Positions 1 to 58,767 of a stretch of 58,767 bases of DNA are shown here, piece by piece (within the stretch, counting starts at the first letter, position 1; every line of letters begins with the position of its first letter). Source of the stretch: an uncultured Elusimicrobiales bacterium (GTDB taxonomy: Bacteria; Elusimicrobiota; Elusimicrobia; Elusimicrobiales; Elusimicrobiaceae). Under the pieces are notes generated by a model. The model made no database searches and was not told the DNA's origin. It was given only the letters and a program-made list of their open reading frames with translations. The stretch is taken from assembly GCA_944326765.1 (NCBI GenBank), contig CALVFE010000004.1:1-58767 (forward strand). The letters run 5' to 3'. Both the position numbers and the translations under genes were made by a program.

Positions 1-58
1 TGGCATGGGCGACGTGGGATACTGCACCGTTGCCGTCCATAGCAACTAGTTTAGCCAT
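1..58 (-). CDS. nifJ: Pyruvate:ferredoxin (flavodoxin) oxidoreductase, N-terminal tip only
   Basis: Only the first 19 codons lie in the window; the gene runs off the left edge. The readable N-terminus, MAKLVAMDGNGAVSHVAHA, fits the family start (Met-Asp-Gly-Asn followed by Ala-Ala-x-His-Val-Ala) of the single-chain homodimeric enzyme. This enzyme oxidises pyruvate to acetyl-CoA and CO2 while reducing ferredoxin or flavodoxin in the cytoplasm. The ATG at 58 has a good ribosome site (AAAGGAG) 8-10 nt upstream. Together with ackA at 38.6-40.0 kb it suggests pyruvate fermentation to acetate. The short visible part limits certainty, and a related 2-oxoacid oxidoreductase is not excluded. Confidence 0.7.
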   Translation of the reverse strand, partial: MAKLVAMDGNGAVSHVAHA

Positions 59-177
59 AATAGAGAAGTCTCCTTTTTGCGTAAATTAAAACGGTCTTTC
101 TGCGCATATCAAATGCGCCAGCCCGGAGGGATACTCCGGCCTGTATATATTGTATAACTTTGGTCTGTATTTGGCAA
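59..177 (-). promoter_or_regulatory. nifJ promoter and hairpin-bearing leader
   Basis: On the minus strand TTGCCA (177-172), a 17-nt spacer and TACAAT (154-149) form a near-consensus sigma-70 promoter with a start expected near 142. The roughly 84-nt leader begins almost at once with a stem-loop (CCGGAG/CTCCGG, 139-123). A second follows (GCGCAT/ATGCGC, 118-102), then the ribosome site. The rest of the 59-381 gap holds the plus-strand promoter of the next gene and an 8-bp inverted repeat (TTTCTCCG/CGGAGAAA, about 266-300). Confidence 0.6.
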
Positions 178-302
178 ACGGTTACTTACCGGGCGGTAAA
201 TAAAAATAATGCATTAAAAATGCTGGGGAAGCCGTTTGGGTTTTTAAAAAAGGAAGTTCGGGCTTTCTCCGACGTGCTAAGATTTTTTTGCGGAGAAAAC
301 AC

Positions 303-333
303 TTGACTTAAAGTTTACTCTAACTGCTACAAT
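303..333 (+). promoter_or_regulatory. Promoter of the DUF362 lipoprotein gene
   Basis: TTGACT (303-308) and TACAAT (328-333) are separated by 19 nt, slightly long for sigma-70. They sit about 50 nt before the ATG at 382. The call rests on box similarity and position only. Confidence 0.45.
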
Positions 334-381
334 AATCTACAAACCGCCCCAAAAGTGCGGTTTGGAGAAAGAGGAGGAAAA

Positions 382-1347
382 ATGAAACACTTCAGCCTAT
401 TGGCTTTTGTTTTTGCGGGCGTTTTGTTGTCTGCGTGCGGCGCTAAGGAAACCGTACCTGCTCCAGCTGCGGAGCCGGCGGCCAAGTCGGTCGTTTATTT
501 TACCGAGGATATCAGCCCCGAAGGGTTGGTGAAAATTTACGATAAAATTTCCGAAAATGTAACCGGAAAAGTGGCTATTAAAGTGCATACGGGCGAGCCG
601 CACGGCCCTAACATTATTCCGCGCGATATGGTCAAAGCGCTCCAGCAGCACATTCCCAACAGCAATTTAGTGGAGACCAATACGCTCTACGAAGGCGGCC
701 GCCATACCACGGAACTGCATCGTCAAACCATTAAGACAAACGGTTGGGATTTTTGCGAAGTGGATATTATGGACGCCGACGGTGCGGTAATGCTGCCCAT
801 CAAAGGCGGCAAGCATTTTAAGGAAATGTCCGTGGGCAAAAACTTGTTAAACTACGATTCTATGGTCGTATTGACCCATTTTAAAGGGCATACGATGGGC
901 GGTTTTGGCGGTTCGCTTAAAAATATCGCCATCGGCTGTGCGGACGCCAAAGTGGGCAAAGCCATGCAGCACGGCAGCCAAGGCAGCGACCTCTGGCGCG
1001 CCAATAAAGAACTGTTTATGGAAAATATGGTGGAAGGCGGCAAAGCCGTAACCGATCATTTCGGCAAAAACATTGTATATATCAATGTGCTTCGCAATAT
1101 GTCGGTAGACTGCGACTGCGCCGGCACTTCCGCCGCCGAACCCAAGACCCGCAATGTAGGCATTTTGGCTTCTACCGATATTTTGGCGGTAGATCAGGCT
1201 TCGGTGGATATGGTATATGCTTTGCCCGATGAAGAATCTCACGATTTAAAAGAACGCATTGAATCGCGCAAAGGACTTCACCAGCTTACCTATATGAAAG
1301 AAATGGGTATGGGCAACAACGAATATGAATTGATTCAATTAGACTAA
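382..1347 (+). CDS. DUF362 domain lipoprotein
   Basis: A 321-residue exported lipoprotein. The start was placed at the ATG at 382, not the in-frame GTG at 355, because GAGGAGG (371-377) is well spaced to 382 and the protein then opens with a signal peptide ending in the lipobox LSAC (Cys at residue 19). After a short Ala/Pro linker the rest matches the DUF362 family by its core features: a His-Gly-Pro-Asn segment near residue 75, a HFKGHTMGGFGGSLKN-like stretch near residue 170, a Cys-Asp-Cys motif near residue 245 and the ILASTDILAVDQASVD-like C-terminal block. DUF362 proteins are often linked to iron-sulfur or redox proteins, but the biochemical role is not established. It has its own promoter and a terminator right after the stop, so it is probably monocistronic. 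Family call firm, function unknown. Confidence 0.8.
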   Translation: MKHFSLLAFVFAGVLLSACGAKETVPAPAAEPAAKSVVYFTEDISPEGLVKIYDKISENVTGKVAIKVHTGEPHGPNIIPRDMVKALQQHIPNSNLVETNTLYEGGRHTTELHRQTIKTNGWDFCEVDIMDADGAVMLPIKGGKHFKEMSVGKNLLNYDSMVVLTHFKGHTMGGFGGSLKNIAIGCADAKVGKAMQHGSQGSDLWRANKELFMENMVEGGKAVTDHFGKNIVYINVLRNMSVDCDCAGTSAAEPKTRNVGILASTDILAVDQASVDMVYALPDEESHDLKERIESRKGLHQLTYMKEMGMGNNEYELIQLD

Positions 1348-1369
1348 GTTTGCAGCCGATCGAAAATAA

Positions 1370-1400
1370 CCGCCCGCTGTTTGCAGCGGGCGGTTGTTTT
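1370..1400 (+). terminator. Intrinsic terminator of the DUF362 gene
   Basis: A perfect 10-bp GC-rich stem (CCGCCCGCTG/CAGCGGGCGG) with a 4-nt loop is followed by TTGTTTT. The -35 region of the next gene probably lies in its tail (TTGTTT 1394-1399, TATACT 1416-1421). Confidence 0.9.
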
Positions 1401-1459
1401 CGGATATTTTTTTGTTATACTAATATTTAGGTTTTATTTCATAAAAAGGAGATTTCCGC

Positions 1460-1924
1460 ATGAAACAGGGTTTTACATTAATTGAATTGATGGTGGTGGT
1501 GCTTATTATTGGTATTTTGTCTGGGATTGCTTTGCCCCAATATCAGCGATCCGTGGAAAAAGCTCGTACGGCGGAGGCGATGCTGACAACTAAAAATATT
1601 GTAGATGCCGCCGCCATTTATGCCACCACTTACAGGCAATGTCCGGGATCTTTGTCGGATCTGGACATTAAGGTAAATCCCAATACTAAAAACTGGAACT
1701 TTGGTTTAACCAAGGAAGGAGAACGAAATTGCGGAGCAACGGTTTCTCCTACACAAGGAACCGCTTTTACCGCGGCGCGTATTTTGGTTAAAAATTCTGC
1801 TACTTCCCCTTCCAAATTCGACACGGGAACGATGTATTGGCATTGTACAAGCGGTTCTTGTACCGAATTTTTTACGATGATTAACGTACAGCCCATTTCC
1901 GGGAGTACCGTTTATTATCAGTGA
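1460..1924 (+). CDS. Type IV pilin / pseudopilin-like prepilin
   Basis: A 154-residue prepilin with a very short leader (MKQG) and the class III prepilin signal GFTLIELMVVVLIIGIL: cleavage after Gly4, Phe1 and the conserved Glu5 of the mature protein. The hydrophobic N-terminal helix is followed by the ALPQYQRSVEKAR motif common to PilE/PulG-type subunits. The C-terminal globular part has four cysteines (WHCTSGSC near the end) that could form a D-region-like loop. It would be processed by a prepilin peptidase and assembled by type IV pilus or type II secretion machinery, neither of which is in this window. AAAAGGAG at 1444-1451 supports the start. It stands alone between two terminators, like the pilin genes at 6.1 and 20.0 kb. 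Confidence 0.9.
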   Translation: MKQGFTLIELMVVVLIIGILSGIALPQYQRSVEKARTAEAMLTTKNIVDAAAIYATTYRQCPGSLSDLDIKVNPNTKNWNFGLTKEGERNCGATVSPTQGTAFTAARILVKNSATSPSKFDTGTMYWHCTSGSCTEFFTMINVQPISGSTVYYQ

Positions 1925-1943
1925 TTTAAATGTTGTTTTATTT

Positions 1944-1971
1944 CCCCGTCCGATACGGACGGGGATTTTTT
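1944..1971 (+). terminator. Intrinsic terminator of the first pilin gene
   Basis: The 9-bp stem CCCCGTCCG/CGGACGGGG has a 3-nt loop and is followed by ATTTTTTA. Confidence 0.9.
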
Positions 1972-2151
1972 ATATCTGGTTGAATGAAGATCTTTTCCAA
2001 TCGGGTAAACGAAAAAATCGCCAAATAAAGATGGTCTTTTCGCCTTTTAAAAGGAGCTTCTTCCATAAAATGTTTAGCCGCGGATGTCGTATCCTTTTTA
2101 ACCTCTTGTAACGAAAAAGGGGCGAGCATAGTTTTGGGAGGAGCAAATTTA

Positions 2152-2163
2152 TATAATCTAATT
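2152..2163 (+). promoter_or_regulatory. -10 box of a predicted leaderless transcript
   Basis: TATAAT (2152-2157) is followed by six bases and then the ATG at 2164, so transcription would start on the A of the start codon. The nearest Shine-Dalgarno-like stretch (GGGAGGAG, 2136-2143) ends 20 nt before the ATG, too far to serve it. No good -35 box is visible. Confidence 0.45.
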
Positions 2164-3369
2164 ATGTCTATAAACCAATGGATTTGTTCCGTTCGTCCGC
2201 TGTGTGTAATTTACGAAACGCTGCGCTGGCTGTGGCATAAAATTTTCTTTTTTATCCGCACCCATACCCCCGTGTGGTACCGTTTTGACAAAAAACATCA
2301 GCCGGGCGAACCCGTAAGGGAAACCTTGCCTTTGGATCACAATTGGTACCGCATCTGCCGCCCGCTTTACCGGCATGAACACGTCTATTACGATTTAGAC
2401 AAAGCCTTGCAAGTAAATCCAAACGTAAAAGGGGTGGCGCTGATCTTTTTTATGGGGATAGGCGACTACCTCTATACAACACCAATGTTGGCAGCACTCA
2501 AGAAAAAATACGCGAAATTGCCTTTTTATGCCTATGTCGGCGCACAGTTTGACCGCAACAACTCTCCGTTGGTTGGCAAACTTCTTTCGGAGAATCCTCA
2601 TTTTGAAAAAGTTTTTTATTTTAACGGTACCCGACATCCGCTGATTTGGAAAAATTATAATTACGAACAAGCCTTTAAAGATATTCCCGACGGTTTTTTG
2701 GCGGTTCCTGTGTATTATGATTACGGCGTACATGTGCCGCACCGCGTAACGAGTTTGTTTGAAACTTTTTCGCTTCCCGTTCCGCAAGAAACGCCCGCCC
2801 CTCGAATGTATTTTCCGCAGACGGTGGCTCCTGTGGTGGAAGATTATTTGACACGCGTACGCAAGGGAGTGTGCGGTAAAAAAGGGATTGTGTTTCTGCA
2901 ACTGGATTCCCGCGGTTCTAACTACGTCTATCCGCAGATGAAAGCGCTGGCCTCCGGGCTGATAAAAGAAGGTTATTTTGTGATGAGCGTTACGAAAGGC
3001 GGTCCTGTTGAAAACCCGGATTATCTGGAAGTGGATATTAAAAAACTCGCCATCAACCAAACTTGGCAGCTGTTGGCTATCCTCAAACAAGAGTATCCGC
3101 TGTATGTGATAGCGGTAAACTCTGTATTCTGGGCGGCTTCGGCCGGACTGGGACTTCCCAATTTAGGACTTCAGCACTGGATAGACAAGAAAGTGCATAA
3201 CCTGTGGTATCCCAATATAGAAGTGGTTACGAATTATATTTATCCGCTTTTGCCGCGGGGAAAACAAATTTTTGCCCCGCCTGAAAGTTATACGCAGCAT
3301 AATAAAAAAATCATTGATTACAAACCCGATTGGGTCGTCAAATGGTTTAAAGAAAAGTTTGAAAAATAA
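2164..3369 (+). CDS. Glycosyltransferase family 9-like protein
   Basis: A 401-residue cytoplasmic or membrane-associated protein with a GT9-like (ADP-heptose:LPS heptosyltransferase superfamily) layout. After an unusual N-terminal stretch of about 90 residues rich in Trp, Arg and His, the Rossmann start reads ALIFFMGIGDYLYTTPMLAALKKKY, where Gly-Ile-Gly-Asp replaces the usual Gly-x-Gly-Asp. The C-terminal half has the VNSVFWAASAGLGLPNLGLQ block that corresponds to the family's Asp-Ser-Gly-x-x-His nucleotide-sugar site, but the Asp and His are not conserved. It is therefore a divergent member, perhaps with another sugar donor or no activity. Start chosen at ATG 2164 because a TATAAT lies six bases upstream; a TTG at 2134 is the alternative. 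It probably acts in envelope polysaccharide or LPS synthesis. Confidence 0.6.
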   Translation: MSINQWICSVRPLCVIYETLRWLWHKIFFFIRTHTPVWYRFDKKHQPGEPVRETLPLDHNWYRICRPLYRHEHVYYDLDKALQVNPNVKGVALIFFMGIGDYLYTTPMLAALKKKYAKLPFYAYVGAQFDRNNSPLVGKLLSENPHFEKVFYFNGTRHPLIWKNYNYEQAFKDIPDGFLAVPVYYDYGVHVPHRVTSLFETFSLPVPQETPAPRMYFPQTVAPVVEDYLTRVRKGVCGKKGIVFLQLDSRGSNYVYPQMKALASGLIKEGYFVMSVTKGGPVENPDYLEVDIKKLAINQTWQLLAILKQEYPLYVIAVNSVFWAASAGLGLPNLGLQHWIDKKVHNLWYPNIEVVTNYIYPLLPRGKQIFAPPESYTQHNKKIIDYKPDWVVKWFKEKFEK

Positions 3370-3371
3370 AA

Positions 3372-3397
3372 AAAGGGCTTCTTTTAAGAAGCCCTTT
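3372..3397. terminator. Bidirectional terminator between convergent genes
   Basis: AAAGGGCTTCTT/AAGAAGCCCTTT is a perfect 12-bp stem with a 2-nt spacer and A/T runs on both sides. It serves the GT9-like gene (+) and the nitroreductase gene (-). Confidence 0.85.
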
Positions 3398-3409
3398 CAA
3401 ACGGGTACA

Positions 3410-3952
3410 TTATTCGTATTTGTTATAGCTGACTATCTGCTCGAACGATTCGCGCGGCCGCGGGGCGGGTTCTTCGTCGGGATAGCCTACGGCGATTAAA
3501 TGTTCGATTTTTTTGCCTTTGGGGAGGTGGAAAAATGCTTCGGCCTTATCCGAATTTAACCACCCGATCCAGCAGGTTCCCAACCCCAAATCGTGTGCAC
3601 GCAGTACAAAATGTTCTCCGGAAATGCCTTGATCTACCAAATAAAATTCCGTACGCCGAAAGAAATTGCCGATCCGGCTGGTAAAAGAGCCTTTATCCGA
3701 TACGGCGGCAATCAGAACGGGGGCTTTTTCGGCAAATTTGGTCATCGCATATACGCCCGAAAAAACTTCTTTGCAGAAGGCTTCTTTTACTTTTGGATCG
3801 TCAATCACAATGTAGTGCCACGGCTGCGAATTACACGCCGACGGTGCCAATCGGGCGGCTTCTAAACATTCGTTTATTTTCTCCCGCTCCACAGGTTTAT
3901 CTTGATATTTGCGCACGCTGCGGCGTGCTCTGATTACGTCCATTAATTCCAT
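3410..3952 (-). CDS. Nitroreductase family FMN-dependent oxidoreductase
   Basis: A 180-residue cytoplasmic flavoprotein of the nitroreductase superfamily. The FMN-binding motif RARRSVRKYQDKPV is at residues 8-21, SACNSQPWHYIVI at 38-50, and the C-terminal GLGTCWIGWLNSDKAEAF and IAVGYPDEEPAPRPR blocks are present. Such enzymes reduce nitro, quinone or other electron-poor substrates with NAD(P)H; the substrate cannot be read from sequence. The length suits the short, single-domain members common in anaerobes. GAGGAA lies 8 nt before the ATG at 3952. Transcribed alone, divergent to dapF. Confidence 0.88.
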   Translation of the reverse strand: MELMDVIRARRSVRKYQDKPVEREKINECLEAARLAPSACNSQPWHYIVIDDPKVKEAFCKEVFSGVYAMTKFAEKAPVLIAAVSDKGSFTSRIGNFFRRTEFYLVDQGISGEHFVLRAHDLGLGTCWIGWLNSDKAEAFFHLPKGKKIEHLIAVGYPDEEPAPRPRESFEQIVSYNKYE

Positions 3953-3989
3953 AAATCGGCTTCCTCTGTTTCTTAAAGATAAAAATATA

Positions 3990-4029
3990 TTACCAAATTG
4001 CCCGTTTGTTTTTATAAAATAACTGTATT
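3990..4029 (+). promoter_or_regulatory. dapF promoter with a leader of about 5 nt
   Basis: TTACCA (3990-3995), a 17-nt spacer and TATAAA (4013-4018) place the transcript start near 4025, five bases before the dapF ATG. There is no ribosome-binding sequence in between. Confidence 0.5.
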
Positions 4030-4866
4030 ATGCAATTTACAAAATATACAGGACTTGGAAACGATTTCGTCATTGTTGACGGAAAAACCGCTCGGAATGT
4101 GCAAGATCCTTTCGCACTTTCTCGGAAAATTTGCGATCGGCATTTCGGGGTGGGAGCAGATGGATTGGTGCTTCTGTTGCCTTCTCAGACGGCCGATATG
4201 CGTATGCAAATTATTAATTCGGACGGCAGCGAGGCCGAAATGTGCGGCAATGCCACGCGGTGTGTAGCGCTTCATCTGTACCGCCGGGGAATCGTCCGGA
4301 AAAAACAGATTTCTTTGGAAACGCTGGCGGGCATTATTCATACCGATATCATAGACGAGATAAACGGTATGGTGCGGGTGGATATGGGCGTGCCGCGGCT
4401 GACGCGGGGGGAAATCCCGATGACGGGGATCTCCAGCGATCAGGCGGTAAACGTAGCCTTGCGGGCGTGCGGCACGGAATTTTGCGGTACGGCGGTTTCT
4501 ATGGGAAATCCGCATTTCGTCATTTTTGTAGAAAATGCTGAAAAGGCGCCGTTGGAGGTGTGGGGGCCTGCCTTGGAAACCCACGATGCTTTCCCGCGCA
4601 AAACAAATGTGGAATTTGTACAGGCGCTAAATGGCCATACCGTGCGTATGCGCGTGTGGGAGCGCGGGGCGGGGATTACCAAAGCTTGTGGAACCGGGGC
4701 TTGCGCTACTGCGGTGGCGTGCGTTCTTAATCATAAAACGGGAAATACAGTAACCGTAAAGTTAGACGGCGGCGATCTGACGATCGAATGGCCGGCAGGA
4801 AAAAATATCTTTATGACCGGTCCGGCGACGGAAGTGTTTACCGGAGATTATAAGGGGGAAGTATGA
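4030..4866 (+). CDS. dapF: Diaminopimelate epimerase
   Basis: A 278-residue cofactor-independent racemase that converts LL- to meso-diaminopimelate for lysine and peptidoglycan. Both catalytic cysteines are visible: Cys72 in [10 protein letters not shown] and Cys220 in [12 protein letters not shown]. The N-terminal signature [16 protein letters not shown] is complete, and the length is typical. The stop codon overlaps the dapL start by 4 nt (ATGA), so the two successive steps are translationally coupled. No Shine-Dalgarno sequence precedes the ATG; a -10 box lies 11 nt upstream, suggesting a very short leader. Confidence 0.97.
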
Positions 4867-6092
4867 CATTGTTAAATGAAAATTATTTAAAATTACCAGG
4901 CAGTTATCTTTTTTCCACCATTGCTAAACGCGTGGCGGCTTACAAGCAAGAAAACCCCGGCAAACAAGTAATCAGCTTGGGCATCGGCGATGTATCCCGT
5001 CCGTTGGTGCCGGCCGTAGTGGAGGCGTTGCATAAAGCGTCTGACGAAATGGGGCGCGCCGAAACATTTCGCGGCTACGGACCGGAACAAGGGTACGCTT
5101 TTTTGCGGGAAGCGATTTTAAAACATGATTATTTGGATCGGGATATTCCACTGGAAGCCGATGAAATTTTTGTCAGCGACGGCGCCAAAAGCGATGTAGC
5201 TAACTTCCAGGAATTGTTTGACGTTTCCTGCAAGGTGGCTTTGCAGGATCCGGTTTATCCTGTTTATTTGGATACCAACGTGATGGCCGGCAGAACCGGC
5301 GGTTTTGAAAATGGCCGTTTTGGCGGGATCGTGTATTTGCCGTGTACGGAAGAAAACAATTTTATCCCGCAATTTCCAAAAGAACGGGTGGATTTGGTAT
5401 ATTTGTGTTCCCCCAATAACCCCACCGGATCCGCTATGACGCGCCCGGAGTTAAAAAAATGGGTGGATTGGGCGACCGAAAATAACTGCATCATTTTGTA
5501 CGATTCCGCTTACGAAGCGTTTATTACCCAGCCGGATGTACCCCATTCCATTTATGAAATCCCGGGTGCGCAAAAAGTAGCGGTAGAGTTTCGCTCCTTT
5601 TCTAAAACGGCTGGTTTTACCGGTACGCGCTGCGCTTATACGGTGGTTCCAAAAGCTTTGCAAGTTTTTGACCGTGCAGGCAAACCTCATTGCTTAAATG
5701 CTCTGTGGCTGCGCCGGCAGACAACTAAGTTTAACGGCGTGCCTTATGTGGTGCAGCGAGCGGCTGAGGCAGTCTTTTCCCCTTTAGGCCAAGCCCAAAT
5801 TCAAGCGGTCATCAAAGGATATCAGGAAAATGCACAAGTGATTTTGCAGGCACTCCGGTCGGCCGGATTGATCGCCTTTGGCGGAGTCAATGCTCCCTAC
5901 ATCTGGCTTAAAACGCCTAAAGGAGTGGATTCCTGGGCATTTTTTGATAAGCTGCTTGCGGAAGCTTGCGTGGTAGGAACGCCCGGCGTAGGATTCGGCG
6001 CTTGCGGAGAAGGATATTTCCGTTTGACCGCGTTTAATACCCCGGAACTTACGCAGGAAGCCGCCCGCCGGATTGCGAATCTGAAGTTTTAA
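4863..6092 (+). CDS. dapL: LL-diaminopimelate aminotransferase
   Basis: A 409-residue PLP-dependent class I/II aminotransferase. It converts tetrahydrodipicolinate and glutamate directly to LL-DAP, bypassing the acylated DapD/DapC/DapE steps. DapL hallmarks are visible: [12 protein letters not shown] near residue 40, [15 protein letters not shown] near 75, the [10 protein letters not shown] motif near 183, and the Schiff-base lysine Lys248 in [13 protein letters not shown]. The length matches the family. GGGGGAAG just upstream of the ATG inside dapF serves as ribosome site. The pairing with dapF gives a complete route from tetrahydrodipicolinate to meso-DAP. Confidence 0.97.
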
Positions 6093-6123
6093 TTGATGGA
6101 GGCTCGGTTTTAAGGGAGGATAT

Positions 6124-6648
6124 ATGAATGAAAAAAGAATAATCGGTTTCAACCGAGGTTTTACTTTGATAGAACTCTTGACGGTTGTGTTAATTATCGG
6201 GGTGTTGACGGCCATTGCTTTGCCGAATTATACGCGTTCTATTGAGCGTGCACGGGCGGTGGAAGCTATGAGCGGGTTAAAAGCGCTTAATGATGCCGTC
6301 TATGCTTATGCGGCCGGCCGTTCGGGGAGTGATACTTGCCCTACTTCGTTTAATAAACTGTCTGTTTCTTATCCGGGGGAGATGAATGCGGATAAAACCA
6401 AAATCACAACCAAGGATTTTGAATTTACGCTTAATTCTGCGACCAATGCTATTATTCCGGGAACGGACTGCCCCGGGATTACCGCAAAGCGATTGGGTGG
6501 CACCAAATATGATTACGTCATTTGGAATCCTTATGTGCGCGGTACGGCGGGGAAAGGAGCTTCTCTGGCGTGTACCAGCGAAACGGCAGCCAGTATTGCT
6601 ATCTGCCAATCCTTGGACTTATATACGGCGGGTGTAAAGCCTTATTAA
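6124..6648 (+). CDS. Type IV pilin / pseudopilin-like prepilin
   Basis: A 174-residue prepilin with a longer, basic leader (12 residues) and the signal RGFTLIELLTVVLIIGVL, with Glu5 conserved. The helix continues into ALPNYTRSIERARAVEAM. The C-terminal domain contains three to four cysteines (near residues 63, 119, 150 and 161). GGGAGGA ends a few bases before the ATG. It follows dapL by 31 nt with no strong terminator between, so read-through is possible, but there is no functional link to DAP synthesis. A type IV pilus or pseudopilus subunit is the best call; the assembly genes are elsewhere. Confidence 0.9.
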   Translation: MNEKRIIGFNRGFTLIELLTVVLIIGVLTAIALPNYTRSIERARAVEAMSGLKALNDAVYAYAAGRSGSDTCPTSFNKLSVSYPGEMNADKTKITTKDFEFTLNSATNAIIPGTDCPGITAKRLGGTKYDYVIWNPYVRGTAGKGASLACTSETAASIAICQSLDLYTAGVKPY

Positions 6649-6671
6649 GATTGGATTTTCCGACTAACAAA

Positions 6672-6706
6672 ATACCGGAAAGTATTGTGCTTTCTGGTAT
6701 TTTTAT
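6672..6706 (+). terminator. Probable terminator of the second pilin gene
   Basis: ATACCGGAAAG and CTTTCTGGTAT form an 11-bp stem with one G-T pair, a 7-nt loop and a short T run. Confidence 0.6.
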
Positions 6707-6795
6707 ATGTTTCTGCCAATCCATTCAAAATATATTTGAGATTTACAGCAAATCAAAAAGTCTTTTCTGACGCTGGGAAAAAGTAAGAACGGTAA

Positions 6796-6830
6796 AATTG
6801 AAAACCCCCGGGTCTAAAAGAACCCGGGGG
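6796..6830 (-). terminator. Terminator of the sirB1-nfeD-qmcA operon
   Basis: CCCCCGGGTT/AACCCGGGGG-type stem (6805-6830). On the minus strand it is followed by TTTTCAATTTT. Confidence 0.85.
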
Positions 6831-6845
6831 ATAAATTTATAGGAT

Positions 6846-7859
6846 TTATTTGTTTGCCGGTACGCCGCCCGTTAAATCTTTAATGGCGGCTACCGCTCCC
6901 AGTACATTAGAAGCTTCGTAGGGCATATAGATAATTTTGTTATCTTTGCCTTCCGTCATTTTGGTCAGGGCTTCAATGTATTTGAGTGAAATCATATAAC
7001 TGGCCGGGTTGGAGGACTGCGCCACTGTACTCGCTACAATTTTGACGGCTTCCGCTTCCGCCTGTGCCACTTTGATTTTAGCTTCCGAGATACCTTCCGC
7101 TTCCAAAATGGCGGCCTGCTTCATCCCTTCCGCTTTTTTGATTTCGGATTCACGCACGGCTTCCGCCTTTAAAATCTGGGCCGTTTTTGTACCTTCCGCT
7201 TCCGTTACCATCGCGCGGCGGTCGCGTTCGGCTTTCATTTGTTTTTCCATCGCTTCGCGGATTCCGGCCGGGGGGATAATATCCTGTAATTCCACCCGGT
7301 TCACTTTTACGCCCCATTTGTTGGTGGCTTCATCTAAAATAACCTGCAGTTTGCTTTTGATGATTTCACGCGAAGTAAGCGTTTGATCCAAATCCATTTC
7401 GCCCGTAATATTTCTTAACGTCGTCTGGGTAAGCTTTTCAATGGCGGTGGGCAGCGATTCTACCTTGTAGGCGGCATTGACGGGGTCGGTAATCTGGAAA
7501 TATAACAGCGCATTGATTTCAATGCTGACGTTATCTTTGGTAATAACGCTCTGGCGCGGCAGATCATACACCGTTTCACGCATATCAATTACGGCGCGCA
7601 TTTCCGTAACCGGTACCGAGCGTACCCGGCCGGTTCCGTCCATATAGTCGCGGTTTTCGCGCCATTGCATCAGATGCGGTTTATCCATGACGGGAATAAT
7701 CCAGTTTATGCCGGGGGTAAGGGTTTCCAGATATTTGCCGAAACGTTCTATAATAACGACTTGTGCCTGTTTTACAATAACAATTCCTTTTGCGATGATA
7801 ACGATGATAAAAACGATAAACGCCGCCAGAAAAAGCATGCCTAATTCATTGATTTCCAT
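6846..7859 (-). CDS. qmcA: SPFH/band-7 (stomatin-like) membrane protein, QmcA family
   Basis: A 337-residue membrane-anchored protein: one N-terminal transmembrane segment (about residues 8-28, FLAAFIVFIIVIIAKGIVIV), then an SPFH/band-7 domain (about 30-190) starting VVIIERFGKYLETLTPGINW. A long Ala/Glu/Lys-rich coiled coil follows (about 195-270), then a hydrophobic-poor tail. SPFH proteins form large membrane cages or microdomains and are linked to protein quality control and membrane fluidity. The neighbour upstream is an NfeD-like protein, the classic partner of this family (compare E. coli qmcA-ybbK). AAGGAG precedes the ATG by 6-10 nt. Last gene of a three-gene operon. Confidence 0.92.
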   Translation of the reverse strand: MEINELGMLFLAAFIVFIIVIIAKGIVIVKQAQVVIIERFGKYLETLTPGINWIIPVMDKPHLMQWRENRDYMDGTGRVRSVPVTEMRAVIDMRETVYDLPRQSVITKDNVSIEINALLYFQITDPVNAAYKVESLPTAIEKLTQTTLRNITGEMDLDQTLTSREIIKSKLQVILDEATNKWGVKVNRVELQDIIPPAGIREAMEKQMKAERDRRAMVTEAEGTKTAQILKAEAVRESEIKKAEGMKQAAILEAEGISEAKIKVAQAEAEAVKIVASTVAQSSNPASYMISLKYIEALTKMTEGKDNKIIYMPYEASNVLGAVAAIKDLTGGVPANK

Positions 7860-7899
7860 GGTTATTCTCCTTATATATTTTGGTATTTTTGACGTGAAA

Positions 7900-8325
7900 T
7901 TATTTTTCGCGTACGGTAAGCGTTACCCCGTCGAGTTTTTCCACAATGCATTCCGTACCGGCGGACAAAGGTTTATGGGAGGTGGCTTTCCAGCTTTCTC
8001 CGCTTACTTTTACCCGCCCCGTATTTTGAACGGGATCGATAGGGGTTTCCACTACGGCCATTTTTCCGATTACATCTTCCGCGGGAGTTTTGACCTGTTT
8101 TGCCTTGGAATATAAATGACGCCGCGCAAAGGGACGGATTCCTACCCATGCGGCGGCGGATATTACGGCAAATAGCGCAACCTGCCCCCAAAGGCCTACT
8201 CCCAGCCAGGCCGCCAGCGAAGCGCCAGCCAAGCCCAATCCTAAACAAGCCAGCGAAAATTCCATCGTAAACATTTCCCCGATGAAACAGCCTACGGCCA
8301 GAATCAACCATATATAGTAATTCAT
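7900..8325 (-). CDS. NfeD-like membrane protein, SPFH partner
   Basis: A 141-residue short NfeD (YbbK-type). About three closely packed transmembrane segments occupy residues 3-75, followed by a cytosolic OB-fold-like domain (about 85-141: IGKMAVVETPIDPVQNTGRVKVSGESWKA). The Gly-x-Val-x-Val-x-Gly-Glu-x-Trp segment is the NfeD OB signature. No ClpP-like protease domain is present, so this is the short form. It lies directly upstream of qmcA and 13 nt downstream of the sirB1-like gene with a strong ribosome site (GGGAGGA), supporting a shared membrane-microdomain role. Confidence 0.88.
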   Translation of the reverse strand: MNYYIWLILAVGCFIGEMFTMEFSLACLGLGLAGASLAAWLGVGLWGQVALFAVISAAAWVGIRPFARRHLYSKAKQVKTPAEDVIGKMAVVETPIDPVQNTGRVKVSGESWKATSHKPLSAGTECIVEKLDGVTLTVREK

Positions 8326-8338
8326 CTGTCCTCCCGGA

Positions 8339-9184
8339 TTATCCTTTCAGAATTTCCAGATATTCTCTTAAATATTTTAATCGCCGTTCGTCCCGCAGTT
8401 TGTTAAGCACATAAATCATATTGGCAATAAACCGCCGAATAATTTGGCGGGAAGAAAGCGGCGTAAGAAATTCGTCATTCCATTCAATGTGGCGTGTTTG
8501 AATATAACGACGGCAGTCCGCTTCGGTCAAAATTTTGCCATTATCTAACGGATCAATGAATAAAATTTCCGGATAGGAAGATTTACGCATATTTACTAAT
8601 ACCCGGCCGGCTAAATCTACCAGCGCTATATCCATGCCGTAACGCTGCCCTAAACATACATACAGACACGCTACGCACAAACTGGATCCGGATCGTTTGC
8701 GAAGAAAACGGGTAAATGAAATATCTCTCACGTCAAGATTGGTTTGTAAGGCGGTGATTCCTTTGATGGAAAAGAAATAATGCCCCATGGCTGCGGCAAT
8801 TTCCGCATAGTTTTTAGCGTTTAATAAAATGGGGCGTAAATCGGTAGCCATTTTGTCTAAGGGCGCGGCGATATCCCCCCGGGCGGTTGTGGGGGAGGTG
8901 AATTTGGACACCAGGGACAGCCCTTCTTCCAAATCGGGATTGATTTTCGCCGAAAAACGGGCCAACGCGTGGGAAAGATCTTCCCAGCAGATTTCTTCTA
9001 ACGTGTTTAGGACGGCGCGTGGGGCGGAAGTTTGGAATTCTTCCTCCATAATGCGCTGCACTTGGTTGGGATTGTTTTTGATTGCGTCAGCCAACGCGCT
9101 TTTTAATACCGAGCCGTAGTTTTCCGATTCGGTTTCTAAAAGTTTAATCAGCGCTCTAAGTTCTTCCTGCCCTAATGTTTGCAT
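8339..9184 (-). CDS. SirB1-like transglutaminase-fold protein
   Basis: A 281-residue cytosolic protein. The central and C-terminal region (about 100-270) resembles the SirB1/transglutaminase-like core 2 family. It has a stretch RKRSGSSLCVACLYVCLGQRYGMD containing the Cys at the position of the transglutaminase fold nucleophile, then LVDLAGRVLVNM where most members have a catalytic-position His in PGHF. It continues with FIDPLDNGKILTEADC, and ends with an Arg/Leu-rich RDERRLKYLREYL segment. Because the His appears replaced, enzymatic activity is doubtful. Function of the family is unknown. It heads the operon with nfeD and qmcA. No Shine-Dalgarno sequence lies upstream; a TGC-TATCTT box sits six bases before the ATG. 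Confidence 0.65.
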   Translation of the reverse strand: MQTLGQEELRALIKLLETESENYGSVLKSALADAIKNNPNQVQRIMEEEFQTSAPRAVLNTLEEICWEDLSHALARFSAKINPDLEEGLSLVSKFTSPTTARGDIAAPLDKMATDLRPILLNAKNYAEIAAAMGHYFFSIKGITALQTNLDVRDISFTRFLRKRSGSSLCVACLYVCLGQRYGMDIALVDLAGRVLVNMRKSSYPEILFIDPLDNGKILTEADCRRYIQTRHIEWNDEFLTPLSSRQIIRRFIANMIYVLNKLRDERRLKYLREYLEILKG

Positions 9185-9219
9185 ATTTAAAAGATAGCAA
9201 ATTAGCTTATTTTTGGCTA
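9185..9219 (-). promoter_or_regulatory. Leaderless promoter of the sirB1-nfeD-qmcA operon
   Basis: On the minus strand TAGCCA (9219-9214), a 17-nt spacer and an extended -10 TGC-TATCTT (hexamer 9196-9191) are followed by exactly six bases and the ATG at 9184. The predicted start is the A of the start codon. Confidence 0.55.
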
Positions 9220-9264
9220 CTGTTTTTTGAGGGCATTTTTAAGACGGGAAAAAAAATTCGGTAA

Positions 9265-9298
9265 CAAAAAAACGGGGTCTGTTTAGACCCCGTTTTTG
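9265..9298 (-). terminator. Terminator of the OmpA-lipoprotein gene
   Basis: ACGGGGTCT/AGACCCCGT is a 9-bp stem with a 4-nt loop and T runs on both strands, so it can act in both directions. Confidence 0.9.
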
Positions 9299-9316
9299 TT
9301 TCCATTGGAAAAAGTT

Positions 9317-9952
9317 TTATTGCAAATCTTTTTCGTTAGCGGTAATTTGCAGCACGACGCGGCGGTTTTGGGCGCGGCCTTCCGCCGTGGCGTTGCTGGC
9401 AATCGGGTTGGAGGAACCGTAGCCTACATAAGTGATGCTCATGGTTTTTAAACCGCTGCCCAACAAAAAGTCATAAACGGCTTTGGCGCGTTGGGTAGAG
9501 AGTTTATTGTTGATGGCATCGGAACCGGTAGAGTCCGTATATCCTTGTACGACGATGCGGTTTTTCGGATATTTTTTCAGGACTCTGTTTAAGTCCGTGA
9601 GGGTCTGCATAGAAGCAGGCGTCAGTTCCGAACTGCCCGTGGCAAACAAAATATCGTTTTTCAAGTAAACCTGAATGCCGCTGTCCGATTTTACCACTTC
9701 GGCAATGGCGGCCAATTCTTTGGCTTGCTTGTCATAATAGTTGCCCAGCAGGCTGCCTGCGGCTAAACCGGCCAACGCTCCGTAAATGGCGCCGGTTTCA
9801 CTTTTGCCGCCGGTGTTATTGGCAATGATAGCCCCCGCGGCTGCGCCTACTGCAGCTCCGCCGGCGGCGCCCCAAGCGGTTCTCTTACCGGGGGTGGTGC
9901 AGGCTGTACCTAGTAAGGAAACAGCCATACAAAGTAAAATAACTTTTTTCAT
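9317..9952 (-). CDS. OmpA-family lipoprotein with glycine zipper
   Basis: A 211-residue outer-membrane lipoprotein. The signal peptide ends in the lipobox LGTAC (Cys18). A glycine-zipper segment (about 27-70, repeated Gly-Ala-Ala and Gly-x-x-x-Gly) may insert in or pack against the membrane. An OmpA-C peptidoglycan-binding domain fills residues about 90-205, with the key GYTDSTGSDAINNKLSTQRA motif and the final NRRVVLQI. The Asp and Arg that bind DAP in peptidoglycan are present in these motifs, which fits a DAP-type wall. A ribosome site (AAGGAG) precedes the ATG. It probably tethers the outer membrane to the wall. A second OmpA-type lipoprotein is at 23.8 kb. Confidence 0.9.
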   Translation of the reverse strand: MKKVILLCMAVSLLGTACTTPGKRTAWGAAGGAAVGAAAGAIIANNTGGKSETGAIYGALAGLAAGSLLGNYYDKQAKELAAIAEVVKSDSGIQVYLKNDILFATGSSELTPASMQTLTDLNRVLKKYPKNRIVVQGYTDSTGSDAINNKLSTQRAKAVYDFLLGSGLKTMSITYVGYGSSNPIASNATAEGRAQNRRVVLQITANEKDLQ

Positions 9953-10098
9953 TTTGTTTTTTCTCCTTGTAAAATTAGATACCTACATTTTACTTTTTTT
10001 TCCCGAAAGGGGAAGATCTATTTTGCGTTCGCAGTGCGGGGGTAGGCGGGCAATCTGCTGCCGTCATACGACATTTTATTGCCAAAAATCCAGTCGTG

Positions 10099-10596
10099 TT
10101 AGAGAATAAAGCAGTCGGGCTTTCCTTTTTTCTTCATCAGTTCGCGGTAAAGGCGATACACTGGTTTTCCGAGTTTGGGGTGTATATAATCGGACAAAAT
10201 ATAAGAGAGCGGTTTTAATACAAATTCCCGTTCTTGCAGCCGCGGGTGCGGTATGAAAAGAGGATACTTCTCATCGTCTTGAAAAAGGACTTGGTCGTCA
10301 TAAAACAAGATGTCCAGATCAATCACGCGCGGGCCATTTTTAAAGGTGGGGGTGCGCCCCAGTCGGGATTCCAATGCCTTTAGTTTTTTAAGCAAGGCCA
10401 TCGGTTCATACGGGGTGCTTAAAATTAACACGGTGTTGATAAAATCCGCCTGTTCGGTAAAACCTTCCGGCTTGGATACAATATAGGGCGCAATTTCTTT
10501 TACCGTGCCTAAAGCGGACAGCGCTTCCACGGCGCGGTCTATATTTTCCTTGGCGGGGGGGATATTGCTTCCTAAGGCGAGGACGGCTTGCGGCAT
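10099..10596 (-). CDS. folK: 2-amino-4-hydroxy-6-hydroxymethyldihydropteridine pyrophosphokinase
   Basis: A 165-residue HPPK that transfers pyrophosphate from ATP to 6-hydroxymethyl-dihydropterin in folate synthesis. Family signatures are visible: LALGSNIPPAKENI at the N-terminus, FINTVLIL near residue 53, GPRVIDLDILFYDD near 87-100 (the two Mg-binding Asp residues lie in DLD), and IPHPRLQEREFVLKPL near 114. Its ATG overlaps the stop of the upstream PTPS paralog by 1 nt (TAATG), with GAGGGG as ribosome site. Last gene of the pterin operon. Confidence 0.95.
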   Translation of the reverse strand: MPQAVLALGSNIPPAKENIDRAVEALSALGTVKEIAPYIVSKPEGFTEQADFINTVLILSTPYEPMALLKKLKALESRLGRTPTFKNGPRVIDLDILFYDDQVLFQDDEKYPLFIPHPRLQEREFVLKPLSYILSDYIHPKLGKPVYRLYRELMKKKGKPDCFIL

Positions 10597-10946
10597 TATT
10601 CTTCCCCTCGGTATTCAATCCATCGGTCGGCTTCCTCGCCTACTTTTACGCTGTATAGATGCGGAAGACGCTCTTTTAACCGGTTGTACATCCACACGCA
10701 CAACGCTTCGGTGGTGGGCTGGGGTAAAAAAGACCCCAAGTCGCTGCCTTCCAAACGGGATTCCAATTCTTTTTTAAATGTGTCTGCCAGTTGGCGGAAA
10801 TCAATCAGATATCCTTCGGCATTAGTCGGACCATAGAAAGTAATTTCATAATGAAAAGTATGCTCGTGTACTTCTTCGGATAAAGTGCCGTTGTGTCCGT
10901 GCCGTGCCGTAAAACGGCCGCATTGGGTTAAATAAACTTTGCTCAT
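10596..10946 (-). CDS. PTPS paralog, probable PTPS-III replacing FolB
   Basis: A 116-residue member of the 6-pyruvoyl-tetrahydropterin synthase fold. Zinc ligands His16, His27 and His29 are visible (FTARH, then VHEHTFHYE), and the C-terminal half has the IDFRQL and PTTEALCVWMYNRL blocks. Aligned by eye to the canonical QueD at 12.9-13.2 kb, the catalytic Cys position is Ser23, followed by Glu24-Glu25. PTPS paralogs where Glu replaces or accompanies the Cys (PTPS-III) are known to convert dihydroneopterin triphosphate directly to 6-hydroxymethyl-dihydropterin and so bypass FolB. Its place between folP and folK, and the lack of a folB in the operon, fit this role. Overlaps folP by 4 nt. The bypass function is an inference. 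Confidence 0.75.
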   Translation of the reverse strand: MSKVYLTQCGRFTARHGHNGTLSEEVHEHTFHYEITFYGPTNAEGYLIDFRQLADTFKKELESRLEGSDLGSFLPQPTTEALCVWMYNRLKERLPHLYSVKVGEEADRWIEYRGEE

Positions 10947-11764
10947 CGGGAAGACTCCAATTCTTGATAAAAATCCATTATTTTTCGGGTTTCTTTTACG
11001 TCGTGAACGCGCAACAGGTCCGCCCCGCCTTGCAGCGCTACCAGATTGGCGGCTAAGGTTTGGGCCTTGCGCTTGGGGGGAAGCTCGCGCTTTTGTGCCA
11101 AAAACGTTTTGCGCGATAATCCCACCAGCATACGTACGCCTAAATCTTTAAAAAAAGACAGATGTTTTAACAGTTCGTAGTTTTGTTCGCGTGTTTTGGC
11201 AAAGCCAAATCCTACGTCTATAATGACGTTTTCTTTGGGCAGGCCGCAGGCAACCGCTTCTTGTATTTTGTTTGCCAAAAAGGATTTCACTTTTTCCAGT
11301 AAATTTTGGTAATCGGTCAGCGTTTGCATCGTTTGCGGCGTTCCGCGGGTGTGCATCACCACGATTTGCGCGTTAAAATCACGCACCAATTTAAACATTT
11401 CTTTATCGGGCGTACCGCTGACGTCGTTAATAATGGCGACGCCGGCTTTTAGGCCTTCCAACGCGACCGGGATTTTGACGGTGTCCAGCGATACGGGAAT
11501 TTGCGGCCATTGTTTTCGCGCCGCTTGGATAAGCGGCAAAACGCGTCGGATTTCCTCTTGGGCGCTGACGGGAGTGGCATTCGGGCGGGTAGATTCACCG
11601 CCAATGTCAAAGATATCCGCGCCGGACTGGGCGTAATCCCTGCATTTGGCGAGCAGCGAGGCCAGATTGTTTTGCGGATCTCCATCGTAGAACGAATCGG
11701 GCGTTGCGTTGATAATTCCCATCAAAAGCGGTTTTGACATAGCGGTTTCCCTGCTAAGGCGCAT
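10943..11764 (-). CDS. folP: Dihydropteroate synthase
   Basis: A 273-residue TIM-barrel enzyme that joins hydroxymethyl-dihydropterin pyrophosphate to p-aminobenzoate. Signatures: MGIINATPDSFYDG near residue 15, ADIFDIGGESTRPNA near 49-63, NDVSG near 112, VGFGFAKT near 184-191, LVGLSRKTF near 214-222, and the final DLLRVHDV. The first ATG (11764) overlaps the folE stop by 1 nt (TAATG). A second in-frame ATG at 11740 has an AGGGA ribosome site and gives the more usual short N-terminus, so the true start may be either. Overlaps the next gene by 4 nt. Confidence 0.95.
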   Translation of the reverse strand: MRLSRETAMSKPLLMGIINATPDSFYDGDPQNNLASLLAKCRDYAQSGADIFDIGGESTRPNATPVSAQEEIRRVLPLIQAARKQWPQIPVSLDTVKIPVALEGLKAGVAIINDVSGTPDKEMFKLVRDFNAQIVVMHTRGTPQTMQTLTDYQNLLEKVKSFLANKIQEAVACGLPKENVIIDVGFGFAKTREQNYELLKHLSFFKDLGVRMLVGLSRKTFLAQKRELPPKRKAQTLAANLVALQGGADLLRVHDVKETRKIMDFYQELESSR

Positions 11765-12384
11765 TATTTAATCATTTCTAAAAATTCGTTGCGCACTTCC
11801 ATTTTTTTGAAAGCGCCGCGGATGGCGCTCGTTACCATAACCGCGTTGTGTTTTTCAATGCCGCGCGAGCTGATGCACATATGCTTGGCTTTGCACACCA
11901 CCATTACGCCGTGCGGCTGGAGCGTTTCCATTAAACTGTCGGCAATTTGGGCCACCAGTTTTTCCTGGATCTGCAGCCGGCGTGCAAACACTTCCACCAA
12001 CCGCGCCAGTTTGGAAATGCCCAACACGCGGCCTTTGGGCAGATACCCGATGCTGATTGTACCAAAGAACGGCTGCAAATGATGTTCGCAGGTGGAATAA
12101 AATTCAATGTCTTTGAGTACCACCATTTCTTCGCAAGATCCTTCCGTGAAGGTTTTTAATACGTCTTGCGGTTTCATCTGGTAGCCGCCAAAAAGTTTTT
12201 TCCAGCTTCTTACGATGCGGTGGGGGGTTTCCAGCAATCCTTCGCGTGCGGGATCATCGCCGATATAGGCTAAGATTTCGCGCAGGTTATTTAAAATTTT
12301 TTCTTCGCTTAGCGAATGTTTGCCAGTTTGTGCGTTTGCAGGCTGAGCCGCGCGGACGGGTAATTTTTTAGCAGTTTTACGCAT
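11764..12384 (-). CDS. folE: GTP cyclohydrolase I
   Basis: A 206-residue FolE. It forms dihydroneopterin triphosphate, the common precursor of folate and queuosine, whose later enzymes flank it on both sides. Zinc-site and active-site residues are visible: STCEHHLQPFFG near residue 98-109 and the second zinc Cys in VCKAKHMCISSRG near 168. The first 25 residues, rich in Lys, Ala and Gln, are encoded in DNA that also encodes the end of queE (76-nt overlap in another frame). AGGAG 11 nt upstream supports this start, and no later Met precedes the conserved domain. Confidence 0.95.
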   Translation of the reverse strand: MRKTAKKLPVRAAQPANAQTGKHSLSEEKILNNLREILAYIGDDPAREGLLETPHRIVRSWKKLFGGYQMKPQDVLKTFTEGSCEEMVVLKDIEFYSTCEHHLQPFFGTISIGYLPKGRVLGISKLARLVEVFARRLQIQEKLVAQIADSLMETLQPHGVMVVCKAKHMCISSRGIEKHNAVMVTSAIRGAFKKMEVRNEFLEMIK

Positions 12385-12902
12385 AGGTCAATGTTCTCCT
12401 GTTTGTTGCTTTCGGGCTGCAGATAAATTTGGGTTTTTGCGTTTTCATACGCATAGTACTTTTCCAGATCTTTTAAATCGGTGTCTTGTCCTACGACAAT
12501 TTTGATCACGTCCGCCTTTTTTAACATTTCCGGGCTGACGTATTTTTTAGGCGATACGCATACAAAATCGGCGCGGCTGACGTCCGTGTCAATAGAACCG
12601 TTGGTTTCCAGATGCACCTGGTAGCCGGCGTCTTTTAATAGGGCGATTAAAGCTGGCAGATCTTGTTCGCTGGGTTCGCCGCCGGTAATAATAACGGTTT
12701 TGGCAGGCCAGACGGATAACTCTTGGAGTAGGGTTGGCCCGTTTGTTTGTTTGCCTTCGCGGGCGGCGTATTTCGTATCGCAAAACGGGCAATTCATCGA
12801 GCAGCCTGCCAACCGCACAAACACAGCGGGCATGCCCGTGTGCTTGCCTTCGCCTTGGATAGAATAAAAAATTTCGTTAACCTTCCACGACGGCTGCAGC
12901 AT
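12309..12902 (-). CDS. queE: 7-carboxy-7-deazaguanine synthase, radical SAM
   Basis: A 197-residue radical-SAM enzyme converting 6-carboxy-tetrahydropterin to 7-carboxy-7-deazaguanine in queuosine synthesis. The N-terminal YSIQGEGKHTGMPAVFVRLAGC leads into the cluster motif CSMNCPFC (Cys34-x3-Cys-x2-Cys). ITGGEPSEQ near residue 73 and the final LSLQTHKL are conserved. Starts inside queD (26-nt overlap) with GGGAGAG as ribosome site and ends inside folE (76-nt overlap). Confidence 0.95.
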   Translation of the reverse strand: MLQPSWKVNEIFYSIQGEGKHTGMPAVFVRLAGCSMNCPFCDTKYAAREGKQTNGPTLLQELSVWPAKTVIITGGEPSEQDLPALIALLKDAGYQVHLETNGSIDTDVSRADFVCVSPKKYVSPEMLKKADVIKIVVGQDTDLKDLEKYYAYENAKTQIYLQPESNKQENIDLCVKLLKNYPSARLSLQTHKLANIR

Positions 12903-13221
12903 TGTCGCTCTCCCAGATTTCCAGCGTTTTCAGTTTTAAATTTTGTTTTTTTAGTTCCGCGCCGATTTTTTGAAACAAGTATTGGGCTAAATTTTCGGCC
13001 GTCGGGTTTTCTACCCAGTCGTTCAAAAATTGATGATCGGGCAGATTATCGTCCAGCAGCTTTTTGATGACTTTAAAATCGCATACCATTCCGTCGGGGC
13101 GTACGGTGCCTTCTATTATAAAGACCGCTTTCCAGGTGTGTCCGTGCAGATCGTGGCAGGGACCGTTGTAATGCGGCAGGCGGTGGGCGGCACTAAAAGA
13201 ACGAATGAGTTTAATAAGCAT
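12877..13221 (-). CDS. queD: 6-carboxy-5,6,7,8-tetrahydropterin synthase
   Basis: A 114-residue canonical QueD. It converts dihydroneopterin triphosphate to 6-carboxy-tetrahydropterin. The active-site Cys22 and zinc-binding histidines are all present in FSAAHRLP (His13) and GPCHDLHGHTW (His26, His28). The catalytic Asp-His pair is also plausible in LPDHQFLND. It follows DUF1189 with no gap (stop and ATG are adjacent) and GGAGG as ribosome site. Contrast with the Cys-less paralog at 10.6-10.9 kb: the two paralogs probably split the FolE product between queuosine and folate. Confidence 0.94.
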   Translation of the reverse strand: MLIKLIRSFSAAHRLPHYNGPCHDLHGHTWKAVFIIEGTVRPDGMVCDFKVIKKLLDDNLPDHQFLNDWVENPTAENLAQYLFQKIGAELKKQNLKLKTLEIWESDNAAAVVEG

Positions 13222-13962
13222 TTATTTTTCCTCCGGCAGGGTGTTAAAAATTTGCTGTATGTAGATAATGCATAAAATAACCTGGGCAAACGTAAAGAGG
13301 GGAATAGTTACCCATAAACGTATATACCACAGCGCACATAACGGCCCCAACATAAAAAACGCCCATTTCAATATAATGCTTCGCGGCAGATGGGAACGAT
13401 AAAACAATTTAAAAAACAGACCGGTTGCCCCGGCAATACAAAATCCGAACAGCATCATGATGGGAATAGCGAACAACGAAGTTAAAAACGCAACTGCTCC
13501 CATTGCGCCGGAAAGAATGTCTTTTTCTTTTTCCAGATTTTCTTGTGAGGAAACAAACGTCAACGTGGAAGGAAGTTCCGTTTGCTGTACGGCGCCGGAA
13601 GAAGGCATATAGGCCTTGTTGCCGGATACCAATAAAAGGGTGTTGGATTCAATCATTTCTTCGTTTGTAGGAGGCGTTTTTAAAGATGCGTCAAATACAA
13701 TTTTAAAATCGCTTTGCGGTACCGAAACGGATACAGGTGCTTGAGGAGAGGTTAAAACGCCTTTTTCGAAGGAAACTTCTGGGAAATTTTTTAGAAAAAC
13801 AGGCAGGTTTTCGTTAATATAAGCGTTGGAAAAAAAATAAAAAACAATTAAGGACAGCATAAACAAATAAATACCGAAAGCCGCCATCTGCCTGGCGGAA
13901 GCAAAAGCCAGCCGATGATAAAAACGGAAAGAAAAAATAGTTTTTAGATGAAGCAAAAACAT
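13222..13962 (-). CDS. DUF1189 family membrane protein
   Basis: A 246-residue integral membrane protein. There is one N-terminal transmembrane segment (about residues 28-48), an extracytoplasmic domain of about 100 residues (VSVSVPQSDFKIVFD, then Thr/Asn-rich), and three or four hydrophobic helices in the last 90 residues. The MFLLHLKTIFSFRFYHRLA start and layout fit DUF1189; function is unknown. The start at 13962 was chosen over an ATG 33 nt upstream because an extended -10 box (TGC-TATAAT) lies exactly six bases before it. The gene is the first of the pterin operon and abuts queD, so its promoter probably drives all seven genes. Confidence 0.72.
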   Translation of the reverse strand: MFLLHLKTIFSFRFYHRLAFASARQMAAFGIYLFMLSLIVFYFFSNAYINENLPVFLKNFPEVSFEKGVLTSPQAPVSVSVPQSDFKIVFDASLKTPPTNEEMIESNTLLLVSGNKAYMPSSGAVQQTELPSTLTFVSSQENLEKEKDILSGAMGAVAFLTSLFAIPIMMLFGFCIAGATGLFFKLFYRSHLPRSIILKWAFFMLGPLCALWYIRLWVTIPLFTFAQVILCIIYIQQIFNTLPEEK

Positions 13963-13977
13963 ACTTCTATTATAGCA
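13963..13977 (-). promoter_or_regulatory. Extended -10 leaderless promoter of the pterin operon
   Basis: On the minus strand TGC-TATAAT (hexamer 13974-13969) is followed by six bases and the ATG at 13962. No Shine-Dalgarno and no convincing -35 box is present; the TGn extension may compensate. Confidence 0.6.
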
Positions 13978-14004
13978 ATTTGATTCGTTTTCCACCGGTA
14001 CGTG

Positions 14005-14613
14005 TTAGGAACGGGACTCGGCGGCTGTTGGGGCGGATTTCGGGGCGTTTTTATTTTCACAGGAAATTTGGGCACCTAAAAAGAAAATTTGATTTTTCTT
14101 AAAAACACACGAAAGCTTTTGAGAGCGGGCAGATCCGTCGATCGCCGGAGTGAGCGGTTTTAAACAGGCGATGCGCGTGCAGGAATAGGTTTCGCCGCAC
14201 TGCGGAAAAGAGGAGGAGGGGAAATTAGAAATAAACCAAGAAAAGTCCAAATTGTAATTAAGCGATTTTAGAAAATTTTCGCACGTCATTTCTTCTTCAA
14301 AGGTGCAAAGGGGTTCTGCCGATGATTTTTCCACTGTAACGGTTTGATCCAGCAAGGTGTAGCGTTCGGCGTCTATCGGGTCGCCCTGTACCATATAGAC
14401 GTCAAAACAGGAATAGCCGGGGGCTTGTTTTTTAGTACAGACAAACCGCTGCAGAATATCGTGGCCGGGGCAGGTGTCTTCCACAAGGGCGGGATCCGTG
14501 GACAGGTACTGCGGAGTTTGGCGCACCGTCTGCGGTTTATAATCGTTTTCAGCCGCATATAGTGAAAAAGCGGAGAAAGTGATAACAGCCAAAGAGATAA
14601 AAAATTGTTTCAT
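14005..14613 (-). CDS. Secreted cysteine-rich protein of unknown function
   Basis: A 202-residue protein with a clear signal peptide (cleavage after about Ala20 in SLYAAEN) and ten or more cysteines in the mature part, several in pairs spaced for disulfides (CPGHDILQRFVC, CTFEEEMTC, CGETYSCTRIAC). This suggests a disulfide-stabilised periplasmic or surface protein. No known domain was recognised. GGAGA lies 8 nt before the ATG. It lies 41 nt upstream of the DUF1189 start on the same strand, so it might be co-transcribed, but DUF1189 has its own promoter. Confidence 0.6.
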   Translation of the reverse strand: MKQFFISLAVITFSAFSLYAAENDYKPQTVRQTPQYLSTDPALVEDTCPGHDILQRFVCTKKQAPGYSCFDVYMVQGDPIDAERYTLLDQTVTVEKSSAEPLCTFEEEMTCENFLKSLNYNLDFSWFISNFPSSSFPQCGETYSCTRIACLKPLTPAIDGSARSQKLSCVFKKNQIFFLGAQISCENKNAPKSAPTAAESRS

Positions 14614-14700
14614 AAAGTTTTCTCCGTTTTTTCATCGTAGCAAATTTTGGAGGCGGTTTTGTCTTTTTGATATGCTTAAAAAGGGTTAGACTGTTCTTCC

Positions 14701-14726
14701 GTACGCGCGCGAGCGTGCGCGTGTAC
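14701..14726. repeat. GC-rich alternating inverted repeat upstream of the PAS gene
   Basis: Arms GTACGCGCGC and GCGCGTGTAC (one G-T pair) flank a 6-nt centre. Purine/pyrimidine alternation is almost complete, which favours left-handed DNA under supercoiling. It ends about 10 nt upstream of the likely -35 box (14736) of the PAS gene, a typical activator position. Confidence 0.55.
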
Positions 14727-14735
14727 CCCTGTATA

Positions 14736-14764
14736 TTGCAACTCGGTGCGGAATTTATTAATAT
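14736..14764 (+). promoter_or_regulatory. Promoter of the multi-PAS gene
   Basis: TTGCAA (14736-14741), a 17-nt spacer and TAATAT (14759-14764), 40 nt before the ATG at 14804. Confidence 0.5.
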
Positions 14765-14803
14765 ATAACCGTGTTGTTCCAATTTCATGCAGACAGAGGG
14801 CTT

Positions 14804-17800
14804 ATGTCCAATAATTTTTTCTCGTTTTTTTCAAAAAAAGATGCAGAGGCTGAACAAGTCATCAAGACCTTAACTCCGGAAATGCTTGGTTTTTTGCAGC
14901 AATTTCCCACAGCTATTTTATTGCTTAACGCGACAGGAAAAATCGTTTTTGCTAATTCCAGTGCAGCGAGTTTGCTCAATATGGAACTCTCGGAATTTAG
15001 CGGTCAGGGAGTTGACCGTTTTGGCCTCACCATGCCGCAGGTGCGTGCTATGGCGGAGGCGAAAGAACCCCAAAAAATGATCATACAGTTGGTAAACCGG
15101 CAAGCTGATGCGGTGCATGTCAGCGCCGGGGCGAGTTTTTTGGCTTCTACTCCGTTTATTATGCTTACTTTGGAGGCCGTTCCCCTCTTTAAACAGCTTC
15201 GTGCGGAGAAAAACTTTTTGCATTCTATTATAAACAGTTATCCCGTTCCCGTGACGGTACAGAATTTAGCGGGTGTTTGTGTCTTGTGGAATGCTCCGGC
15301 TGAAAAGATGTTTGGTTTCAAAGCATCTGAGACGCAGGGCCATTCGGTATATGAATTTTTACCAAAAGAAATTGTTCCCTCCGTTCAACGCTTAGACGGC
15401 GAAGTACGGGATAAGCAGCGTTCGCGGGAGAATGTTCTTTTGTCTTACAAAAATACAAAAGGCGAAGAACGTACCCTTTCAGTTACCAAGGTATTGGCTC
15501 CAACAGAAGAAAATAAAAAAACTATTCTGACGGTATATGAAGATGTTACGGCGCGGCAGCGTTATGAGCAAGATTTGTTGCAAAACCGCACACTGCTCCG
15601 GGCGGTGCTCGATAATGTTCCGTTGGGATTATATACCCGCGATTGTGATAATCAGATGACTTTTTTTAACCGCCAAAGTATGGTCGTGTTGGGGGAAACC
15701 GATGTGAAGTGTGTCAATACTCCGCACCCGCATCAGGATACCAGTGTGGTGGCCTTTCACCGCACGCGCGAACAACAGGTGCTTAAAGAAGGAAAAATTA
15801 AAGATTATCCGGAAGAACTATATGTGGATCATGAAGGAAATGAGAAAATTCTGCATATGATTAAAGTGCCGCTGATGGATGCGGGGCCAAAACCGTTAGT
15901 GTTATCTATCGTGGAGGATATCACCGATCGCCGCCGGCAGGAAAAAGAAATTGCCCGTGCTAACAGTTTTCTGTCGGCTATTGTGCAGAATGCCCCGATT
16001 GGTTTGTATGCCCGCGCGTCTGACGGACGTATGCTTTTGCGTAACAAACAGTGTGAAGCCATTTTCGGCGAGGTTTCTGAAAAAGCTTTTGATTCTACCG
16101 GTTCCTTGCCGCATGAAACACCGGAGCAGGTGCATGAGTATATTGCCCGGGAAAGAGCTTTGCTCGAAAGCGGCAAAACATTGGATATTCCAGAAGAAGA
16201 ATATATAACCGGTTCCGGGGAAAAGCGATTGCTGCACATGATTAAAGTGCCCGTAGAAGGAGGCAACGGAGATCCCCAGTTTGTCGTAACGTTGGTGGAG
16301 GATATTACCAAAAAGAGAGAACAGGAACGCGCCTTGATCGAGACGAAAAACTTTTTACAAACTTTGTTGGATCAGGTGCCTGTTGCCATTTATGCCCGCG
16401 GATTAGATGACAAACTTTCATTTATTAACCGCCGAGCACACGAATTGTTCCCTGATGAAAGAGAATATCAGGCGAAAGATGATTTTTACGGACAGCGTGA
16501 AAAAGCCATTTTTAAAGACGGTAAAATTGTGGAATTTCCGGAAGAATGGTACACCACGCTGCGCGGTAATAAAATTTTGCTGCATCTGATTAAGGCTCCT
16601 GTGTTCGACAAGGAAGGTAAACCTTTTATGGTACTGACGGTGGCGGAAGATATTACCGAAAAGAAAGCACAGGAAAAAGCAATCATAGATGCCAAAAACT
16701 TTTTACAGACGGTTATCAATAACTTGCCGGTTTCCTTATCGGTTAAAGATTACGAAGGGAAGTATATTCTGTGGAATAAAAAGAGTGAAGAACTCTTTGG
16801 CGTGATGGCGGAATCCGTGATTGGACGGACCTCTTACCGGGTGGATATCAATAAAGACCAGGCGGAGTTTTTACGCGAAGCGGATTTGCGTGTGTTTGAA
16901 AGCAAAAAAGAACAGGATATTCCGCAGGAATTGATTTCTACAGCCAGTGAAGGGGTAAAAATTATGCATACCGTTAAAACTCCGGTGTTTAATATAGACG
17001 GTACCCCAAATTGTATGTTGGTCGTTTCGGAAGATATTACCGCTAAAACCAAAATGGAAAAACAAATCCGTGAAGCCAGTGACAAAAACACCTTGCTCGT
17101 AGAAAATGCACGGGAAGGTATTGTGATCTTGGAAGACGGAAAAGTAATTTATGCCAACCGGGCTTTATGTCAGATCCTGGGATATGATGACGTAAAAGAA
17201 GTAACCGGAAAAAATATTCTGGATATGACGGCGGAAGACCACCGAATGTTTTTGAAAGACAAATATGATGCGGTGCTGTCTGGATCAGATGACGCTTCTT
17301 CCGCGATTGATGTGCATTTCTTGAAACAGAATGGCCAGGAAGTAGAGGCCGAGTTTGCGGCGGTGGCGTCTAAGTATTTAGGGCGGCGTATTGTCCTGTG
17401 CTTCGTGCGTGATGTAACCAGTTCTAACCGCATGCTGCGTGATGTGAAAACGGAACGGGAATGTTTCCGCGCCGCATTTGAAAAGAGTGTTACACCTGCG
17501 TTTATTTTGTCGCATAAGGGATATATCAGCGTGATGAACGAGGCTTGCCGTGCTTTATTTGGTTTTTCGGATACGGATAAAAATTTCTACCGAAATGTCT
17601 ATATGAAACCGGCTATTTCGCTGTCCGTACGCAAGCAATTGCGGGCGGGAAACCCCACTCATATGGATTATGTGTTCGATTTTGAGCGGGCGGAAAAGAT
17701 GTTTCCGGGCAGAATGAGCGGAACGGGGAAAATTCCACTTGCTGTCAATTTTGTTCCGATCAATAAACGAGATGCCAAAGACGGAACCGTGGAAGCGGAT

Positions 17801-19924
17801 TATGTAGTGTTTTTAGAACGCAAAGACGACAAAACGGCTTGTCCGCCGCCTGCACCGGTTGTACCGGCCGCTCCTAAACCAAAGGCTCATTCGGTTAAGC
17901 GCGTAAAATCGGCTTCGGAAAGCGCCAAGCCCGCGGCGCCGCAGCCGCCGGTTCCTCCGTCGATTGCATTTAGTAAAACCGCTAAGGAAATGCTGATTCT
18001 TCCGAACAGTGAACCTTATGTGTTGTGCGGCGAAAATTGGAAAATGGAAGTGTGTAATGATTTGTTCTGTTCTTTATGTCAGCTTTCTGAACAGGAACTG
18101 ATCGGCCAAGATTTGCGGCGCGTGTTTGATCCTGATTCTCTGCCTCGATTGGAAGAAGATTTGAAGTCTCTTTCAAAAGACGGAACCTTGGCGAACCGGG
18201 AATATCACATCAATCTGGCCAGCGGGTTGGAAAATACAGCGGTTCGGCTGACGGCGGTAAAAGAGGCAGATGGACGTTATTTGTTTGTCCTTCGCAATAT
18301 GGCGTTTCACCGGCAGATCATGAAGATTTTGGAGGAACGTTCCGCCCAGCTCAATGCTTTGCTGGAAGCTACGGACGGGGTTGTTTTCTCGGTTTTATTC
18401 GAGAACGGCCGCTTTGGTCATATCGAGCAGAGTAATAAATTCCTTTCCCATAAATTAGGTTATTCGCAGGAAGAGTTGGTGCATATGCCGTTTAAGGATT
18501 TGTTCTTCGACAGAGGGCATAATTCTAATCGATGTAAAGAAATACTTTCCAAAGCGCAGGAAGAACTGGCTTTGCAGGGAAAAACGTCTTTTAATCTCTC
18601 GGTGCGCAAGAAAGACGGCTCCTCTTTTGAGGCACAGGCAATGGTTACTCTTTTAGATTTGCCCAGCAAAGATGCCGCTTTAGTCGTCATACGCGATTTG
18701 GCGGAAACATTAGACGAAGTTTCTAAAACCTCCAAAGAGGCGCAGGAATTAAAAAGCGTGCGTAAAGCGTTGCCGGGATTATATCTGAAAACGGACAGTG
18801 ATGGCCGGGTGTTGGAAGTTTATTCCAATCTGTCTTATTTTGACAATGCCTTGGCGTCGGAAACTTTTCTGGATAAAAAACCTGAAAATTATTGGCCGCA
18901 GGAAGCCGCTTCGCGGGCGTTGTTTGCCATTAAGGAAGCGCTTTCTATTAATATAAGCACGCGTTTTGAATTTGAATGGAATGTGTCTGATACGTTGCGT
19001 TATTTCGAGGCGACGGTTACTCCCATTTCCGGACGGGCGGAAACCGTATTGTGGGTGAAAGATGTATCGGAACGTCGGGAATATGATGAGAAAATACACG
19101 AGCTGTACCGGCTGGCCAGCGAACCGGGATTGTCTATTACGGAACAGGTAGATAAAATCTTGGCGTTCGGATTAAAAACGTTCCCGGCGGATATCGGATT
19201 GGTAATCCGGTTTGACCCGGGCAAACTGGGATTGGAGAGCCATGTCGTGTATGCGACGGAAAATGATTTTAATATTGAGCGCTATATGACGTTTCCTGTA
19301 GAGGAATGCCTGGTTGATGTTCCTGACGGAAATGTGGTGATTTTCCCCAATCTGGATAATACCGCCTGTTCGCACTGCCTGCATAAAGAAAAAGGATTTG
19401 GATCTATGTTGGCGGCGCCGTTATATGTAGCGGGCAAAGTACAGGGAACATTATGTTTTGCGTCTCGCAAGTCCCGCCGCAGTTTTGGGCAGGGAGCCGA
19501 AGAATTAATGGGTATTATGTCGCGGCTGCTGAGCTTGCGCATTGAGCTTCGTCAGACGGGCAAAATGCTCAGCGAGGCATCTCGTTCTTTGGCGCGTACC
19601 TTGGAATATGTGGAAATGCCCGCCGTCATGATGGATCTGGATTATCGTATTACCTATGCCAATAAACCATTCCTGGAAATTACGGGCAGAAGAACCAGTA
19701 ATATCGTAGGACGTGATTTGTTTGCCGAGGTCATTCGGAATGAAGATCTGTCAAAACGAATGTTCAAAGCGGCAGAAAATTCCGCCGCGGGAAATGCATT
19801 CCAGGTGCGTATGGATTTACTGCATGAAAATGGGATCTATGAGGATACCGGCTGGGACGTGTTCGCCTGCAAAGATGCCGACGGAAAAGTAGATGGATAC
19901 GCGCTGATTGCTTCGGCAGTGTAG
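14804..19924 (+). CDS. Giant multi-PAS/GAF protein without an output domain
   Basis: A 1707-residue, apparently cytosolic sensor with no signal peptide or transmembrane segment. Eight PAS domains of about 115-127 residues occupy roughly residues 27-1010. A Pro/Ala/Lys-rich linker follows (about 1012-1052), then three more PAS domains (about 1055-1430), one GAF domain (about 1432-1583) and a final PAS (about 1597-1705). PAS 3-6 are close internal copies, each with a Pro-Glu-Glu strand, a HMIKVP-like strand and an EDIT-type terminal motif (around 15.9, 16.3, 16.65 and 17.0 kb). No histidine kinase, GGDEF, EAL, methyl-accepting or helix-turn-helix domain is present, and the neighbours supply none. 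Start set at 14804 (AGAGGG just upstream), not the GTG at 14771. It may be a scaffold or a signal input acting through protein contacts. Ligands cannot be read. Confidence 0.85.
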   Translation: MSNNFFSFFSKKDAEAEQVIKTLTPEMLGFLQQFPTAILLLNATGKIVFANSSAASLLNMELSEFSGQGVDRFGLTMPQVRAMAEAKEPQKMIIQLVNRQADAVHVSAGASFLASTPFIMLTLEAVPLFKQLRAEKNFLHSIINSYPVPVTVQNLAGVCVLWNAPAEKMFGFKASETQGHSVYEFLPKEIVPSVQRLDGEVRDKQRSRENVLLSYKNTKGEERTLSVTKVLAPTEENKKTILTVYEDVTARQRYEQDLLQNRTLLRAVLDNVPLGLYTRDCDNQMTFFNRQSMVVLGETDVKCVNTPHPHQDTSVVAFHRTREQQVLKEGKIKDYPEELYVDHEGNEKILHMIKVPLMDAGPKPLVLSIVEDITDRRRQEKEIARANSFLSAIVQNAPIGLYARASDGRMLLRNKQCEAIFGEVSEKAFDSTGSLPHETPEQVHEYIARERALLESGKTLDIPEEEYITGSGEKRLLHMIKVPVEGGNGDPQFVVTLVEDITKKREQERALIETKNFLQTLLDQVPVAIYARGLDDKLSFINRRAHELFPDEREYQAKDDFYGQREKAIFKDGKIVEFPEEWYTTLRGNKILLHLIKAPVFDKEGKPFMVLTVAEDITEKKAQEKAIIDAKNFLQTVINNLPVSLSVKDYEGKYILWNKKSEELFGVMAESVIGRTSYRVDINKDQAEFLREADLRVFESKKEQDIPQELISTASEGVKIMHTVKTPVFNIDGTPNCMLVVSEDITAKTKMEKQIREASDKNTLLVENAREGIVILEDGKVIYANRALCQILGYDDVKEVTGKNILDMTAEDHRMFLKDKYDAVLSGSDDASSAIDVHFLKQNGQEVEAEFAAVASKYLGRRIVLCFVRDVTSSNRMLRDVKTERECFRAAFEKSVTPAFILSHKGYISVMNEACRALFGFSDTDKNFYRNVYMKPAISLSVRKQLRAGNPTHMDYVFDFERAEKMFPGRMSGTGKIPLAVNFVPINKRDAKDGTVEADYVVFLERKDDKTACPPPAPVVPAAPKPKAHSVKRVKSASESAKPAAPQPPVPPSIAFSKTAKEMLILPNSEPYVLCGENWKMEVCNDLFCSLCQLSEQELIGQDLRRVFDPDSLPRLEEDLKSLSKDGTLANREYHINLASGLENTAVRLTAVKEADGRYLFVLRNMAFHRQIMKILEERSAQLNALLEATDGVVFSVLFENGRFGHIEQSNKFLSHKLGYSQEELVHMPFKDLFFDRGHNSNRCKEILSKAQEELALQGKTSFNLSVRKKDGSSFEAQAMVTLLDLPSKDAALVVIRDLAETLDEVSKTSKEAQELKSVRKALPGLYLKTDSDGRVLEVYSNLSYFDNALASETFLDKKPENYWPQEAASRALFAIKEALSINISTRFEFEWNVSDTLRYFEATVTPISGRAETVLWVKDVSERREYDEKIHELYRLASEPGLSITEQVDKILAFGLKTFPADIGLVIRFDPGKLGLESHVVYATENDFNIERYMTFPVEECLVDVPDGNVVIFPNLDNTACSHCLHKEKGFGSMLAAPLYVAGKVQGTLCFASRKSRRSFGQGAEELMGIMSRLLSLRIELRQTGKMLSEASRSLARTLEYVEMPAVMMDLDYRITYANKPFLEITGRRTSNIVGRDLFAEVIRNEDLSKRMFKAAENSAAGNAFQVRMDLLHENGIYEDTGWDVFACKDADGKVDGYALIASAV

Positions 19925-19936
19925 TTTTAACAGCAA

Positions 19937-19970
19937 GCAAGTTTCCCGGTTTGAAATCCGGGAAACTTGC
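19937..19970 (+). terminator. 13-bp perfect hairpin after the PAS gene
   Basis: GCAAGTTTCCCGG/CCGGGAAACTTGC with an 8-nt loop starts 12 nt after the stop. There is no T run, so it may be a terminator without a U tract or an mRNA 3' stabiliser. Confidence 0.55.
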
Positions 19971-20043
19971 TAAGCGGGTTACGACGGCTGTTTTAGATAT
20001 AATAGATTTATACCCTACTTGAGGGAAATTTTAGGAGGGAGTT

Positions 20044-20496
20044 ATGAAGAACGGTTTTACTTTGATCGAATTGCTGGTTGTGGTGTTAATTATAGGCATT
20101 TTATCTTCCATAGCGTTGCCCCAGTATGAAAGAGCCGTGGAAAAAAGCCGGGCGGCAGAAGCGTTGGTTACCGGAAAATCGATTTTAGATGCGATGAACC
20201 GGGCGATCAATGAGCGCCCCAACGAATCTCCTAACACCCGTGCGTCATTAGATATTCGTTTGTCCGGGGGAAAGTGGAATGCTTCCACCAACGGCTATCA
20301 AACAAAATTCTTTTTTTACGATCTTTCCAAAGGAGACCGCGTGGAAGCCGTTCGGGATTTGGGCGATGATGGAAAATATACTTTAACGTTTTATAATAAT
20401 TTAAGTGCTTCTTCGGATAAAAAAACCTGCACGGCTACCGGTCGGATCGGACAGGGTGTTTGCCAGTCCTTAAAATCATTAGGCTATGAAAGTTAA
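20044..20496 (+). CDS. Type IV pilin / pseudopilin-like prepilin
   Basis: A 150-residue prepilin: leader MKNG, then FTLIELLVVVLIIGIL with Glu5, then ALPQYERAVEKSRAAEAL. The globular domain is short and has two cysteines near the C-terminus (TCTATGRIGQGVC), spaced like a small D-region loop. AGGAGGG precedes the ATG by 5 nt; a TATAAT is at 19998-20003. The gene is separate from any pilus assembly gene and ends in a terminator, like the other two pilin genes here. Confidence 0.9.
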   Translation: MKNGFTLIELLVVVLIIGILSSIALPQYERAVEKSRAAEALVTGKSILDAMNRAINERPNESPNTRASLDIRLSGGKWNASTNGYQTKFFFYDLSKGDRVEAVRDLGDDGKYTLTFYNNLSASSDKKTCTATGRIGQGVCQSLKSLGYES

Positions 20497-20511
20497 ACGG
20501 GTTTGACACGC

Positions 20512-20547
20512 AAAACCGGGCGCGTGGCTGGCGTCCGGTTTTTTTAT
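20512..20547 (+). terminator. Terminator of the third pilin gene
   Basis: AAAACCGGGCGC/GCGTCCGGTTTT stem (one G-T pair) with a 7-nt loop and a T run. Confidence 0.85.
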
Positions 20548-20595
20548 TAAGAAAGGCGGATAAAAAGGCTCTTTTTCGAGTTCGTTTCCATGTAA

Positions 20596-21027
20596 TCAGT
20601 GGGAACCGGTGCTCCCAAAACCGCCCTTTCCGCGGGTCGTATCCGACAATTCCGCGGTTTCTTCGAAGGCTGGATAGAGGGTGGGCAGCACAACCAGCTG
20701 CGCTACTTTTTGGCCGGCTTCAAAAACGAAATCCGTTTCATTTAAGTTGTACATGCAAACCAATAATTCTCCCCGATAAGGGGCATCTACCAGCCCGGCC
20801 ATAGCCTTGATGCCTTTGCTTTCTACGGAACTTTTTCCCCAGATGATGCCGGAGGTGTTTTCCGGCAGTTCTATGGCGATTCCGGTGCGGACTTTTACCA
20901 CGGAACGGGCAGGTATGCGCGTTTGTTCCAGCGCAAACAAATCTGCGCCGGAATCGGTGGGGTGCGCCCGGTGAGGAAGTTTAGCGCGTTCATCTAATTT
21001 TTTTACTTTTAAAATAAGAGAGTTCAT
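20596..21027 (-). CDS. dut: Deoxyuridine 5'-triphosphate nucleotidohydrolase (dUTPase)
   Basis: A 143-residue trimeric-type dUTPase that hydrolyses dUTP to dUMP and pyrophosphate. All five motifs are visible: HPTDSGADLFA (1), WGKSSVESKGI (2), GLVDAPYRGELLV (3, with the catalytic Asp), GQKVAQLVVLP (4) and RGKGGFGSTG (5). Its ATG lies 1 nt after the stop of the HEAT-like gene, so they probably form an operon, though the functions seem unrelated. Confidence 0.95.
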   Translation of the reverse strand: MNSLILKVKKLDERAKLPHRAHPTDSGADLFALEQTRIPARSVVKVRTGIAIELPENTSGIIWGKSSVESKGIKAMAGLVDAPYRGELLVCMYNLNETDFVFEAGQKVAQLVVLPTLYPAFEETAELSDTTRGKGGFGSTGSH

Positions 21028-21028
21028 A

Positions 21029-22066
21029 TTAAATCATCAATTTTTCGATTTGACGCAAGGCATTTTCAGCGTATATTTTTTCGGTGTCATCTCCCGTTTT
21101 TGCCAAGACTTTCAGCTGAGGGATCATGCTTTTGAGCAAATGAGTATCAAAAGCGCGGTCAGAAGTATAGTTGAAGGCATCTGGATTAGAAAGAACCCCC
21201 GCCATATAAGCGGCCGCACGCATGGAATTAATACGTTCGTTTTTATTAGAACTGGATAACCCTTGACGAATGGTCTGGGCGGCATTGCCGGTCATAAATC
21301 CCAGAGCTAATGCATAGGTGGCCGCGGCGGGGGTATTGTAATCTTGACGGAGCCCCTTTGCGGTATCTTCCTGCGTGTAGGAAGAATTGGCTGCCAGGGC
21401 GGTGGCCAGTTGAGTTTGTACTTCGGTATCAGCCTCTGTTTTGGCCATTTTTAAGAGTTGTTTGGCCGCCGCTTCTGAGTGAAGCGTTCCCAACCAAGAG
21501 GCGGCCGCCGCACGGGTTTGCGGATTATCGGCGGTGGAGGCTTGCTTGAGGTATTTGAGCAATTGTTTGGGATTATCCGCCAGCAGATTCATGGCACGCA
21601 CGGCGAAAGCCGGATCAAATGCATAGAGATGTACCACCTGGGTGACATATTGCTTGTCCTGCGGGTTCAAAATTCCATAGGCGCCCGCCGCATAGGCCTC
21701 CAACAGCGTATCCTGGCTTTCCAGCGCGTCTTGTATCAGGGGCAAGAGTTCTTCGTGGGTTGATCCCATAGCGGTAATGATAATTGCGGCAAAAGTCTGT
21801 TTGAGGGGGTTATCTTCTTTCAGCAGGAGATTGAACAACACAGGTTCTTGTACTTTGGAAGGGGGAATTTTGACTAGGCTGGCGCCGGCGGCAAAAATGG
21901 TATCAGGATCTTTTGCCGAACGAAAAAGAGTTAACACTTGTTGGCTTTCTGCCGAAGAACGGCTATTCTTTTGTAACAACGGAAGCGCTTTTTCTAAAGA
22001 AGTTTGCGCCGAGAGTGGAAATGCCGCAAATAAGGCGGCTGTAAGTAAAAAAAATTGTTTTTTCAT
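21029..22066 (-). CDS. Secreted HEAT-like repeat protein
   Basis: A 345-residue protein with a signal peptide (MKKQFFLLTAALFAAFPLSAQ) and a mature part made of repeated alpha-helical pairs of 30-40 residues, Ala- and Leu-rich, in the style of HEAT/PBS-lyase repeats (for example TRAAAASWLGTLHSEAAAKQLLKM). It is likely a periplasmic scaffold for protein contacts. No catalytic motif was seen. AAGGGA lies before the ATG. It is directly followed by dut. Confidence 0.65.
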   Translation of the reverse strand: MKKQFFLLTAALFAAFPLSAQTSLEKALPLLQKNSRSSAESQQVLTLFRSAKDPDTIFAAGASLVKIPPSKVQEPVLFNLLLKEDNPLKQTFAAIIITAMGSTHEELLPLIQDALESQDTLLEAYAAGAYGILNPQDKQYVTQVVHLYAFDPAFAVRAMNLLADNPKQLLKYLKQASTADNPQTRAAAASWLGTLHSEAAAKQLLKMAKTEADTEVQTQLATALAANSSYTQEDTAKGLRQDYNTPAAATYALALGFMTGNAAQTIRQGLSSSNKNERINSMRAAAYMAGVLSNPDAFNYTSDRAFDTHLLKSMIPQLKVLAKTGDDTEKIYAENALRQIEKLMI

Positions 22067-22111
22067 AAAAATCCCTTTTCGTTTATTATACCATTAAGGG
22101 AGAACAAGACG

Positions 22112-22149
22112 TCAAAAAAGAAAACTCCGCCCGTTTCAATGGCGGAGTT
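22112..22149 (-). terminator. Terminator of the 54-residue gene
   Basis: AACTCCGCC/GGCGGAGTT is a 9-bp stem; on the minus strand it is followed by a TTTTCTTTTTT run. Confidence 0.85.
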
Positions 22150-22164
22150 GAGAATAGGAAAAGG

Positions 22165-22329
22165 TTAGCGGAGTGTCAAGGCTTCCGTAAGGCGTTCTGC
22201 GGCAACAGCGGTTTTTTGGTTTTTATCGGTTTTGTTGGAGTAAATATGCAAATTTTCTTGGTCTTCCAGCACCACAATTTTTGTGTTTCCTAGCGCCAAC
22301 AAAAAGCGTAGATTGGTTTGATTTTTCAT
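22165..22329 (-). CDS. Small protein, 54 residues, unknown function
   Basis: The ATG at 22329 has a textbook ribosome site (CAGGAG, 6-nt spacing), better than the ATG 33 nt upstream. The predicted product begins MKNQTNLRFLLALGNTKIVV and is soluble and charged: a short beta/alpha-like N-terminal half and a helical Ala/Glu/Leu C-terminus. A near-consensus promoter lies upstream (TTGTTT, 17 nt, TAAAGT at 22391-22363) and a strong terminator follows, so it is a complete small transcription unit. No homologous family is recognised. Confidence 0.6.
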   Translation of the reverse strand: MKNQTNLRFLLALGNTKIVVLEDQENLHIYSNKTDKNQKTAVAAERLTEALTLR

Positions 22330-22362
22330 AAACGGCTCCTGGTCAATCTTTCTCTTTTTCAT

Positions 22363-22391
22363 ACTTTAACTGTTTTAAAAAAAATAAACAA
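22363..22391 (-). promoter_or_regulatory. Promoter of the 54-residue gene
   Basis: On the minus strand TTGTTT (22391-22386), a 17-nt spacer with a run of T, and TAAAGT (22368-22363). Confidence 0.55.
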
Positions 22392-22407
22392 GGGCCTTTG
22401 GACCCAT

Positions 22408-22421
22408 GGCCTAATTAGGCC
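22408..22421. promoter_or_regulatory. 14-bp perfect palindrome between divergent genes
   Basis: GGCCTAATTAGGCC lies between the promoter of the 54-residue gene and that of the esterase-like gene. Its position and symmetry suit an operator for a dimeric regulator; no regulator is identified. Confidence 0.4.
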
Positions 22422-22444
22422 TATATGCTGAAAAGTGAATGATA

Positions 22445-22461
22445 TGATAAAATAAACCTGT
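22445..22461 (+). promoter_or_regulatory. Extended -10 box of a nearly leaderless transcript
   Basis: TGA-TAAAAT (hexamer 22448-22453) lies eight bases before the ATG at 22462, with no Shine-Dalgarno sequence between. Confidence 0.5.
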
Positions 22462-23433
22462 ATGAAAAAATTTTATATTCTGTTTATTTGTATTTTTATG
22501 ACTTCTCCGGCTTTTGCCCAAGAAGAAGAAATTATGATTATTCATCCCGGCCGGGAAACTTTCATTCATTTCCCTTCGGCTGTACTGGGAAACCAATATA
22601 CACTGACGGTTTTCCTTCCCGAAAAAGCAATTCCTCTTTCCAAACGCTATCCGGTGGTTTATCTGTTAGGCGCCGGACCGCAACAGGCGCAGGAAGCACA
22701 GCGGTTTTTGGAAAAAAATAAGGTGTTGGTAGTGGGAATCAATTTTAAAGAATCCGATTACCAAAATAGAACCAAAATAGTGGAATTTATTTCGCGGGAA
22801 TTAGTTCCCTATATTGATACCAATTATCTTACGTTTACTGATCCTTCCCAGCGCATAATTGCCGCCCGCGGAAAAGGCGCCGCGATAACGGCGATAGAAC
22901 TCCTTTCTAAACCCAATTTATTCGGGGGTATGGCGTTGGCTTCCAGTGCAGATGCGTTGGCGTCGTTTCAGTTGCCGGCCGCCGGACGGGTGCGCGTGTT
23001 TGTAACGGGGCGACAGGCTGAGTTGGCTTTTGCCCAAGAAAAATTGGAACAGGCCGGATTAACGTACGGGCCGGATTTTGCTTTGGCTTATGCGGCTTCT
23101 TCGGCGGATATTTTTGACGGACTGGATTGGGAATATCTGTCTGCTCCGGCGGAGAAAGTAACGCTTCGCCGGCTGAAAGCGACGATAGACAGCCGTCGGC
23201 TGCTTTTAGACAAGGCAGATACGGCAACCCTTTGGATTAAAGCCTATTTGACGAACGGACGTTCTTTTGATTATATACCTGTTTCCTTGCGCATAAGCCC
23301 GCCTTATTTGGACTGGAATGCCAAGCAAGGGGAGATTCGTCCGCTGGCAGGGGCCGAGCCGGGAACGGTTCAAATTCGGGGTGGTGTGGATAAAATAGGC
23401 TTTCGCGTAAAAATAAAGCTTAAAAAACAATAA
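22462..23433 (+). CDS. Secreted esterase-like protein lacking the nucleophile
   Basis: A 323-residue protein with a signal peptide (cleavage after about Ala19, SPAFAQ). Residues about 40-220 resemble the esterase D/putative esterase alpha/beta-hydrolase family: LTVFLPEKAIPLSKRYPVVYLLGA, then VVGINFKESDYQNRTKIVEFISRELVPYIDTNY. The nucleophile elbow, normally Gly-x-Ser-x-Gly-Gly, reads AARGKGAA, with Gly137 in place of Ser, so it is probably a non-catalytic binding protein. The C-terminal 90 residues form a separate beta-rich domain ending in a basic KIKLKKQ. No Shine-Dalgarno sequence is present. The candidate replication origin follows directly. Confidence 0.65.
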   Translation: MKKFYILFICIFMTSPAFAQEEEIMIIHPGRETFIHFPSAVLGNQYTLTVFLPEKAIPLSKRYPVVYLLGAGPQQAQEAQRFLEKNKVLVVGINFKESDYQNRTKIVEFISRELVPYIDTNYLTFTDPSQRIIAARGKGAAITAIELLSKPNLFGGMALASSADALASFQLPAAGRVRVFVTGRQAELAFAQEKLEQAGLTYGPDFALAYAASSADIFDGLDWEYLSAPAEKVTLRRLKATIDSRRLLLDKADTATLWIKAYLTNGRSFDYIPVSLRISPPYLDWNAKQGEIRPLAGAEPGTVQIRGGVDKIGFRVKIKLKKQ

Positions 23434-23439
23434 AAATGC

Positions 23440-23722
23440 TTTCAAAACGCTTTTTTATGCAAAAAAAACGAAACTTGTCAACAGTTTTTTTAAAAATCTA
23501 AAAAAAATGACAAAAATGCCAATCTTTTCTATTTCCGTCGGGAAAAAGAAGAAAAAATAATTTATCCCCCTATACAATGGAAAAGTTATCCACAGAAAAA
23601 TGGGGTTATCCACAAGCTTGGCAAACAGGGTATCAAAAATTGGCTCAAAAAAAGACTTTTTGTAGAAAGATGTAGAGTATAAGGGAAATTATCCACAGGT
23701 TATCCACAGTGTGTGGATAACA
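23440..23722. other. Candidate chromosomal replication origin (oriC)
   Basis: Five perfect DnaA boxes (TTATCCACA) lie within 135 bp: 23586-23594, 23606-23614, 23689-23697 and 23700-23708 on the plus strand, and 23712-23720 inverted. A degenerate box (TTATCCCCC) is at 23562-23570. Left of them, 23434-23520 is an A-rich tract with repeated AAAAAA runs suited to be the unwinding element. Boxes 1 and 2 are 20 bp apart and boxes 3 and 4 are 11 bp apart, close to whole helical turns. No dnaA, dnaN or other replication gene adjoins it, so it could instead be a DnaA-titrating site. GC-skew inversion would decide. Confidence 0.7.
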
Positions 23723-23738
23723 GTAAATAAAGAAAAGT

Positions 23739-23769
23739 TTGTACGTTTTCAGCACGCTTTTGCTATAAT
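23739..23769 (+). promoter_or_regulatory. Promoter of the Pal-like lipoprotein gene
   Basis: TTGTAC (23739-23744) and an extended -10 TGC-TATAAT (hexamer 23764-23769) are separated by 19 nt. The last DnaA box ends 18 nt upstream of the -35 box, so DnaA might affect this promoter. Confidence 0.55.
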
Positions 23770-23787
23770 TTTGACAGGAGGATATTT

Positions 23788-24318
23788 ATGAAATTACAAA
23801 CCGTTTTATTGTTTGTTTGTTCGGCCGCCTTGTTTGCTTGTTCTTCCGCCCAGAAACAGGAGGAAGATATTCCGCGTCCACCCAAAAGAGATCCCATTAT
23901 TGAAGAACAGGCAAAAAAGAATGAAAAACTGTATAATCAGAGCGAAGCCCGCATGGCTAAAACGCTTAAACTGCCGGCCATTACTTACGAGTTTGATTCT
24001 ATCCGTCCGCCGGACTACGCTTATCCTTTTCTGGATAAAGTAGCCAATGTGATGATATCTCATCCGTCTTTGCATTTGATTGTGGAAGGCCATACGGACG
24101 TGTTAGGATCGAAAGAATATAATTACTGGTTGGGTGCTTCGCGTGCGGCCGCGATGAAAGCTTATTTGGTGAGCCGCGGGGTAAATGCCGAACGGATCCG
24201 CATTCATTCCCACGGAAAAGACCGCCCGCTGACGTTGGATAATTCCAGCGACGGACGCCGTACCAACCGACGGGTAGAATTTTTATTTACGACACGTACA
24301 TGGAATGCAATTTATTAA
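23788..24318 (+). CDS. OmpA/Pal-like peptidoglycan-associated lipoprotein
   Basis: A 176-residue outer-membrane lipoprotein: lipobox LFAC (Cys18), a charged, Pro-rich spacer of about 40 residues, and an OmpA-C domain (about 65-172). The domain contains YEFDS, the wall-binding block EGHTDVLGSKEYNYWLGASRA and the final RRTNRRVEFLF. The domain order resembles Pal, but no tol genes are near. ACAGGAGG precedes the ATG by 8 nt and a bidirectional terminator follows. Confidence 0.88.
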   Translation: MKLQTVLLFVCSAALFACSSAQKQEEDIPRPPKRDPIIEEQAKKNEKLYNQSEARMAKTLKLPAITYEFDSIRPPDYAYPFLDKVANVMISHPSLHLIVEGHTDVLGSKEYNYWLGASRAAAMKAYLVSRGVNAERIRIHSHGKDRPLTLDNSSDGRRTNRRVEFLFTTRTWNAIY

Positions 24319-24335
24319 GTCGGTTGATGGATTCG

Positions 24336-24371
24336 AAAAAAGCCCCGGGTAAGATTCCCGGGGCTTTTTTG
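24336..24371. terminator. Bidirectional terminator
   Basis: AAAAAAGCCCCGGG/CCCGGGGCTTTTTT stem with a 7-nt loop between convergent genes. Confidence 0.9.
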
Positions 24372-24407
24372 CGAGCGGTTCAAACAGGTTTGGAGCTGCT
24401 GATTCAA

Positions 24408-25298
24408 TTAGTTTTGCATGATTTGCAATGCTTTGCGGTCGTCTGGAATAACGGAAGCGTCTTCCAAGCTGATGCGCCAGCGTCCGCAGGAGAAAGTGGA
24501 GGAGTTTAATTTTTTTGCGTTTACTCCCGTTCGCGCTTTGGCATGACAGGAGATGGTGTAATCCCCCTGCGTATTTAACGGGCTGACGTTTAAAATACGG
24601 TCGCTGAGCATAAATACGGCGCCTTGTTTTTTATAAGTCTTATTCATTTCATAGAAATAGGCGTCTATTTTGGATCCGGCTTTCCGCAGCAGCAGATTTT
24701 TGACCATTGTTTCTGCGGCTTGATTTTCTTTGGTTTGTTTTTGATTTTGTTTTTCGGCTTCTTCTTGCTGTTGCCGTTGTTCAATAAGATAGGCGTTTCG
24801 CTGGGTCTGCAGGCGTTGGGAAGCGGCTTCGATTTGGGCCAACCGGGTCGGGTTTTCGTGTTCTTTATAGGAAAGTTTTACCAGCCCGTTGTTGCTGATG
24901 GCTCCTTTGGGAGAAACCGTAACTTTGGTAGTATTGACCAGATTGGAGTGCGTTACTTTGAGGGTAATTTGGCCGGGAGAGTATTTATTGGCACGGCCGT
25001 AATAGGCTAAATTTTTCTCAAAATTTTTATTGAAATCCAAGGTTACTTCAGCTTTGTCGCTTCTCCAACAGCAGGCGGAAATACACGCCTCCTGCAAGTC
25101 GATTTGTTCGATAGCCTCAGGCGGCCAAAAGTGAATATTAAATTGGTAACAGGAATCGTATTGTTTTCCATCAAAATCTAGTTTTTTCCCGGAAACTTCC
25201 AACCAAGGTTTCGTGGTGGCTACCCCGGAATTGTTTAGCGGGGTATAACAACCCCCTAGAAGGAAAACAAAAATTGCACCTGAGAGTATTTTTTTCAT
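24408..25298 (-). CDS. Lipoprotein of unknown function with a Gln/Glu-rich coiled coil
   Basis: A 296-residue predicted lipoprotein (lipobox LGGC, Cys17). The N-terminal domain (about 30-150) has a CISACCW cysteine cluster and beta-rich character. The middle (about 165-200) is a Gln/Glu/Lys-rich coiled coil (RQQQEEAEKQNQKQTK). The C-terminal part (about 200-296) has two cysteines in TISCHAKA and TFSCGRWRI. No family was recognised. There is no Shine-Dalgarno sequence; TATAAT ends 7 nt before the ATG, so the mRNA is probably leaderless. The same AT box overlaps a TATAAT in the other direction for the mscS-like gene. Confidence 0.6.
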   Translation of the reverse strand: MKKILSGAIFVFLLGGCYTPLNNSGVATTKPWLEVSGKKLDFDGKQYDSCYQFNIHFWPPEAIEQIDLQEACISACCWRSDKAEVTLDFNKNFEKNLAYYGRANKYSPGQITLKVTHSNLVNTTKVTVSPKGAISNNGLVKLSYKEHENPTRLAQIEAASQRLQTQRNAYLIEQRQQQEEAEKQNQKQTKENQAAETMVKNLLLRKAGSKIDAYFYEMNKTYKKQGAVFMLSDRILNVSPLNTQGDYTISCHAKARTGVNAKKLNSSTFSCGRWRISLEDASVIPDDRKALQIMQN

Positions 25299-25313
25299 AC
25301 ACTTAATTATAAT
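25299..25313. promoter_or_regulatory. Overlapping divergent -10 boxes
   Basis: TATAAT reads on the minus strand (25311-25306), 7 nt before the lipoprotein ATG, and on the plus strand (25308-25313), upstream of the mechanosensitive channel gene. The two overlap by four base pairs, so the promoters must exclude each other. Confidence 0.5.
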
Positions 25314-25339
25314 AACTTTTCCAAAGAAAGGGGAATGAT

Positions 25340-26623
25340 ATGAATTTTATTTTGTCCTATATAGAAAAAATACCTTATATCCCGGACCAATATAATGTGC
25401 TGATTGCACAAATTATATCAGCCGTTGTATTTGTGGTGGGGCTATATTTTTTAGCACGTTTTGCTTCTTGGTTTTGCAATAAATATTTAGGCCGTTTTGT
25501 AGCGCGTTTTCATTCCGGAAAATGGTTGAACGCCATGGTTGAGCATCGCTTTTTTACGGCGGTGGGCGTAATGGTGGCGGCGCTGGCGGCAATGAATCTG
25601 TATCCTGTCTTTATTACCGCGGAAGTGTCTTGGCTGACTTCCTTGATGGGCAAGTTGACGGGCTTTTTTATTGTGTTGAGTTTCGCCTGGCTGATTAACT
25701 CCTTCTTGGACATTTTAGGCCGATTATACGGGCGTAACCCCAATATTCCCCTGAAAGGATTAGTGCAAGCATTAAAGATTATTTTATTTTTGGTTACCGG
25801 ATTGTTTGTGTTGTCTTTGCTTTTAGGCCGCCGTCCAACGTATATTATTACGGGGTTGTCTGCATTGGCGGCAGTGTTTTCTTTGATTTTTAAAGACCCG
25901 ATTTTGGGATTTGCTGCCAGTATCCAGTTGACGACTAATAAACTGATTAAAATCGGCGACTGGATCACGGTCGATTCGGCCGGCGCCGACGGCAATATCA
26001 TCGATATTTCACTTACCAGCGTTCGTGTGCAGAATTTCGATATGACCATCGTCAGCGTTCCTACATATGATATGATTTCCAAACCTTTTAAAAATTGGAG
26101 CGGTATGTATGAGGCCAAGGCGCGTCGTATCCAACGCAGTATTTTAATTGACGTGGATACGGTTAAGTTTTTGGACAGGCCGATGTTGGAACGTTTGAAG
26201 AAAATTCAATTATTAAAAGGCTATTTGGAACAAAAAGAAACAGAAATTAAAGCCTTTAATGCCGAGCGCAACGTCAAGGAGAGTTTTCTCAATGGCCGCC
26301 ATCTGACCAATATCGGCACTTTCCGCCATTATGCGCAACTGTATTTGGCATCGCGCCCTTATGTCGTTTCCAATGATCCGGGGTTTACCTTGATGGTGCG
26401 CCAGCTTAAGCAAGAGGCGCAGGGGCTTCCGTTGGAAATATATTGTTTTTTAAATACCACCGTGTGGACGGATTATGAATCTTTGCAGAGTGATATTTTT
26501 GATCATTTATTCTCGGTACTGCCGGAGTTCGGGCTGTATGCGTATCAGCAACCCAGCGGGCGCAACATTGCACAGGGAATCAGCCAGATTTATCAGCCTT
26601 CGCAAGTAGATTCCATAGGCTGA
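25340..26623 (+). CDS. MscS-family mechanosensitive channel (YbdG-like)
   Basis: A 427-residue inner-membrane channel. Hydrophobic segments lie at about 20-42, 70-92, 100-122, 140-160 and 168-188. The MscS core follows: the pore-lining segment ALAAVFSLIFKDPILGFAASIQL, then the beta domain motif IKIGDWITV and NIIDISLTSVRVQNFDMTIVSVPTYDMIS. The C-terminal Asp/Lys-rich insertion of about 80 residues before the final domain resembles YbdG/MscM-type proteins. It would release solutes on hypo-osmotic shock. AAAGGGG precedes the ATG. Confidence 0.9.
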   Translation: MNFILSYIEKIPYIPDQYNVLIAQIISAVVFVVGLYFLARFASWFCNKYLGRFVARFHSGKWLNAMVEHRFFTAVGVMVAALAAMNLYPVFITAEVSWLTSLMGKLTGFFIVLSFAWLINSFLDILGRLYGRNPNIPLKGLVQALKIILFLVTGLFVLSLLLGRRPTYIITGLSALAAVFSLIFKDPILGFAASIQLTTNKLIKIGDWITVDSAGADGNIIDISLTSVRVQNFDMTIVSVPTYDMISKPFKNWSGMYEAKARRIQRSILIDVDTVKFLDRPMLERLKKIQLLKGYLEQKETEIKAFNAERNVKESFLNGRHLTNIGTFRHYAQLYLASRPYVVSNDPGFTLMVRQLKQEAQGLPLEIYCFLNTTVWTDYESLQSDIFDHLFSVLPEFGLYAYQQPSGRNIAQGISQIYQPSQVDSIG

Positions 26624-26694
26624 TGGAAAAATATCACTTTAAATTTTGTTTTTAGCTCCCAATGCAAGTGATTAAAAGATAATTTGTACGCGAT

Positions 26695-26725
26695 AAAAAA
26701 CGCCCTGTTACCAGGGCGTTTTTTT
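26695..26725. terminator. Bidirectional terminator
   Basis: CGCCCTG/CAGGGCG stem with a 4-nt loop, A run before and T run after, between convergent genes. Confidence 0.9.
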
Positions 26726-26739
26726 GAGTATGAGACTTA

Positions 26740-28314
26740 TTAATGAGCGGAAACACTTTCCGGTTTGTGCTGGGGGGCAACCGGCAGCGAATGGTGTTCC
26801 TCCAGCATTTCTTTGGCATTTTGAAATACACGATCAGGCAGAATATCTTTCATGCATTTAAAATGTCCCAGCGGACATTTCCTTCCGCCGTGCAGGGCAC
26901 AGGGGCGGCAGGGAAGGTCTTTCACTTCAACTACGCGATGTCCCTCCCCATAAGGGAAAAAACCCAATTCCCGCGTAGTGGGCCCAAAAATGGCCAATGT
27001 AGGTACATCAAATGCCGTAGCGATATGCATGGGGCCGGAATCGTTTGTAATAAACAATTTAAAGTGTTTCATTAGCGCCATCAAATCGGCCAGGCTGGTT
27101 TTCCCGCATAAATTAGCGGCGTGTCCTTGGGACAATTGGCATATTTTTTCGCCCAGATCAGCGTCTTTCGCGCCGCCGCCTACCAAGACGGCGGTTACCC
27201 CTAATTCGGTTTGCAGGCGGCTGATCAGCCGAACGAAATAATCCATCGGCCAGCATTTTGTCGGCCAAGCGCTTCCGGCGTGAATGCCCACCAGCGTTTT
27301 GCCTTCCAAGTTAAAATCTTTCATTAACCGCGCTACATTTTCTTCGGCAGAAGGCGCATAACGCATATTTAGTTTTTCGGCGGTGAATTTCTCTTTCACG
27401 ATTCCCTGTAAAAGCGAAAGGTTGCGTTCGGCGTCGTGAATCATCCAGGAGAAGGGAACCGTTTTGGTATATAAAAACCAACCTTCGCTGGAGGTAAAGC
27501 CGATGCGTACGGGAACGCGCGAAAGCCAGGCAATCAACGCACTTCTGAAACTTCGGTGCGGCACCAGCAGAATATCGATGCCGGAAGCTTTGATGGCTTT
27601 AGCCGTTTTCCATACGCCGAAAATTTTATTCCAGCCCTTTTTGTCGTTTAGAATGATTTCAGAAATTTCTTTCATCGGGCGGAAAATATCTTCCGTTTGC
27701 GGACGGGTGATGACTACGATTTTGGCGTCGGGAAAAAGTTTAGCCGTCTTTTGAATAAGCGGGGTCGTCAGTACGCTGTCTCCGATGAAGGAGGTCTGGA
27801 AAATGCCAATTTTATTGACTTTTTTCCCATTCATATTGGCGTGTTGGTACGCCCAGTCGCCCAGTTTGGGTTCTTTATATTTTATGTCGATATCCCAACC
27901 TTTCAGCGCGGCCAGGTATTTGTCCAGCGTGTGTTTTTCCAAAACGGGAGAATTTTTGTGGAATTTGACGAACATGCGGCGCGCAACCGAATTTTTATCA
28001 TAACGGATACGATTTGGAATCCGGCTGAAAAAGCCCATTAGCATGCTTTTAAGCGTGGAATGTAAATCCAGATAATGGGTGTAATGACCGGCGCGAATCT
28101 GACGGATATTGGCCCAAAGTCCTTTTTTGGCCACCATAATTTCGTCTATATCCGGGTGTCCGGCCAGCACTTGGGCAAACTGGGGTTTTACCATCAGCGT
28201 GATATGCGCTTGCGGCCATTTGGCCTTGATGTTTTTATACACCGGCGAAGAAAGCACAATATCGCCCAGCGAAGAAAGGCGTACGACCAAAATTTTAGGT
28301 TGATTTTCGTTCAT
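26740..28314 (-). CDS. Glycosyltransferase family 9 protein with duplicated N-terminal half
   Basis: A 524-residue protein, about 170 longer than a normal ADP-heptose:LPS heptosyltransferase. Residues 1-165 form one GT9 N-terminal (acceptor-side) half: ILVVRLSSLGDIVLSSPVYKNIKAKWP. Residues about 168-505 form a complete GT9 enzyme with its own start (IGIFQTSFIGDSVLTTPLIQK). It also has the donor-site motifs GIHAGSAWPTKCWP and ITNDSGPMHIATAFDVPTLAIFGPT, and a Cys-rich segment (CRPCALHGGRKCPLGHFKC) typical of WaaF-type members. Only one donor-binding half is present. It probably adds heptose to the LPS core; the extra half may hold a second acceptor or a dimer contact. Overlaps the end of waaA by 20 nt. 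Confidence 0.85.
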   Translation of the reverse strand: MNENQPKILVVRLSSLGDIVLSSPVYKNIKAKWPQAHITLMVKPQFAQVLAGHPDIDEIMVAKKGLWANIRQIRAGHYTHYLDLHSTLKSMLMGFFSRIPNRIRYDKNSVARRMFVKFHKNSPVLEKHTLDKYLAALKGWDIDIKYKEPKLGDWAYQHANMNGKKVNKIGIFQTSFIGDSVLTTPLIQKTAKLFPDAKIVVITRPQTEDIFRPMKEISEIILNDKKGWNKIFGVWKTAKAIKASGIDILLVPHRSFRSALIAWLSRVPVRIGFTSSEGWFLYTKTVPFSWMIHDAERNLSLLQGIVKEKFTAEKLNMRYAPSAEENVARLMKDFNLEGKTLVGIHAGSAWPTKCWPMDYFVRLISRLQTELGVTAVLVGGGAKDADLGEKICQLSQGHAANLCGKTSLADLMALMKHFKLFITNDSGPMHIATAFDVPTLAIFGPTTRELGFFPYGEGHRVVEVKDLPCRPCALHGGRKCPLGHFKCMKDILPDRVFQNAKEMLEEHHSLPVAPQHKPESVSAH

Positions 28315-29575
28315 AGTCTTTTACCACTTCCATTATTTTGTCGGTTGCTCCTTTAAAACTGAAAGCCGCTTTGCGTGCTTTTTCAGACATGTTTTCTAAT
28401 TGGGCTGAATCGGACAGCAGCCGCAGCACGGTTTCTTTAAAATTGGATTCGTTTACCAATACGCCTCCGCCGTTTTCTAACAAGGCCTGCGCCGTAAGTG
28501 GGGCGTTGTAAAAATATTTTCCGAATAGAACGGTTTTGGATAAGATGGCAGGCTCTAATAAATTGTGTGCTCCCCGGCGTTCTACCGATCCGCCTACAAA
28601 CGTAAGCGCTGCACAGGCATACAGCGATTGCAATAAACCCATTACGTCGGCACAGAGAATATCTGTCTCTTTGTCAAAACTCTTTTGGCTTATAAAGGCA
28701 TAATGCAGCCCGCTTTGGCGCAGCGCCGTTTCGATTTCGGGTTTACGTTCCAGATGGCGCGGCGCAAAAATGATTTTAATGCCTTTTTTGGCAAATTCCG
28801 GCGCCGCGCGCAGAAGCATGGTTTCTTCCAGCGGATGGGTGCTGCCGCAGACTAATATCGGTTTCCCGTTCCAGCCTAAAGCCGTCAGCAGTCGGTTGAC
28901 TTCGGCGGTTTTGGCGGGGCGGTCATTTAACGTGTCGTATTTTACATTCCCGCAGACGAAAATATTTTCTTTTTTCACGCCAAGCGACTCATATCGTGCC
29001 GCAGCTTCTTTGGTTTGCAACGCGGCAAAAGACAAAGTTCCCAGCACATATTTGAACAGCGGCCGGACAAAAGCATAGGCTTTGGCCGATTTTGCAGAGA
29101 TCCGTCCGTTAATCAACGCGGCCGGAACGCCTGCATCGTGAGCCGCTTGCAGCATATTCGGCCAGATTTCTCGTTCTACGATAAATAAACGATAGGGTTT
29201 GGCTATTTGAATAAAACGTTTACAGGAAGGATAAAAATCAAGCGGCGCGAGCAATGCTTTGGAAATTTCCGGATTTTTGAGCGCGGTTTCTTTGCCGGCT
29301 TCGGTGGTGGTTGTAACCAATATATCCCGTTTATAAAAAGCTTTCAGACGGGAAATCATTTCTTTCATAGACATCACTTCCCCCACGCTGGCGCAGTGCA
29401 GCCATATTAATTGGGGGGGAATTTCGCCTTCCTGTTCCAGCCCGAACCGTTCTTTGAGTTCTTGGCGCAGGTGTTTGAGCAGGCCTCTGCGGGGAGAAAT
29501 TAAAAAACCGAACAACACTCCCAAGGCCGCTAACGGGAAAATCAGATTAGTTAGAAACAGCAAGAAATGTCCCAT
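28295..29575 (-). CDS. waaA: 3-deoxy-D-manno-octulosonic acid (Kdo) transferase
   Basis: A 426-residue GT30 enzyme that adds Kdo to lipid A. One N-terminal membrane anchor is at about residues 5-27. Signatures: LIWLHCASVGEV near 57, VEREIWPNML near 133 (catalytic Glu region), VCGSTHPLEE near 243, IFAPRHLER near 271, and FVGGSVERRGAHNLLEPA near 330. The gene proves an LPS-bearing outer membrane. It overlaps the downstream GT9 gene. No Shine-Dalgarno sequence precedes the ATG; TATAAT ends nine bases upstream. Confidence 0.95.
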   Translation of the reverse strand: MGHFLLFLTNLIFPLAALGVLFGFLISPRRGLLKHLRQELKERFGLEQEGEIPPQLIWLHCASVGEVMSMKEMISRLKAFYKRDILVTTTTEAGKETALKNPEISKALLAPLDFYPSCKRFIQIAKPYRLFIVEREIWPNMLQAAHDAGVPAALINGRISAKSAKAYAFVRPLFKYVLGTLSFAALQTKEAAARYESLGVKKENIFVCGNVKYDTLNDRPAKTAEVNRLLTALGWNGKPILVCGSTHPLEETMLLRAAPEFAKKGIKIIFAPRHLERKPEIETALRQSGLHYAFISQKSFDKETDILCADVMGLLQSLYACAALTFVGGSVERRGAHNLLEPAILSKTVLFGKYFYNAPLTAQALLENGGGVLVNESNFKETVLRLLSDSAQLENMSEKARKAAFSFKGATDKIMEVVKDYERKST

Positions 29576-29590
29576 ATATGCTTTATTATA
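29576..29590 (-). promoter_or_regulatory. -10 box of waaA, very short leader
   Basis: On the minus strand TATAAT (29590-29585) lies nine bases before the ATG, predicting a leader of about 3 nt. The 29591-29734 stretch holds no supportable gene. Confidence 0.45.
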
Positions 29591-29734
29591 TGATATTTAA
29601 ACGCGCTCGTCAGCTTGAAAAACGATAGGGAGGACAAGAGCTGGAAAAACAAAAACCGAAAAAAGTATCTGGCTGTAAAATTTGCTGGGAAATGGAAAAA
29701 ATTCCGAAGACGGTTGTCGTATTTTTAATCGGAA

Positions 29735-29766
29735 AGAACCCCCCGGTTTCTAGAGAAACCGGGGGG
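29735..29766 (-). terminator. Terminator of the alanine/glycine symporter gene
   Basis: CCCCCCGGTTTC/GAAACCGGGGGG is a perfect 12-bp stem with loop TAGA; TTCTTTCC follows on the minus strand. Confidence 0.85.
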
Positions 29767-29771
29767 TAAGA

Positions 29772-31271
29772 TTAATTAGCGTCTGTTTTGGGTTGCTTTC
29801 CTACGATATTTTTGATGTTTCTGCGGGTGGTTTTTACAATTACCTTTCGGAAACACCAGAGCGCCCAGATATTGGGAACAGTCATCATCGTCATGGTAAG
29901 AATCGCCAATGCCCACATAAAGCGGGTGGAATTGTTAGCTTCCGCGGTACGCGTTAATGAATCCGCAATCGTAAAATCCCACGAAAAGCTGGTTCCGATC
30001 CAGCCGCCGATAAATACCAGCAGGATAAAGATAATGCGAGAGGGTTTGATTAAGAAATTCGCCCCTTTGCATAAAAACTGCAATGCTTTTTCCATATAGT
30101 AGCCCCAGCCGATAATCGTAGTGAACGAAAAGATTACCAGCGAAAAAATCAAAATGGGGGTACCGATGTACGGAACCGTTTTAAAGGCGCTGTTGCACAG
30201 GTTGGCTGCATACACATTGGGGTTTTGCCAGTCGCCGGCCAATACGATTACCATACCCGTCAGCGTGCAGATAAAGATTGCCCAAAATACGGAAGTGGCC
30301 GAAATGATAGCCATTTGCGTAGCGCTTCTGGTTTTGGCGGCGGCCGCCGCAATAGAAGCGCTGCCCAGGCCGGCTTCGGTAGCGAGTACGGCGCGCGTTA
30401 CGCCCGCACTGACGGCCGGAATCATCGACTGAATAATCGCCATAATTCCCACCCCGATGGCTCCGCCCGCGGCTGCTTTGCCCGTAAAAGCACTTCTTAC
30501 CACTACTTCTATGGCTTGCGGAATTTTACCGAAGTTCATGATTAATACGATAAGCGCAATGAACAAATATAATCCGCCCATGATCGGCACTAGCCATTCG
30601 GAGTAGGCCGCAATGCGTTTGACGCCGCCGATTACTACTACGGCAGTAGCCGCTGCTACAAATAATCCTACATACCAAGGATTGAGGTTGTACCCTTCGC
30701 GCAAAGCGTCTGCAATAGAGTTCGACTGCAGGGCACTTCCGGCGGTAAGTCCCATCAGCAAGGTGCCTACGGCAAAAATGATAGCCAGCCATTTGAATTT
30801 TAGAATGTTAGAAAGATAGTACATCGGCCCGCCCACATATTCGCCGTCGGGCAATTTTACACGGTATTTAAAGGCTACCATACATTCGCAGTATTTAATA
30901 GCGAAGTTGAAAAACCCGGCTACAATCATCCAGAATAGTGCGCCGGGACCGCCTTCTGCTACGGCCGTGGTAACGCCAATAATGCTTCCGGTTCCCACAG
31001 TGGCGCCAATCATAACGGCCAATGAACCGAAACTGCTTACCATACCTTCTGATTCCACTTTCATAACGGAAAGTTTCATGGCAGGCCAGGTATATTTTTG
31101 AATAAAGTGCAAACGTACCGTAAAATAGATGCCTAAAGAAAGCAGAAGAATAATCATAGGCGGGCCCCATATCAGCGTATTGAACCCGTTCATCAAATCA
31201 TACGCGCTGTGCACGGAAGGGTCGCTCAAAAAAGCCATGAGCGCCGATCCTAATTGTTGGATACTTTGCAT
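29772..31271 (-). CDS. Alanine/glycine:cation symporter (AGCS family)
   Basis: A 499-residue inner-membrane protein with about 10-11 hydrophobic helices. AGCS signatures: TVRLHFIQ near residue 50, SSFGSLAVMIGATVGTGSIIGVTTAVAEGGPGALFWM near 80-116, VGGPMYYL near 145, and ATEAGLGSASIAAAAA near 290 followed by a long helix set. It imports alanine or glycine with Na+ or H+, fitting an organism that uses amino acids. The ribosome site AGGAGG is 14 nt before the chosen ATG, an unusually long spacing; an ATG farther in (residue 12) is an alternative. Confidence 0.92.
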   Translation of the reverse strand: MQSIQQLGSALMAFLSDPSVHSAYDLMNGFNTLIWGPPMIILLLSLGIYFTVRLHFIQKYTWPAMKLSVMKVESEGMVSSFGSLAVMIGATVGTGSIIGVTTAVAEGGPGALFWMIVAGFFNFAIKYCECMVAFKYRVKLPDGEYVGGPMYYLSNILKFKWLAIIFAVGTLLMGLTAGSALQSNSIADALREGYNLNPWYVGLFVAAATAVVVIGGVKRIAAYSEWLVPIMGGLYLFIALIVLIMNFGKIPQAIEVVVRSAFTGKAAAGGAIGVGIMAIIQSMIPAVSAGVTRAVLATEAGLGSASIAAAAAKTRSATQMAIISATSVFWAIFICTLTGMVIVLAGDWQNPNVYAANLCNSAFKTVPYIGTPILIFSLVIFSFTTIIGWGYYMEKALQFLCKGANFLIKPSRIIFILLVFIGGWIGTSFSWDFTIADSLTRTAEANNSTRFMWALAILTMTMMTVPNIWALWCFRKVIVKTTRRNIKNIVGKQPKTDAN

Positions 31272-31377
31272 GAGTATTTTGGTTTCCTCCTAAACGGTAC
31301 AACCTTTTTATTCTACTAAAAATAAGCGGGTAAATAAAAATTTTCTTTTTCTTCATCGCATTATTTTTGGTAAAAAC

Positions 31378-31407
31378 TTCACAACCATGCACAATATGAT
31401 ATATAAT
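31378..31407 (+). promoter_or_regulatory. Promoter of the lipoprotein-nadA-nadC unit
   Basis: TTCACA (31378-31383), an 18-nt spacer and TATAAT (31402-31407), about 45 nt before the ATG. Confidence 0.55.
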
Positions 31408-31452
31408 GAAATAACGCGCGGGCGCAGCTCGCAATATATAAGGAGACGGGTT

Positions 31453-31953
31453 ATGAAAAAACTTTTGTTTGTAGCTTTTGCAGCCGTTTTGGGTGTGGCG
31501 GCTTGTTCTTCCGCCAATACTAATACAAAAACCGCCGATGGTCGTACTGTTTCGTCTAAGGAAACCAAAGATGCCAAATATCAAATTATCGATCAGGAAT
31601 TTGACAATCTTCTTGCCCCCGATGCGGATTACGATGCCATTCCCGATTATGAATTGCAGGCTTGTGGGGATTCCTACTTGCCGCCTGCTACGACGGTTTT
31701 GAAAGGCGCCACAAAACCCGCTGCCAAAAAACCGGTTAAAAAGGCGGCTAAGAAAGCCTCTTCTCAATCGGCTGCAAAAACGGAAGAAAATACTTCTTCT
31801 ACGAATGTAACAACCACTAAAAAGGTGATCAATAACACCAACATTTATTATCTGGACGGTTCCTCTCCAAACACTTCTTCTTCTAATGTTACTACCACGA
31901 CTTATACCAGCGAAGAAGCTTTGCCGCCGGCCGATATGCCAGATACGCTGTAA
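31453..31953 (+). CDS. Small Lys/Ser/Thr-rich lipoprotein, unknown function
   Basis: A 166-residue lipoprotein. The start at 31453 was chosen because AAGGAGA lies just upstream and the sequence then opens with a signal peptide ending in GVAAC (Cys17). The mature protein is low-complexity: an acidic Asp-rich segment (APDADYDAIPDYE), a Lys/Ala-rich block (KPVKKAAKKAS), and two Ser/Thr-rich blocks (STNVTTTKK and SSNVTTTTY, an imperfect repeat). It may contact anionic wall or LPS. It lies 5 nt before nadA and seems co-transcribed with it, but has no evident link to NAD synthesis. Confidence 0.7.
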   Translation: MKKLLFVAFAAVLGVAACSSANTNTKTADGRTVSSKETKDAKYQIIDQEFDNLLAPDADYDAIPDYELQACGDSYLPPATTVLKGATKPAAKKPVKKAAKKASSQSAAKTEENTSSTNVTTTKKVINNTNIYYLDGSSPNTSSSNVTTTTYTSEEALPPADMPDTL

Positions 31954-31958
31954 TTTTT

Positions 31959-33002
31959 ATGCTTCAGACGTTAGATAAAGAAGCCCGGCTTACTGAAGAA
32001 GCCCATAGACTCTATGGGCTTCTTAAATCTGTGTCCAAAGAAAAGGGTGCTAAATGGACTTATGAAGATTGTCTGGCTGCGGCTCCTTATACGCTTGCCA
32101 TCAATCAATTCAAAAAAGAACAAAATGCTGTTGTGTTAGCCCATTCTTATACCACGCCGGATTTGGTTTACGGGGTAGCCGATTACCGGGGGGATTCCTA
32201 CGAACTGGCTTTGAAAGCGCGCGAAACAACGGCGGATATTATTATTTTTGCCGGAGTGTGGTTTATGGCGGAAACGGCCAAAATTTTAAACCCCACTAAA
32301 AAAGTGCTTATTCCTGCTGGCCGCGCGGGGTGTACCCTGGCGGACGCTATGTCCGGAACGGAAATGAAAAAACTGCGCGATCAATACCCCGGGATACCGG
32401 CTTTATGCTACATTAACAGTTTGGCGGAAGTGAAAGCCCAATGCGATTCGTGTGTTACTTCCGGCAATGTGTTTGATATTGCGCAAAAAATACCGGGCAA
32501 TGAATTGATTTTTGTGCCGGACTTGCTAATGGCTAAAAATCTGGAAGCGGAATTGCAGCGCCGCGGTACGCCTAAGAAAATTATCTCAGCCGGCGGAACC
32601 TGCTGCGTGCATGACAAATATCGTCCTGCCGACGTACAAAAACTGCGTGCCGATTATCCGGAAATCCAAATTATTGCCCACCCCGAATGTCCGATTGAAG
32701 TATGCCGTTTGTGTGATTATGTGGGAAGTACCAAGGGAATGCAGGCGTATGTAGCAAAGTCCCGGGCAACTTGTTTCGGCATGCTGACGGAATTTGGGCT
32801 TGTGAACCGGTTGGAAGCGGAATATCCGGATAAAAAATTTATTTGGCCTTTTGGTGTATGCAGTTATATGAAACGCAATACGTTAGTCAATACGCTGGAA
32901 GCTTTGATCGATCCGCAGCCGGAACAGGTGGTGGAAGTAGAACCTGCATGGGCGGCCGCGGCTAAAAAATCTATTGATAAAATGTTTGAGCTTGCCCAAT
33001 GA
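31959..33002 (+). CDS. nadA: Quinolinate synthase
   Basis: A 347-residue [4Fe-4S] enzyme that condenses iminoaspartate and dihydroxyacetone phosphate to quinolinate. Family features: VLAHSYTTPDLVYGVADYRGDSYELA near residue 58-85, FAGVWFMAETAKILNP near 98, the cluster cysteines in GRAGCTLADA, CPIEV and the C-terminal WPFGVCSY region, and AHPECP near 241. The length is typical. It has no visible Shine-Dalgarno sequence and probably depends on translation of the lipoprotein just upstream. Overlaps nadC by 4 nt. No nadB is in the window. Confidence 0.95.
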   Translation: MLQTLDKEARLTEEAHRLYGLLKSVSKEKGAKWTYEDCLAAAPYTLAINQFKKEQNAVVLAHSYTTPDLVYGVADYRGDSYELALKARETTADIIIFAGVWFMAETAKILNPTKKVLIPAGRAGCTLADAMSGTEMKKLRDQYPGIPALCYINSLAEVKAQCDSCVTSGNVFDIAQKIPGNELIFVPDLLMAKNLEAELQRRGTPKKIISAGGTCCVHDKYRPADVQKLRADYPEIQIIAHPECPIEVCRLCDYVGSTKGMQAYVAKSRATCFGMLTEFGLVNRLEAEYPDKKFIWPFGVCSYMKRNTLVNTLEALIDPQPEQVVEVEPAWAAAAKKSIDKMFELAQ

Positions 33003-33832
33003 TAATGGATAAAATTATTGAAATCGCCCTGTTGGAAGATTTAAGTCTGGGGGATATTACCTCGGATACGATTTTTACGCCCGAGAACCGGGCAAAAGCC
33101 GTCATATCCGCCAAAGAAGACTTGGTGCTGTGCGGCCTGAATGTGGCAAAAGAGGTGTTTGGCGCGGTTGATCCGGAAGTTCTTTTTACGCCCCTTAAAA
33201 AAGACGGCGATGCAATTAAGAAAGGGGAAAAAGTGTTGGAGCTGGAAGGCCGCACGCTTTCGATTTTAAAAGCGGAACGCACTGCACTCAATTTTATGCA
33301 GCGTATGAGCGGAATTGCAACCGCAGCCCGCGCTTATGCGGCGGTTGGCAAAAAATACGGCGTGATGATTGTGGATACCCGCAAGACGCAGCCCGGATTA
33401 AGACGATTGGATAAATATGCGGTGCGCGTAGGGGGAGCGCGCAACCACCGCATTAGTCTGGCCGACAGCGTGATGATTAAAGACAATCACATTGCGGCGG
33501 CTGGGTCTATTACGGCGGCAGTGAAAAAAATCAAAGACACAATCGGCCATACTCCTAAAATAGAAGTGGAAACGACCAGTCTGGAAGAAGTAAAAGAGGC
33601 GCTGGCAGCCGGGGCAGATATTATTATGCTGGATAATATGACGCCGGAGCAGGTGGCACAGTGCAAACAGGAAATTGCCGGACAGGCTGTTATAGAAGTG
33701 TCCGGCGGAGTAAACAAAGATAATCTGGAAGCTTATTGTCAGGCCGGACCGGACGTGATTTCGATGGGAGCGTTGACTCATTCCGTTCCAGCCAAAGATT
33801 TAAGTTTAAAAATTGTACAATATATCAGTTAA
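32999..33832 (+). CDS. nadC: Nicotinate-nucleotide pyrophosphorylase (carboxylating)
   Basis: A 277-residue quinolinate phosphoribosyltransferase. It converts quinolinate and PRPP to nicotinate mononucleotide, the step after NadA. Signatures: LEDLSLGDITSDTIF at the N-terminus, ERTALNFMQRMSGIAT near 97-112, DTRKTQPGLRRLDKYAVRVGGARNHR near 128-153 (substrate-binding Arg, Lys and His), IEVETTSLEEV near 189, IMLDNM near 211, and EVSGGVN near 236. The start overlaps the nadA stop (ATGA). A second ATG two codons later could also be used. Confidence 0.96.
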   Translation: MIMDKIIEIALLEDLSLGDITSDTIFTPENRAKAVISAKEDLVLCGLNVAKEVFGAVDPEVLFTPLKKDGDAIKKGEKVLELEGRTLSILKAERTALNFMQRMSGIATAARAYAAVGKKYGVMIVDTRKTQPGLRRLDKYAVRVGGARNHRISLADSVMIKDNHIAAAGSITAAVKKIKDTIGHTPKIEVETTSLEEVKEALAAGADIIMLDNMTPEQVAQCKQEIAGQAVIEVSGGVNKDNLEAYCQAGPDVISMGALTHSVPAKDLSLKIVQYIS

Positions 33833-33862
33833 GAATTTTTGAAGAAAAGAATGGAGCCGTAC

Positions 33863-35068
33863 ATGAATTACAACAATTTGTTTTCCAAAGAGGTCAGCCG
33901 CTCCAAAGCGTCCGCCATTAGAGAGCTTTTGAAAGTTATTTCCCGCCCTGAAATTATTTCTTTTGCAGGGGGGCTGCCGGATCCCACGTTATTTCCAACG
34001 CAAGATGTGGCCGATATTATGGGGCAGGTGGTTCGTCAATCGCCCAAAGAGTCTTTGCAATACGGTACTACGGAAGGACAAGATTCTTTAAAAAAAGAGC
34101 TTATCAAGCTGCTTAAAGAAACGGAAAATATAACCATAAAACCGGAACAGCTTTTAATCGTTTCAGCTTCCCAGCAAGCATTGGATATGACCGCCCGCGT
34201 GTTTATCAATCCCGGCGACAGTATTATTACCGCTTGTCCCACTTATTTGGGGGCGCTGCAGGCGTTTCAAGTGGCGGGAGCCGATATTACCGGGGCTGAA
34301 AGCGATGATAAAGGCGTGATTCCGGAAGATCTGGAAGCTAAATTGGAAAATTTGCGCCAACAAGGCAAACAGTGCAAGTTTGTCTATCTGGTGCCCGATT
34401 TTCAAAATCCGACCGGTACCACTATTCCAGAAGAACGACGTCTTAAAATTTTGGAAATTGTCAAAAAATACAACACGTTTATTTTGGAAGATTCTCCTTA
34501 TCGGCAAGTCCGTTTCGAAGGGAAATCTCCGCGTACATTTTATGAGTTGGATGCCACGCATCAACATGTGGTCACTTTGTTTACCTTTTCTAAGGTGTTT
34601 GTGCCGGGGTTTCGGTTGGGATATATCATCGGCCCGGAAGAGGTCATTCGTAAATACGTCATTTTAAAACAAACGATGGATTTATGTACCTCACCCATTT
34701 TGCAATTGGCTACGGCGGAATATCTGCGGCGCGGCTTGTTGCTGGCGCATATAGACCAGATTATTGCCGTTTACCGCGAAAAACGCGATTTGATGCTTAA
34801 AACATTGGCGGAATATATGCCCAAAGGGGTGTCTTGGACACATCCGGAAGGAGGGCTTTTTCTGTGGCTGACGCTTCCCAAACATCTCAATGCCACGCAG
34901 TTGTTGCCAAAAGCTATTGAGAATAAGGTGGCTTTTGTGGCTGGAGTAGATTTTTACCCGGCGGGAGATGCTTTTAATGATATGCGTTTAAATTTTTCCT
35001 ATTCTACGAAGGAACAAATCGTAGAGGGACTTAAACGTTTGGCGCATACCATTCGGGAAAATTTGTAA
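33863..35068 (+). CDS. PLP-dependent aminotransferase (2-aminoadipate/MocR-type fold I)
   Basis: A 401-residue class I/II aminotransferase. ISFAGGLPDPTLFP near residue 33, QYGTTEGQDSLKKEL near 67, VPDFQNPTGTT near 180, and FTFSKVFVPGFRLGYI near 241 (Schiff-base Lys in SKVF) match the 2-aminoadipate / aromatic / multi-substrate group. Substrate cannot be fixed; branched-chain or aromatic amino acids are likely. ATG 33863 was chosen because GGAG lies 6 nt upstream; an upstream ATG (33851) and TTG (33839) are weaker. It follows nadC by 30 nt and may be in the same transcript. Confidence 0.88.
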   Translation: MNYNNLFSKEVSRSKASAIRELLKVISRPEIISFAGGLPDPTLFPTQDVADIMGQVVRQSPKESLQYGTTEGQDSLKKELIKLLKETENITIKPEQLLIVSASQQALDMTARVFINPGDSIITACPTYLGALQAFQVAGADITGAESDDKGVIPEDLEAKLENLRQQGKQCKFVYLVPDFQNPTGTTIPEERRLKILEIVKKYNTFILEDSPYRQVRFEGKSPRTFYELDATHQHVVTLFTFSKVFVPGFRLGYIIGPEEVIRKYVILKQTMDLCTSPILQLATAEYLRRGLLLAHIDQIIAVYREKRDLMLKTLAEYMPKGVSWTHPEGGLFLWLTLPKHLNATQLLPKAIENKVAFVAGVDFYPAGDAFNDMRLNFSYSTKEQIVEGLKRLAHTIRENL

Positions 35069-35083
35069 CTTGTTTCTTGGAAC

Positions 35084-35117
35084 AAAAATTCCGGGCAAGA
35101 ATGCCCGGAATTTTTTT
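35084..35117 (+). terminator. Terminator after the aminotransferase gene
   Basis: AAATTCCGGGCA/TGCCCGGAATTT stem with a 4-nt loop and T run. Confidence 0.9.
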
Positions 35118-35164
35118 ATTGCAACAAAACGCTCGGTAACGAACGTCTTAAACTTAAGCGTATT

Positions 35165-35545
35165 TTAATCGTGTACGATAGAAATTTCGTGTGTAATCTT
35201 TACATGCCGTGCTACCAGACAACGTTTGGCCACTTCTACCAATGCATTTTCGTATTTGTCCGGAAAATCCGGCGGTACGTGAATAAATACTTTGATTTTA
35301 TCGATCACATATTCGCTGATATTCCATTCCGGTTCCAAGGTTAAATAGACTGTTTCGGGCAGATTGTGTTGTTTTAAAAAGTTTAATACAAATACGCCGC
35401 TGCAGCTGCCCAGAGAGGCCAAGAATAGATCAATTGGCGTTGGGGCGCTGGAGTCCCCACCGTGTTCTTTGCTTTGATCGGTCATGATGTCAAAATCTTT
35501 GACGTGAACGTTTACTTTTTTATTTCCTGCAAAGGTAATTTTCAT
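35165..35545 (-). CDS. OsmC-family protein
   Basis: A 126-residue OsmC/Ohr-fold protein. The two redox cysteines are visible: Cys48 in LASLGSCSGVF and Cys109 in AKRCLVARHV. Pro-Ile-Asp-Leu near residue 38 is the usual helix start. Such proteins reduce peroxides, but the short YhfA-like type has uncertain substrate. The ribosome site AAGGAG lies 8 nt before the ATG. Monocistronic. Confidence 0.85.
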   Translation of the reverse strand: MKITFAGNKKVNVHVKDFDIMTDQSKEHGGDSSAPTPIDLFLASLGSCSGVFVLNFLKQHNLPETVYLTLEPEWNISEYVIDKIKVFIHVPPDFPDKYENALVEVAKRCLVARHVKITHEISIVHD

Positions 35546-35750
35546 ACCTCCGGCTCCTTGCTGTATAAAATAAAGACGGTTACTTATACAGTATAATTAT
35601 CGTCGGGGAAAAAATCAAGCCCCGCTTTTCAGTATAGGCAGTTTAGACGGTAAATTCGCTTTTTCCCGGAGGTACTAGCCTTATATAGGTCTAAAGACCC
35701 TGGCGCAGCAAGTAAAATTTTGAAAAAATAATTTAAAAATGGGAATTACA

Positions 35751-36680
35751 ATGAGAGTGAATTTTATTTTAATTTGCGTTAGCTTGATGTTACCTACCGC
35801 CTTGGCAGCGCAAAAAATACCAGCGGGTGCAGTAACTGCTTTATCCAATAAAACGGCGTCTTCCAACGTGCTCAAACCGCTTTCTTCTGCGAGCATAGAA
35901 GCTTTGGTGGCGCGGGGGAAAAGTAAACAAGTTATTCAACGGGCGTTGGGGGTGGCCGCACAACGCAATCTGCCGGAAATATCCGTATTGCAAGACGGGC
36001 AAGTGCATCGCGCGCTTTTAGAACAAATATGGAAACAGGCTTCCGTATTAAAATATCGGTGGGAAGAAGGAAACATGTTGGGAATGAATTCCTGGCTGAT
36101 TGTGTTGGCCCATCGGATACGGGAAGGCGTAAAACTCAATCAAGTTAATTTAGAAATGTTGGACAGGGAACTTCTGTTGGCGCAGGAAGATGCCGAGCGG
36201 GAATTTAAGAAACGTTACCAATATTCTTCCTTTGAAAAAGATTTTAGCCGCAATCCGTCTTTTCTGTCGATTTTGGGAGAAGCGGTTGCTTATCGGCTGG
36301 ATTCGAATTTCCTGCCCAATATCAGTTCTTCTGATCGGGTACGGCTGTTAAAAGTGTTAATGCATGGCGTATTTTCCGGAGAATTGGACTGGCAGGAATT
36401 ACATACGGCGGTTTTATATCGGGAAATACGGGAAGGGCTTCGCGTTTGTGGCCGAAAAATGAAGCGGGTAGAATTATACGGACAAATGAAGGAAGCTCTG
36501 CGTCAAAGCGCCCGTGAGGCGGCGCGGGAAGCGGCCGAGAACAACATTGTTTCGATGGTAAAGCTTCGGGAATTATTTATTGATAATTTAGAATCCTTTT
36601 CTTCTCATTTTTCCGAGAACGAACAGGTATGGAAAGAATGGAATCGCCTGCTTTTGTTTTTTCGTAATAAACAGAAATAG
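35751..36680 (+). CDS. Secreted helical protein of unknown function
   Basis: A 309-residue protein with a signal peptide (MRVNFILICVSLMLPTALAAQ). The mature part is mostly helical and charged, with WKQASVLKYRWEEGNMLGMNSW, a FKKRYQYSSFEKDF patch, and an Arg/Ala/Glu-rich helix REAAREAAENN near residue 260. Only one cysteine is seen. No family was recognised. The start at 35751 (GGGA upstream) was preferred over the ATG at 35739 because it opens the signal peptide directly. Likely periplasmic. Confidence 0.55.
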   Translation: MRVNFILICVSLMLPTALAAQKIPAGAVTALSNKTASSNVLKPLSSASIEALVARGKSKQVIQRALGVAAQRNLPEISVLQDGQVHRALLEQIWKQASVLKYRWEEGNMLGMNSWLIVLAHRIREGVKLNQVNLEMLDRELLLAQEDAEREFKKRYQYSSFEKDFSRNPSFLSILGEAVAYRLDSNFLPNISSSDRVRLLKVLMHGVFSGELDWQELHTAVLYREIREGLRVCGRKMKRVELYGQMKEALRQSAREAAREAAENNIVSMVKLRELFIDNLESFSSHFSENEQVWKEWNRLLLFFRNKQK

Positions 36681-36708
36681 GTTGCTGTAAGAGTATATTT
36701 TTCGAAGA

Positions 36709-36734
36709 TCCTCCTGCCGGTTGGGAGGGTTTTT
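36709..36734 (+). terminator. Probable terminator after the secreted helical protein
   Basis: CCTCC/GGAGG short stem with a 9-nt loop and GTTTTT. Confidence 0.6.
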
Positions 36735-36744
36735 GGTGTAATAA

Positions 36745-36770
36745 ACCCCGGCATAGCCGGGGTATTTTTT
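36745..36770. terminator. Terminator of the pit operon
   Basis: ACCCCGGC/GCCGGGGT 8-bp stem with a 3-nt loop; T-rich on both strands. Confidence 0.8.
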
Positions 36771-36799
36771 GTTGCGGAAAAGAACTGGCAGGCGGGCGA

Positions 36800-37849
36800 T
36801 TAGTTGCACAGCCACGTTTTAAGCCAGTAGCTAACGGCCGATATAAGTGCTGCAGCCGGAATGGTGATAAACCAAGCCCATACAATGCGGTTGGCTACTC
36901 CCCAGCGTACACAAGACAAGCGGCGCAGCGATCCAATGCCTACGATGGCTCCCGTGATGGTGTGCGTGGTGCTGACGGGCACTCCCAAGACCGAGGCAAT
37001 AAAGAGGGAAATAGCGGAGCCGGATTCCGCACAGAACCCATCTACGGGGCGCAGGCGGGTAATTTTCTGTCCCATGGTTTTTACAATTCTCCAGCCGCCG
37101 GACAGCGTACCCAAGGCGATGGCTCCGTGGCACAAAAGCACGACCGAAAGCGGCACGATGAACGCGCCTTCGGCCACCGCGTGCATTTCTTCGTGCGTCA
37201 GCAGGAAATCGCGTATGGGGGCGACTTCGTTTCCGGCCAGTCCGCCCAATAGGAGCATACTGATGATACCCATCGTTTTTTGGGCATCGTTGCCGCCGTG
37301 TCCGAGAGAATAGGCCGCCGCCGAAAGAAGCTGTCCTTTGCGAAACAAATGATCCACTTTGTAGGGATTAAAAGAGCGAAATACATTAAAGACAATGATG
37401 CCAATGATTACGCTGAGCAAGAACCCCAGAAGGGGGGAGAGAAAAATAAACAGAACCGTCTTTAAAATGCCGCCGGCCATCAGGGCGTTTATTCCGCCTT
37501 TTACAAAACCGGCGCCGATGAGTCCTCCAATCAGCGCATGGGACGAACTCGACGGCAGTCCCCACCACCAGGTAAGGATATTCCATATACACGCCCCCAT
37601 CAATGCGCCAAATACCAGGTTGGAATCCACAATCTGAATATCGACAATTCCCGCCCCAATGGTTTTAGCTACGCCTGTGTGAAAGATTAAGAACGCCACA
37701 AAGTTGAAAAATGCCGCCCACGCCACCGCCGATTTTGGCGATAACACGCGGGTGGAAACAACGGTTGCCACCGAGTTGGCAGCGTCGTGAAATCCGTTTA
37801 AATAGTCAAAGAACAACGCCAGAATAATTAAGAATAATATCCAAAGCAT
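36800..37849 (-). CDS. pit: Low-affinity inorganic phosphate transporter (Pit family)
   Basis: A 349-residue inner-membrane phosphate permease. The two PHO4 signature repeats are visible: DYLNGFHDAANSVATVVSTRVLSPKSA near residue 13-39 and GVPVSTTHTITGAIVGIGSLRR near 292-313. A GHGGNDAQKTMGI motif is near 185. About ten hydrophobic segments. The start at 37849 was chosen over an ATG 60 nt upstream because AGGAG lies 5 nt before it and the known N-terminus starts there. The DUF47 gene ends 8 nt upstream and is its usual partner. Confidence 0.93.
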   Translation of the reverse strand: MLWILFLIILALFFDYLNGFHDAANSVATVVSTRVLSPKSAVAWAAFFNFVAFLIFHTGVAKTIGAGIVDIQIVDSNLVFGALMGACIWNILTWWWGLPSSSSHALIGGLIGAGFVKGGINALMAGGILKTVLFIFLSPLLGFLLSVIIGIIVFNVFRSFNPYKVDHLFRKGQLLSAAAYSLGHGGNDAQKTMGIISMLLLGGLAGNEVAPIRDFLLTHEEMHAVAEGAFIVPLSVVLLCHGAIALGTLSGGWRIVKTMGQKITRLRPVDGFCAESGSAISLFIASVLGVPVSTTHTITGAIVGIGSLRRLSCVRWGVANRIVWAWFITIPAAALISAVSYWLKTWLCN

Positions 37850-37857
37850 AAAGACTC

Positions 37858-38475
37858 CTAGTTGTTTTTTACCAAGATGGATTCCACCATGTTTGCCACA
37901 TGTTCGCAATTATCCGTAACGAGTTCGGCAAGTTCGTAGAGTTCTTTTTGTTTAATAACCATTAACGGATCTTTTTCGTTTTCAAACAAGTAAGAAATTG
38001 CTTCGTCGCGCAGAACGTCGCCTTCATTTTCCAAGCGGTTGATTTCTACGCATTGGTGCAGCGTTTCTTTCATATTTTTGTTGCTTCTTAACGAGCACAA
38101 TGCTTTTTGCAAGGCTTGGGTGGTCGCTTCAATGGTATAGGCCAGTTTGCGGCTAAATTCGGTAGGTTTTTGAATTTTGTATAGATGAAAGCGGTTGGTA
38201 ATCAGGTAAATCCCATCTACAATATCGTCCAGACGGTTGGCCAGGGCAAGGATATCCTCCCGATCAAAGGGGGTAATGAAGGTTTCGTTTAAGGTATTGA
38301 TAGTGGTATGGGTAAGCTCATCTCCATAATGTTCCATTTCGTGCATAGCCCGTACATTCTCCGGGGAAAAATCCCCATTTTCCACGAGCTTTTTGTAAAA
38401 TGCTGCGGCGCGAACGATGTTTTCGGCTTGTTTGTCAAACAGATCAAAGAACTTTACTTCTTTTGGTAAGAACAT
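37858..38475 (-). CDS. DUF47 (PhoU-like) Pit accessory protein
   Basis: A 205-residue all-helical cytosolic protein of the DUF47/PhoU-like family, first gene of the pair with pit. Typical elements: FFDLFDKQAENIVRAA at the N-terminus, HEMEHYGDELTHTTINTLNETFITPFDREDILALANRLDDIVDGI near 45-90, and the second metal-type block IEVN/EGDVLRDEAI near 145-160. The Glu/Asp-x-x-x-Asp patterns probably bind metal. It is thought to regulate Pit activity. GGAG precedes the ATG. A promoter is visible upstream: TTGCAG (38557-38552), 16 nt, TATAGA (38535-38530). Confidence 0.92.
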   Translation of the reverse strand: MFLPKEVKFFDLFDKQAENIVRAAAFYKKLVENGDFSPENVRAMHEMEHYGDELTHTTINTLNETFITPFDREDILALANRLDDIVDGIYLITNRFHLYKIQKPTEFSRKLAYTIEATTQALQKALCSLRSNKNMKETLHQCVEINRLENEGDVLRDEAISYLFENEKDPLMVIKQKELYELAELVTDNCEHVANMVESILVKNN

Positions 38476-38574
38476 AGTTTATTACTCCATGATTTATTTT
38501 TCTTCTTGCTTTTTGCGAACCCGACAGATTCTATACCTGCCGGGGAGGGTACTGCAATACTGCGTATAGATCGT

Positions 38575-38608
38575 ATTAAAAACACCCGTTCAGATAAGTG
38601 AACGGGCG
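38575..38608 (-). terminator. Terminator of ackA
   Basis: CGCCCGTTCA/TGAACGGGTG 10-bp stem (one G-T pair); on the minus strand TTTTTAA follows. Confidence 0.85.
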
Positions 38609-38618
38609 TAATCTAAAG

Positions 38619-39983
38619 CTAATTTTTTAACTCCTGCTTAAGCTGCTCGGGAAGGTTGATGGCGGCTTTTAATAAGAACGGCCGTTTTTTGACTTCCTCT
38701 ATAAAAGCGGCATCGCGCAGCTTGTTGCGGTAATCTTTTTCCTGGAAAATATAGCGGAATTTGGTGTACACATCATAAGTTCCGGCCAACAAAGCCACGA
38801 TGTCTTGTACGCCGACGATTTCTTCATCGGTCGGAATGACGAAGATTTTTACCTTGGAATTATCCGCCGAAATACAGCATTCTGCCTTGTTGGTATCGGC
38901 GGCGTTGTTGCGTTCTTCATCGAGTATAATACCAAAGTTTTCCAATCCTTTTAGAATCATTTCGCGGATATTGGTGGCGCGTTCCCCAACGCCTGCGGTA
39001 AAGACGATGCTGTCCAAGCGTCCCAAAGCGGCCATATAGGCGCCAATGTATTTTTTGACGCGGTAACATTCCACGTCCAACGCCAGTTTGCATAACTCAT
39101 CGCCGTTGGCCGCGCCTTTGCGTACGTCGCGTTGATCGGCAAAACGATCGCCGGTCAGGGCGTACATTCCGCTTTTTTTGTTTAAAATCTTATACATTTC
39201 GTCTGGGTTCATATTGAGCTTTTTCATCATATGGAAACAAATAGACGGATCAATATCCCCGGAGCGTGTACCCATTACGAGTCCTTCCAGCGGGGTAAGC
39301 CCCATGCTGGTATCCAGACACTGGCCGTTTTTCACGGCCGTTACGCTGGCGCCGGCTCCAATATGGCAGACGATGGTGTTTACTTCATCTACATTCTTGC
39401 CCAAAAGCACCGCAGCCCGGCGGGAAGTATATAATACGGAAGAACCGTGAAACCCATAGCGGCGGATTTGGTAATCGGTGTACCAGCTGCGCGGCAGTGC
39501 ATACATATAAGAAGACGCCGGCATAGTCTGGTGAAAAGCCGTATCCATCACGCACACATGCGTTACATTGGGTAAAAGCGCGCGGGCGGCTTCAATGCCC
39601 ATGATATGCGCCGGATTGTGAAGGGGCGCTAAATCGGAGATATTTCTTAATTCTTCCACCACTTTATCATCTACGATGACGGATTTGGCAAATTTGCCGC
39701 CGTGTACGATGCGGTGGCCTACGGCGCTGATTACGTTGATGTTTTCAATGACGCCGTGTTCTTTATCGGTTAGGGTTTCAATAACCAGGTTGATGGCGTC
39801 CTTATGGTCTTTGCAGTTTCTTTTTAGTTCGAAAGTCGGGTAACCATTGCGGTCTTGGGAAATAAAAGATCCGTCGATGCCAATACGTTCTACTGCTCCG
39901 GCGCATAAGCTTTTCTTTTGGTCCCAGTCATAGACGCTGTATTTGACCGAAGAACTGCCGCAGTTTAAAAATAATATAATCAT
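38619..39983 (-). CDS. ackA: Acetate kinase with a C-terminal extension
   Basis: A 454-residue acetate kinase that makes ATP from acetyl phosphate. Signatures: ILFLNCGSSSVKYSVYD at the N-terminus, GHRIVHGG near 88, DTAFHQTMP near 144, RYGFHGSS near 172, CHIGAGASVTAV near 200, and FTAGVGERA near 320. The family is usually about 400 residues; here about 50 more follow the usual end, with a charged helical tail (QEKDYRNKLRDAAFIEEVKKRPFL-like, given in part). The start at 39983 matches the family N-terminus and follows AAGGA; the longer open frame upstream is not supported. No pta gene adjoins. Confidence 0.95.
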   Translation of the reverse strand: MIILFLNCGSSSVKYSVYDWDQKKSLCAGAVERIGIDGSFISQDRNGYPTFELKRNCKDHKDAINLVIETLTDKEHGVIENINVISAVGHRIVHGGKFAKSVIVDDKVVEELRNISDLAPLHNPAHIMGIEAARALLPNVTHVCVMDTAFHQTMPASSYMYALPRSWYTDYQIRRYGFHGSSVLYTSRRAAVLLGKNVDEVNTIVCHIGAGASVTAVKNGQCLDTSMGLTPLEGLVMGTRSGDIDPSICFHMMKKLNMNPDEMYKILNKKSGMYALTGDRFADQRDVRKGAANGDELCKLALDVECYRVKKYIGAYMAALGRLDSIVFTAGVGERATNIREMILKGLENFGIILDEERNNAADTNKAECCISADNSKVKIFVIPTDEEIVGVQDIVALLAGTYDVYTKFRYIFQEKDYRNKLRDAAFIEEVKKRPFLLKAAINLPEQLKQELKN

Positions 39984-40062
39984 ATGGGTGTGATTCCTTT
40001 TTGCTCCTGGACAGGAGCGGAAATTTACGGAGAGAAAACTCTCCCTCATTATTATTGTAGCA
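39984..40062 (-). promoter_or_regulatory. ackA promoter and hairpin leader
   Basis: An extended -10 TGC-TACAAT (hexamer 40059-40054) puts the start near 40047. The leader starts with GGAGAG-TTTT-CTCTCC (40044-40029) three bases later. A second hairpin GCTCCT/AGGAGC (40018-40003) lies directly before the AAAAAGGA ribosome site. Confidence 0.55.
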
Positions 40063-40140
40063 AAAAGCGGAGAAGGCGTGGCGTTTTTTTGCAGTTGCAA
40101 GAAGAAAAACAGTTTGTTACTATGGCAATAAGGAGAATTT

Positions 40141-41358
40141 ATGAAATTACAACACCTTTTTTTAATCTGTGGTTTTGTGTTGATAAGTATTAGTGCGGGG
40201 GCTTTGGGGCTTTTGCAGCCGGGTGAGTTGGAAGATGTGGCGGGCGTGCCCGGCCGCCGCGGCTACAGCGGCGACGGAGCAGATGCCTTGCAAGCCCGGT
40301 TGGGAAGTCCTATGGGAATTGCGGTGGATCGATTTGGAAATATTTATATTTCGGATACGGCCAATCACCGGGTTCGCCGGGTGGACGCGCGTACCGGTGA
40401 GATAGAAACCGTGGTCGGTACCGGCAAACGAGGTTTTGACAATGACGGCGGCAACGCCGATATGGCAACGCTGAACGGGCCTACCGGATTGGCGTTTGAT
40501 ACGCTGGGCAACTTATATATTGCCGATACGGGCAACCAGCGGATTCGTATGTATACGCCGAAAGGATACTTATATACGGTTGCCGGCGACGGACGGAGAG
40601 GATACAACGGAAACGGCATGAAACCGCTTTCTTCCAGTTTAAACAACCCAACGGGGGTAGCCGTCAGCCCCCAAGGGGAGCTGTATATATCGGATACGGG
40701 CAATAATTTAGTGCGTAAGATTGACCGCCTCAGCGGATTTTTAGTCAATGTGGTAGGCACCGGAGAAGCGGGCAACAGCGGCGATTTGGAACTGGCCGAA
40801 AATGCCCGGCTTAATAAGCCGTCTGCGCTGGTGTTTGATACCCGCGGAAATTTGTTTATTGCCGATACCGGTAACCATCAAATCCGCTGGGTGGAACCGC
40901 GCCGCCGGCTTATTTTCACGATTGCCGGAACCGGCGAACGCGGTTTTTCGGGGGAAGGCGACCGAAAATGTACCGACAGTGCCTTTAGCAACCCGACTGG
41001 ATTGGCCGTTGACAAACAGGGCCGTCTATATATTTCCGATACGGATAATCAACGGATCCGCCGGCTGACGGTGGAAAGCCGTATGGACAGCAAAGTCGTA
41101 ACCGTGGTGGGCAGCGGCGAACGCGGCTACAACGGGGACGGAATGGACGCGTGGGACGCAAAACTTGCTTATCCGGGCGCCTTGGTCATTACCCGGCACG
41201 ATATGCTGTTTTTGGTAGATACGGGGAACAACCTGGTGCGCCGCGTGCAGGCTATTTCTACGGTAGAGCCGCCGGTTAAATATACAGGATATGGGCAGGC
41301 GGACGCCCAGCCCGATGAAAGAAATTTCCTGCAAGTATTATTCGGCGGGAAAAAATAA
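40141..41358 (+). CDS. Secreted NHL-repeat beta-propeller protein
   Basis: A 405-residue exported protein. A signal peptide (about 1-20) is followed by six NHL repeats of 55-60 residues, each with a Gly-Tyr-x-Gly-Asp-Gly turn, an Ala-x-Leu-x-x-Pro-x-Gly-Ile/Leu-Ala-Val-Asp strand and a Gly-Asn-Leu-Tyr-Ile-Ala-Asp-Thr-Gly-Asn-x-x-Ile-Arg strand. This makes one six-bladed propeller, probably a binding platform. The short C-terminal tail (about 375-405) is outside the propeller. AAGGAG precedes the ATG. It lies upstream of the alpha-2-macroglobulin gene but is separated by a terminator. Confidence 0.88.
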   Translation: MKLQHLFLICGFVLISISAGALGLLQPGELEDVAGVPGRRGYSGDGADALQARLGSPMGIAVDRFGNIYISDTANHRVRRVDARTGEIETVVGTGKRGFDNDGGNADMATLNGPTGLAFDTLGNLYIADTGNQRIRMYTPKGYLYTVAGDGRRGYNGNGMKPLSSSLNNPTGVAVSPQGELYISDTGNNLVRKIDRLSGFLVNVVGTGEAGNSGDLELAENARLNKPSALVFDTRGNLFIADTGNHQIRWVEPRRRLIFTIAGTGERGFSGEGDRKCTDSAFSNPTGLAVDKQGRLYISDTDNQRIRRLTVESRMDSKVVTVVGSGERGYNGDGMDAWDAKLAYPGALVITRHDMLFLVDTGNNLVRRVQAISTVEPPVKYTGYGQADAQPDERNFLQVLFGGKK

Positions 41359-41379
41359 ACGTCTGTTGAAAATTATACA

Positions 41380-41415
41380 ATCAGGCAAGCTTATTAGGCG
41401 TGCCTGATTCGTTTT
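41380..41415 (+). terminator. Terminator of the NHL gene
   Basis: ATCAGGCA/TGCCTGAT 8-bp stem followed by TCGTTTTTTC. Confidence 0.75.
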
Positions 41416-41482
41416 TTCAGAAGAGTGTTGAACGATTAAAATAATGCTACAATACTCTTATCTTGTAGAAAGGGAGACTGCT

Positions 41483-44400
41483 ATGAAATACACCCGTTTT
41501 TCCGTGCGTTTGACGGCGCTTGTAGCCGGACTGTTTTGGACTGCTGGCTCTTTGTTTGCCGCGGCCCCCGCTTTAAAAGTTTTGTCCGCTTCCCCGAAAG
41601 GGCAGCTTTCTTATACCAGCCGTCAGGCCATCAATATCACTTTTAACCAACCGATTGTTTCTTTGGGGGAAGAAAGTGAATTTTCTTCCGATAATTGTCC
41701 TATTTCCATTACTCCTTCGGTGAAAGGGGTATGCCGTTACAGCGGCACGCAAACCTTAACTTTTGAACCTGCGGAAGAATGGCCAGATTCCGCCCAGTTT
41801 ACCGTGCGCGTAAAAGCCGGTTTTAAATCGGTTGTTTCCGGTAAGAGCCTGGCGCAGAATTATACGTTTCAGTTTACCACACCCCTTCCGGTGGTAAATT
41901 CCGTGCGTCCGACAAATAACGAGCGCTGGATTAATTTGTATCCTACGCTGTATGTGATTTTTAATATGCCGGTGGATATGGAAACGGTTTCCGATTACGT
42001 TGAACTTTCTTATATGCAGGCACCGGAGCCGACCCTGAGTGAAAAAATAGGACTTTCTAAAACCAAACGGCCTGATGTAAAAAAGACCTTGCCGCTGATT
42101 ATCCGTCCCATTAGTTCGCTGGAATATGATAAAGATTTTTCTTATTACCAAAATAAAGAAAGAATCATTGCCATCAATTCGTTAGATACGCTGCAAAAAG
42201 GCACCCAATATACGCTGACGCTTAAAGAAGGATTGAAAGGTACGCGCGGTCCGTTGGGTATGGCAAAAGCATATCAGACGCAGTTTTATACTTATCCGGA
42301 ATTAAGTGTGGTGGGCGAAGTAAAAGACGGTTGTCTGCCGTTTAGCCCCTCGGTGGATTTTTCTTCTCCGGTGCGTATGCGGGAACTCTATGCTGCGGCT
42401 AAAGTGGAACCTGCTTCGGCCAAGCGTGCCCTTTCGGAGCAAGAACTCAATGCTTTGGGTTCCGATATCGTGGATTCCAAAACCGGTACGGCTTATTTTC
42501 GTACGCCGCTTTCTTTTTTGAATGTAGAGCCGGGAAAGGAAATTTCGGTAACTTTGGGAAAAGACTTGCAGGATATTTATGGTAATTCGCTGGGGCAGGA
42601 TTACCAGCTGACTGTTTCAAATAACGGCTATTGCCCGGCAACGGATTTTTCCGGCGGACTGGGCGTGCTGGAAAGTTATTTAAGCCCGCGGCTGCCCATT
42701 GATTTGATGAACACGCCTTCCTTGCCGGTGCGCGGGGCGCGGTTTAATAAAGAGAATTTTATCCCATTTGATCAAAGTTCCGTTAGTTATTGCGCCCAAA
42801 AACCGCTGACAGATCCTACTTTTTCCGGCAATTATACGTTTAAAGACGTCAAAGACCGTACCGTCAAAACTTTTATTGACTTAACTAAATTCAATCCTAC
42901 GGCTAAAGACAGTATTATTTTTAGCCAGGTCCGAGTAACCGATAAAAAATACGGGAACAAAGAATGTTGGGTGTCTTCCACGGATAATATTACCGACGTA
43001 GGCGTAACTTTTAAAACTTCCGCCCAGGATATTCTGCTTTGGGCTACTTCTTTGGAAACGGGCGAGCCGCTGGCCAATCTGGCGGTGGAACTGCGCGGGA
43101 AAGACAATAAAATTCTTTGGACGGGCAGTACCGATATGAACGGTATTGCCCGTGCGCCCGGCTGGGCAAAACTCGATGTGGAAACGAAATCATGGAGCCA
43201 ACCGGAAATCTATGCTTTTGTTTCCAGTGCCGGCGGAGATGCGGTCGTCAGCAATTTGTGGAACCAGGGATTGGAGCCGTGGCGTTTTAATTTGAGTTAT
43301 GATTATAACCCCGACCAGGAATTTGTGCGGTCGTATTTGTTTGCGGATCGCGGGGTTTATCGGCCGGGAGAAACGATGTATATAAAAGGAGTTTCTCGCT
43401 TGATGCAGAACGGCGCCTGGCGTTTGCCCGACATTGTGCGTGGTACCATACAAATAACCGATGCCCGCGGCGAAGAAGTGTTTAAAAAGGACGTTACGGT
43501 TTCCTCAGGGATGGGCACCTTTGACATAACGTTTGATATCCCGCAAACGGCTTTTACCGGATCGTGGAACGTATCATTTACGCCGCTGCTGAAAAATGCA
43601 GACGAGGAGGCGCTCCGGGCCTATTATTCCTTTCGCGTAGAGGCGGTTAAACAGGCGGATTTTAAAGTGAATTTGCGTCCGGGATCAGAGGATTATTTGT
43701 CCGGGGAGGAAGCCTCTTTTACGGCGTCTGCCCAGTATAATTTCGGCTCGCCGCTGGCAGATGCTCAAGCCCAGTGGACACTGCGCCGCGAAATGGCCTG
43801 GTTCGAACCGAAAGGATTTGACGGATATACGTTTACGCCGTATTTCTTGAGGGAAGAAGAATATAAAGAGAACGGTAAATTGCTGTTTAATTCTTCGGGT
43901 AAGTTAGACGACAAAGGAGCGCTTGTTTTTGCCGCGCGTATGCCGTCGGTTTCGTTTCCGACGCGGGTGTATGCGGAGCTGGGGGTGCAGTCCCCTGCCC
44001 GGCAAGAATTGTTTGCCCGCTCGTCTGTCTTGGTACACCCGGCGGATTTCTATCTAGGCAGTAAACTTCTGTCGGAACGGGTGGAATTGGGAGAACCTGT
44101 TGAAGCAGAAGTGGCAGCGGTTACGCCCCAAGGCAAACGCACCGAGGCTTCTGTTACCGCCAAAATTTACAAAGAGCAATGGTACAGCGTACGGAAAACA
44201 GGTCTTTCCGGCCGGTTGGAATGGGTCAGCGAGAAAAAGATTACCGAATTGCCCACACAAACTTTAAAAGTAGGGGAGAAGGGAACCGTCTTATCTTTTA
44301 TGCCCGAAGAAGCCGGAAATTATTATGTAACGCTTTTTTCCGAAGATAAATCCGGCCGCAAAGTAACCGGCGGTTTCAATATCTTCGTGTACGGCGAAGG

Positions 44401-47143
44401 CCAGGCTTTCTGGAAGAAAACGGACGATGATCTGCTGGTGCTCAAGCAGGATAAAAATTCCTATAAACCCGGTAAAACGGCGCGCATTTCAATAGAATCG
44501 CCGTATGAAGAAGCCTTGGCTTTGGTAACCGTAGAGCGAGAAGGTATTTTGGACGCTTGGATTACACCCGTTAAGGGCGGGGCGGATTATATCGAAGTAC
44601 CGATCAAGCCTTCGTATCTGCCGAATGTGTACGTAGGCGTAACGCTGGTGCGCGGGCGCAGCGCCGAACCGGTAAACGAAAAAGGCCTCGATTTGGGAAA
44701 ACCGCAGGGGAAAGTAGGGTATGTGAATCTGACGGTGCAGCCCGATTCCAAACAAATTAAACCTGTCGTGAAAGCGAACAAAACGGATTATCGTCCCGGC
44801 GAAGAAGTTACCTTGAAAATTACGGCCAAATCCAATGCCAAAAATGTTCCTGCCGAAGTGGTCGTAATGGTGGTGGACGAAGGCGTTTTGGCGTTGACCG
44901 ATTATCAAACGCCGGATTTGTTTACTTATTTTTACGGTTCTCGGCCGATAGCAGTATTTACGATGGATAACCGCGTTTATGTGGTGGGACAGCGCAACTT
45001 CGGCGAGAAAGGTGAAAATCGGGGCGGCGGCGGCGCGGCGGATGCCAAACTGGGCGGAGCCGATCTGCGTTCCAATTTTTCCTTTACACCTTATTTTAAT
45101 GCGGCGGTTACGACCGATAAAAAAGGCCGTGCGGAAGTAAAATTCAAATTGCCGGACAATTTAACTAAATTCCGCATTATGGCAGTGGCGATGACTGCCG
45201 ATGAATTTGGTTCTTCGGAAACAACAATCAAAGTTTCTAAACCGGTGATGGTCACTTCCAATCTGCCGCGTTTTGCACGCAAGGGAGATGTTTTCTCCTG
45301 CGGAGCCGTTGTTTATAACTACGAAGATAAAAAAGGCGAAATGACGGTTACCGCTCAAGCGCAAGGTGCCGTTAAATTAACCGGTGCGGCGGAACAGTCG
45401 GTTCAGGTTCCGCTGGGGCAGGCGCGCGAAGTAACTTGGCCTTGTGAAGCAATCGAAGACGGAAATGCCCGCATTTCCTTTGCCGTAAAAGCCAAGTCGC
45501 AATCCGACGGCGTACTGGCGCAGTTGGAGGTTTCGCCGGTGGAAAAGAAGCAGACGCTGTCGCTTTATGCTTCGACGGCGGCTTCACAGGAAGAACTTTT
45601 GGATAAACCCGGCAATTTAAATGAATCGGCGGATAATCGTATTACGCTTTCGTTGGCTTCGACGGCGCTGCTGAATTTGAAAGGTTCTATGATTTATCTT
45701 ATGACGTATCCGTATGACTGCTTGGAGCAGCAGATGTCTAAAATTCTGCCGGTAATAACGGGTATGCGGCTGGTGGAAGATTTTAAACTGGGTGATCAGG
45801 CGCAATTAAAAGTTCAGGTACAGGATATTTTGAATCATATCTCTCTGTATCAAGCGGATGGGGGAGGATACGGGTATTGGAAAAATTCCCGTCCCGATCC
45901 TTATGTAACGGCTTATGTGTTGGAAGTAAATTATTTGGCCAAACAAGCCGGTTACGCCGTACAGGATAAATCACTTGAAAAAGCTTCCCAGTGGTTGGAA
46001 GGCGCGTTCGGAAGCAAAGTACAAAAGGCGTATAGTTATTCCGCTTCGGAAACGGAAACGGCGCGTGCGTATGCGGTATATGTGCTGGCGATGTATGGAA
46101 AGAATGTACAAAGCGCATTTAATAATTTGTATGGCAAATTAGGTTCTCTGCCGCTGCCGGCCAAAGCCTATTTGTTAAAAGCGGCGGAAGCGGGGGGAAA
46201 TACGCCCGAAGTAAAAGAAAAAATAGCGCAAAGCATTTTGAACCACATAGTCTATACGCCGCAGGCCGCGTATTTTGACGTGCCGGAAGAAATGCCCTGG
46301 CTGCATATCAGTAATGTAAACGCCAGCGCGCTGGCGTTAGATGCTTTGCTTTTTGCCCGCCAGCCGTTTGCAGATGCGTTTAAAACGGCTTCTTGGCTGC
46401 TGACTCAATTAAATGCCCAAGGACATTGGAATAATACCAGCGTCAATGCTATGGTATTTACGGCGCTTAACACCTATTATCAAACGATGGAAAGCGTAGA
46501 GCCCGACTATGCGGCTTCCGTAAAACTGGGGGCGAAAGAAGTGTTGAGCGCTTCTTTTAAAGGCAGAACGATAGCGTCGAAAACGGCTTCCGTTCCGTTT
46601 GCAGAAGCGTATGGCAATGGCTCCGAAACGCGGGTAACGTTTGCCAAAAACGGAGCGGGTACGCTGTATTATACGTTGGGACAGGAGTATGAACCGCTTT
46701 CTTACACAACGCCGGTAGATGCCGGATTTGCCGTATCGCGCGAAATTACCACCCTAGACGGGAAGCCCGTTGCCGAGATCGTGGCCGGAGAACGTTATAA
46801 AATTACGCTGCGCGTGAAAAATGTGGCCTCGAGGCACTTTGTTGTGCTGGAAGATTTTATCCCGGCGGGATTTGAAATTATTAATACGTCGCTGGCGACA
46901 GAATCGCAGGAACAGGCCGCTTCGTTGGATACGCCTCAATGGAATGGATTTGAGCGCGACGAAAAATACGATGACCGCATCGCCGTTTTTGCCGATTATT
47001 TGCCGGCGGGTACGCACGAATATTCTTACTTGGTGTCGGCGGCGGTGGCGGGCACGTTTGCTTATCCCAGTATGTGGGCCAGCCAGATGTATGAGCCTGC
47101 GGTATTTGGGCGTAACGCAACGCAAACGCTAGTCATCAAGTAA
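41483..47143 (+). CDS. Bacterial alpha-2-macroglobulin family protein
   Basis: An 1886-residue periplasmic protein. The start at 41483 follows AAGGGAG, and an extended -10 (TGC-TACAAT, 41445-41453) lies upstream. The signal peptide ends near Ala28 without a lipobox, so unlike E. coli YfhM it is probably soluble. N-terminal beta-domains and several MG domains are followed by a Gly/Asn/Arg-rich hinge (ENRGGGGAADAK near residue 1190). After that come the FRIMAVAMTADEFGSS block and the thioester motif CLEQ (Cys1413), which starts the alpha/alpha thioester domain with GGGYGYW. A C-terminal beta domain closes the protein. Family members trap proteases by covalent linkage and guard the periplasm with PBP1C, whose gene follows 2 nt later. 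Confidence 0.94.
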   Translation: MKYTRFSVRLTALVAGLFWTAGSLFAAAPALKVLSASPKGQLSYTSRQAINITFNQPIVSLGEESEFSSDNCPISITPSVKGVCRYSGTQTLTFEPAEEWPDSAQFTVRVKAGFKSVVSGKSLAQNYTFQFTTPLPVVNSVRPTNNERWINLYPTLYVIFNMPVDMETVSDYVELSYMQAPEPTLSEKIGLSKTKRPDVKKTLPLIIRPISSLEYDKDFSYYQNKERIIAINSLDTLQKGTQYTLTLKEGLKGTRGPLGMAKAYQTQFYTYPELSVVGEVKDGCLPFSPSVDFSSPVRMRELYAAAKVEPASAKRALSEQELNALGSDIVDSKTGTAYFRTPLSFLNVEPGKEISVTLGKDLQDIYGNSLGQDYQLTVSNNGYCPATDFSGGLGVLESYLSPRLPIDLMNTPSLPVRGARFNKENFIPFDQSSVSYCAQKPLTDPTFSGNYTFKDVKDRTVKTFIDLTKFNPTAKDSIIFSQVRVTDKKYGNKECWVSSTDNITDVGVTFKTSAQDILLWATSLETGEPLANLAVELRGKDNKILWTGSTDMNGIARAPGWAKLDVETKSWSQPEIYAFVSSAGGDAVVSNLWNQGLEPWRFNLSYDYNPDQEFVRSYLFADRGVYRPGETMYIKGVSRLMQNGAWRLPDIVRGTIQITDARGEEVFKKDVTVSSGMGTFDITFDIPQTAFTGSWNVSFTPLLKNADEEALRAYYSFRVEAVKQADFKVNLRPGSEDYLSGEEASFTASAQYNFGSPLADAQAQWTLRREMAWFEPKGFDGYTFTPYFLREEEYKENGKLLFNSSGKLDDKGALVFAARMPSVSFPTRVYAELGVQSPARQELFARSSVLVHPADFYLGSKLLSERVELGEPVEAEVAAVTPQGKRTEASVTAKIYKEQWYSVRKTGLSGRLEWVSEKKITELPTQTLKVGEKGTVLSFMPEEAGNYYVTLFSEDKSGRKVTGGFNIFVYGEGQAFWKKTDDDLLVLKQDKNSYKPGKTARISIESPYEEALALVTVEREGILDAWITPVKGGADYIEVPIKPSYLPNVYVGVTLVRGRSAEPVNEKGLDLGKPQGKVGYVNLTVQPDSKQIKPVVKANKTDYRPGEEVTLKITAKSNAKNVPAEVVVMVVDEGVLALTDYQTPDLFTYFYGSRPIAVFTMDNRVYVVGQRNFGEKGENRGGGGAADAKLGGADLRSNFSFTPYFNAAVTTDKKGRAEVKFKLPDNLTKFRIMAVAMTADEFGSSETTIKVSKPVMVTSNLPRFARKGDVFSCGAVVYNYEDKKGEMTVTAQAQGAVKLTGAAEQSVQVPLGQAREVTWPCEAIEDGNARISFAVKAKSQSDGVLAQLEVSPVEKKQTLSLYASTAASQEELLDKPGNLNESADNRITLSLASTALLNLKGSMIYLMTYPYDCLEQQMSKILPVITGMRLVEDFKLGDQAQLKVQVQDILNHISLYQADGGGYGYWKNSRPDPYVTAYVLEVNYLAKQAGYAVQDKSLEKASQWLEGAFGSKVQKAYSYSASETETARAYAVYVLAMYGKNVQSAFNNLYGKLGSLPLPAKAYLLKAAEAGGNTPEVKEKIAQSILNHIVYTPQAAYFDVPEEMPWLHISNVNASALALDALLFARQPFADAFKTASWLLTQLNAQGHWNNTSVNAMVFTALNTYYQTMESVEPDYAASVKLGAKEVLSASFKGRTIASKTASVPFAEAYGNGSETRVTFAKNGAGTLYYTLGQEYEPLSYTTPVDAGFAVSREITTLDGKPVAEIVAGERYKITLRVKNVASRHFVVLEDFIPAGFEIINTSLATESQEQAASLDTPQWNGFERDEKYDDRIAVFADYLPAGTHEYSYLVSAAVAGTFAYPSMWASQMYEPAVFGRNATQTLVIK

Positions 47144-47145
47144 AT

Positions 47146-49251
47146 ATGATGCGTTTCTGGAAAGTGATGTTTTGTATGCTTCTTCCCTGCCTGGTCTGTG
47201 GGGAAGAAGCTTTTTTATCTCCTTCCAAACAAATTTACGACCGCTACGGCGCGCCGATGCGTAATTTCTTGTCCGATAATAACACCTATTATCTTCCGGT
47301 GCCATTGTCGGAGATTTCTCCGTGGCTGATTGCCGCTGTATTAGCTGCCGAGGATAAGCGCTTTTTCTCTCATGCAGGGGTAGATATAAAAGCCGTTTTG
47401 CGTGCAGCCTGGCAGAACACGACCGAAGGAGAAATCGTTTCCGGCGCTTCCACCATTACCCAACAACTGGCGCGCGCTCTGGAGCCGCGTCCGCGTACTT
47501 TGTGGGGAAAAGCCAAAGAGGCTTATAATGCGCTTGCGTTAGAGCGTAAACTAACCAAAGAAGAAATTCTGGAAGAGTATTTTAATCTGTTGGAATTGGG
47601 AAATCTGACGCAGGGAGCGGAGGCGGCCAGCCGGTTTTATTTTAATGTGCCGGCGGCAGAATTGTCGCTTTCTCAGGCGGCGTTTCTGGCCGGACTCATT
47701 AAATCGCCCACTTATTATAATCCGTTGAAGCATTTTTCCCGTGCGATTAAACGGCGCGACTGGGTGCTGAAACGAATGCTGGAAAATGAATTTATAGATC
47801 CGGAAATGTATCAAATGGCCGTGGCGGAAAAACTGGAACTGAAGTCCGCCTCCCGTCCGTTTGATGCGCCTCACTTCACACGGTTGCTGTATCCGCTTTT
47901 GCCTTCCGATGCCCAAGATGTTTATTCCACCCTGGATCGCGAATTACAGTTATATACCGAACAGTTAGTCCGAAATTACATTGCTCGGTTAAAAGACGAA
48001 AATGTAACTAATGCGGCGGTGGTGGTGGTGGATAATGCTACGGGAGGAATTTTGGCGTATGTCGGATCGGCTGATTTTTATAATGAACAAAACAACGGAC
48101 AGGTAGATGGCGCCCGGGCGCTGCGTCAACCCGGATCCGCCTTAAAACCATTTGTTTATGGGCTTACTTTTGAACAGGGATTATTGACGCCGGCTTCTTT
48201 GCTGGAAGACGAAGATACTTTTTTTGAGGGGGGATTTCGCCCCCGTAATTACGACGAGAATTATCACGGTGCGGTTGCGGTGCGCGCGGCGCTGGCGTGT
48301 TCGTACAATATTCCGGCCGTCAAAGCGGCTGAAAAAACAGGGGCTTCTAATATCTTGGCTTTACTGCGGCGGGCTGGATTGACCAGCTTGGAAAAACCGG
48401 CCGATTTTTACGGGCTGGGACTGGCGTTGGGAAACGGCGAAGTGCGTTTGTTGGATTTAACCAACGCATATGCGGCTTTAGCACGGGGCGGCATTTATAA
48501 ACCTTTGCGCTTGGCGCAAAATCCGGCGGTGTATTTACCGGGACGTGAAACCCGTATCTTGTCGGAACAGGCGGCTTATCTGGTAACGGATATTCTTTCG
48601 GATAATAATGCCCGGGCTCCCGCCTTTGGGTTAAATTCGCCTCTTTTTGTGCCGTTTGCCCTGGCGGCCAAGACGGGTACTTCTAAAGATTATAAAGATA
48701 ATTTTACAATGGCCTATACGCTGCGTTGGACAATTGGCGTGTGGGTGGGCAATTTTAACGCCCAGCCGATGCAAAAAGTCTCCGGCGTTACCGGCGCCGC
48801 ACCGATTATGCATGATGTGGCCGTCTATTTGCAGCGCAAATATCCATCGCCCGCTTTTGAGATGCCAACAGGAATCCGGCGGGCGCTTGTTTGTACGCAA
48901 AGCGGGCGGTTGGCCGGAGAAAAATGCATGCACACCCGGGAAGAAGTATTTGATGAACAGCATCTGCCGGAAAAGTGCAGCGGAAAACATCAGCCGGAGG
49001 TTGCTTCCCTGCGTATTACTTCCCCGTCGCAAGGAGATGTATTTAAATTGGATCCGTCTGTGGCGCGGGCATCTCAGGCGGTTAAGTTGGAAGCGTCTTG
49101 CTCGGACAATTGGTGCGAGTGGGCATTAAATGGGGAAAAACTGCCCGGATCCGCCTGCCAAACCTGGTGGACACTCCAGCCAGGCAAACACCAGCTGAAG
49201 GTTTCCTGCGGAAAAGAAACCCGATCTCTTTCGTTTGAAGTGCTTCCTTAA
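47146..49251 (+). CDS. pbpC: Penicillin-binding protein 1C
   Basis: A 701-residue bifunctional peptidoglycan synthase. The N-terminal signal or anchor is about residues 1-18. The GT51 transglycosylase (about 45-220) has EDKRFFSHAGVD (catalytic Glu) and GASTITQQLAR. The transpeptidase domain (about 270-560) has the active-site RQPGSALKPFVYG (Ser-x-x-Lys), CSYNIP (Ser-x-Asn) and AAKTGTSKDY (Lys-Thr-Gly). A C-terminal BiPBP-C domain (about 625-701) has four cysteines that may pair. It is coupled to the alpha-2-macroglobulin gene (2-nt gap). This pair is conserved and is thought to repair and protect the wall after attack. Confidence 0.95.
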   Translation: MMRFWKVMFCMLLPCLVCGEEAFLSPSKQIYDRYGAPMRNFLSDNNTYYLPVPLSEISPWLIAAVLAAEDKRFFSHAGVDIKAVLRAAWQNTTEGEIVSGASTITQQLARALEPRPRTLWGKAKEAYNALALERKLTKEEILEEYFNLLELGNLTQGAEAASRFYFNVPAAELSLSQAAFLAGLIKSPTYYNPLKHFSRAIKRRDWVLKRMLENEFIDPEMYQMAVAEKLELKSASRPFDAPHFTRLLYPLLPSDAQDVYSTLDRELQLYTEQLVRNYIARLKDENVTNAAVVVVDNATGGILAYVGSADFYNEQNNGQVDGARALRQPGSALKPFVYGLTFEQGLLTPASLLEDEDTFFEGGFRPRNYDENYHGAVAVRAALACSYNIPAVKAAEKTGASNILALLRRAGLTSLEKPADFYGLGLALGNGEVRLLDLTNAYAALARGGIYKPLRLAQNPAVYLPGRETRILSEQAAYLVTDILSDNNARAPAFGLNSPLFVPFALAAKTGTSKDYKDNFTMAYTLRWTIGVWVGNFNAQPMQKVSGVTGAAPIMHDVAVYLQRKYPSPAFEMPTGIRRALVCTQSGRLAGEKCMHTREEVFDEQHLPEKCSGKHQPEVASLRITSPSQGDVFKLDPSVARASQAVKLEASCSDNWCEWALNGEKLPGSACQTWWTLQPGKHQLKVSCGKETRSLSFEVLP

Positions 49252-49297
49252 ACAAAATCGGTTTGGAAGCGCAAAGTCAGTGGCCGTGCCAAAACAA

Positions 49298-50698
49298 TTA
49301 GGCCGTTTTCTGGAGGCGAGAGTGTTTTTTGCTGAAAAAGAAATTTTGGCCGTGTTTGTCAAAAAAACGTTTAATTAACGTAACGGCCAAGGTAGTGGAA
49401 ATGGCATCTGCAAATACGGGAGCTAAAAACACGCCCGTAAGCCCCCAAAAGAGCGGCAAAATAAGCACCAGCGGAATAACTAGCAACACTTGCCGCGACA
49501 AACTCAAAAAAGCGGCTTTGAGCGGTTTATTGATTGCTTGGAAGAAACTGGTGGTCAGCACTTGCAGCGGTATGATGGGCAAAAGCAGATTAAAGATACG
49601 AATGACGCGGGCGGATAAATCTACCAAAGCTGTATTTTCGGAATTAAAAACCGTGGCGATGGGACGGGCAAAAATTTCCAATAATATAAATCCTACCGAG
49701 GTAATCACTACGCCCCAGCGCATAGCCATTTTGAGCGTTTGAATGGCGGTGGCGTATTTGCGTGCGCCATAGTTATATCCAATCAGCGGCTGCGCCCCCT
49801 GCGAAAGCCCGATCAGCGGCATCATTACCAGGGTGTTCACGCTGACCGCTATCCCCACCGCTGAGATAGCTAAATTACCGCCGTATTTAAGCAGCGAATG
49901 GTTTAAAATGACATTGAGCGTACTGGAGGCCAGCTGAAACGCAAATTGGGAAAATCCGATGGCGATACTGTCCAGTGCGATATATTTTTTTAATCGGAAG
50001 AACTTCCAATGCAGTTTATAAAAACTGCGCTGTCCGGTAAAAAACAGCATCACCCAAATAAATGATACCGTTTGCCCGCTGACCGTAGCGGCCGCCGCGC
50101 CTTGAATTCCCCAGCCGAATACGAAAATATAGATAGGCCCTAACACAATGTTGATAAGTGCCCCGATAAATTGGGTGGCCATGGCCGTTTTGGGGTGTCC
50201 GGAAGAGCGAATAAAGTTGTTGAGCCCGATACTGATCCCAAAAAGAAAGTAACCTGGCAGAACGACTTGGGCGTATGCCCGGGCGTAAGGGAGAACCTCG
50301 CTGTCTGCGCCTAAAAAACCCAAGAAAGAATCCAAAAAAAGATAGCTGATAAGCGTGATGGCTCCGGATAAAATCGCCAAAAGAACGAACGCGTTTCCCA
50401 GAATCATCTGCGCTTCTTCTTCCCTTTTCTCTCCCAGACGGATTGAAAAAAGCGCATTTGCGCCCACCCCGATTAAAGCGCTAAATCCCATGTAGATAAG
50501 CCCCAGCGGAAATAAAATGGTAATGCCGGCTAATCCGTTGGCGCCGACGTCCTGCCCTACATAAATACGGGAAATAATGTTATAGACGGCGTTAACAAAC
50601 ATTCCTGCTACTGCCGGCGCGGAAAATTTGATAAGCAGCTGGGAAATGGTTTTGGCCTTAAAAGGGTTTTTGTCGTGTATAGATACGGCTTTTGCCAT
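49298..50698 (-). CDS. MATE-family multidrug efflux transporter
   Basis: A 466-residue inner-membrane antiporter with about 12 hydrophobic helices in two related halves. Family signs: ISRIYVGQDVGANGLAGITILFP near residue 40-63, GVGANALFSIRLGEKREEEA near 77-96, RSSGHPKTAMATQFIGALINIVLGPIYI near 160-188, and GLSQGAQPLIGYNYGARKY near 290-308. It resembles the MepA-type group; substrate unknown. GGAGG lies 6 nt before the ATG and directly touches a 17-bp hairpin. Confidence 0.9.
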   Translation of the reverse strand: MAKAVSIHDKNPFKAKTISQLLIKFSAPAVAGMFVNAVYNIISRIYVGQDVGANGLAGITILFPLGLIYMGFSALIGVGANALFSIRLGEKREEEAQMILGNAFVLLAILSGAITLISYLFLDSFLGFLGADSEVLPYARAYAQVVLPGYFLFGISIGLNNFIRSSGHPKTAMATQFIGALINIVLGPIYIFVFGWGIQGAAAATVSGQTVSFIWVMLFFTGQRSFYKLHWKFFRLKKYIALDSIAIGFSQFAFQLASSTLNVILNHSLLKYGGNLAISAVGIAVSVNTLVMMPLIGLSQGAQPLIGYNYGARKYATAIQTLKMAMRWGVVITSVGFILLEIFARPIATVFNSENTALVDLSARVIRIFNLLLPIIPLQVLTTSFFQAINKPLKAAFLSLSRQVLLVIPLVLILPLFWGLTGVFLAPVFADAISTTLAVTLIKRFFDKHGQNFFFSKKHSRLQKTA

Positions 50699-50709
50699 GA
50701 AAATCCTCC

Positions 50710-50782
50710 GACAATAAAGCCGCCCGTCCAGCGGGCGGCTTTATTGTCTGTTAAATATATTTTACCAAATATAACCCCGCAA
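50710..50782 (-). promoter_or_regulatory. MATE promoter with a 17-bp hairpin at the mRNA 5' end
   Basis: On the minus strand TTGCGG (50782-50777), a 17-nt spacer and TATATT (50759-50754) predict a start near 50747. This is the base of a perfect 17-bp stem (50748-50732 paired with 50726-50710, 5-nt loop). The core GCCGCCCG/CGGGCGGC is followed by TTTATTGT, like a terminator, and the stem ends right at the GGAGG ribosome site. It may block or stabilise the mRNA. Confidence 0.65.
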
Positions 50783-50789
50783 AATCGAA

Positions 50790-50821
50790 ATAAAAAACTC
50801 CCGGTGTGGCCACACCGGGAG
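50790..50821 (-). terminator. Terminator after the MORN gene
   Basis: A perfect 24-nt palindrome (50798-50821, arms CTCCCGGTGTGG) is followed on the minus strand by TTTTTTA. Confidence 0.9.
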
Positions 50822-50841
50822 GCATCGTCAGCTTGAATATA

Positions 50842-51513
50842 TTAATGCACTTTTTTAAGAGTAAGGATTCCGTCTTCAAAAAACCACTCTTCGATAAGCT
50901 CCCCCGTTTCACTGAATTTTTTTGTTACTCCATGGGGTTTCCCGTCTTTATGGGGGGAAATTAAAGCAATGGTTCCGTTGGGGTGGTAGATGATTTTATC
51001 GCCTATGATTTTGTCGTTTTTATAGGTGCATTCCGAACGCAAATCTCCGTCGGGGGTATAGACCTTGCACATCCCATTTAAATAACCTTTTTTATATTCG
51101 GCCGTTTCCAATACTTTTCCGTCTGGATAGTATTTGACTTGCTTGCCGTCTTGGATATCATCTACATAAGAAAATTCTTTATACAGCCTTCCGGTCGGGT
51201 GGAAAACACGCGCTTTTCCTTGCAGCATACCGTTTTCGTAGTATTTTTCAATACTGACTTTTCCGTTATCGAAGTAAATTTTACAGGCGCCGTTGCGCTG
51301 GCCGTTTTTAAATTCACATTCAAAATACACTTTTCCGTTTTCGAAAAATTCTTTAACAGTGCCGTCCGGCATGGTTCCGGAGTGTTTTTCAATGTCTAAA
51401 TTTTTATCCAATGTTTCGGTATATACTTCTTTGTTGTCAATATAGTAAGTACGGACAAATCCCACATGGAGCGGGTCATTTAAGCTGGTTGTTTTTCTGA
51501 CGATGTCTGCCAT
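50842..51513 (-). CDS. MORN-repeat protein
   Basis: A 223-residue, probably cytosolic protein. The start at 51513 follows GGAGG with 9-nt spacing. After about 50 N-terminal residues come seven to eight MORN/YwqK-type repeats of 20-23 residues with the pattern Tyr-x-x-Gly-x-Leu/Lys-x-Gly and Phe/Tyr-x-x-Asn/Pro-x-Gly (for example VYFECEFKNGQRNG and VFHPTGRLYKEFSYV). The repeats form a flat beta sheet, often a binding surface. Although such proteins are often labelled YwqK antitoxin, no toxin gene is near. Overlaps the end of the BaiN-like gene by 38 nt. Confidence 0.8.
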   Translation of the reverse strand: MADIVRKTTSLNDPLHVGFVRTYYIDNKEVYTETLDKNLDIEKHSGTMPDGTVKEFFENGKVYFECEFKNGQRNGACKIYFDNGKVSIEKYYENGMLQGKARVFHPTGRLYKEFSYVDDIQDGKQVKYYPDGKVLETAEYKKGYLNGMCKVYTPDGDLRSECTYKNDKIIGDKIIYHPNGTIALISPHKDGKPHGVTKKFSETGELIEEWFFEDGILTLKKVH

Positions 51514-52741
51514 AGGTTTTTTCCTCCGACACAGCCTGTGCTGCAATAAAACCCGAAGCCCAGGCAAAATGCAAATTAAATCCGCCGCTTTTGCCATCTA
51601 TATTCAGCAATTCGCCCGTGATATATAATCCTGGGCAGCGGAGTGACTCAAATGTATTATAGTTTATTTCACGCGTATTTACACCCCCCGTTGCGGCCAT
51701 TGCTTCATTCCACGGGCGTACCGCGGTAACCGTAAGCGGCCAAGCGCACGGTATTTGAACGAGGCGCTGTAAAGCGTGGGGGGATTGTTCCGAGAGCGGA
51801 ATATTTTTCCGAAGTCCGATAAAATCGATCAGCAAATTGGCGATGCTTTCGTGCAAAATGCCCACTAAAAAATCCTTCGGCCGGCGGTTGGGAAAAACCG
51901 CCATTCGCTGCTGCAGAAAGCGTTGCGGGTCTTTGAGCTGCGGGAAAAAATTGAGGGTTAGGGATACATTCCCATTTTTTAACGCGCGAGAAACGCAAGA
52001 ACTGACATTTAAGGCCGCCGGCCCGTTTAAACCATAATGGGTAAACAACACTTCTCCCTCGGCTTGATCCAATACGCGTTCCGTTTGATAAACTTGCAGA
52101 CGCACCTGGCTGCGAATGCCGGTTAAACGCGAAAGAGCGGTTTCCCGGATACACAAAGCGCTCAAAGCGGGGCGCGGTTCAACGATACTATGTCCCAACG
52201 ATTTTGCCAGTTGATACCCGCTTTGCGTGCCGCTTAATTGGGGATAAGCACAGGATCCGCAGGCCAATACTACACGGTGGGATTGAAATATATTGCCCGC
52301 TTTTGTAAATACCGCAAAGGTTTTGTTCCGCTTAATGCGGATAACTTCGGCATCGGTTTGTATTTCCACACCGGCTTCGCCTACGGCCAGCCTTAAAGAA
52401 TCTGCTATTGCCGTAGATTTGCCGGTGGCGGGAAAAACGCGGCCTTGTTCTTCTTCTGTAGTCAGTACTCCCAATGCCGCGAAATAGTCCAAGCAGTTTT
52501 GAAAGGTAAATTTTTCTAACGTCAGCGAAATAAGTTTAGGATCTCCCTGATAAAAAGCCGGGCTGACGCGGGAATTGGTCAGGTTGCAGCGGCCGTTTCC
52601 GCTGGCTAATATTTTACGTGCGGGGGCGGGGTTTTTTTCTAATAAAAGTGTTTTTTTGCCGGCGCGTGCACACTCCCGCGCACACATAAGTCCGCTGGCG
52701 CCGGCTCCGATGACAATCACATCATAGACAGGGAAATCCAT
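51476..52741 (-). CDS. BaiN/RdsA-like FAD-dependent oxidoreductase (HI0933 family)
   Basis: A 421-residue flavoprotein. The N-terminal dinucleotide motif VIVIGAGASGLMCARECARAG is at about residues 8-28. The family-specific ASGNGRCNLTN is at 47-57, LACGSCAYPQLSGTQSGY near 160-177, and a C-terminal ATGGVNTREIN then LYITGELLNIDGKSGGFNLHFAWASGF, which closes the FAD site. The function of many members is unknown (3-oxocholoyl-CoA reductases are among those tested). No Shine-Dalgarno sequence; TGC-TACACT lies seven bases before the ATG. Confidence 0.92.
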   Translation of the reverse strand: MDFPVYDVIVIGAGASGLMCARECARAGKKTLLLEKNPAPARKILASGNGRCNLTNSRVSPAFYQGDPKLISLTLEKFTFQNCLDYFAALGVLTTEEEQGRVFPATGKSTAIADSLRLAVGEAGVEIQTDAEVIRIKRNKTFAVFTKAGNIFQSHRVVLACGSCAYPQLSGTQSGYQLAKSLGHSIVEPRPALSALCIRETALSRLTGIRSQVRLQVYQTERVLDQAEGEVLFTHYGLNGPAALNVSSCVSRALKNGNVSLTLNFFPQLKDPQRFLQQRMAVFPNRRPKDFLVGILHESIANLLIDFIGLRKNIPLSEQSPHALQRLVQIPCAWPLTVTAVRPWNEAMAATGGVNTREINYNTFESLRCPGLYITGELLNIDGKSGGFNLHFAWASGFIAAQAVSEEKTYGRHRQKNNQLK

Positions 52742-52757
52742 AGTTTACAGTGTAGCA
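52742..52757 (-). promoter_or_regulatory. Leaderless extended -10 promoter of the BaiN-like gene
   Basis: On the minus strand TGC-TACACT (hexamer 52754-52749) is seven bases from the ATG at 52741. Confidence 0.5.
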
Positions 52758-52788
52758 AAAACAAAGAAACTGCGAAAGCGGGGCATAC

Positions 52789-52816
52789 TTGACAGTAAGC
52801 TTTATATGTATATACT
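52789..52816 (+). promoter_or_regulatory. Promoter of the Ser/Gly/Met-rich secreted protein
   Basis: TTGACA (52789-52794), a 16-nt spacer and TATACT (52811-52816), followed by AGGAG before the ATG. Confidence 0.7.
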
Positions 52817-52847
52817 ATTATAAAAGAATGGTTTTTAGGAGAAAAAT

Positions 52848-53504
52848 ATGAAAATTTTAATGATTTTGGCATTGCTATGTGCGTTTGTATCGGCCGACGC
52901 GCAGACCTATCGGGCTGGAGGGTCTTCCCGTCCCAGTTTTGGCGCTTCCGACACCGAGCCGGAAGGGGAAGAAGATTCTTCCGTACCCGGGGCGCGTTCT
53001 AACATTCAGACACGCACGCTTAGCAGTTACAGTTCCCGTCAACGCGACTGGAGCAAAGGAGTCCAGACGCAAACCGTTAAAACAGATACGGCGGGCAGCA
53101 AATCGTTTGACGACAACGCTTCCTCCCAAGCTTCGCAAGCGGTCAAAGCCATTCAAAATAGGACGGATGGAACGCAACAGTCTTCTTCTTCCAAATCCGC
53201 TCCGGATTCAGCAGCAGCCGGTCAGGCCGCTGCCAAAAATCTGGATACCCCCTCCGCCACCACTGCGGGTAATCCACAAAATCCGGCGGCCATGTTACAA
53301 CAGGTGCAGGGTATGATGCAGGGACTGAATGGAATGATGGGAGCCATGGGCGGCGGCGCGGCGGGATCTTCCTCCAGCAATACTTCAAATGCCAAAGGGA
53401 ATCAGGGGGGTATGCCAACCGGAATGAATGCGCCGGGAATGCCGGATATGTCTGCCTTGTTGAATGCGGCCTCTGCTGGAGGGCAGCAACCGGCTTCCAA
53501 ATAA
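52848..53504 (+). CDS. Secreted low-complexity Ser/Gly/Met-rich protein
   Basis: A 218-residue protein with a signal peptide ending near SADAQ. The mature part is disordered: Ser/Arg-rich first (YSSRQRDWSKG), Ser/Ala/Gln-rich in the middle, then a Met/Gly-rich helix-turn segment (MLQQVQGMMQGLNGMMGAMGGG) and MPTGMNAPGMPDMSALL at the end. There are no cysteines. It could be a surface or matrix protein or a metal-binding Met-rich peptide. It has a consensus promoter and its own terminator. A similar secreted low-complexity gene follows. Confidence 0.6.
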   Translation: MKILMILALLCAFVSADAQTYRAGGSSRPSFGASDTEPEGEEDSSVPGARSNIQTRTLSSYSSRQRDWSKGVQTQTVKTDTAGSKSFDDNASSQASQAVKAIQNRTDGTQQSSSSKSAPDSAAAGQAAAKNLDTPSATTAGNPQNPAAMLQQVQGMMQGLNGMMGAMGGGAAGSSSSNTSNAKGNQGGMPTGMNAPGMPDMSALLNAASAGGQQPASK

Positions 53505-53526
53505 ATGTTTAAATGTTTGCGTTGGG

Positions 53527-53556
53527 CGCCCTTTCTTTGAAGGAAGGGCGTTTTTG
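53527..53556 (+). terminator. Terminator of the Ser/Gly/Met-rich gene
   Basis: CGCCCTT/AAGGGCG stem with a 10-nt loop and TTTTT. The -35 box of the next gene starts only 2 nt later. Confidence 0.8.
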
Positions 53557-53557
53557 C

Positions 53558-53586
53558 TTGACTCTTTCCAAACGGGAACTTATACT
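53558..53586 (+). promoter_or_regulatory. Promoter of the 9-residue-repeat protein
   Basis: TTGACT (53558-53563), a 17-nt spacer and TATACT (53581-53586) are close to the sigma-70 consensus. Confidence 0.75.
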
Positions 53587-53605
53587 ATATAACAAGGAGA
53601 ATTTT

Positions 53606-54235
53606 ATGAGAAAAACTATTGGAGCGATACTCTTTTTATTTTTATTTTGTCCACTTTGGAGCCAGCAGCCGGTAACACAGGTAACTGTTTCCCGGCCGAC
53701 GACGAATGTGAGCGTATATCGGCCTGCTACCTCGGTAACCGTTTCCCGGCCAACGACACAAGTGTCTGTCTTCCGTCCTACTACTCAAACGGAGGTGTCG
53801 CGCCCCACTACCCAAACGGAGGTATCGCGCCCTACTACTTCAGTAGCCGCTTCCCGGCCGGTTACTGTTTTGTCCAGCGGGGCAGCACAGCAAAGCAATT
53901 CCGCGTCCGAATCTAAAAAAACCGCTACTCCTTCTTCACAAGCGCAAACTTCTATGAGCGATTACAAACCCCTTCAAGCTAAAAATTTTCAAGCGCCTTC
54001 CGCTTCGGCTTCGTTAGGCGGGGGAGCTGCCGGGCTGGGAAATAAAATAAACCAGGCTGAAAAAGATGCGTCAGCGGCTTCTAGCCAGGCGCCTAAAGCA
54101 GCTTCGCCAAGCGGGGTTTCCGCCGCTGATGTGGTGGCGGCTCCGTCTGACCAAAAAGTGGGAGGAAATACCTTACTCAATCTGCTGAAACAAAAAGCGG
54201 CGGGGAAATCTGCCTCTAAAAGAGATACTAAGTAG
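53606..54235 (+). CDS. Secreted protein with 9-residue RPTT repeats
   Basis: A 209-residue protein; start at 53606 (AAGGAG 6-8 nt upstream) opening a signal peptide that ends near LWSQ. Seven tandem nonapeptides follow (about residues 25-87), pattern [Q/N/S]-[V/T]-x-V/A-[S/Y/F]-R-P-[T/A/V]-T. The rest is disordered Ser/Ala/Lys-rich with ASLGGGAAGLGNKI, and it ends in a basic KSASKRDTK tail. The regular Arg-Pro-Thr-Thr spacing would suit an extended, perhaps O-glycosylated or wall-binding stalk. No family recognised. Confidence 0.6.
   Translation: MRKTIGAILFLFLFCPLWSQQPVTQVTVSRPTTNVSVYRPATSVTVSRPTTQVSVFRPTTQTEVSRPTTQTEVSRPTTSVAASRPVTVLSSGAAQQSNSASESKKTATPSSQAQTSMSDYKPLQAKNFQAPSASASLGGGAAGLGNKINQAEKDASAASSQAPKAASPSGVSAADVVAAPSDQKVGGNTLLNLLKQKAAGKSASKRDTK
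53678..53866 (+). repeat. Seven 27-bp tandem coding repeats
   Basis: Codes for the seven nonapeptides. Units five and six are nearly identical at DNA level, suggesting recent duplication and a risk of length variation. Confidence 0.8.
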
Positions 54236-54259
54236 TTCTAAGTGTGTATATGAATCACC

Positions 54260-54300
54260 CCCCGGCGGAAAACTCGTCCGTCGGGGTTTGTTTGTTTTAC
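54260..54300 (+). terminator. Terminator of the RPTT-repeat gene
   Basis: CCCCGGCGG/CCGTCGGGG 9-bp stem (one G-T pair) followed by TTTGTTTGTTTT. Confidence 0.85.
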
Positions 54301-54427
54301 CAGGAGCGGTACAATCCCTTTATGAATTTGTATTTTTTTATGAATAATAAAATGAATTTTACAAAAGCATTGCTTTTCCCTTATATCCAGGTAAAAGTAA
54401 TATACCGAAGCGGATCATCTTTTGGCG

Positions 54428-54610
54428 TCAGATGTGAGTAAGCCATTGGCTCGATAAGCCGGATTTCTTAGCCGACAGCAAAATCTCTCTTACCTCAAAC
54501 GACGGATAACGAGCCAAGATAGCCTTCTTTTAATTGTTCGGCATGAAAGGGCTCCTGCCCACCAGAATCCAACGGATACCTAGTCAAGATATTCTCCTCT
54601 TACTAATTAA
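54428..54610 (-). pseudogene. Decayed minus-strand repeat with coding traces
   Basis: Two imperfect direct copies about 70 nt apart (54502-54521 and 54572-54591, plus-strand form ACGGATA-x-C-x-AG-CAAGATA). On the minus strand both read Ile-Leu-Thr/Ala-Arg-Tyr-Pro. In one frame the second copy continues as ARYPSFEVREILLSAKKSG to a stop at 54428-54430, and in another frame the first continues as RYPLDSGGQEPFHAEQ. The frame changes and stops suggest relics of a repeat element or broken gene; identity not known. Confidence 0.35.
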
Positions 54611-55382
54611 AAATGGTTTCATAATCAAATATCCCGGCGGGGTTTTAGAATTTCTATGCAAACATGGGTTAAAAGCCGAGCTGATTGTTTTTATTTGTCA
54701 GTAATTCAGCGAGAAAAAAAGGGGGGAAGAAAGATTCTTTTTCTTGTTTCTCATGTGTTGTTTCCTTTTGCAGAAGCTGATAGAAATGAACTGGAAAAGC
54801 ATTTGTTTTTATTCTTTTCTTTCCTCTTTTTCTTCTATTAAATAACCAAATGTAATACCAGTCTTTTTCTTTTTAAGGGGGGAAAAAGGGATTTCTCCCC
54901 CTTTTTTGTAGCCACATACAGAAAGAATATATTTTTTTATGGAGATTTCCCCCTTTTTTGGGTTGTTGCTTGTGTTTCGGCGGTAAAACACAACGTTTGT
55001 AGTAACCGAAAACGGGAAAAACAACAAGAAATTTCTTATCGGAATGCTCGAACTGCTTGATGTGTTGAATGCTGTTTCATAATTACGAACAGCGCACTAG
55101 CCAAGGGTTATATTGACGCCGGAATGGGGCTGCGGAAAAAAGTTATGAGTCCCACTTTGTGGAAATAGACTCTGGGGATTATTTTATATGGGAGAAATAC
55201 ATATATGGATATGTTTTAAGCCGTTATGTTCTCCCGCGTGGTGTGGTGTTATGAAAGAAAATCGTGTGGGGGAGGCCTAAACAGCCTTCCTGTATCCTCT
55301 TTATTTTGTTTTGCCCCATATCCCAGGTACCCCCAAATCGTTTTATCGCATTTTAGCGCGATTTTGATTATGTTTTTATTTT

Positions 55383-55954
55383 TACTTAAAAAATAAAGAT
55401 ATTTTATTTTTAACATATTTTTTATATTTTATAGGATTTTTATAATCCAACCATAGATTATATTGTAAAAATTAGTATTTAATTTGCATTTTATAGTCAA
55501 TAAAAAAATTGTGTTTTTGGTACAAAAACAACATGAACAAAGAGCTGATTCGTACAAAAAAACGTACAATTTTAAAATAAAATTTAGATTCTGTTATCGA
55601 TGAAAATAAAAAACTATAATATATATGAATTTATATATAAAAAATACTTAAAAAATAAGTATAATAATATAAAAAATAATAATAATTATAGATGTTTATT
55701 TTTTCGATTTTTATTGGTTTTAATTAACATAATAAAAATTATCGTTAGTTATTGGGGCAGGACAAAAAACCCCCTTTCCTACAAAAATAATTCTAATAAA
55801 TGTCAATTCTTAGTCTAGGATTTTATAGGTAATAAAGACAAGTTAAAAACGCTGGATTTTTGTATTTTTAATGGCCAAAATCAGCGTGTTTTTGGGGGAA
55901 TTGTAATAAAATTTCAAAAAAATATATAAAAATAAAAATACTTAAAAAATAAGT
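55383..55954. repeat. Three dispersed TACTTAAAAAATAA copies
   Basis: Copies start at 55383, 55645 and 55939. The last two are extended to ATACTTAAAAAATAAGT and form small hairpins (ATACTTA/TAAGTAT). In such AT-rich DNA some chance matching is expected. Confidence 0.4.
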
Positions 55955-56536
55955 GTATTTTTTTATCTGTTTTATTGGAAATCTTACTAATTTTTACACG
56001 AAAATATCAGCATGAATAGATCATTTTTTTGATAAATCTTGATTAACACCAAATCTAAGTTGCCTTTTTTGTTCGTTTTCCCCCATTGTCCGTAGATGTT
56101 TTTCAAGGATAGGCAATATGCAAGGAATGTATAATTCCGGATAAACACCTTTTCTATCTTCTTACAAAGACTGCATCAAGATTTATGCTTTGTTCGATTG
56201 GGGGCTGACTAGCTCTATTTCATCTTATTTCTTCTGGAGAAGTGTCTGGGGGAAGGCAGGCGCGGAATAAATCTTTTATTGGTTTCTTCCCCCGTCCTAG
56301 AGGAGCGTCTGGACTGCTTTCTGTTTCTCCCCCACTTTGTCCGACGGTATCCGGTAAAAGGAAAGCGTACGGGCGATGTTGAATGGTGCCGTGTCGTAGA
56401 AAGCGGAAAACTTTCTAAGAAAATTAAGTTGGGCGCAGCGTTCAAAGCTCGTCGGATAGATTGTGGTATTCTGCGGGATAAGTAGTATGGATATTTTTTA
56501 CCCTAATTTGGTAATAGAGATAAAGCTGATATAAGA

Positions 56537-57187
56537 TTACAAACTTTCCTTTTCCAATTTTTCAGCTAATACAAAAGCTTTGGCAAATCCTTCATTGGTT
56601 AGCCGATAATTTCTCCCCCTTTTGGTTCCTTCGCAGGTTAGGTGTCCGTTACGTATGTCAGGGGCTAATAAGCGGTCTAATCTGCCTTCGTTGAAGCCGG
56701 ATTTGCGCATAGACCGGGATAGATTTAAAGCCAGGCAGGCGGGCTTTTTGAGTAAAACCCGGGTACCGGCTAATAGAAGCAAAGCCGCTTCTTGGGCGGT
56801 AAGCCGCATTTTTTTACGGAGAAGTACAATATCTCCATCTTCTTTTAAAAGTCGTTCCCATAAGCGAAGCGCTGGGAAATTTTCGTTTTGTCTGGGGGCT
56901 GTACGCTCCACTCGTTGCGCAGGAGGCAAGATTGACAAAGAGGCCATTTCGGCAAGTGAGTCCTCACCCGTGGGTTGCGAAGTGTTTCCCGCCATTTCGG
57001 AATGGGCAGATGAAAAACGGGCGCGTTGTAGGGCGGGTTCGGTTGAAAAAGCCGTAGGAGAATGGTTTTTCCCGACCAACGTTAAAAAATAATTACGCTG
57101 TTGTTCGATAAATTCGCAATTTCCGGTTGCTTCAAACTCTTCTCCGTTTGGGAAACGAAAACGTATTTTAAATAATTCATCTGCCAT
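56537..57187 (-). CDS. Unrecognised protein, possible DNA-binding C-terminal domain
   Basis: A 216-residue cytosolic protein. The N-terminal 35 residues (FKIRFRFPNGEEFEATGNCEFIEQQR) look like a small beta-alpha module. Residues about 36-95 are a polar linker. The C-terminal 110 residues are helical, with LTAQEAALLLLAG, a MRKSGFNEGRLDRLL segment and GHLTCEGTKRGRNYRLTNEGFAKAF, the last resembling the wing of a winged helix. This suggests a DNA-binding regulator, but no family is recognised. GGGGG lies 6 nt before the ATG. Its promoter overlaps TATATGTCA repeats, which may be its own operator. Confidence 0.6.
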   Translation of the reverse strand: MADELFKIRFRFPNGEEFEATGNCEFIEQQRNYFLTLVGKNHSPTAFSTEPALQRARFSSAHSEMAGNTSQPTGEDSLAEMASLSILPPAQRVERTAPRQNENFPALRLWERLLKEDGDIVLLRKKMRLTAQEAALLLLAGTRVLLKKPACLALNLSRSMRKSGFNEGRLDRLLAPDIRNGHLTCEGTKRGRNYRLTNEGFAKAFVLAEKLEKESL

Positions 57188-57236
57188 AATGAACCCCCGC
57201 TTTAAAAGTTATCCACTGCAGTTTTCCTCAGGATAA

Positions 57237-57300
57237 GACATATAATAACTTTTTTGATGGTATATGTCAATATATGATTATTTTATGTCATTATATGTCA
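57237..57300. promoter_or_regulatory. TATATGTCA repeat operator and minus-strand promoter
   Basis: Direct copies TATATGTCA (57261-57269 and 57292-57300), TTATGTCA (57283-57290) and a weak one (57271-57279), plus an inverted copy GACATATA (57237-57244), are spaced near 10 bp. On the minus strand TTGACA (57270-57265), 17 nt and TATTAT (57247-57242) drive the unrecognised gene, so the -35 box lies inside a repeat. A one-mismatch DnaA box (TTATCCACT) is at about 57209-57217. Confidence 0.65.
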
Positions 57301-57307
57301 AATTCTG

Positions 57308-57336
57308 TTGACAAAGCCATTTCTCCGACGTAAAAT
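57308..57336 (+). promoter_or_regulatory. Strong plus-strand promoter of a candidate RNA
   Basis: TTGACA (57308-57313), a 17-nt spacer and TAAAAT (57331-57336), 7 nt beyond the last TATATGTCA copy. Predicted start near 57343; mutY lies 400 nt downstream. Confidence 0.65.
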
Positions 57337-57342
57337 AGACCA

Positions 57343-57613
57343 AAAAATTGACTGCGCATGTTAGAAAAAAGGCTTTCTCCGTAGCAAAAAAATCTAATAT
57401 ATGGCTTCGAATGAGATTTTGTGCTTTTAATCCGCCAAAAGAACGATTGCGGTTTTAAGTTCGATTTGCAAAAAAGAGTCCTTCTTTTGCGGAGCATCCT
57501 TGGGGCTTTTGGGAATCGCGCGCTGCAAAATAAGAGGAATTTTTGCAAAAACATCATTTTCCGGGAATGCAAAATCGACGTCGATTTTGCATTTGTTCGT
57601 TTTTTTTGTTTTT
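57343..57613 (+). ncRNA. Candidate structured RNA, about 270 nt
   Basis: The stretch runs from a consensus promoter to a strong terminator and has no convincing open frame. Three hairpins share the arms GCAAAA/TTTTGC: 57468-57490, 57525-57546 and the terminal 26-nt palindrome 57567-57592, which is followed by a T-rich tail. It does not resemble tmRNA, RNase P RNA, SRP RNA or a tRNA by eye. It could be a regulatory RNA or a decayed leader of mutY. Confidence 0.45.
57567..57613 (+). terminator. 26-nt palindromic terminator
   Basis: ATGCAAAATCGAC and its exact complement form a 13-bp stem with almost no loop (57567-57592), then TTTGTTCGTTTTTTTTG. In RNA the stem would open to 11 bp with a 4-nt loop. 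Confidence 0.75.
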
Positions 57614-57756
57614 AACCTTTAAAACCAGGTTAAACAGCCGGGATATTTTCCCCCCAATTCTTCCAACTCTTGCACAATGGCTGGAACATTGCTTTGTTGT
57701 TTTTCCTTTTAACAGGGTAGGATAGATCCTCTTAAATTGCTAAAATGAGTTATCTT

Positions 57757-58767
57757 ATGAAAAATTTTTCTGCGATTCTCTTAAAATGGTATTACCAAAA
57801 TAAGCGGAACTTACCGTGGCGGCATACGCGGAATCCCTATTTAATATGGTTGTCTGAGATTATATTGCAGCAAACCCGCGTGGCGCAGGGGCTTTCGTAT
57901 TATTTGCGTTTTTCCAAAAGGTTTCCTTCCCCCGATTCCTTAGCGGCGGCTTCTGAAGATGAGGTGCTTAAATACTGGCAGGGACTGGGGTATTATTCCC
58001 GGGCACGAAATTTGCATACCGCTGCAAAAAGTATGAAAGGGGTTTTCCCTGCCACCTATGAGGGCGTGCGGGCCTTAAAAGGGGTAGGAGATTATACGGC
58101 AGCCGCTATTTGTTCTATTGCCTATCAAATGCCTTATGCCGTGGTAGATGGAAACGTCTATCGCGTATTGGCGCGGGTTTTTGGAATTGAAACCCCGATA
58201 GATTCTCAAGAAGGAAAGAAGCTGTTTGCCCAGCGGGCGCAGAAGTTGTTAGATAAAAAAAATCCCGGGGATTACAATCAGGCGATCATGGATTTTGGAG
58301 CTATGGTTTGTACGCCGGCCAATGCACAATGTGGGCATTGTCCGCTGGCGGGGCAGTGCAAAGCTTTTGCTTCGGGACGGGTGGAATTTTTGCCCGTAAA
58401 AGCCCAAACAACAAAAATATCTTCCCGCTATTTCCATTATATATATGTAAAGCAAGGAAAAAATACATGGCTTCACAAGCGCGGCCCGGGCGATGTGTGG
58501 CAGAATCTATATGAGCCGCCCTTGGTAGAAAGTGATTCTGCTTCTGATAACTGGACTGTGAAGGCGGAATATCGCAAGTGGTTTGGCCGTAAGAAATCTT
58601 CCCTGAAAGTTGCCGGGGTCAAACACGTTTTATCACATCGGGTAATTTATGCCGATTTGTCGGGAATAGAGCTTCCCCCCTCTTTTCCCGTACCGGCGGA
58701 ATTTGTGGCAGTGCCAAGAAACGAAGTAAAAAATTATGCCATCTCCCGTTTGGTTCAAAAATTATTG
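57757..58767 (+). CDS. mutY: Adenine DNA glycosylase, C-terminus cut by window end
   Basis: 337 residues are visible with no stop before the right edge. MutY removes adenine opposite 8-oxoguanine. The HhH-GPD core is complete: LPWRHTRNPYLIWLSEIILQQTRV (catalytic Glu in SEI), LKGVGDYTAAAI helix-hairpin-helix, and VVDGNVYRVLARVFG with the catalytic Asp. The [4Fe-4S] cluster motif is Cys-x6-Cys-x2-Cys-x5-Cys (CTPANAQCGHCPLAGQC). The NUDIX-like C-terminal domain begins near residue 225 (WQNLYEPPLVES). No Shine-Dalgarno sequence precedes the ATG; TGC-TAAAAT lies ten bases before 57757. An in-frame ATG at 57745 is an alternative start. Confidence 0.95.
   Translation, partial: MKNFSAILLKWYYQNKRNLPWRHTRNPYLIWLSEIILQQTRVAQGLSYYLRFSKRFPSPDSLAAASEDEVLKYWQGLGYYSRARNLHTAAKSMKGVFPATYEGVRALKGVGDYTAAAICSIAYQMPYAVVDGNVYRVLARVFGIETPIDSQEGKKLFAQRAQKLLDKKNPGDYNQAIMDFGAMVCTPANAQCGHCPLAGQCKAFASGRVEFLPVKAQTTKISSRYFHYIYVKQGKNTWLHKRGPGDVWQNLYEPPLVESDSASDNWTVKAEYRKWFGRKKSSLKVAGVKHVLSHRVIYADLSGIELPPSFPVPAEFVAVPRNEVKNYAISRLVQKLL

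What the first reader, a model, noticed from the sequence alone, without database searches (positions are those of the whole stretch)
57188..57613. Divergent promoters, TATATGTCA repeats and an unknown structured RNA
The 560-nt gap between an unrecognised protein gene (56537-57187) and mutY holds a minus-strand consensus promoter whose -35 box is inside a repeat array. A plus-strand consensus promoter (TTGACA-N17-TAAAAT) follows directly. About 270 nt without an open frame end in a 26-nt palindrome plus T run. Three hairpins in this stretch share the arms GCAAAA/TTTTGC. This looks like a protein plus RNA unit with a shared operator, a possible undescribed regulatory pair.
Basis: partly seen in the sequence, partly recalled or inferred. 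Interest (0 to 1): 0.7.

Follow-up and report, generated by a model that had tools for sequence, protein, structure and literature searches.

The report
Self-controlled DNA-binding protein with DnaA boxes
The gap is not an RNA gene but the control region of an unstudied DNA-binding protein found across the bacterial phylum Elusimicrobiota, whose strong promoter is covered by repeats that the protein itself probably binds and flanked by sites for the replication initiator DnaA, suggesting a link between this gene and chromosome replication.

Summary
The sequence features are real. The minus-strand promoter and the TATATGTCA repeats are functional by conservation: in 47 genomes of the genus the promoter TTGACA-N17-TATTAT (or a near match) is kept at 17-nt spacing. 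A repeat-covered promoter precedes the protein's gene in distant families, including a genome that by its length is Elusimicrobium minutum. The 216-residue protein is a phylum-wide orphan family (148 of 295 genomes). It has a predicted winged-helix DNA-binding domain. The tandem repeat occurs essentially only at this locus. DnaA-box-like sites flank the promoter.

The RNA half is not supported. The plus-strand promoter is unique to this genome (relatives score about 6 of 12 at the site). The RNA folds no better than shuffles. The tested hairpin shows no covariation. The T run is not conserved. The GCAAAA/TTTTGC dyads are conserved DNA elements of the locus.

It is not the chromosomal origin: GC skew does not switch here. 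Best reading: an autoregulated regulator with probable DnaA input; targets unknown. An iteron-replicon-like origin or remnant is the novel reading.

The parts
56537..57187 (-). Orphan protein gene (called YP216 here): N-terminal beta-beta-alpha segment (residues 5-38), about 60 disordered residues, C-terminal winged helix (105-216)
   Evidence: ORF; orthologues; alignments A1/A2; AlphaFold2 model; fold matches; no family
57209..57230 (+). Two DnaA-box-like sites in tandem (57209-57217 TTATCCACT, 57222-57230 degenerate TTTTCCTCA), 13 bp apart, in the leader of the protein's transcript
   Evidence: TTWTCCMC in 43 of 47 genus regions against 0.9 in shuffles; TTATCCAC 17 against 0.31
57242..57270 (-). 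Promoter of the protein gene: -35 TTGACA (57270-57265), 17 nt, -10 TATTAT (57247-57242)
   Evidence: kept at 17-nt spacing in all 47 genus members (41 at 11/12, 6 at 10/12); similar promoters in most of 21 distant ones
57237..57299 (.). Operator/iteron array, units GACATA/TATGTC at 57237 (over the -10), 57263 (over the -35), 57284 and 57294; units 10-11 bp apart or multiples in relatives
   Evidence: GACATA 99 copies in 21 genus regions against 3.1 in shuffles, 72 in 21 distant regions against 2.6; tandem form essentially unique to this locus
57307..57315 (-). Distal DnaA-box-like site (TGTTGACAA; relatives TGTTTATAA, TGTGGAAAA, TGTTGATAA)
   Evidence: Alignment
57321..57330 (.). Conserved TTCTCCGACG element (CGTCGGAGAA on the protein's strand), unknown binder
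   Evidence: Alignment; also in other genera of the family
57387..57420 (.). Distal operator: AAAATCT..(GACATATA)..AGATTTT; looks like a hairpin but does not covary
57468..57593 (.). Three dyads GCAAAA(N10-11)TTTTGC at 57468-57490, 57525-57546, 57569-57590; the last is the core of the 28-nt palindrome 57566-57593
   Evidence: dyads in 37 of 47 genus members, also in L180, where the gene is not next to mutY

Best explanation
The region is a DNA control module, not an RNA gene. It drives a winged-helix DNA-binding protein from a near-consensus promoter. The protein probably binds the TGACATA repeats (10-11 bp apart) that cover its own -35 and -10 boxes, plus a distal repeat about 150 bp upstream, and so represses itself, possibly by looping. 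DnaA, binding to the box-like sites on both sides of the promoter (in this genus two lie in the transcript's leader), probably adds a second, replication-linked input. Shown: conservation of promoter, repeats and boxes, near-uniqueness of the repeat to this locus, a predicted wHTH fold, and absence of support for the RNA. Inferred: that the protein binds these repeats, that binding represses, that DnaA binds in vivo. What the protein controls besides itself is unknown.
For: TTGACA-N17-TATTAT or a near match in 47 of 47 genus genomes, similar promoters in most of 21 distant regions. GACATA units 99 against 3.1 expected in the genus and 72 against 2.6 beyond it. The tandem repeat has 13 of its 16 matches in 20 genomes at this locus. 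C-terminal domain predicted mostly at pLDDT above 90, best matches small wHTH proteins such as Sso10a, RosR, PadR-like, AspA and F93. DnaA-box-like sites far above shuffles, some perfect TTATCCACA in families f2 and f7. The module stays with the gene where mutY is elsewhere: G059 has them on different contigs and G071 has no mutY hit.
Against: No binding, expression or footprint data. Foldseek E-values against the PDB are weak (best 6e-3), so wHTH is a fold-level call. DnaA-box-like sites are degenerate in many members (strict TTWTNCACA in 11 of 21 genus and 6 of 21 other regions). Another regulator could bind the repeats. A control region of about 400 bp is long for a simple autorepressor in such compact genomes.
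Confidence: 0.68

Rival explanations
1. Chromosomal iteron-type replicon or secondary origin, active or remnant: a winged-helix initiator autoregulates, binds iterons and with DnaA opens the AT-rich stretch.
For: Same layout as iteron plasmid origins: DnaA boxes, short direct repeats, AT-rich DNA, adjacent winged-helix gene (review PMC4980987).
Against: GC skew runs through the locus without a switch in four relatives and in two single-contig genomes, where the skew change lies near dnaA. One winged helix only, repeat unit about 10 bp instead of 17-22 bp, no plasmid or phage homologue of the window protein.
Confidence: 0.12
2. One reading: a structured small RNA transcribed rightward from about 57340 to 57615, paired with the protein.
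For: The perfect 28-nt palindrome with T-rich tail folds well (z -3.5) and a consensus promoter match exists.
Against: Promoter private to this genome; whole stretch z -0.9; tested hairpin without covariation; T run in 9 of 49 dyads; no Rfam match over threshold; spacer length and content vary.
Confidence: 0.07
3. Centromere-like (partition) locus bound cooperatively by the winged-helix protein, like parC with ParR or the AspA site.
For: Best target-normalised PDB match listed is AspA, the pNOB8 centromere-binding protein (TM 0.74); phased repeats at the own promoter and hardly anywhere else.
Against: AspA-like folds are shared by many repressors; no partner NTPase was seen next to the gene (by eye); the locus is far from the origin.
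Confidence: 0.06

Closest known systems
Iteron plasmid replicons (RK2 oriV/TrfA, F oriS/RepE, P1 oriR/RepA)
   Same: DnaA boxes, direct repeats, AT-rich DNA, adjacent winged-helix gene
   Different: Single winged helix, about 10-bp units, chromosomal, no skew switch, spread through a whole phylum
PadR/AspA/F93/Sso10a-type small winged-helix DNA-binding proteins
   Same: Predicted fold of the C-terminal domain
   Different: No detectable sequence similarity; extra N-terminal segment and long disordered linker
DnaA-box-bearing autoregulated promoters (for example the dnaA promoter of E. coli; from general knowledge)
   Same: DnaA sites next to a sigma-70 promoter
   Different: The gene is not dnaA; a second, lineage-specific repeat array covers the promoter

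Membership tests
Iteron plasmid replicon | DnaA boxes next to repeated initiator sites | tested here: met
   (consensus matches against shuffles); layout
Iteron plasmid replicon | Iteron units of 17-22 bp (PMC4980987) | tested here: not met
   Units 10-11 bp apart, 6-9 bp conserved
Iteron plasmid replicon | Rep protein with two winged-helix domains (RepE type) | tested here: not met
   One winged helix in the model, no Rep family match
Iteron plasmid replicon | Supports replication initiation | not testable with these tools
   Indirect only: no GC-skew switch at the locus
Chromosomal origin (oriC) | GC-skew sign change at the site | tested here: not met
Autoregulated wHTH repressor | Winged-helix DNA-binding domain | tested here: met
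   AlphaFold2 and Foldseek, (prediction, weak E-values)
Autoregulated wHTH repressor | Repeats or dyads overlapping the own promoter, conserved with the gene | tested here: met
Autoregulated wHTH repressor | The protein binds these sites and represses | not testable with these tools
   Needs gel shift and reporter assay
Structured small RNA | Conserved promoter, helices and terminator | tested here: not met
   the helix test was done for the 57387-57420 element only

The most novel reading that the evidence does not exclude
A domesticated iteron-type replicon, or replication-timing control locus, fixed in chromosomes of Elusimicrobiota: a lineage-specific winged-helix initiator-like protein, its iterons and DnaA boxes act with DnaA on replication, for example as a conditional second origin or as a switch that reports passage of the fork.
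Probability: 0.15. Interest if true: 0.85.

Novelty: new variant of a known kind. Interest (0 to 1): 0.52.

Why it matters
It gives a first lead on an uncharacterised protein family present in half of the sampled genomes of a phylum, and on a control region that joins lineage-specific repeats to probable DnaA sites. If DnaA does act here, it opens the study of replication-coupled gene control in Elusimicrobiota, for which my few literature searches found no dedicated paper. It also shows how a lone consensus promoter and hairpins in one genome can suggest an RNA that comparison does not support.

Tried and rejected
Rfam search: nothing at threshold; one sub-threshold sraL hit on the other strand (E 0.008, 23.9 bits against a gathering score of 39) overlaps the palindrome and looks like chance. 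oriC: rejected by skew. Terminus or dif site: the locus lies about 85-145 kb past the skew change in G071 and about 0.4-0.6 Mb from it in G293, so there is no fixed distance. Regulon of the repeat: a 15-mer and a tandem-repeat pattern find essentially only this locus. One search used the same search with an 11-bp period only and was too narrow. Mobile origin: no plasmid or phage homologue of the window protein, no convincing PHROG or PADLOC match. Apparent loss of the gene in some relatives was uninformative: G001, G007, G009 and G013 lack a close mutY too, and in G021 the contig ends about 110 bp upstream of mutY. The leader's possible hairpin and the dyads' pairing were not put through a covariation test.

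Full report
What was claimed.

Where it is. Named relatives of the protein lie on contigs of uncultured Elusimicrobiales. The genome is 1.49 Mb in 75 contigs.

The observation. All the sequence features exist. Two facts separate signal from chance. The minus-strand promoter TTGACA-N17-TATTAT is present at the same spacing in 47 of 47 genomes of the genus, 41 at 11 of 12 matches and 6 at 10 of 12. The plus-strand match is private: at the aligned site the others score 3 to 9, median 6.

The protein. A profile search finds it in 148 of 295 genomes of the phylum, in 36 of 90 genera. It matches no Pfam family above cut-off, and no NCBIfam, PHROG, PADLOC or PDB sequence convincingly. The AlphaFold2 model has a confident C-terminal winged helix, a small N-terminal beta-beta-alpha segment and a disordered linker. 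Foldseek finds small wHTH DNA-binding proteins with weak E-values; AspA of pNOB8 has the best target-normalised score of those listed, 0.74.

The control module. Read on the protein's strand, relatives show in order: variable A/T-rich DNA with GCAAAA/TTTTGC dyads; a distal GACATATA or variant between ATCT and AGAT arms; CGTCNGA; a DnaA-box-like TTNTNNACA; GACATA units 10-11 bp apart; the promoter, with units over both -35 and -10; then two DnaA-box-like sites 13 bp apart in the leader; then the gene. In G071 the units, the promoter, an upstream box-like site and CGTC are recognisable. In families f2 and f7 some members have perfect TTATCCACA boxes upstream of the units. Counts against shuffles: GACATA 99 against 3.1 and 72 against 2.6; strict DnaA boxes 13 against 1.4 and 11 against 1.2; TTWTCCMC in 43 of 47 genus regions against 0.9 and in 8 of 21 distant ones against 0.6. 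A few distant members, such as L142 and L143, have no clear promoter match by this scan.

Uniqueness. A 15-bp unit with up to 2 mismatches gives the locus plus a few scattered matches at about control level. The tandem form gives 16 matches in 20 genomes, of which 13 are at this locus; of the two extra ones in G040, one lies in a listed reading frame and the other was read only as sequence. The protein therefore has no visible regulon by this pattern.

Not an RNA. The 271-nt stretch folds at z -0.9. The 57387-57420 hairpin pairs 73.8% of cells against 74.5% in shuffles, with no more double changes than shuffled. Only the palindrome itself folds strongly (z -3.5), and a T run follows dyads on the mutY strand in 9 of 49 cases. 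The gap to mutY is 398 to 1122 nt. In L008 and L010 part of it reads like a pilin-type gene (my reading; not scanned). Where gene and mutY are apart (G059), units and a dyad stay with the protein gene (L180).

Not the origin. Skew keeps its sign through the locus in four relatives. In G071 it is positive from 1 to 758 kb and mostly negative from 820 kb on, with dnaA at 0.9 kb and the gene at 904.5 kb. In G293 dnaA is at 3.60 Mb and the gene at 2.51 Mb; skew is weaker there.

Mechanism. A strong promoter with repeated units over both boxes is the usual form of autorepression; the distal unit would allow looping. DnaA sites in the leader would let DnaA lower transcription. These steps are inferences from anatomy. 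The resemblance to iteron replicons is real in layout (PMC4980987) but fails on unit length and Rep architecture.

Limits. Genomes of one genus are related, so counts are not independent. The shuffles moved single bases, those kept dinucleotides. DnaA boxes were called by consensus only.

Noticed in passing
window 23586-23720: Cluster of five DnaA boxes (TTATCCACA in both orientations) in 135 bp, with a sixth at 23386, between an esterase-like gene (22462-23433) and an OmpA/Pal-like gene (23788-24318). Similar clusters stand next to the same Pal-like gene in G024, G012, G003 and in G071 at 338.7 kb, with no skew switch in the window: a candidate datA/DARS-like site.
   Followed up: partly
L168 (G071:C1:162924), also G000:C41:7446: Every genome examined has a second DnaA-domain protein; in the window's genus the open frames run about 900-1190 aa. 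In G071 a long, apparently disordered N-terminal part precedes the DnaA AAA+ domain, followed by a different C-terminal part.
   Followed up: partly
window 54240-56536: About 2.3 kb downstream of the protein gene with low G+C (0.34 in 54001-56000) and no ORF over 76 aa; could be decayed or untranslated DNA.
   Followed up: no
window 57741-57757: mutY probably starts at 57757 with almost no leader: relatives share GTAAAAT just before the ATG.
   Followed up: partly
G015:C8:46340: A further GCAAAA/TTTTGC dyad lies about 600 bp downstream of the protein gene in G015, so the gene is flanked by dyads there.
   Followed up: no
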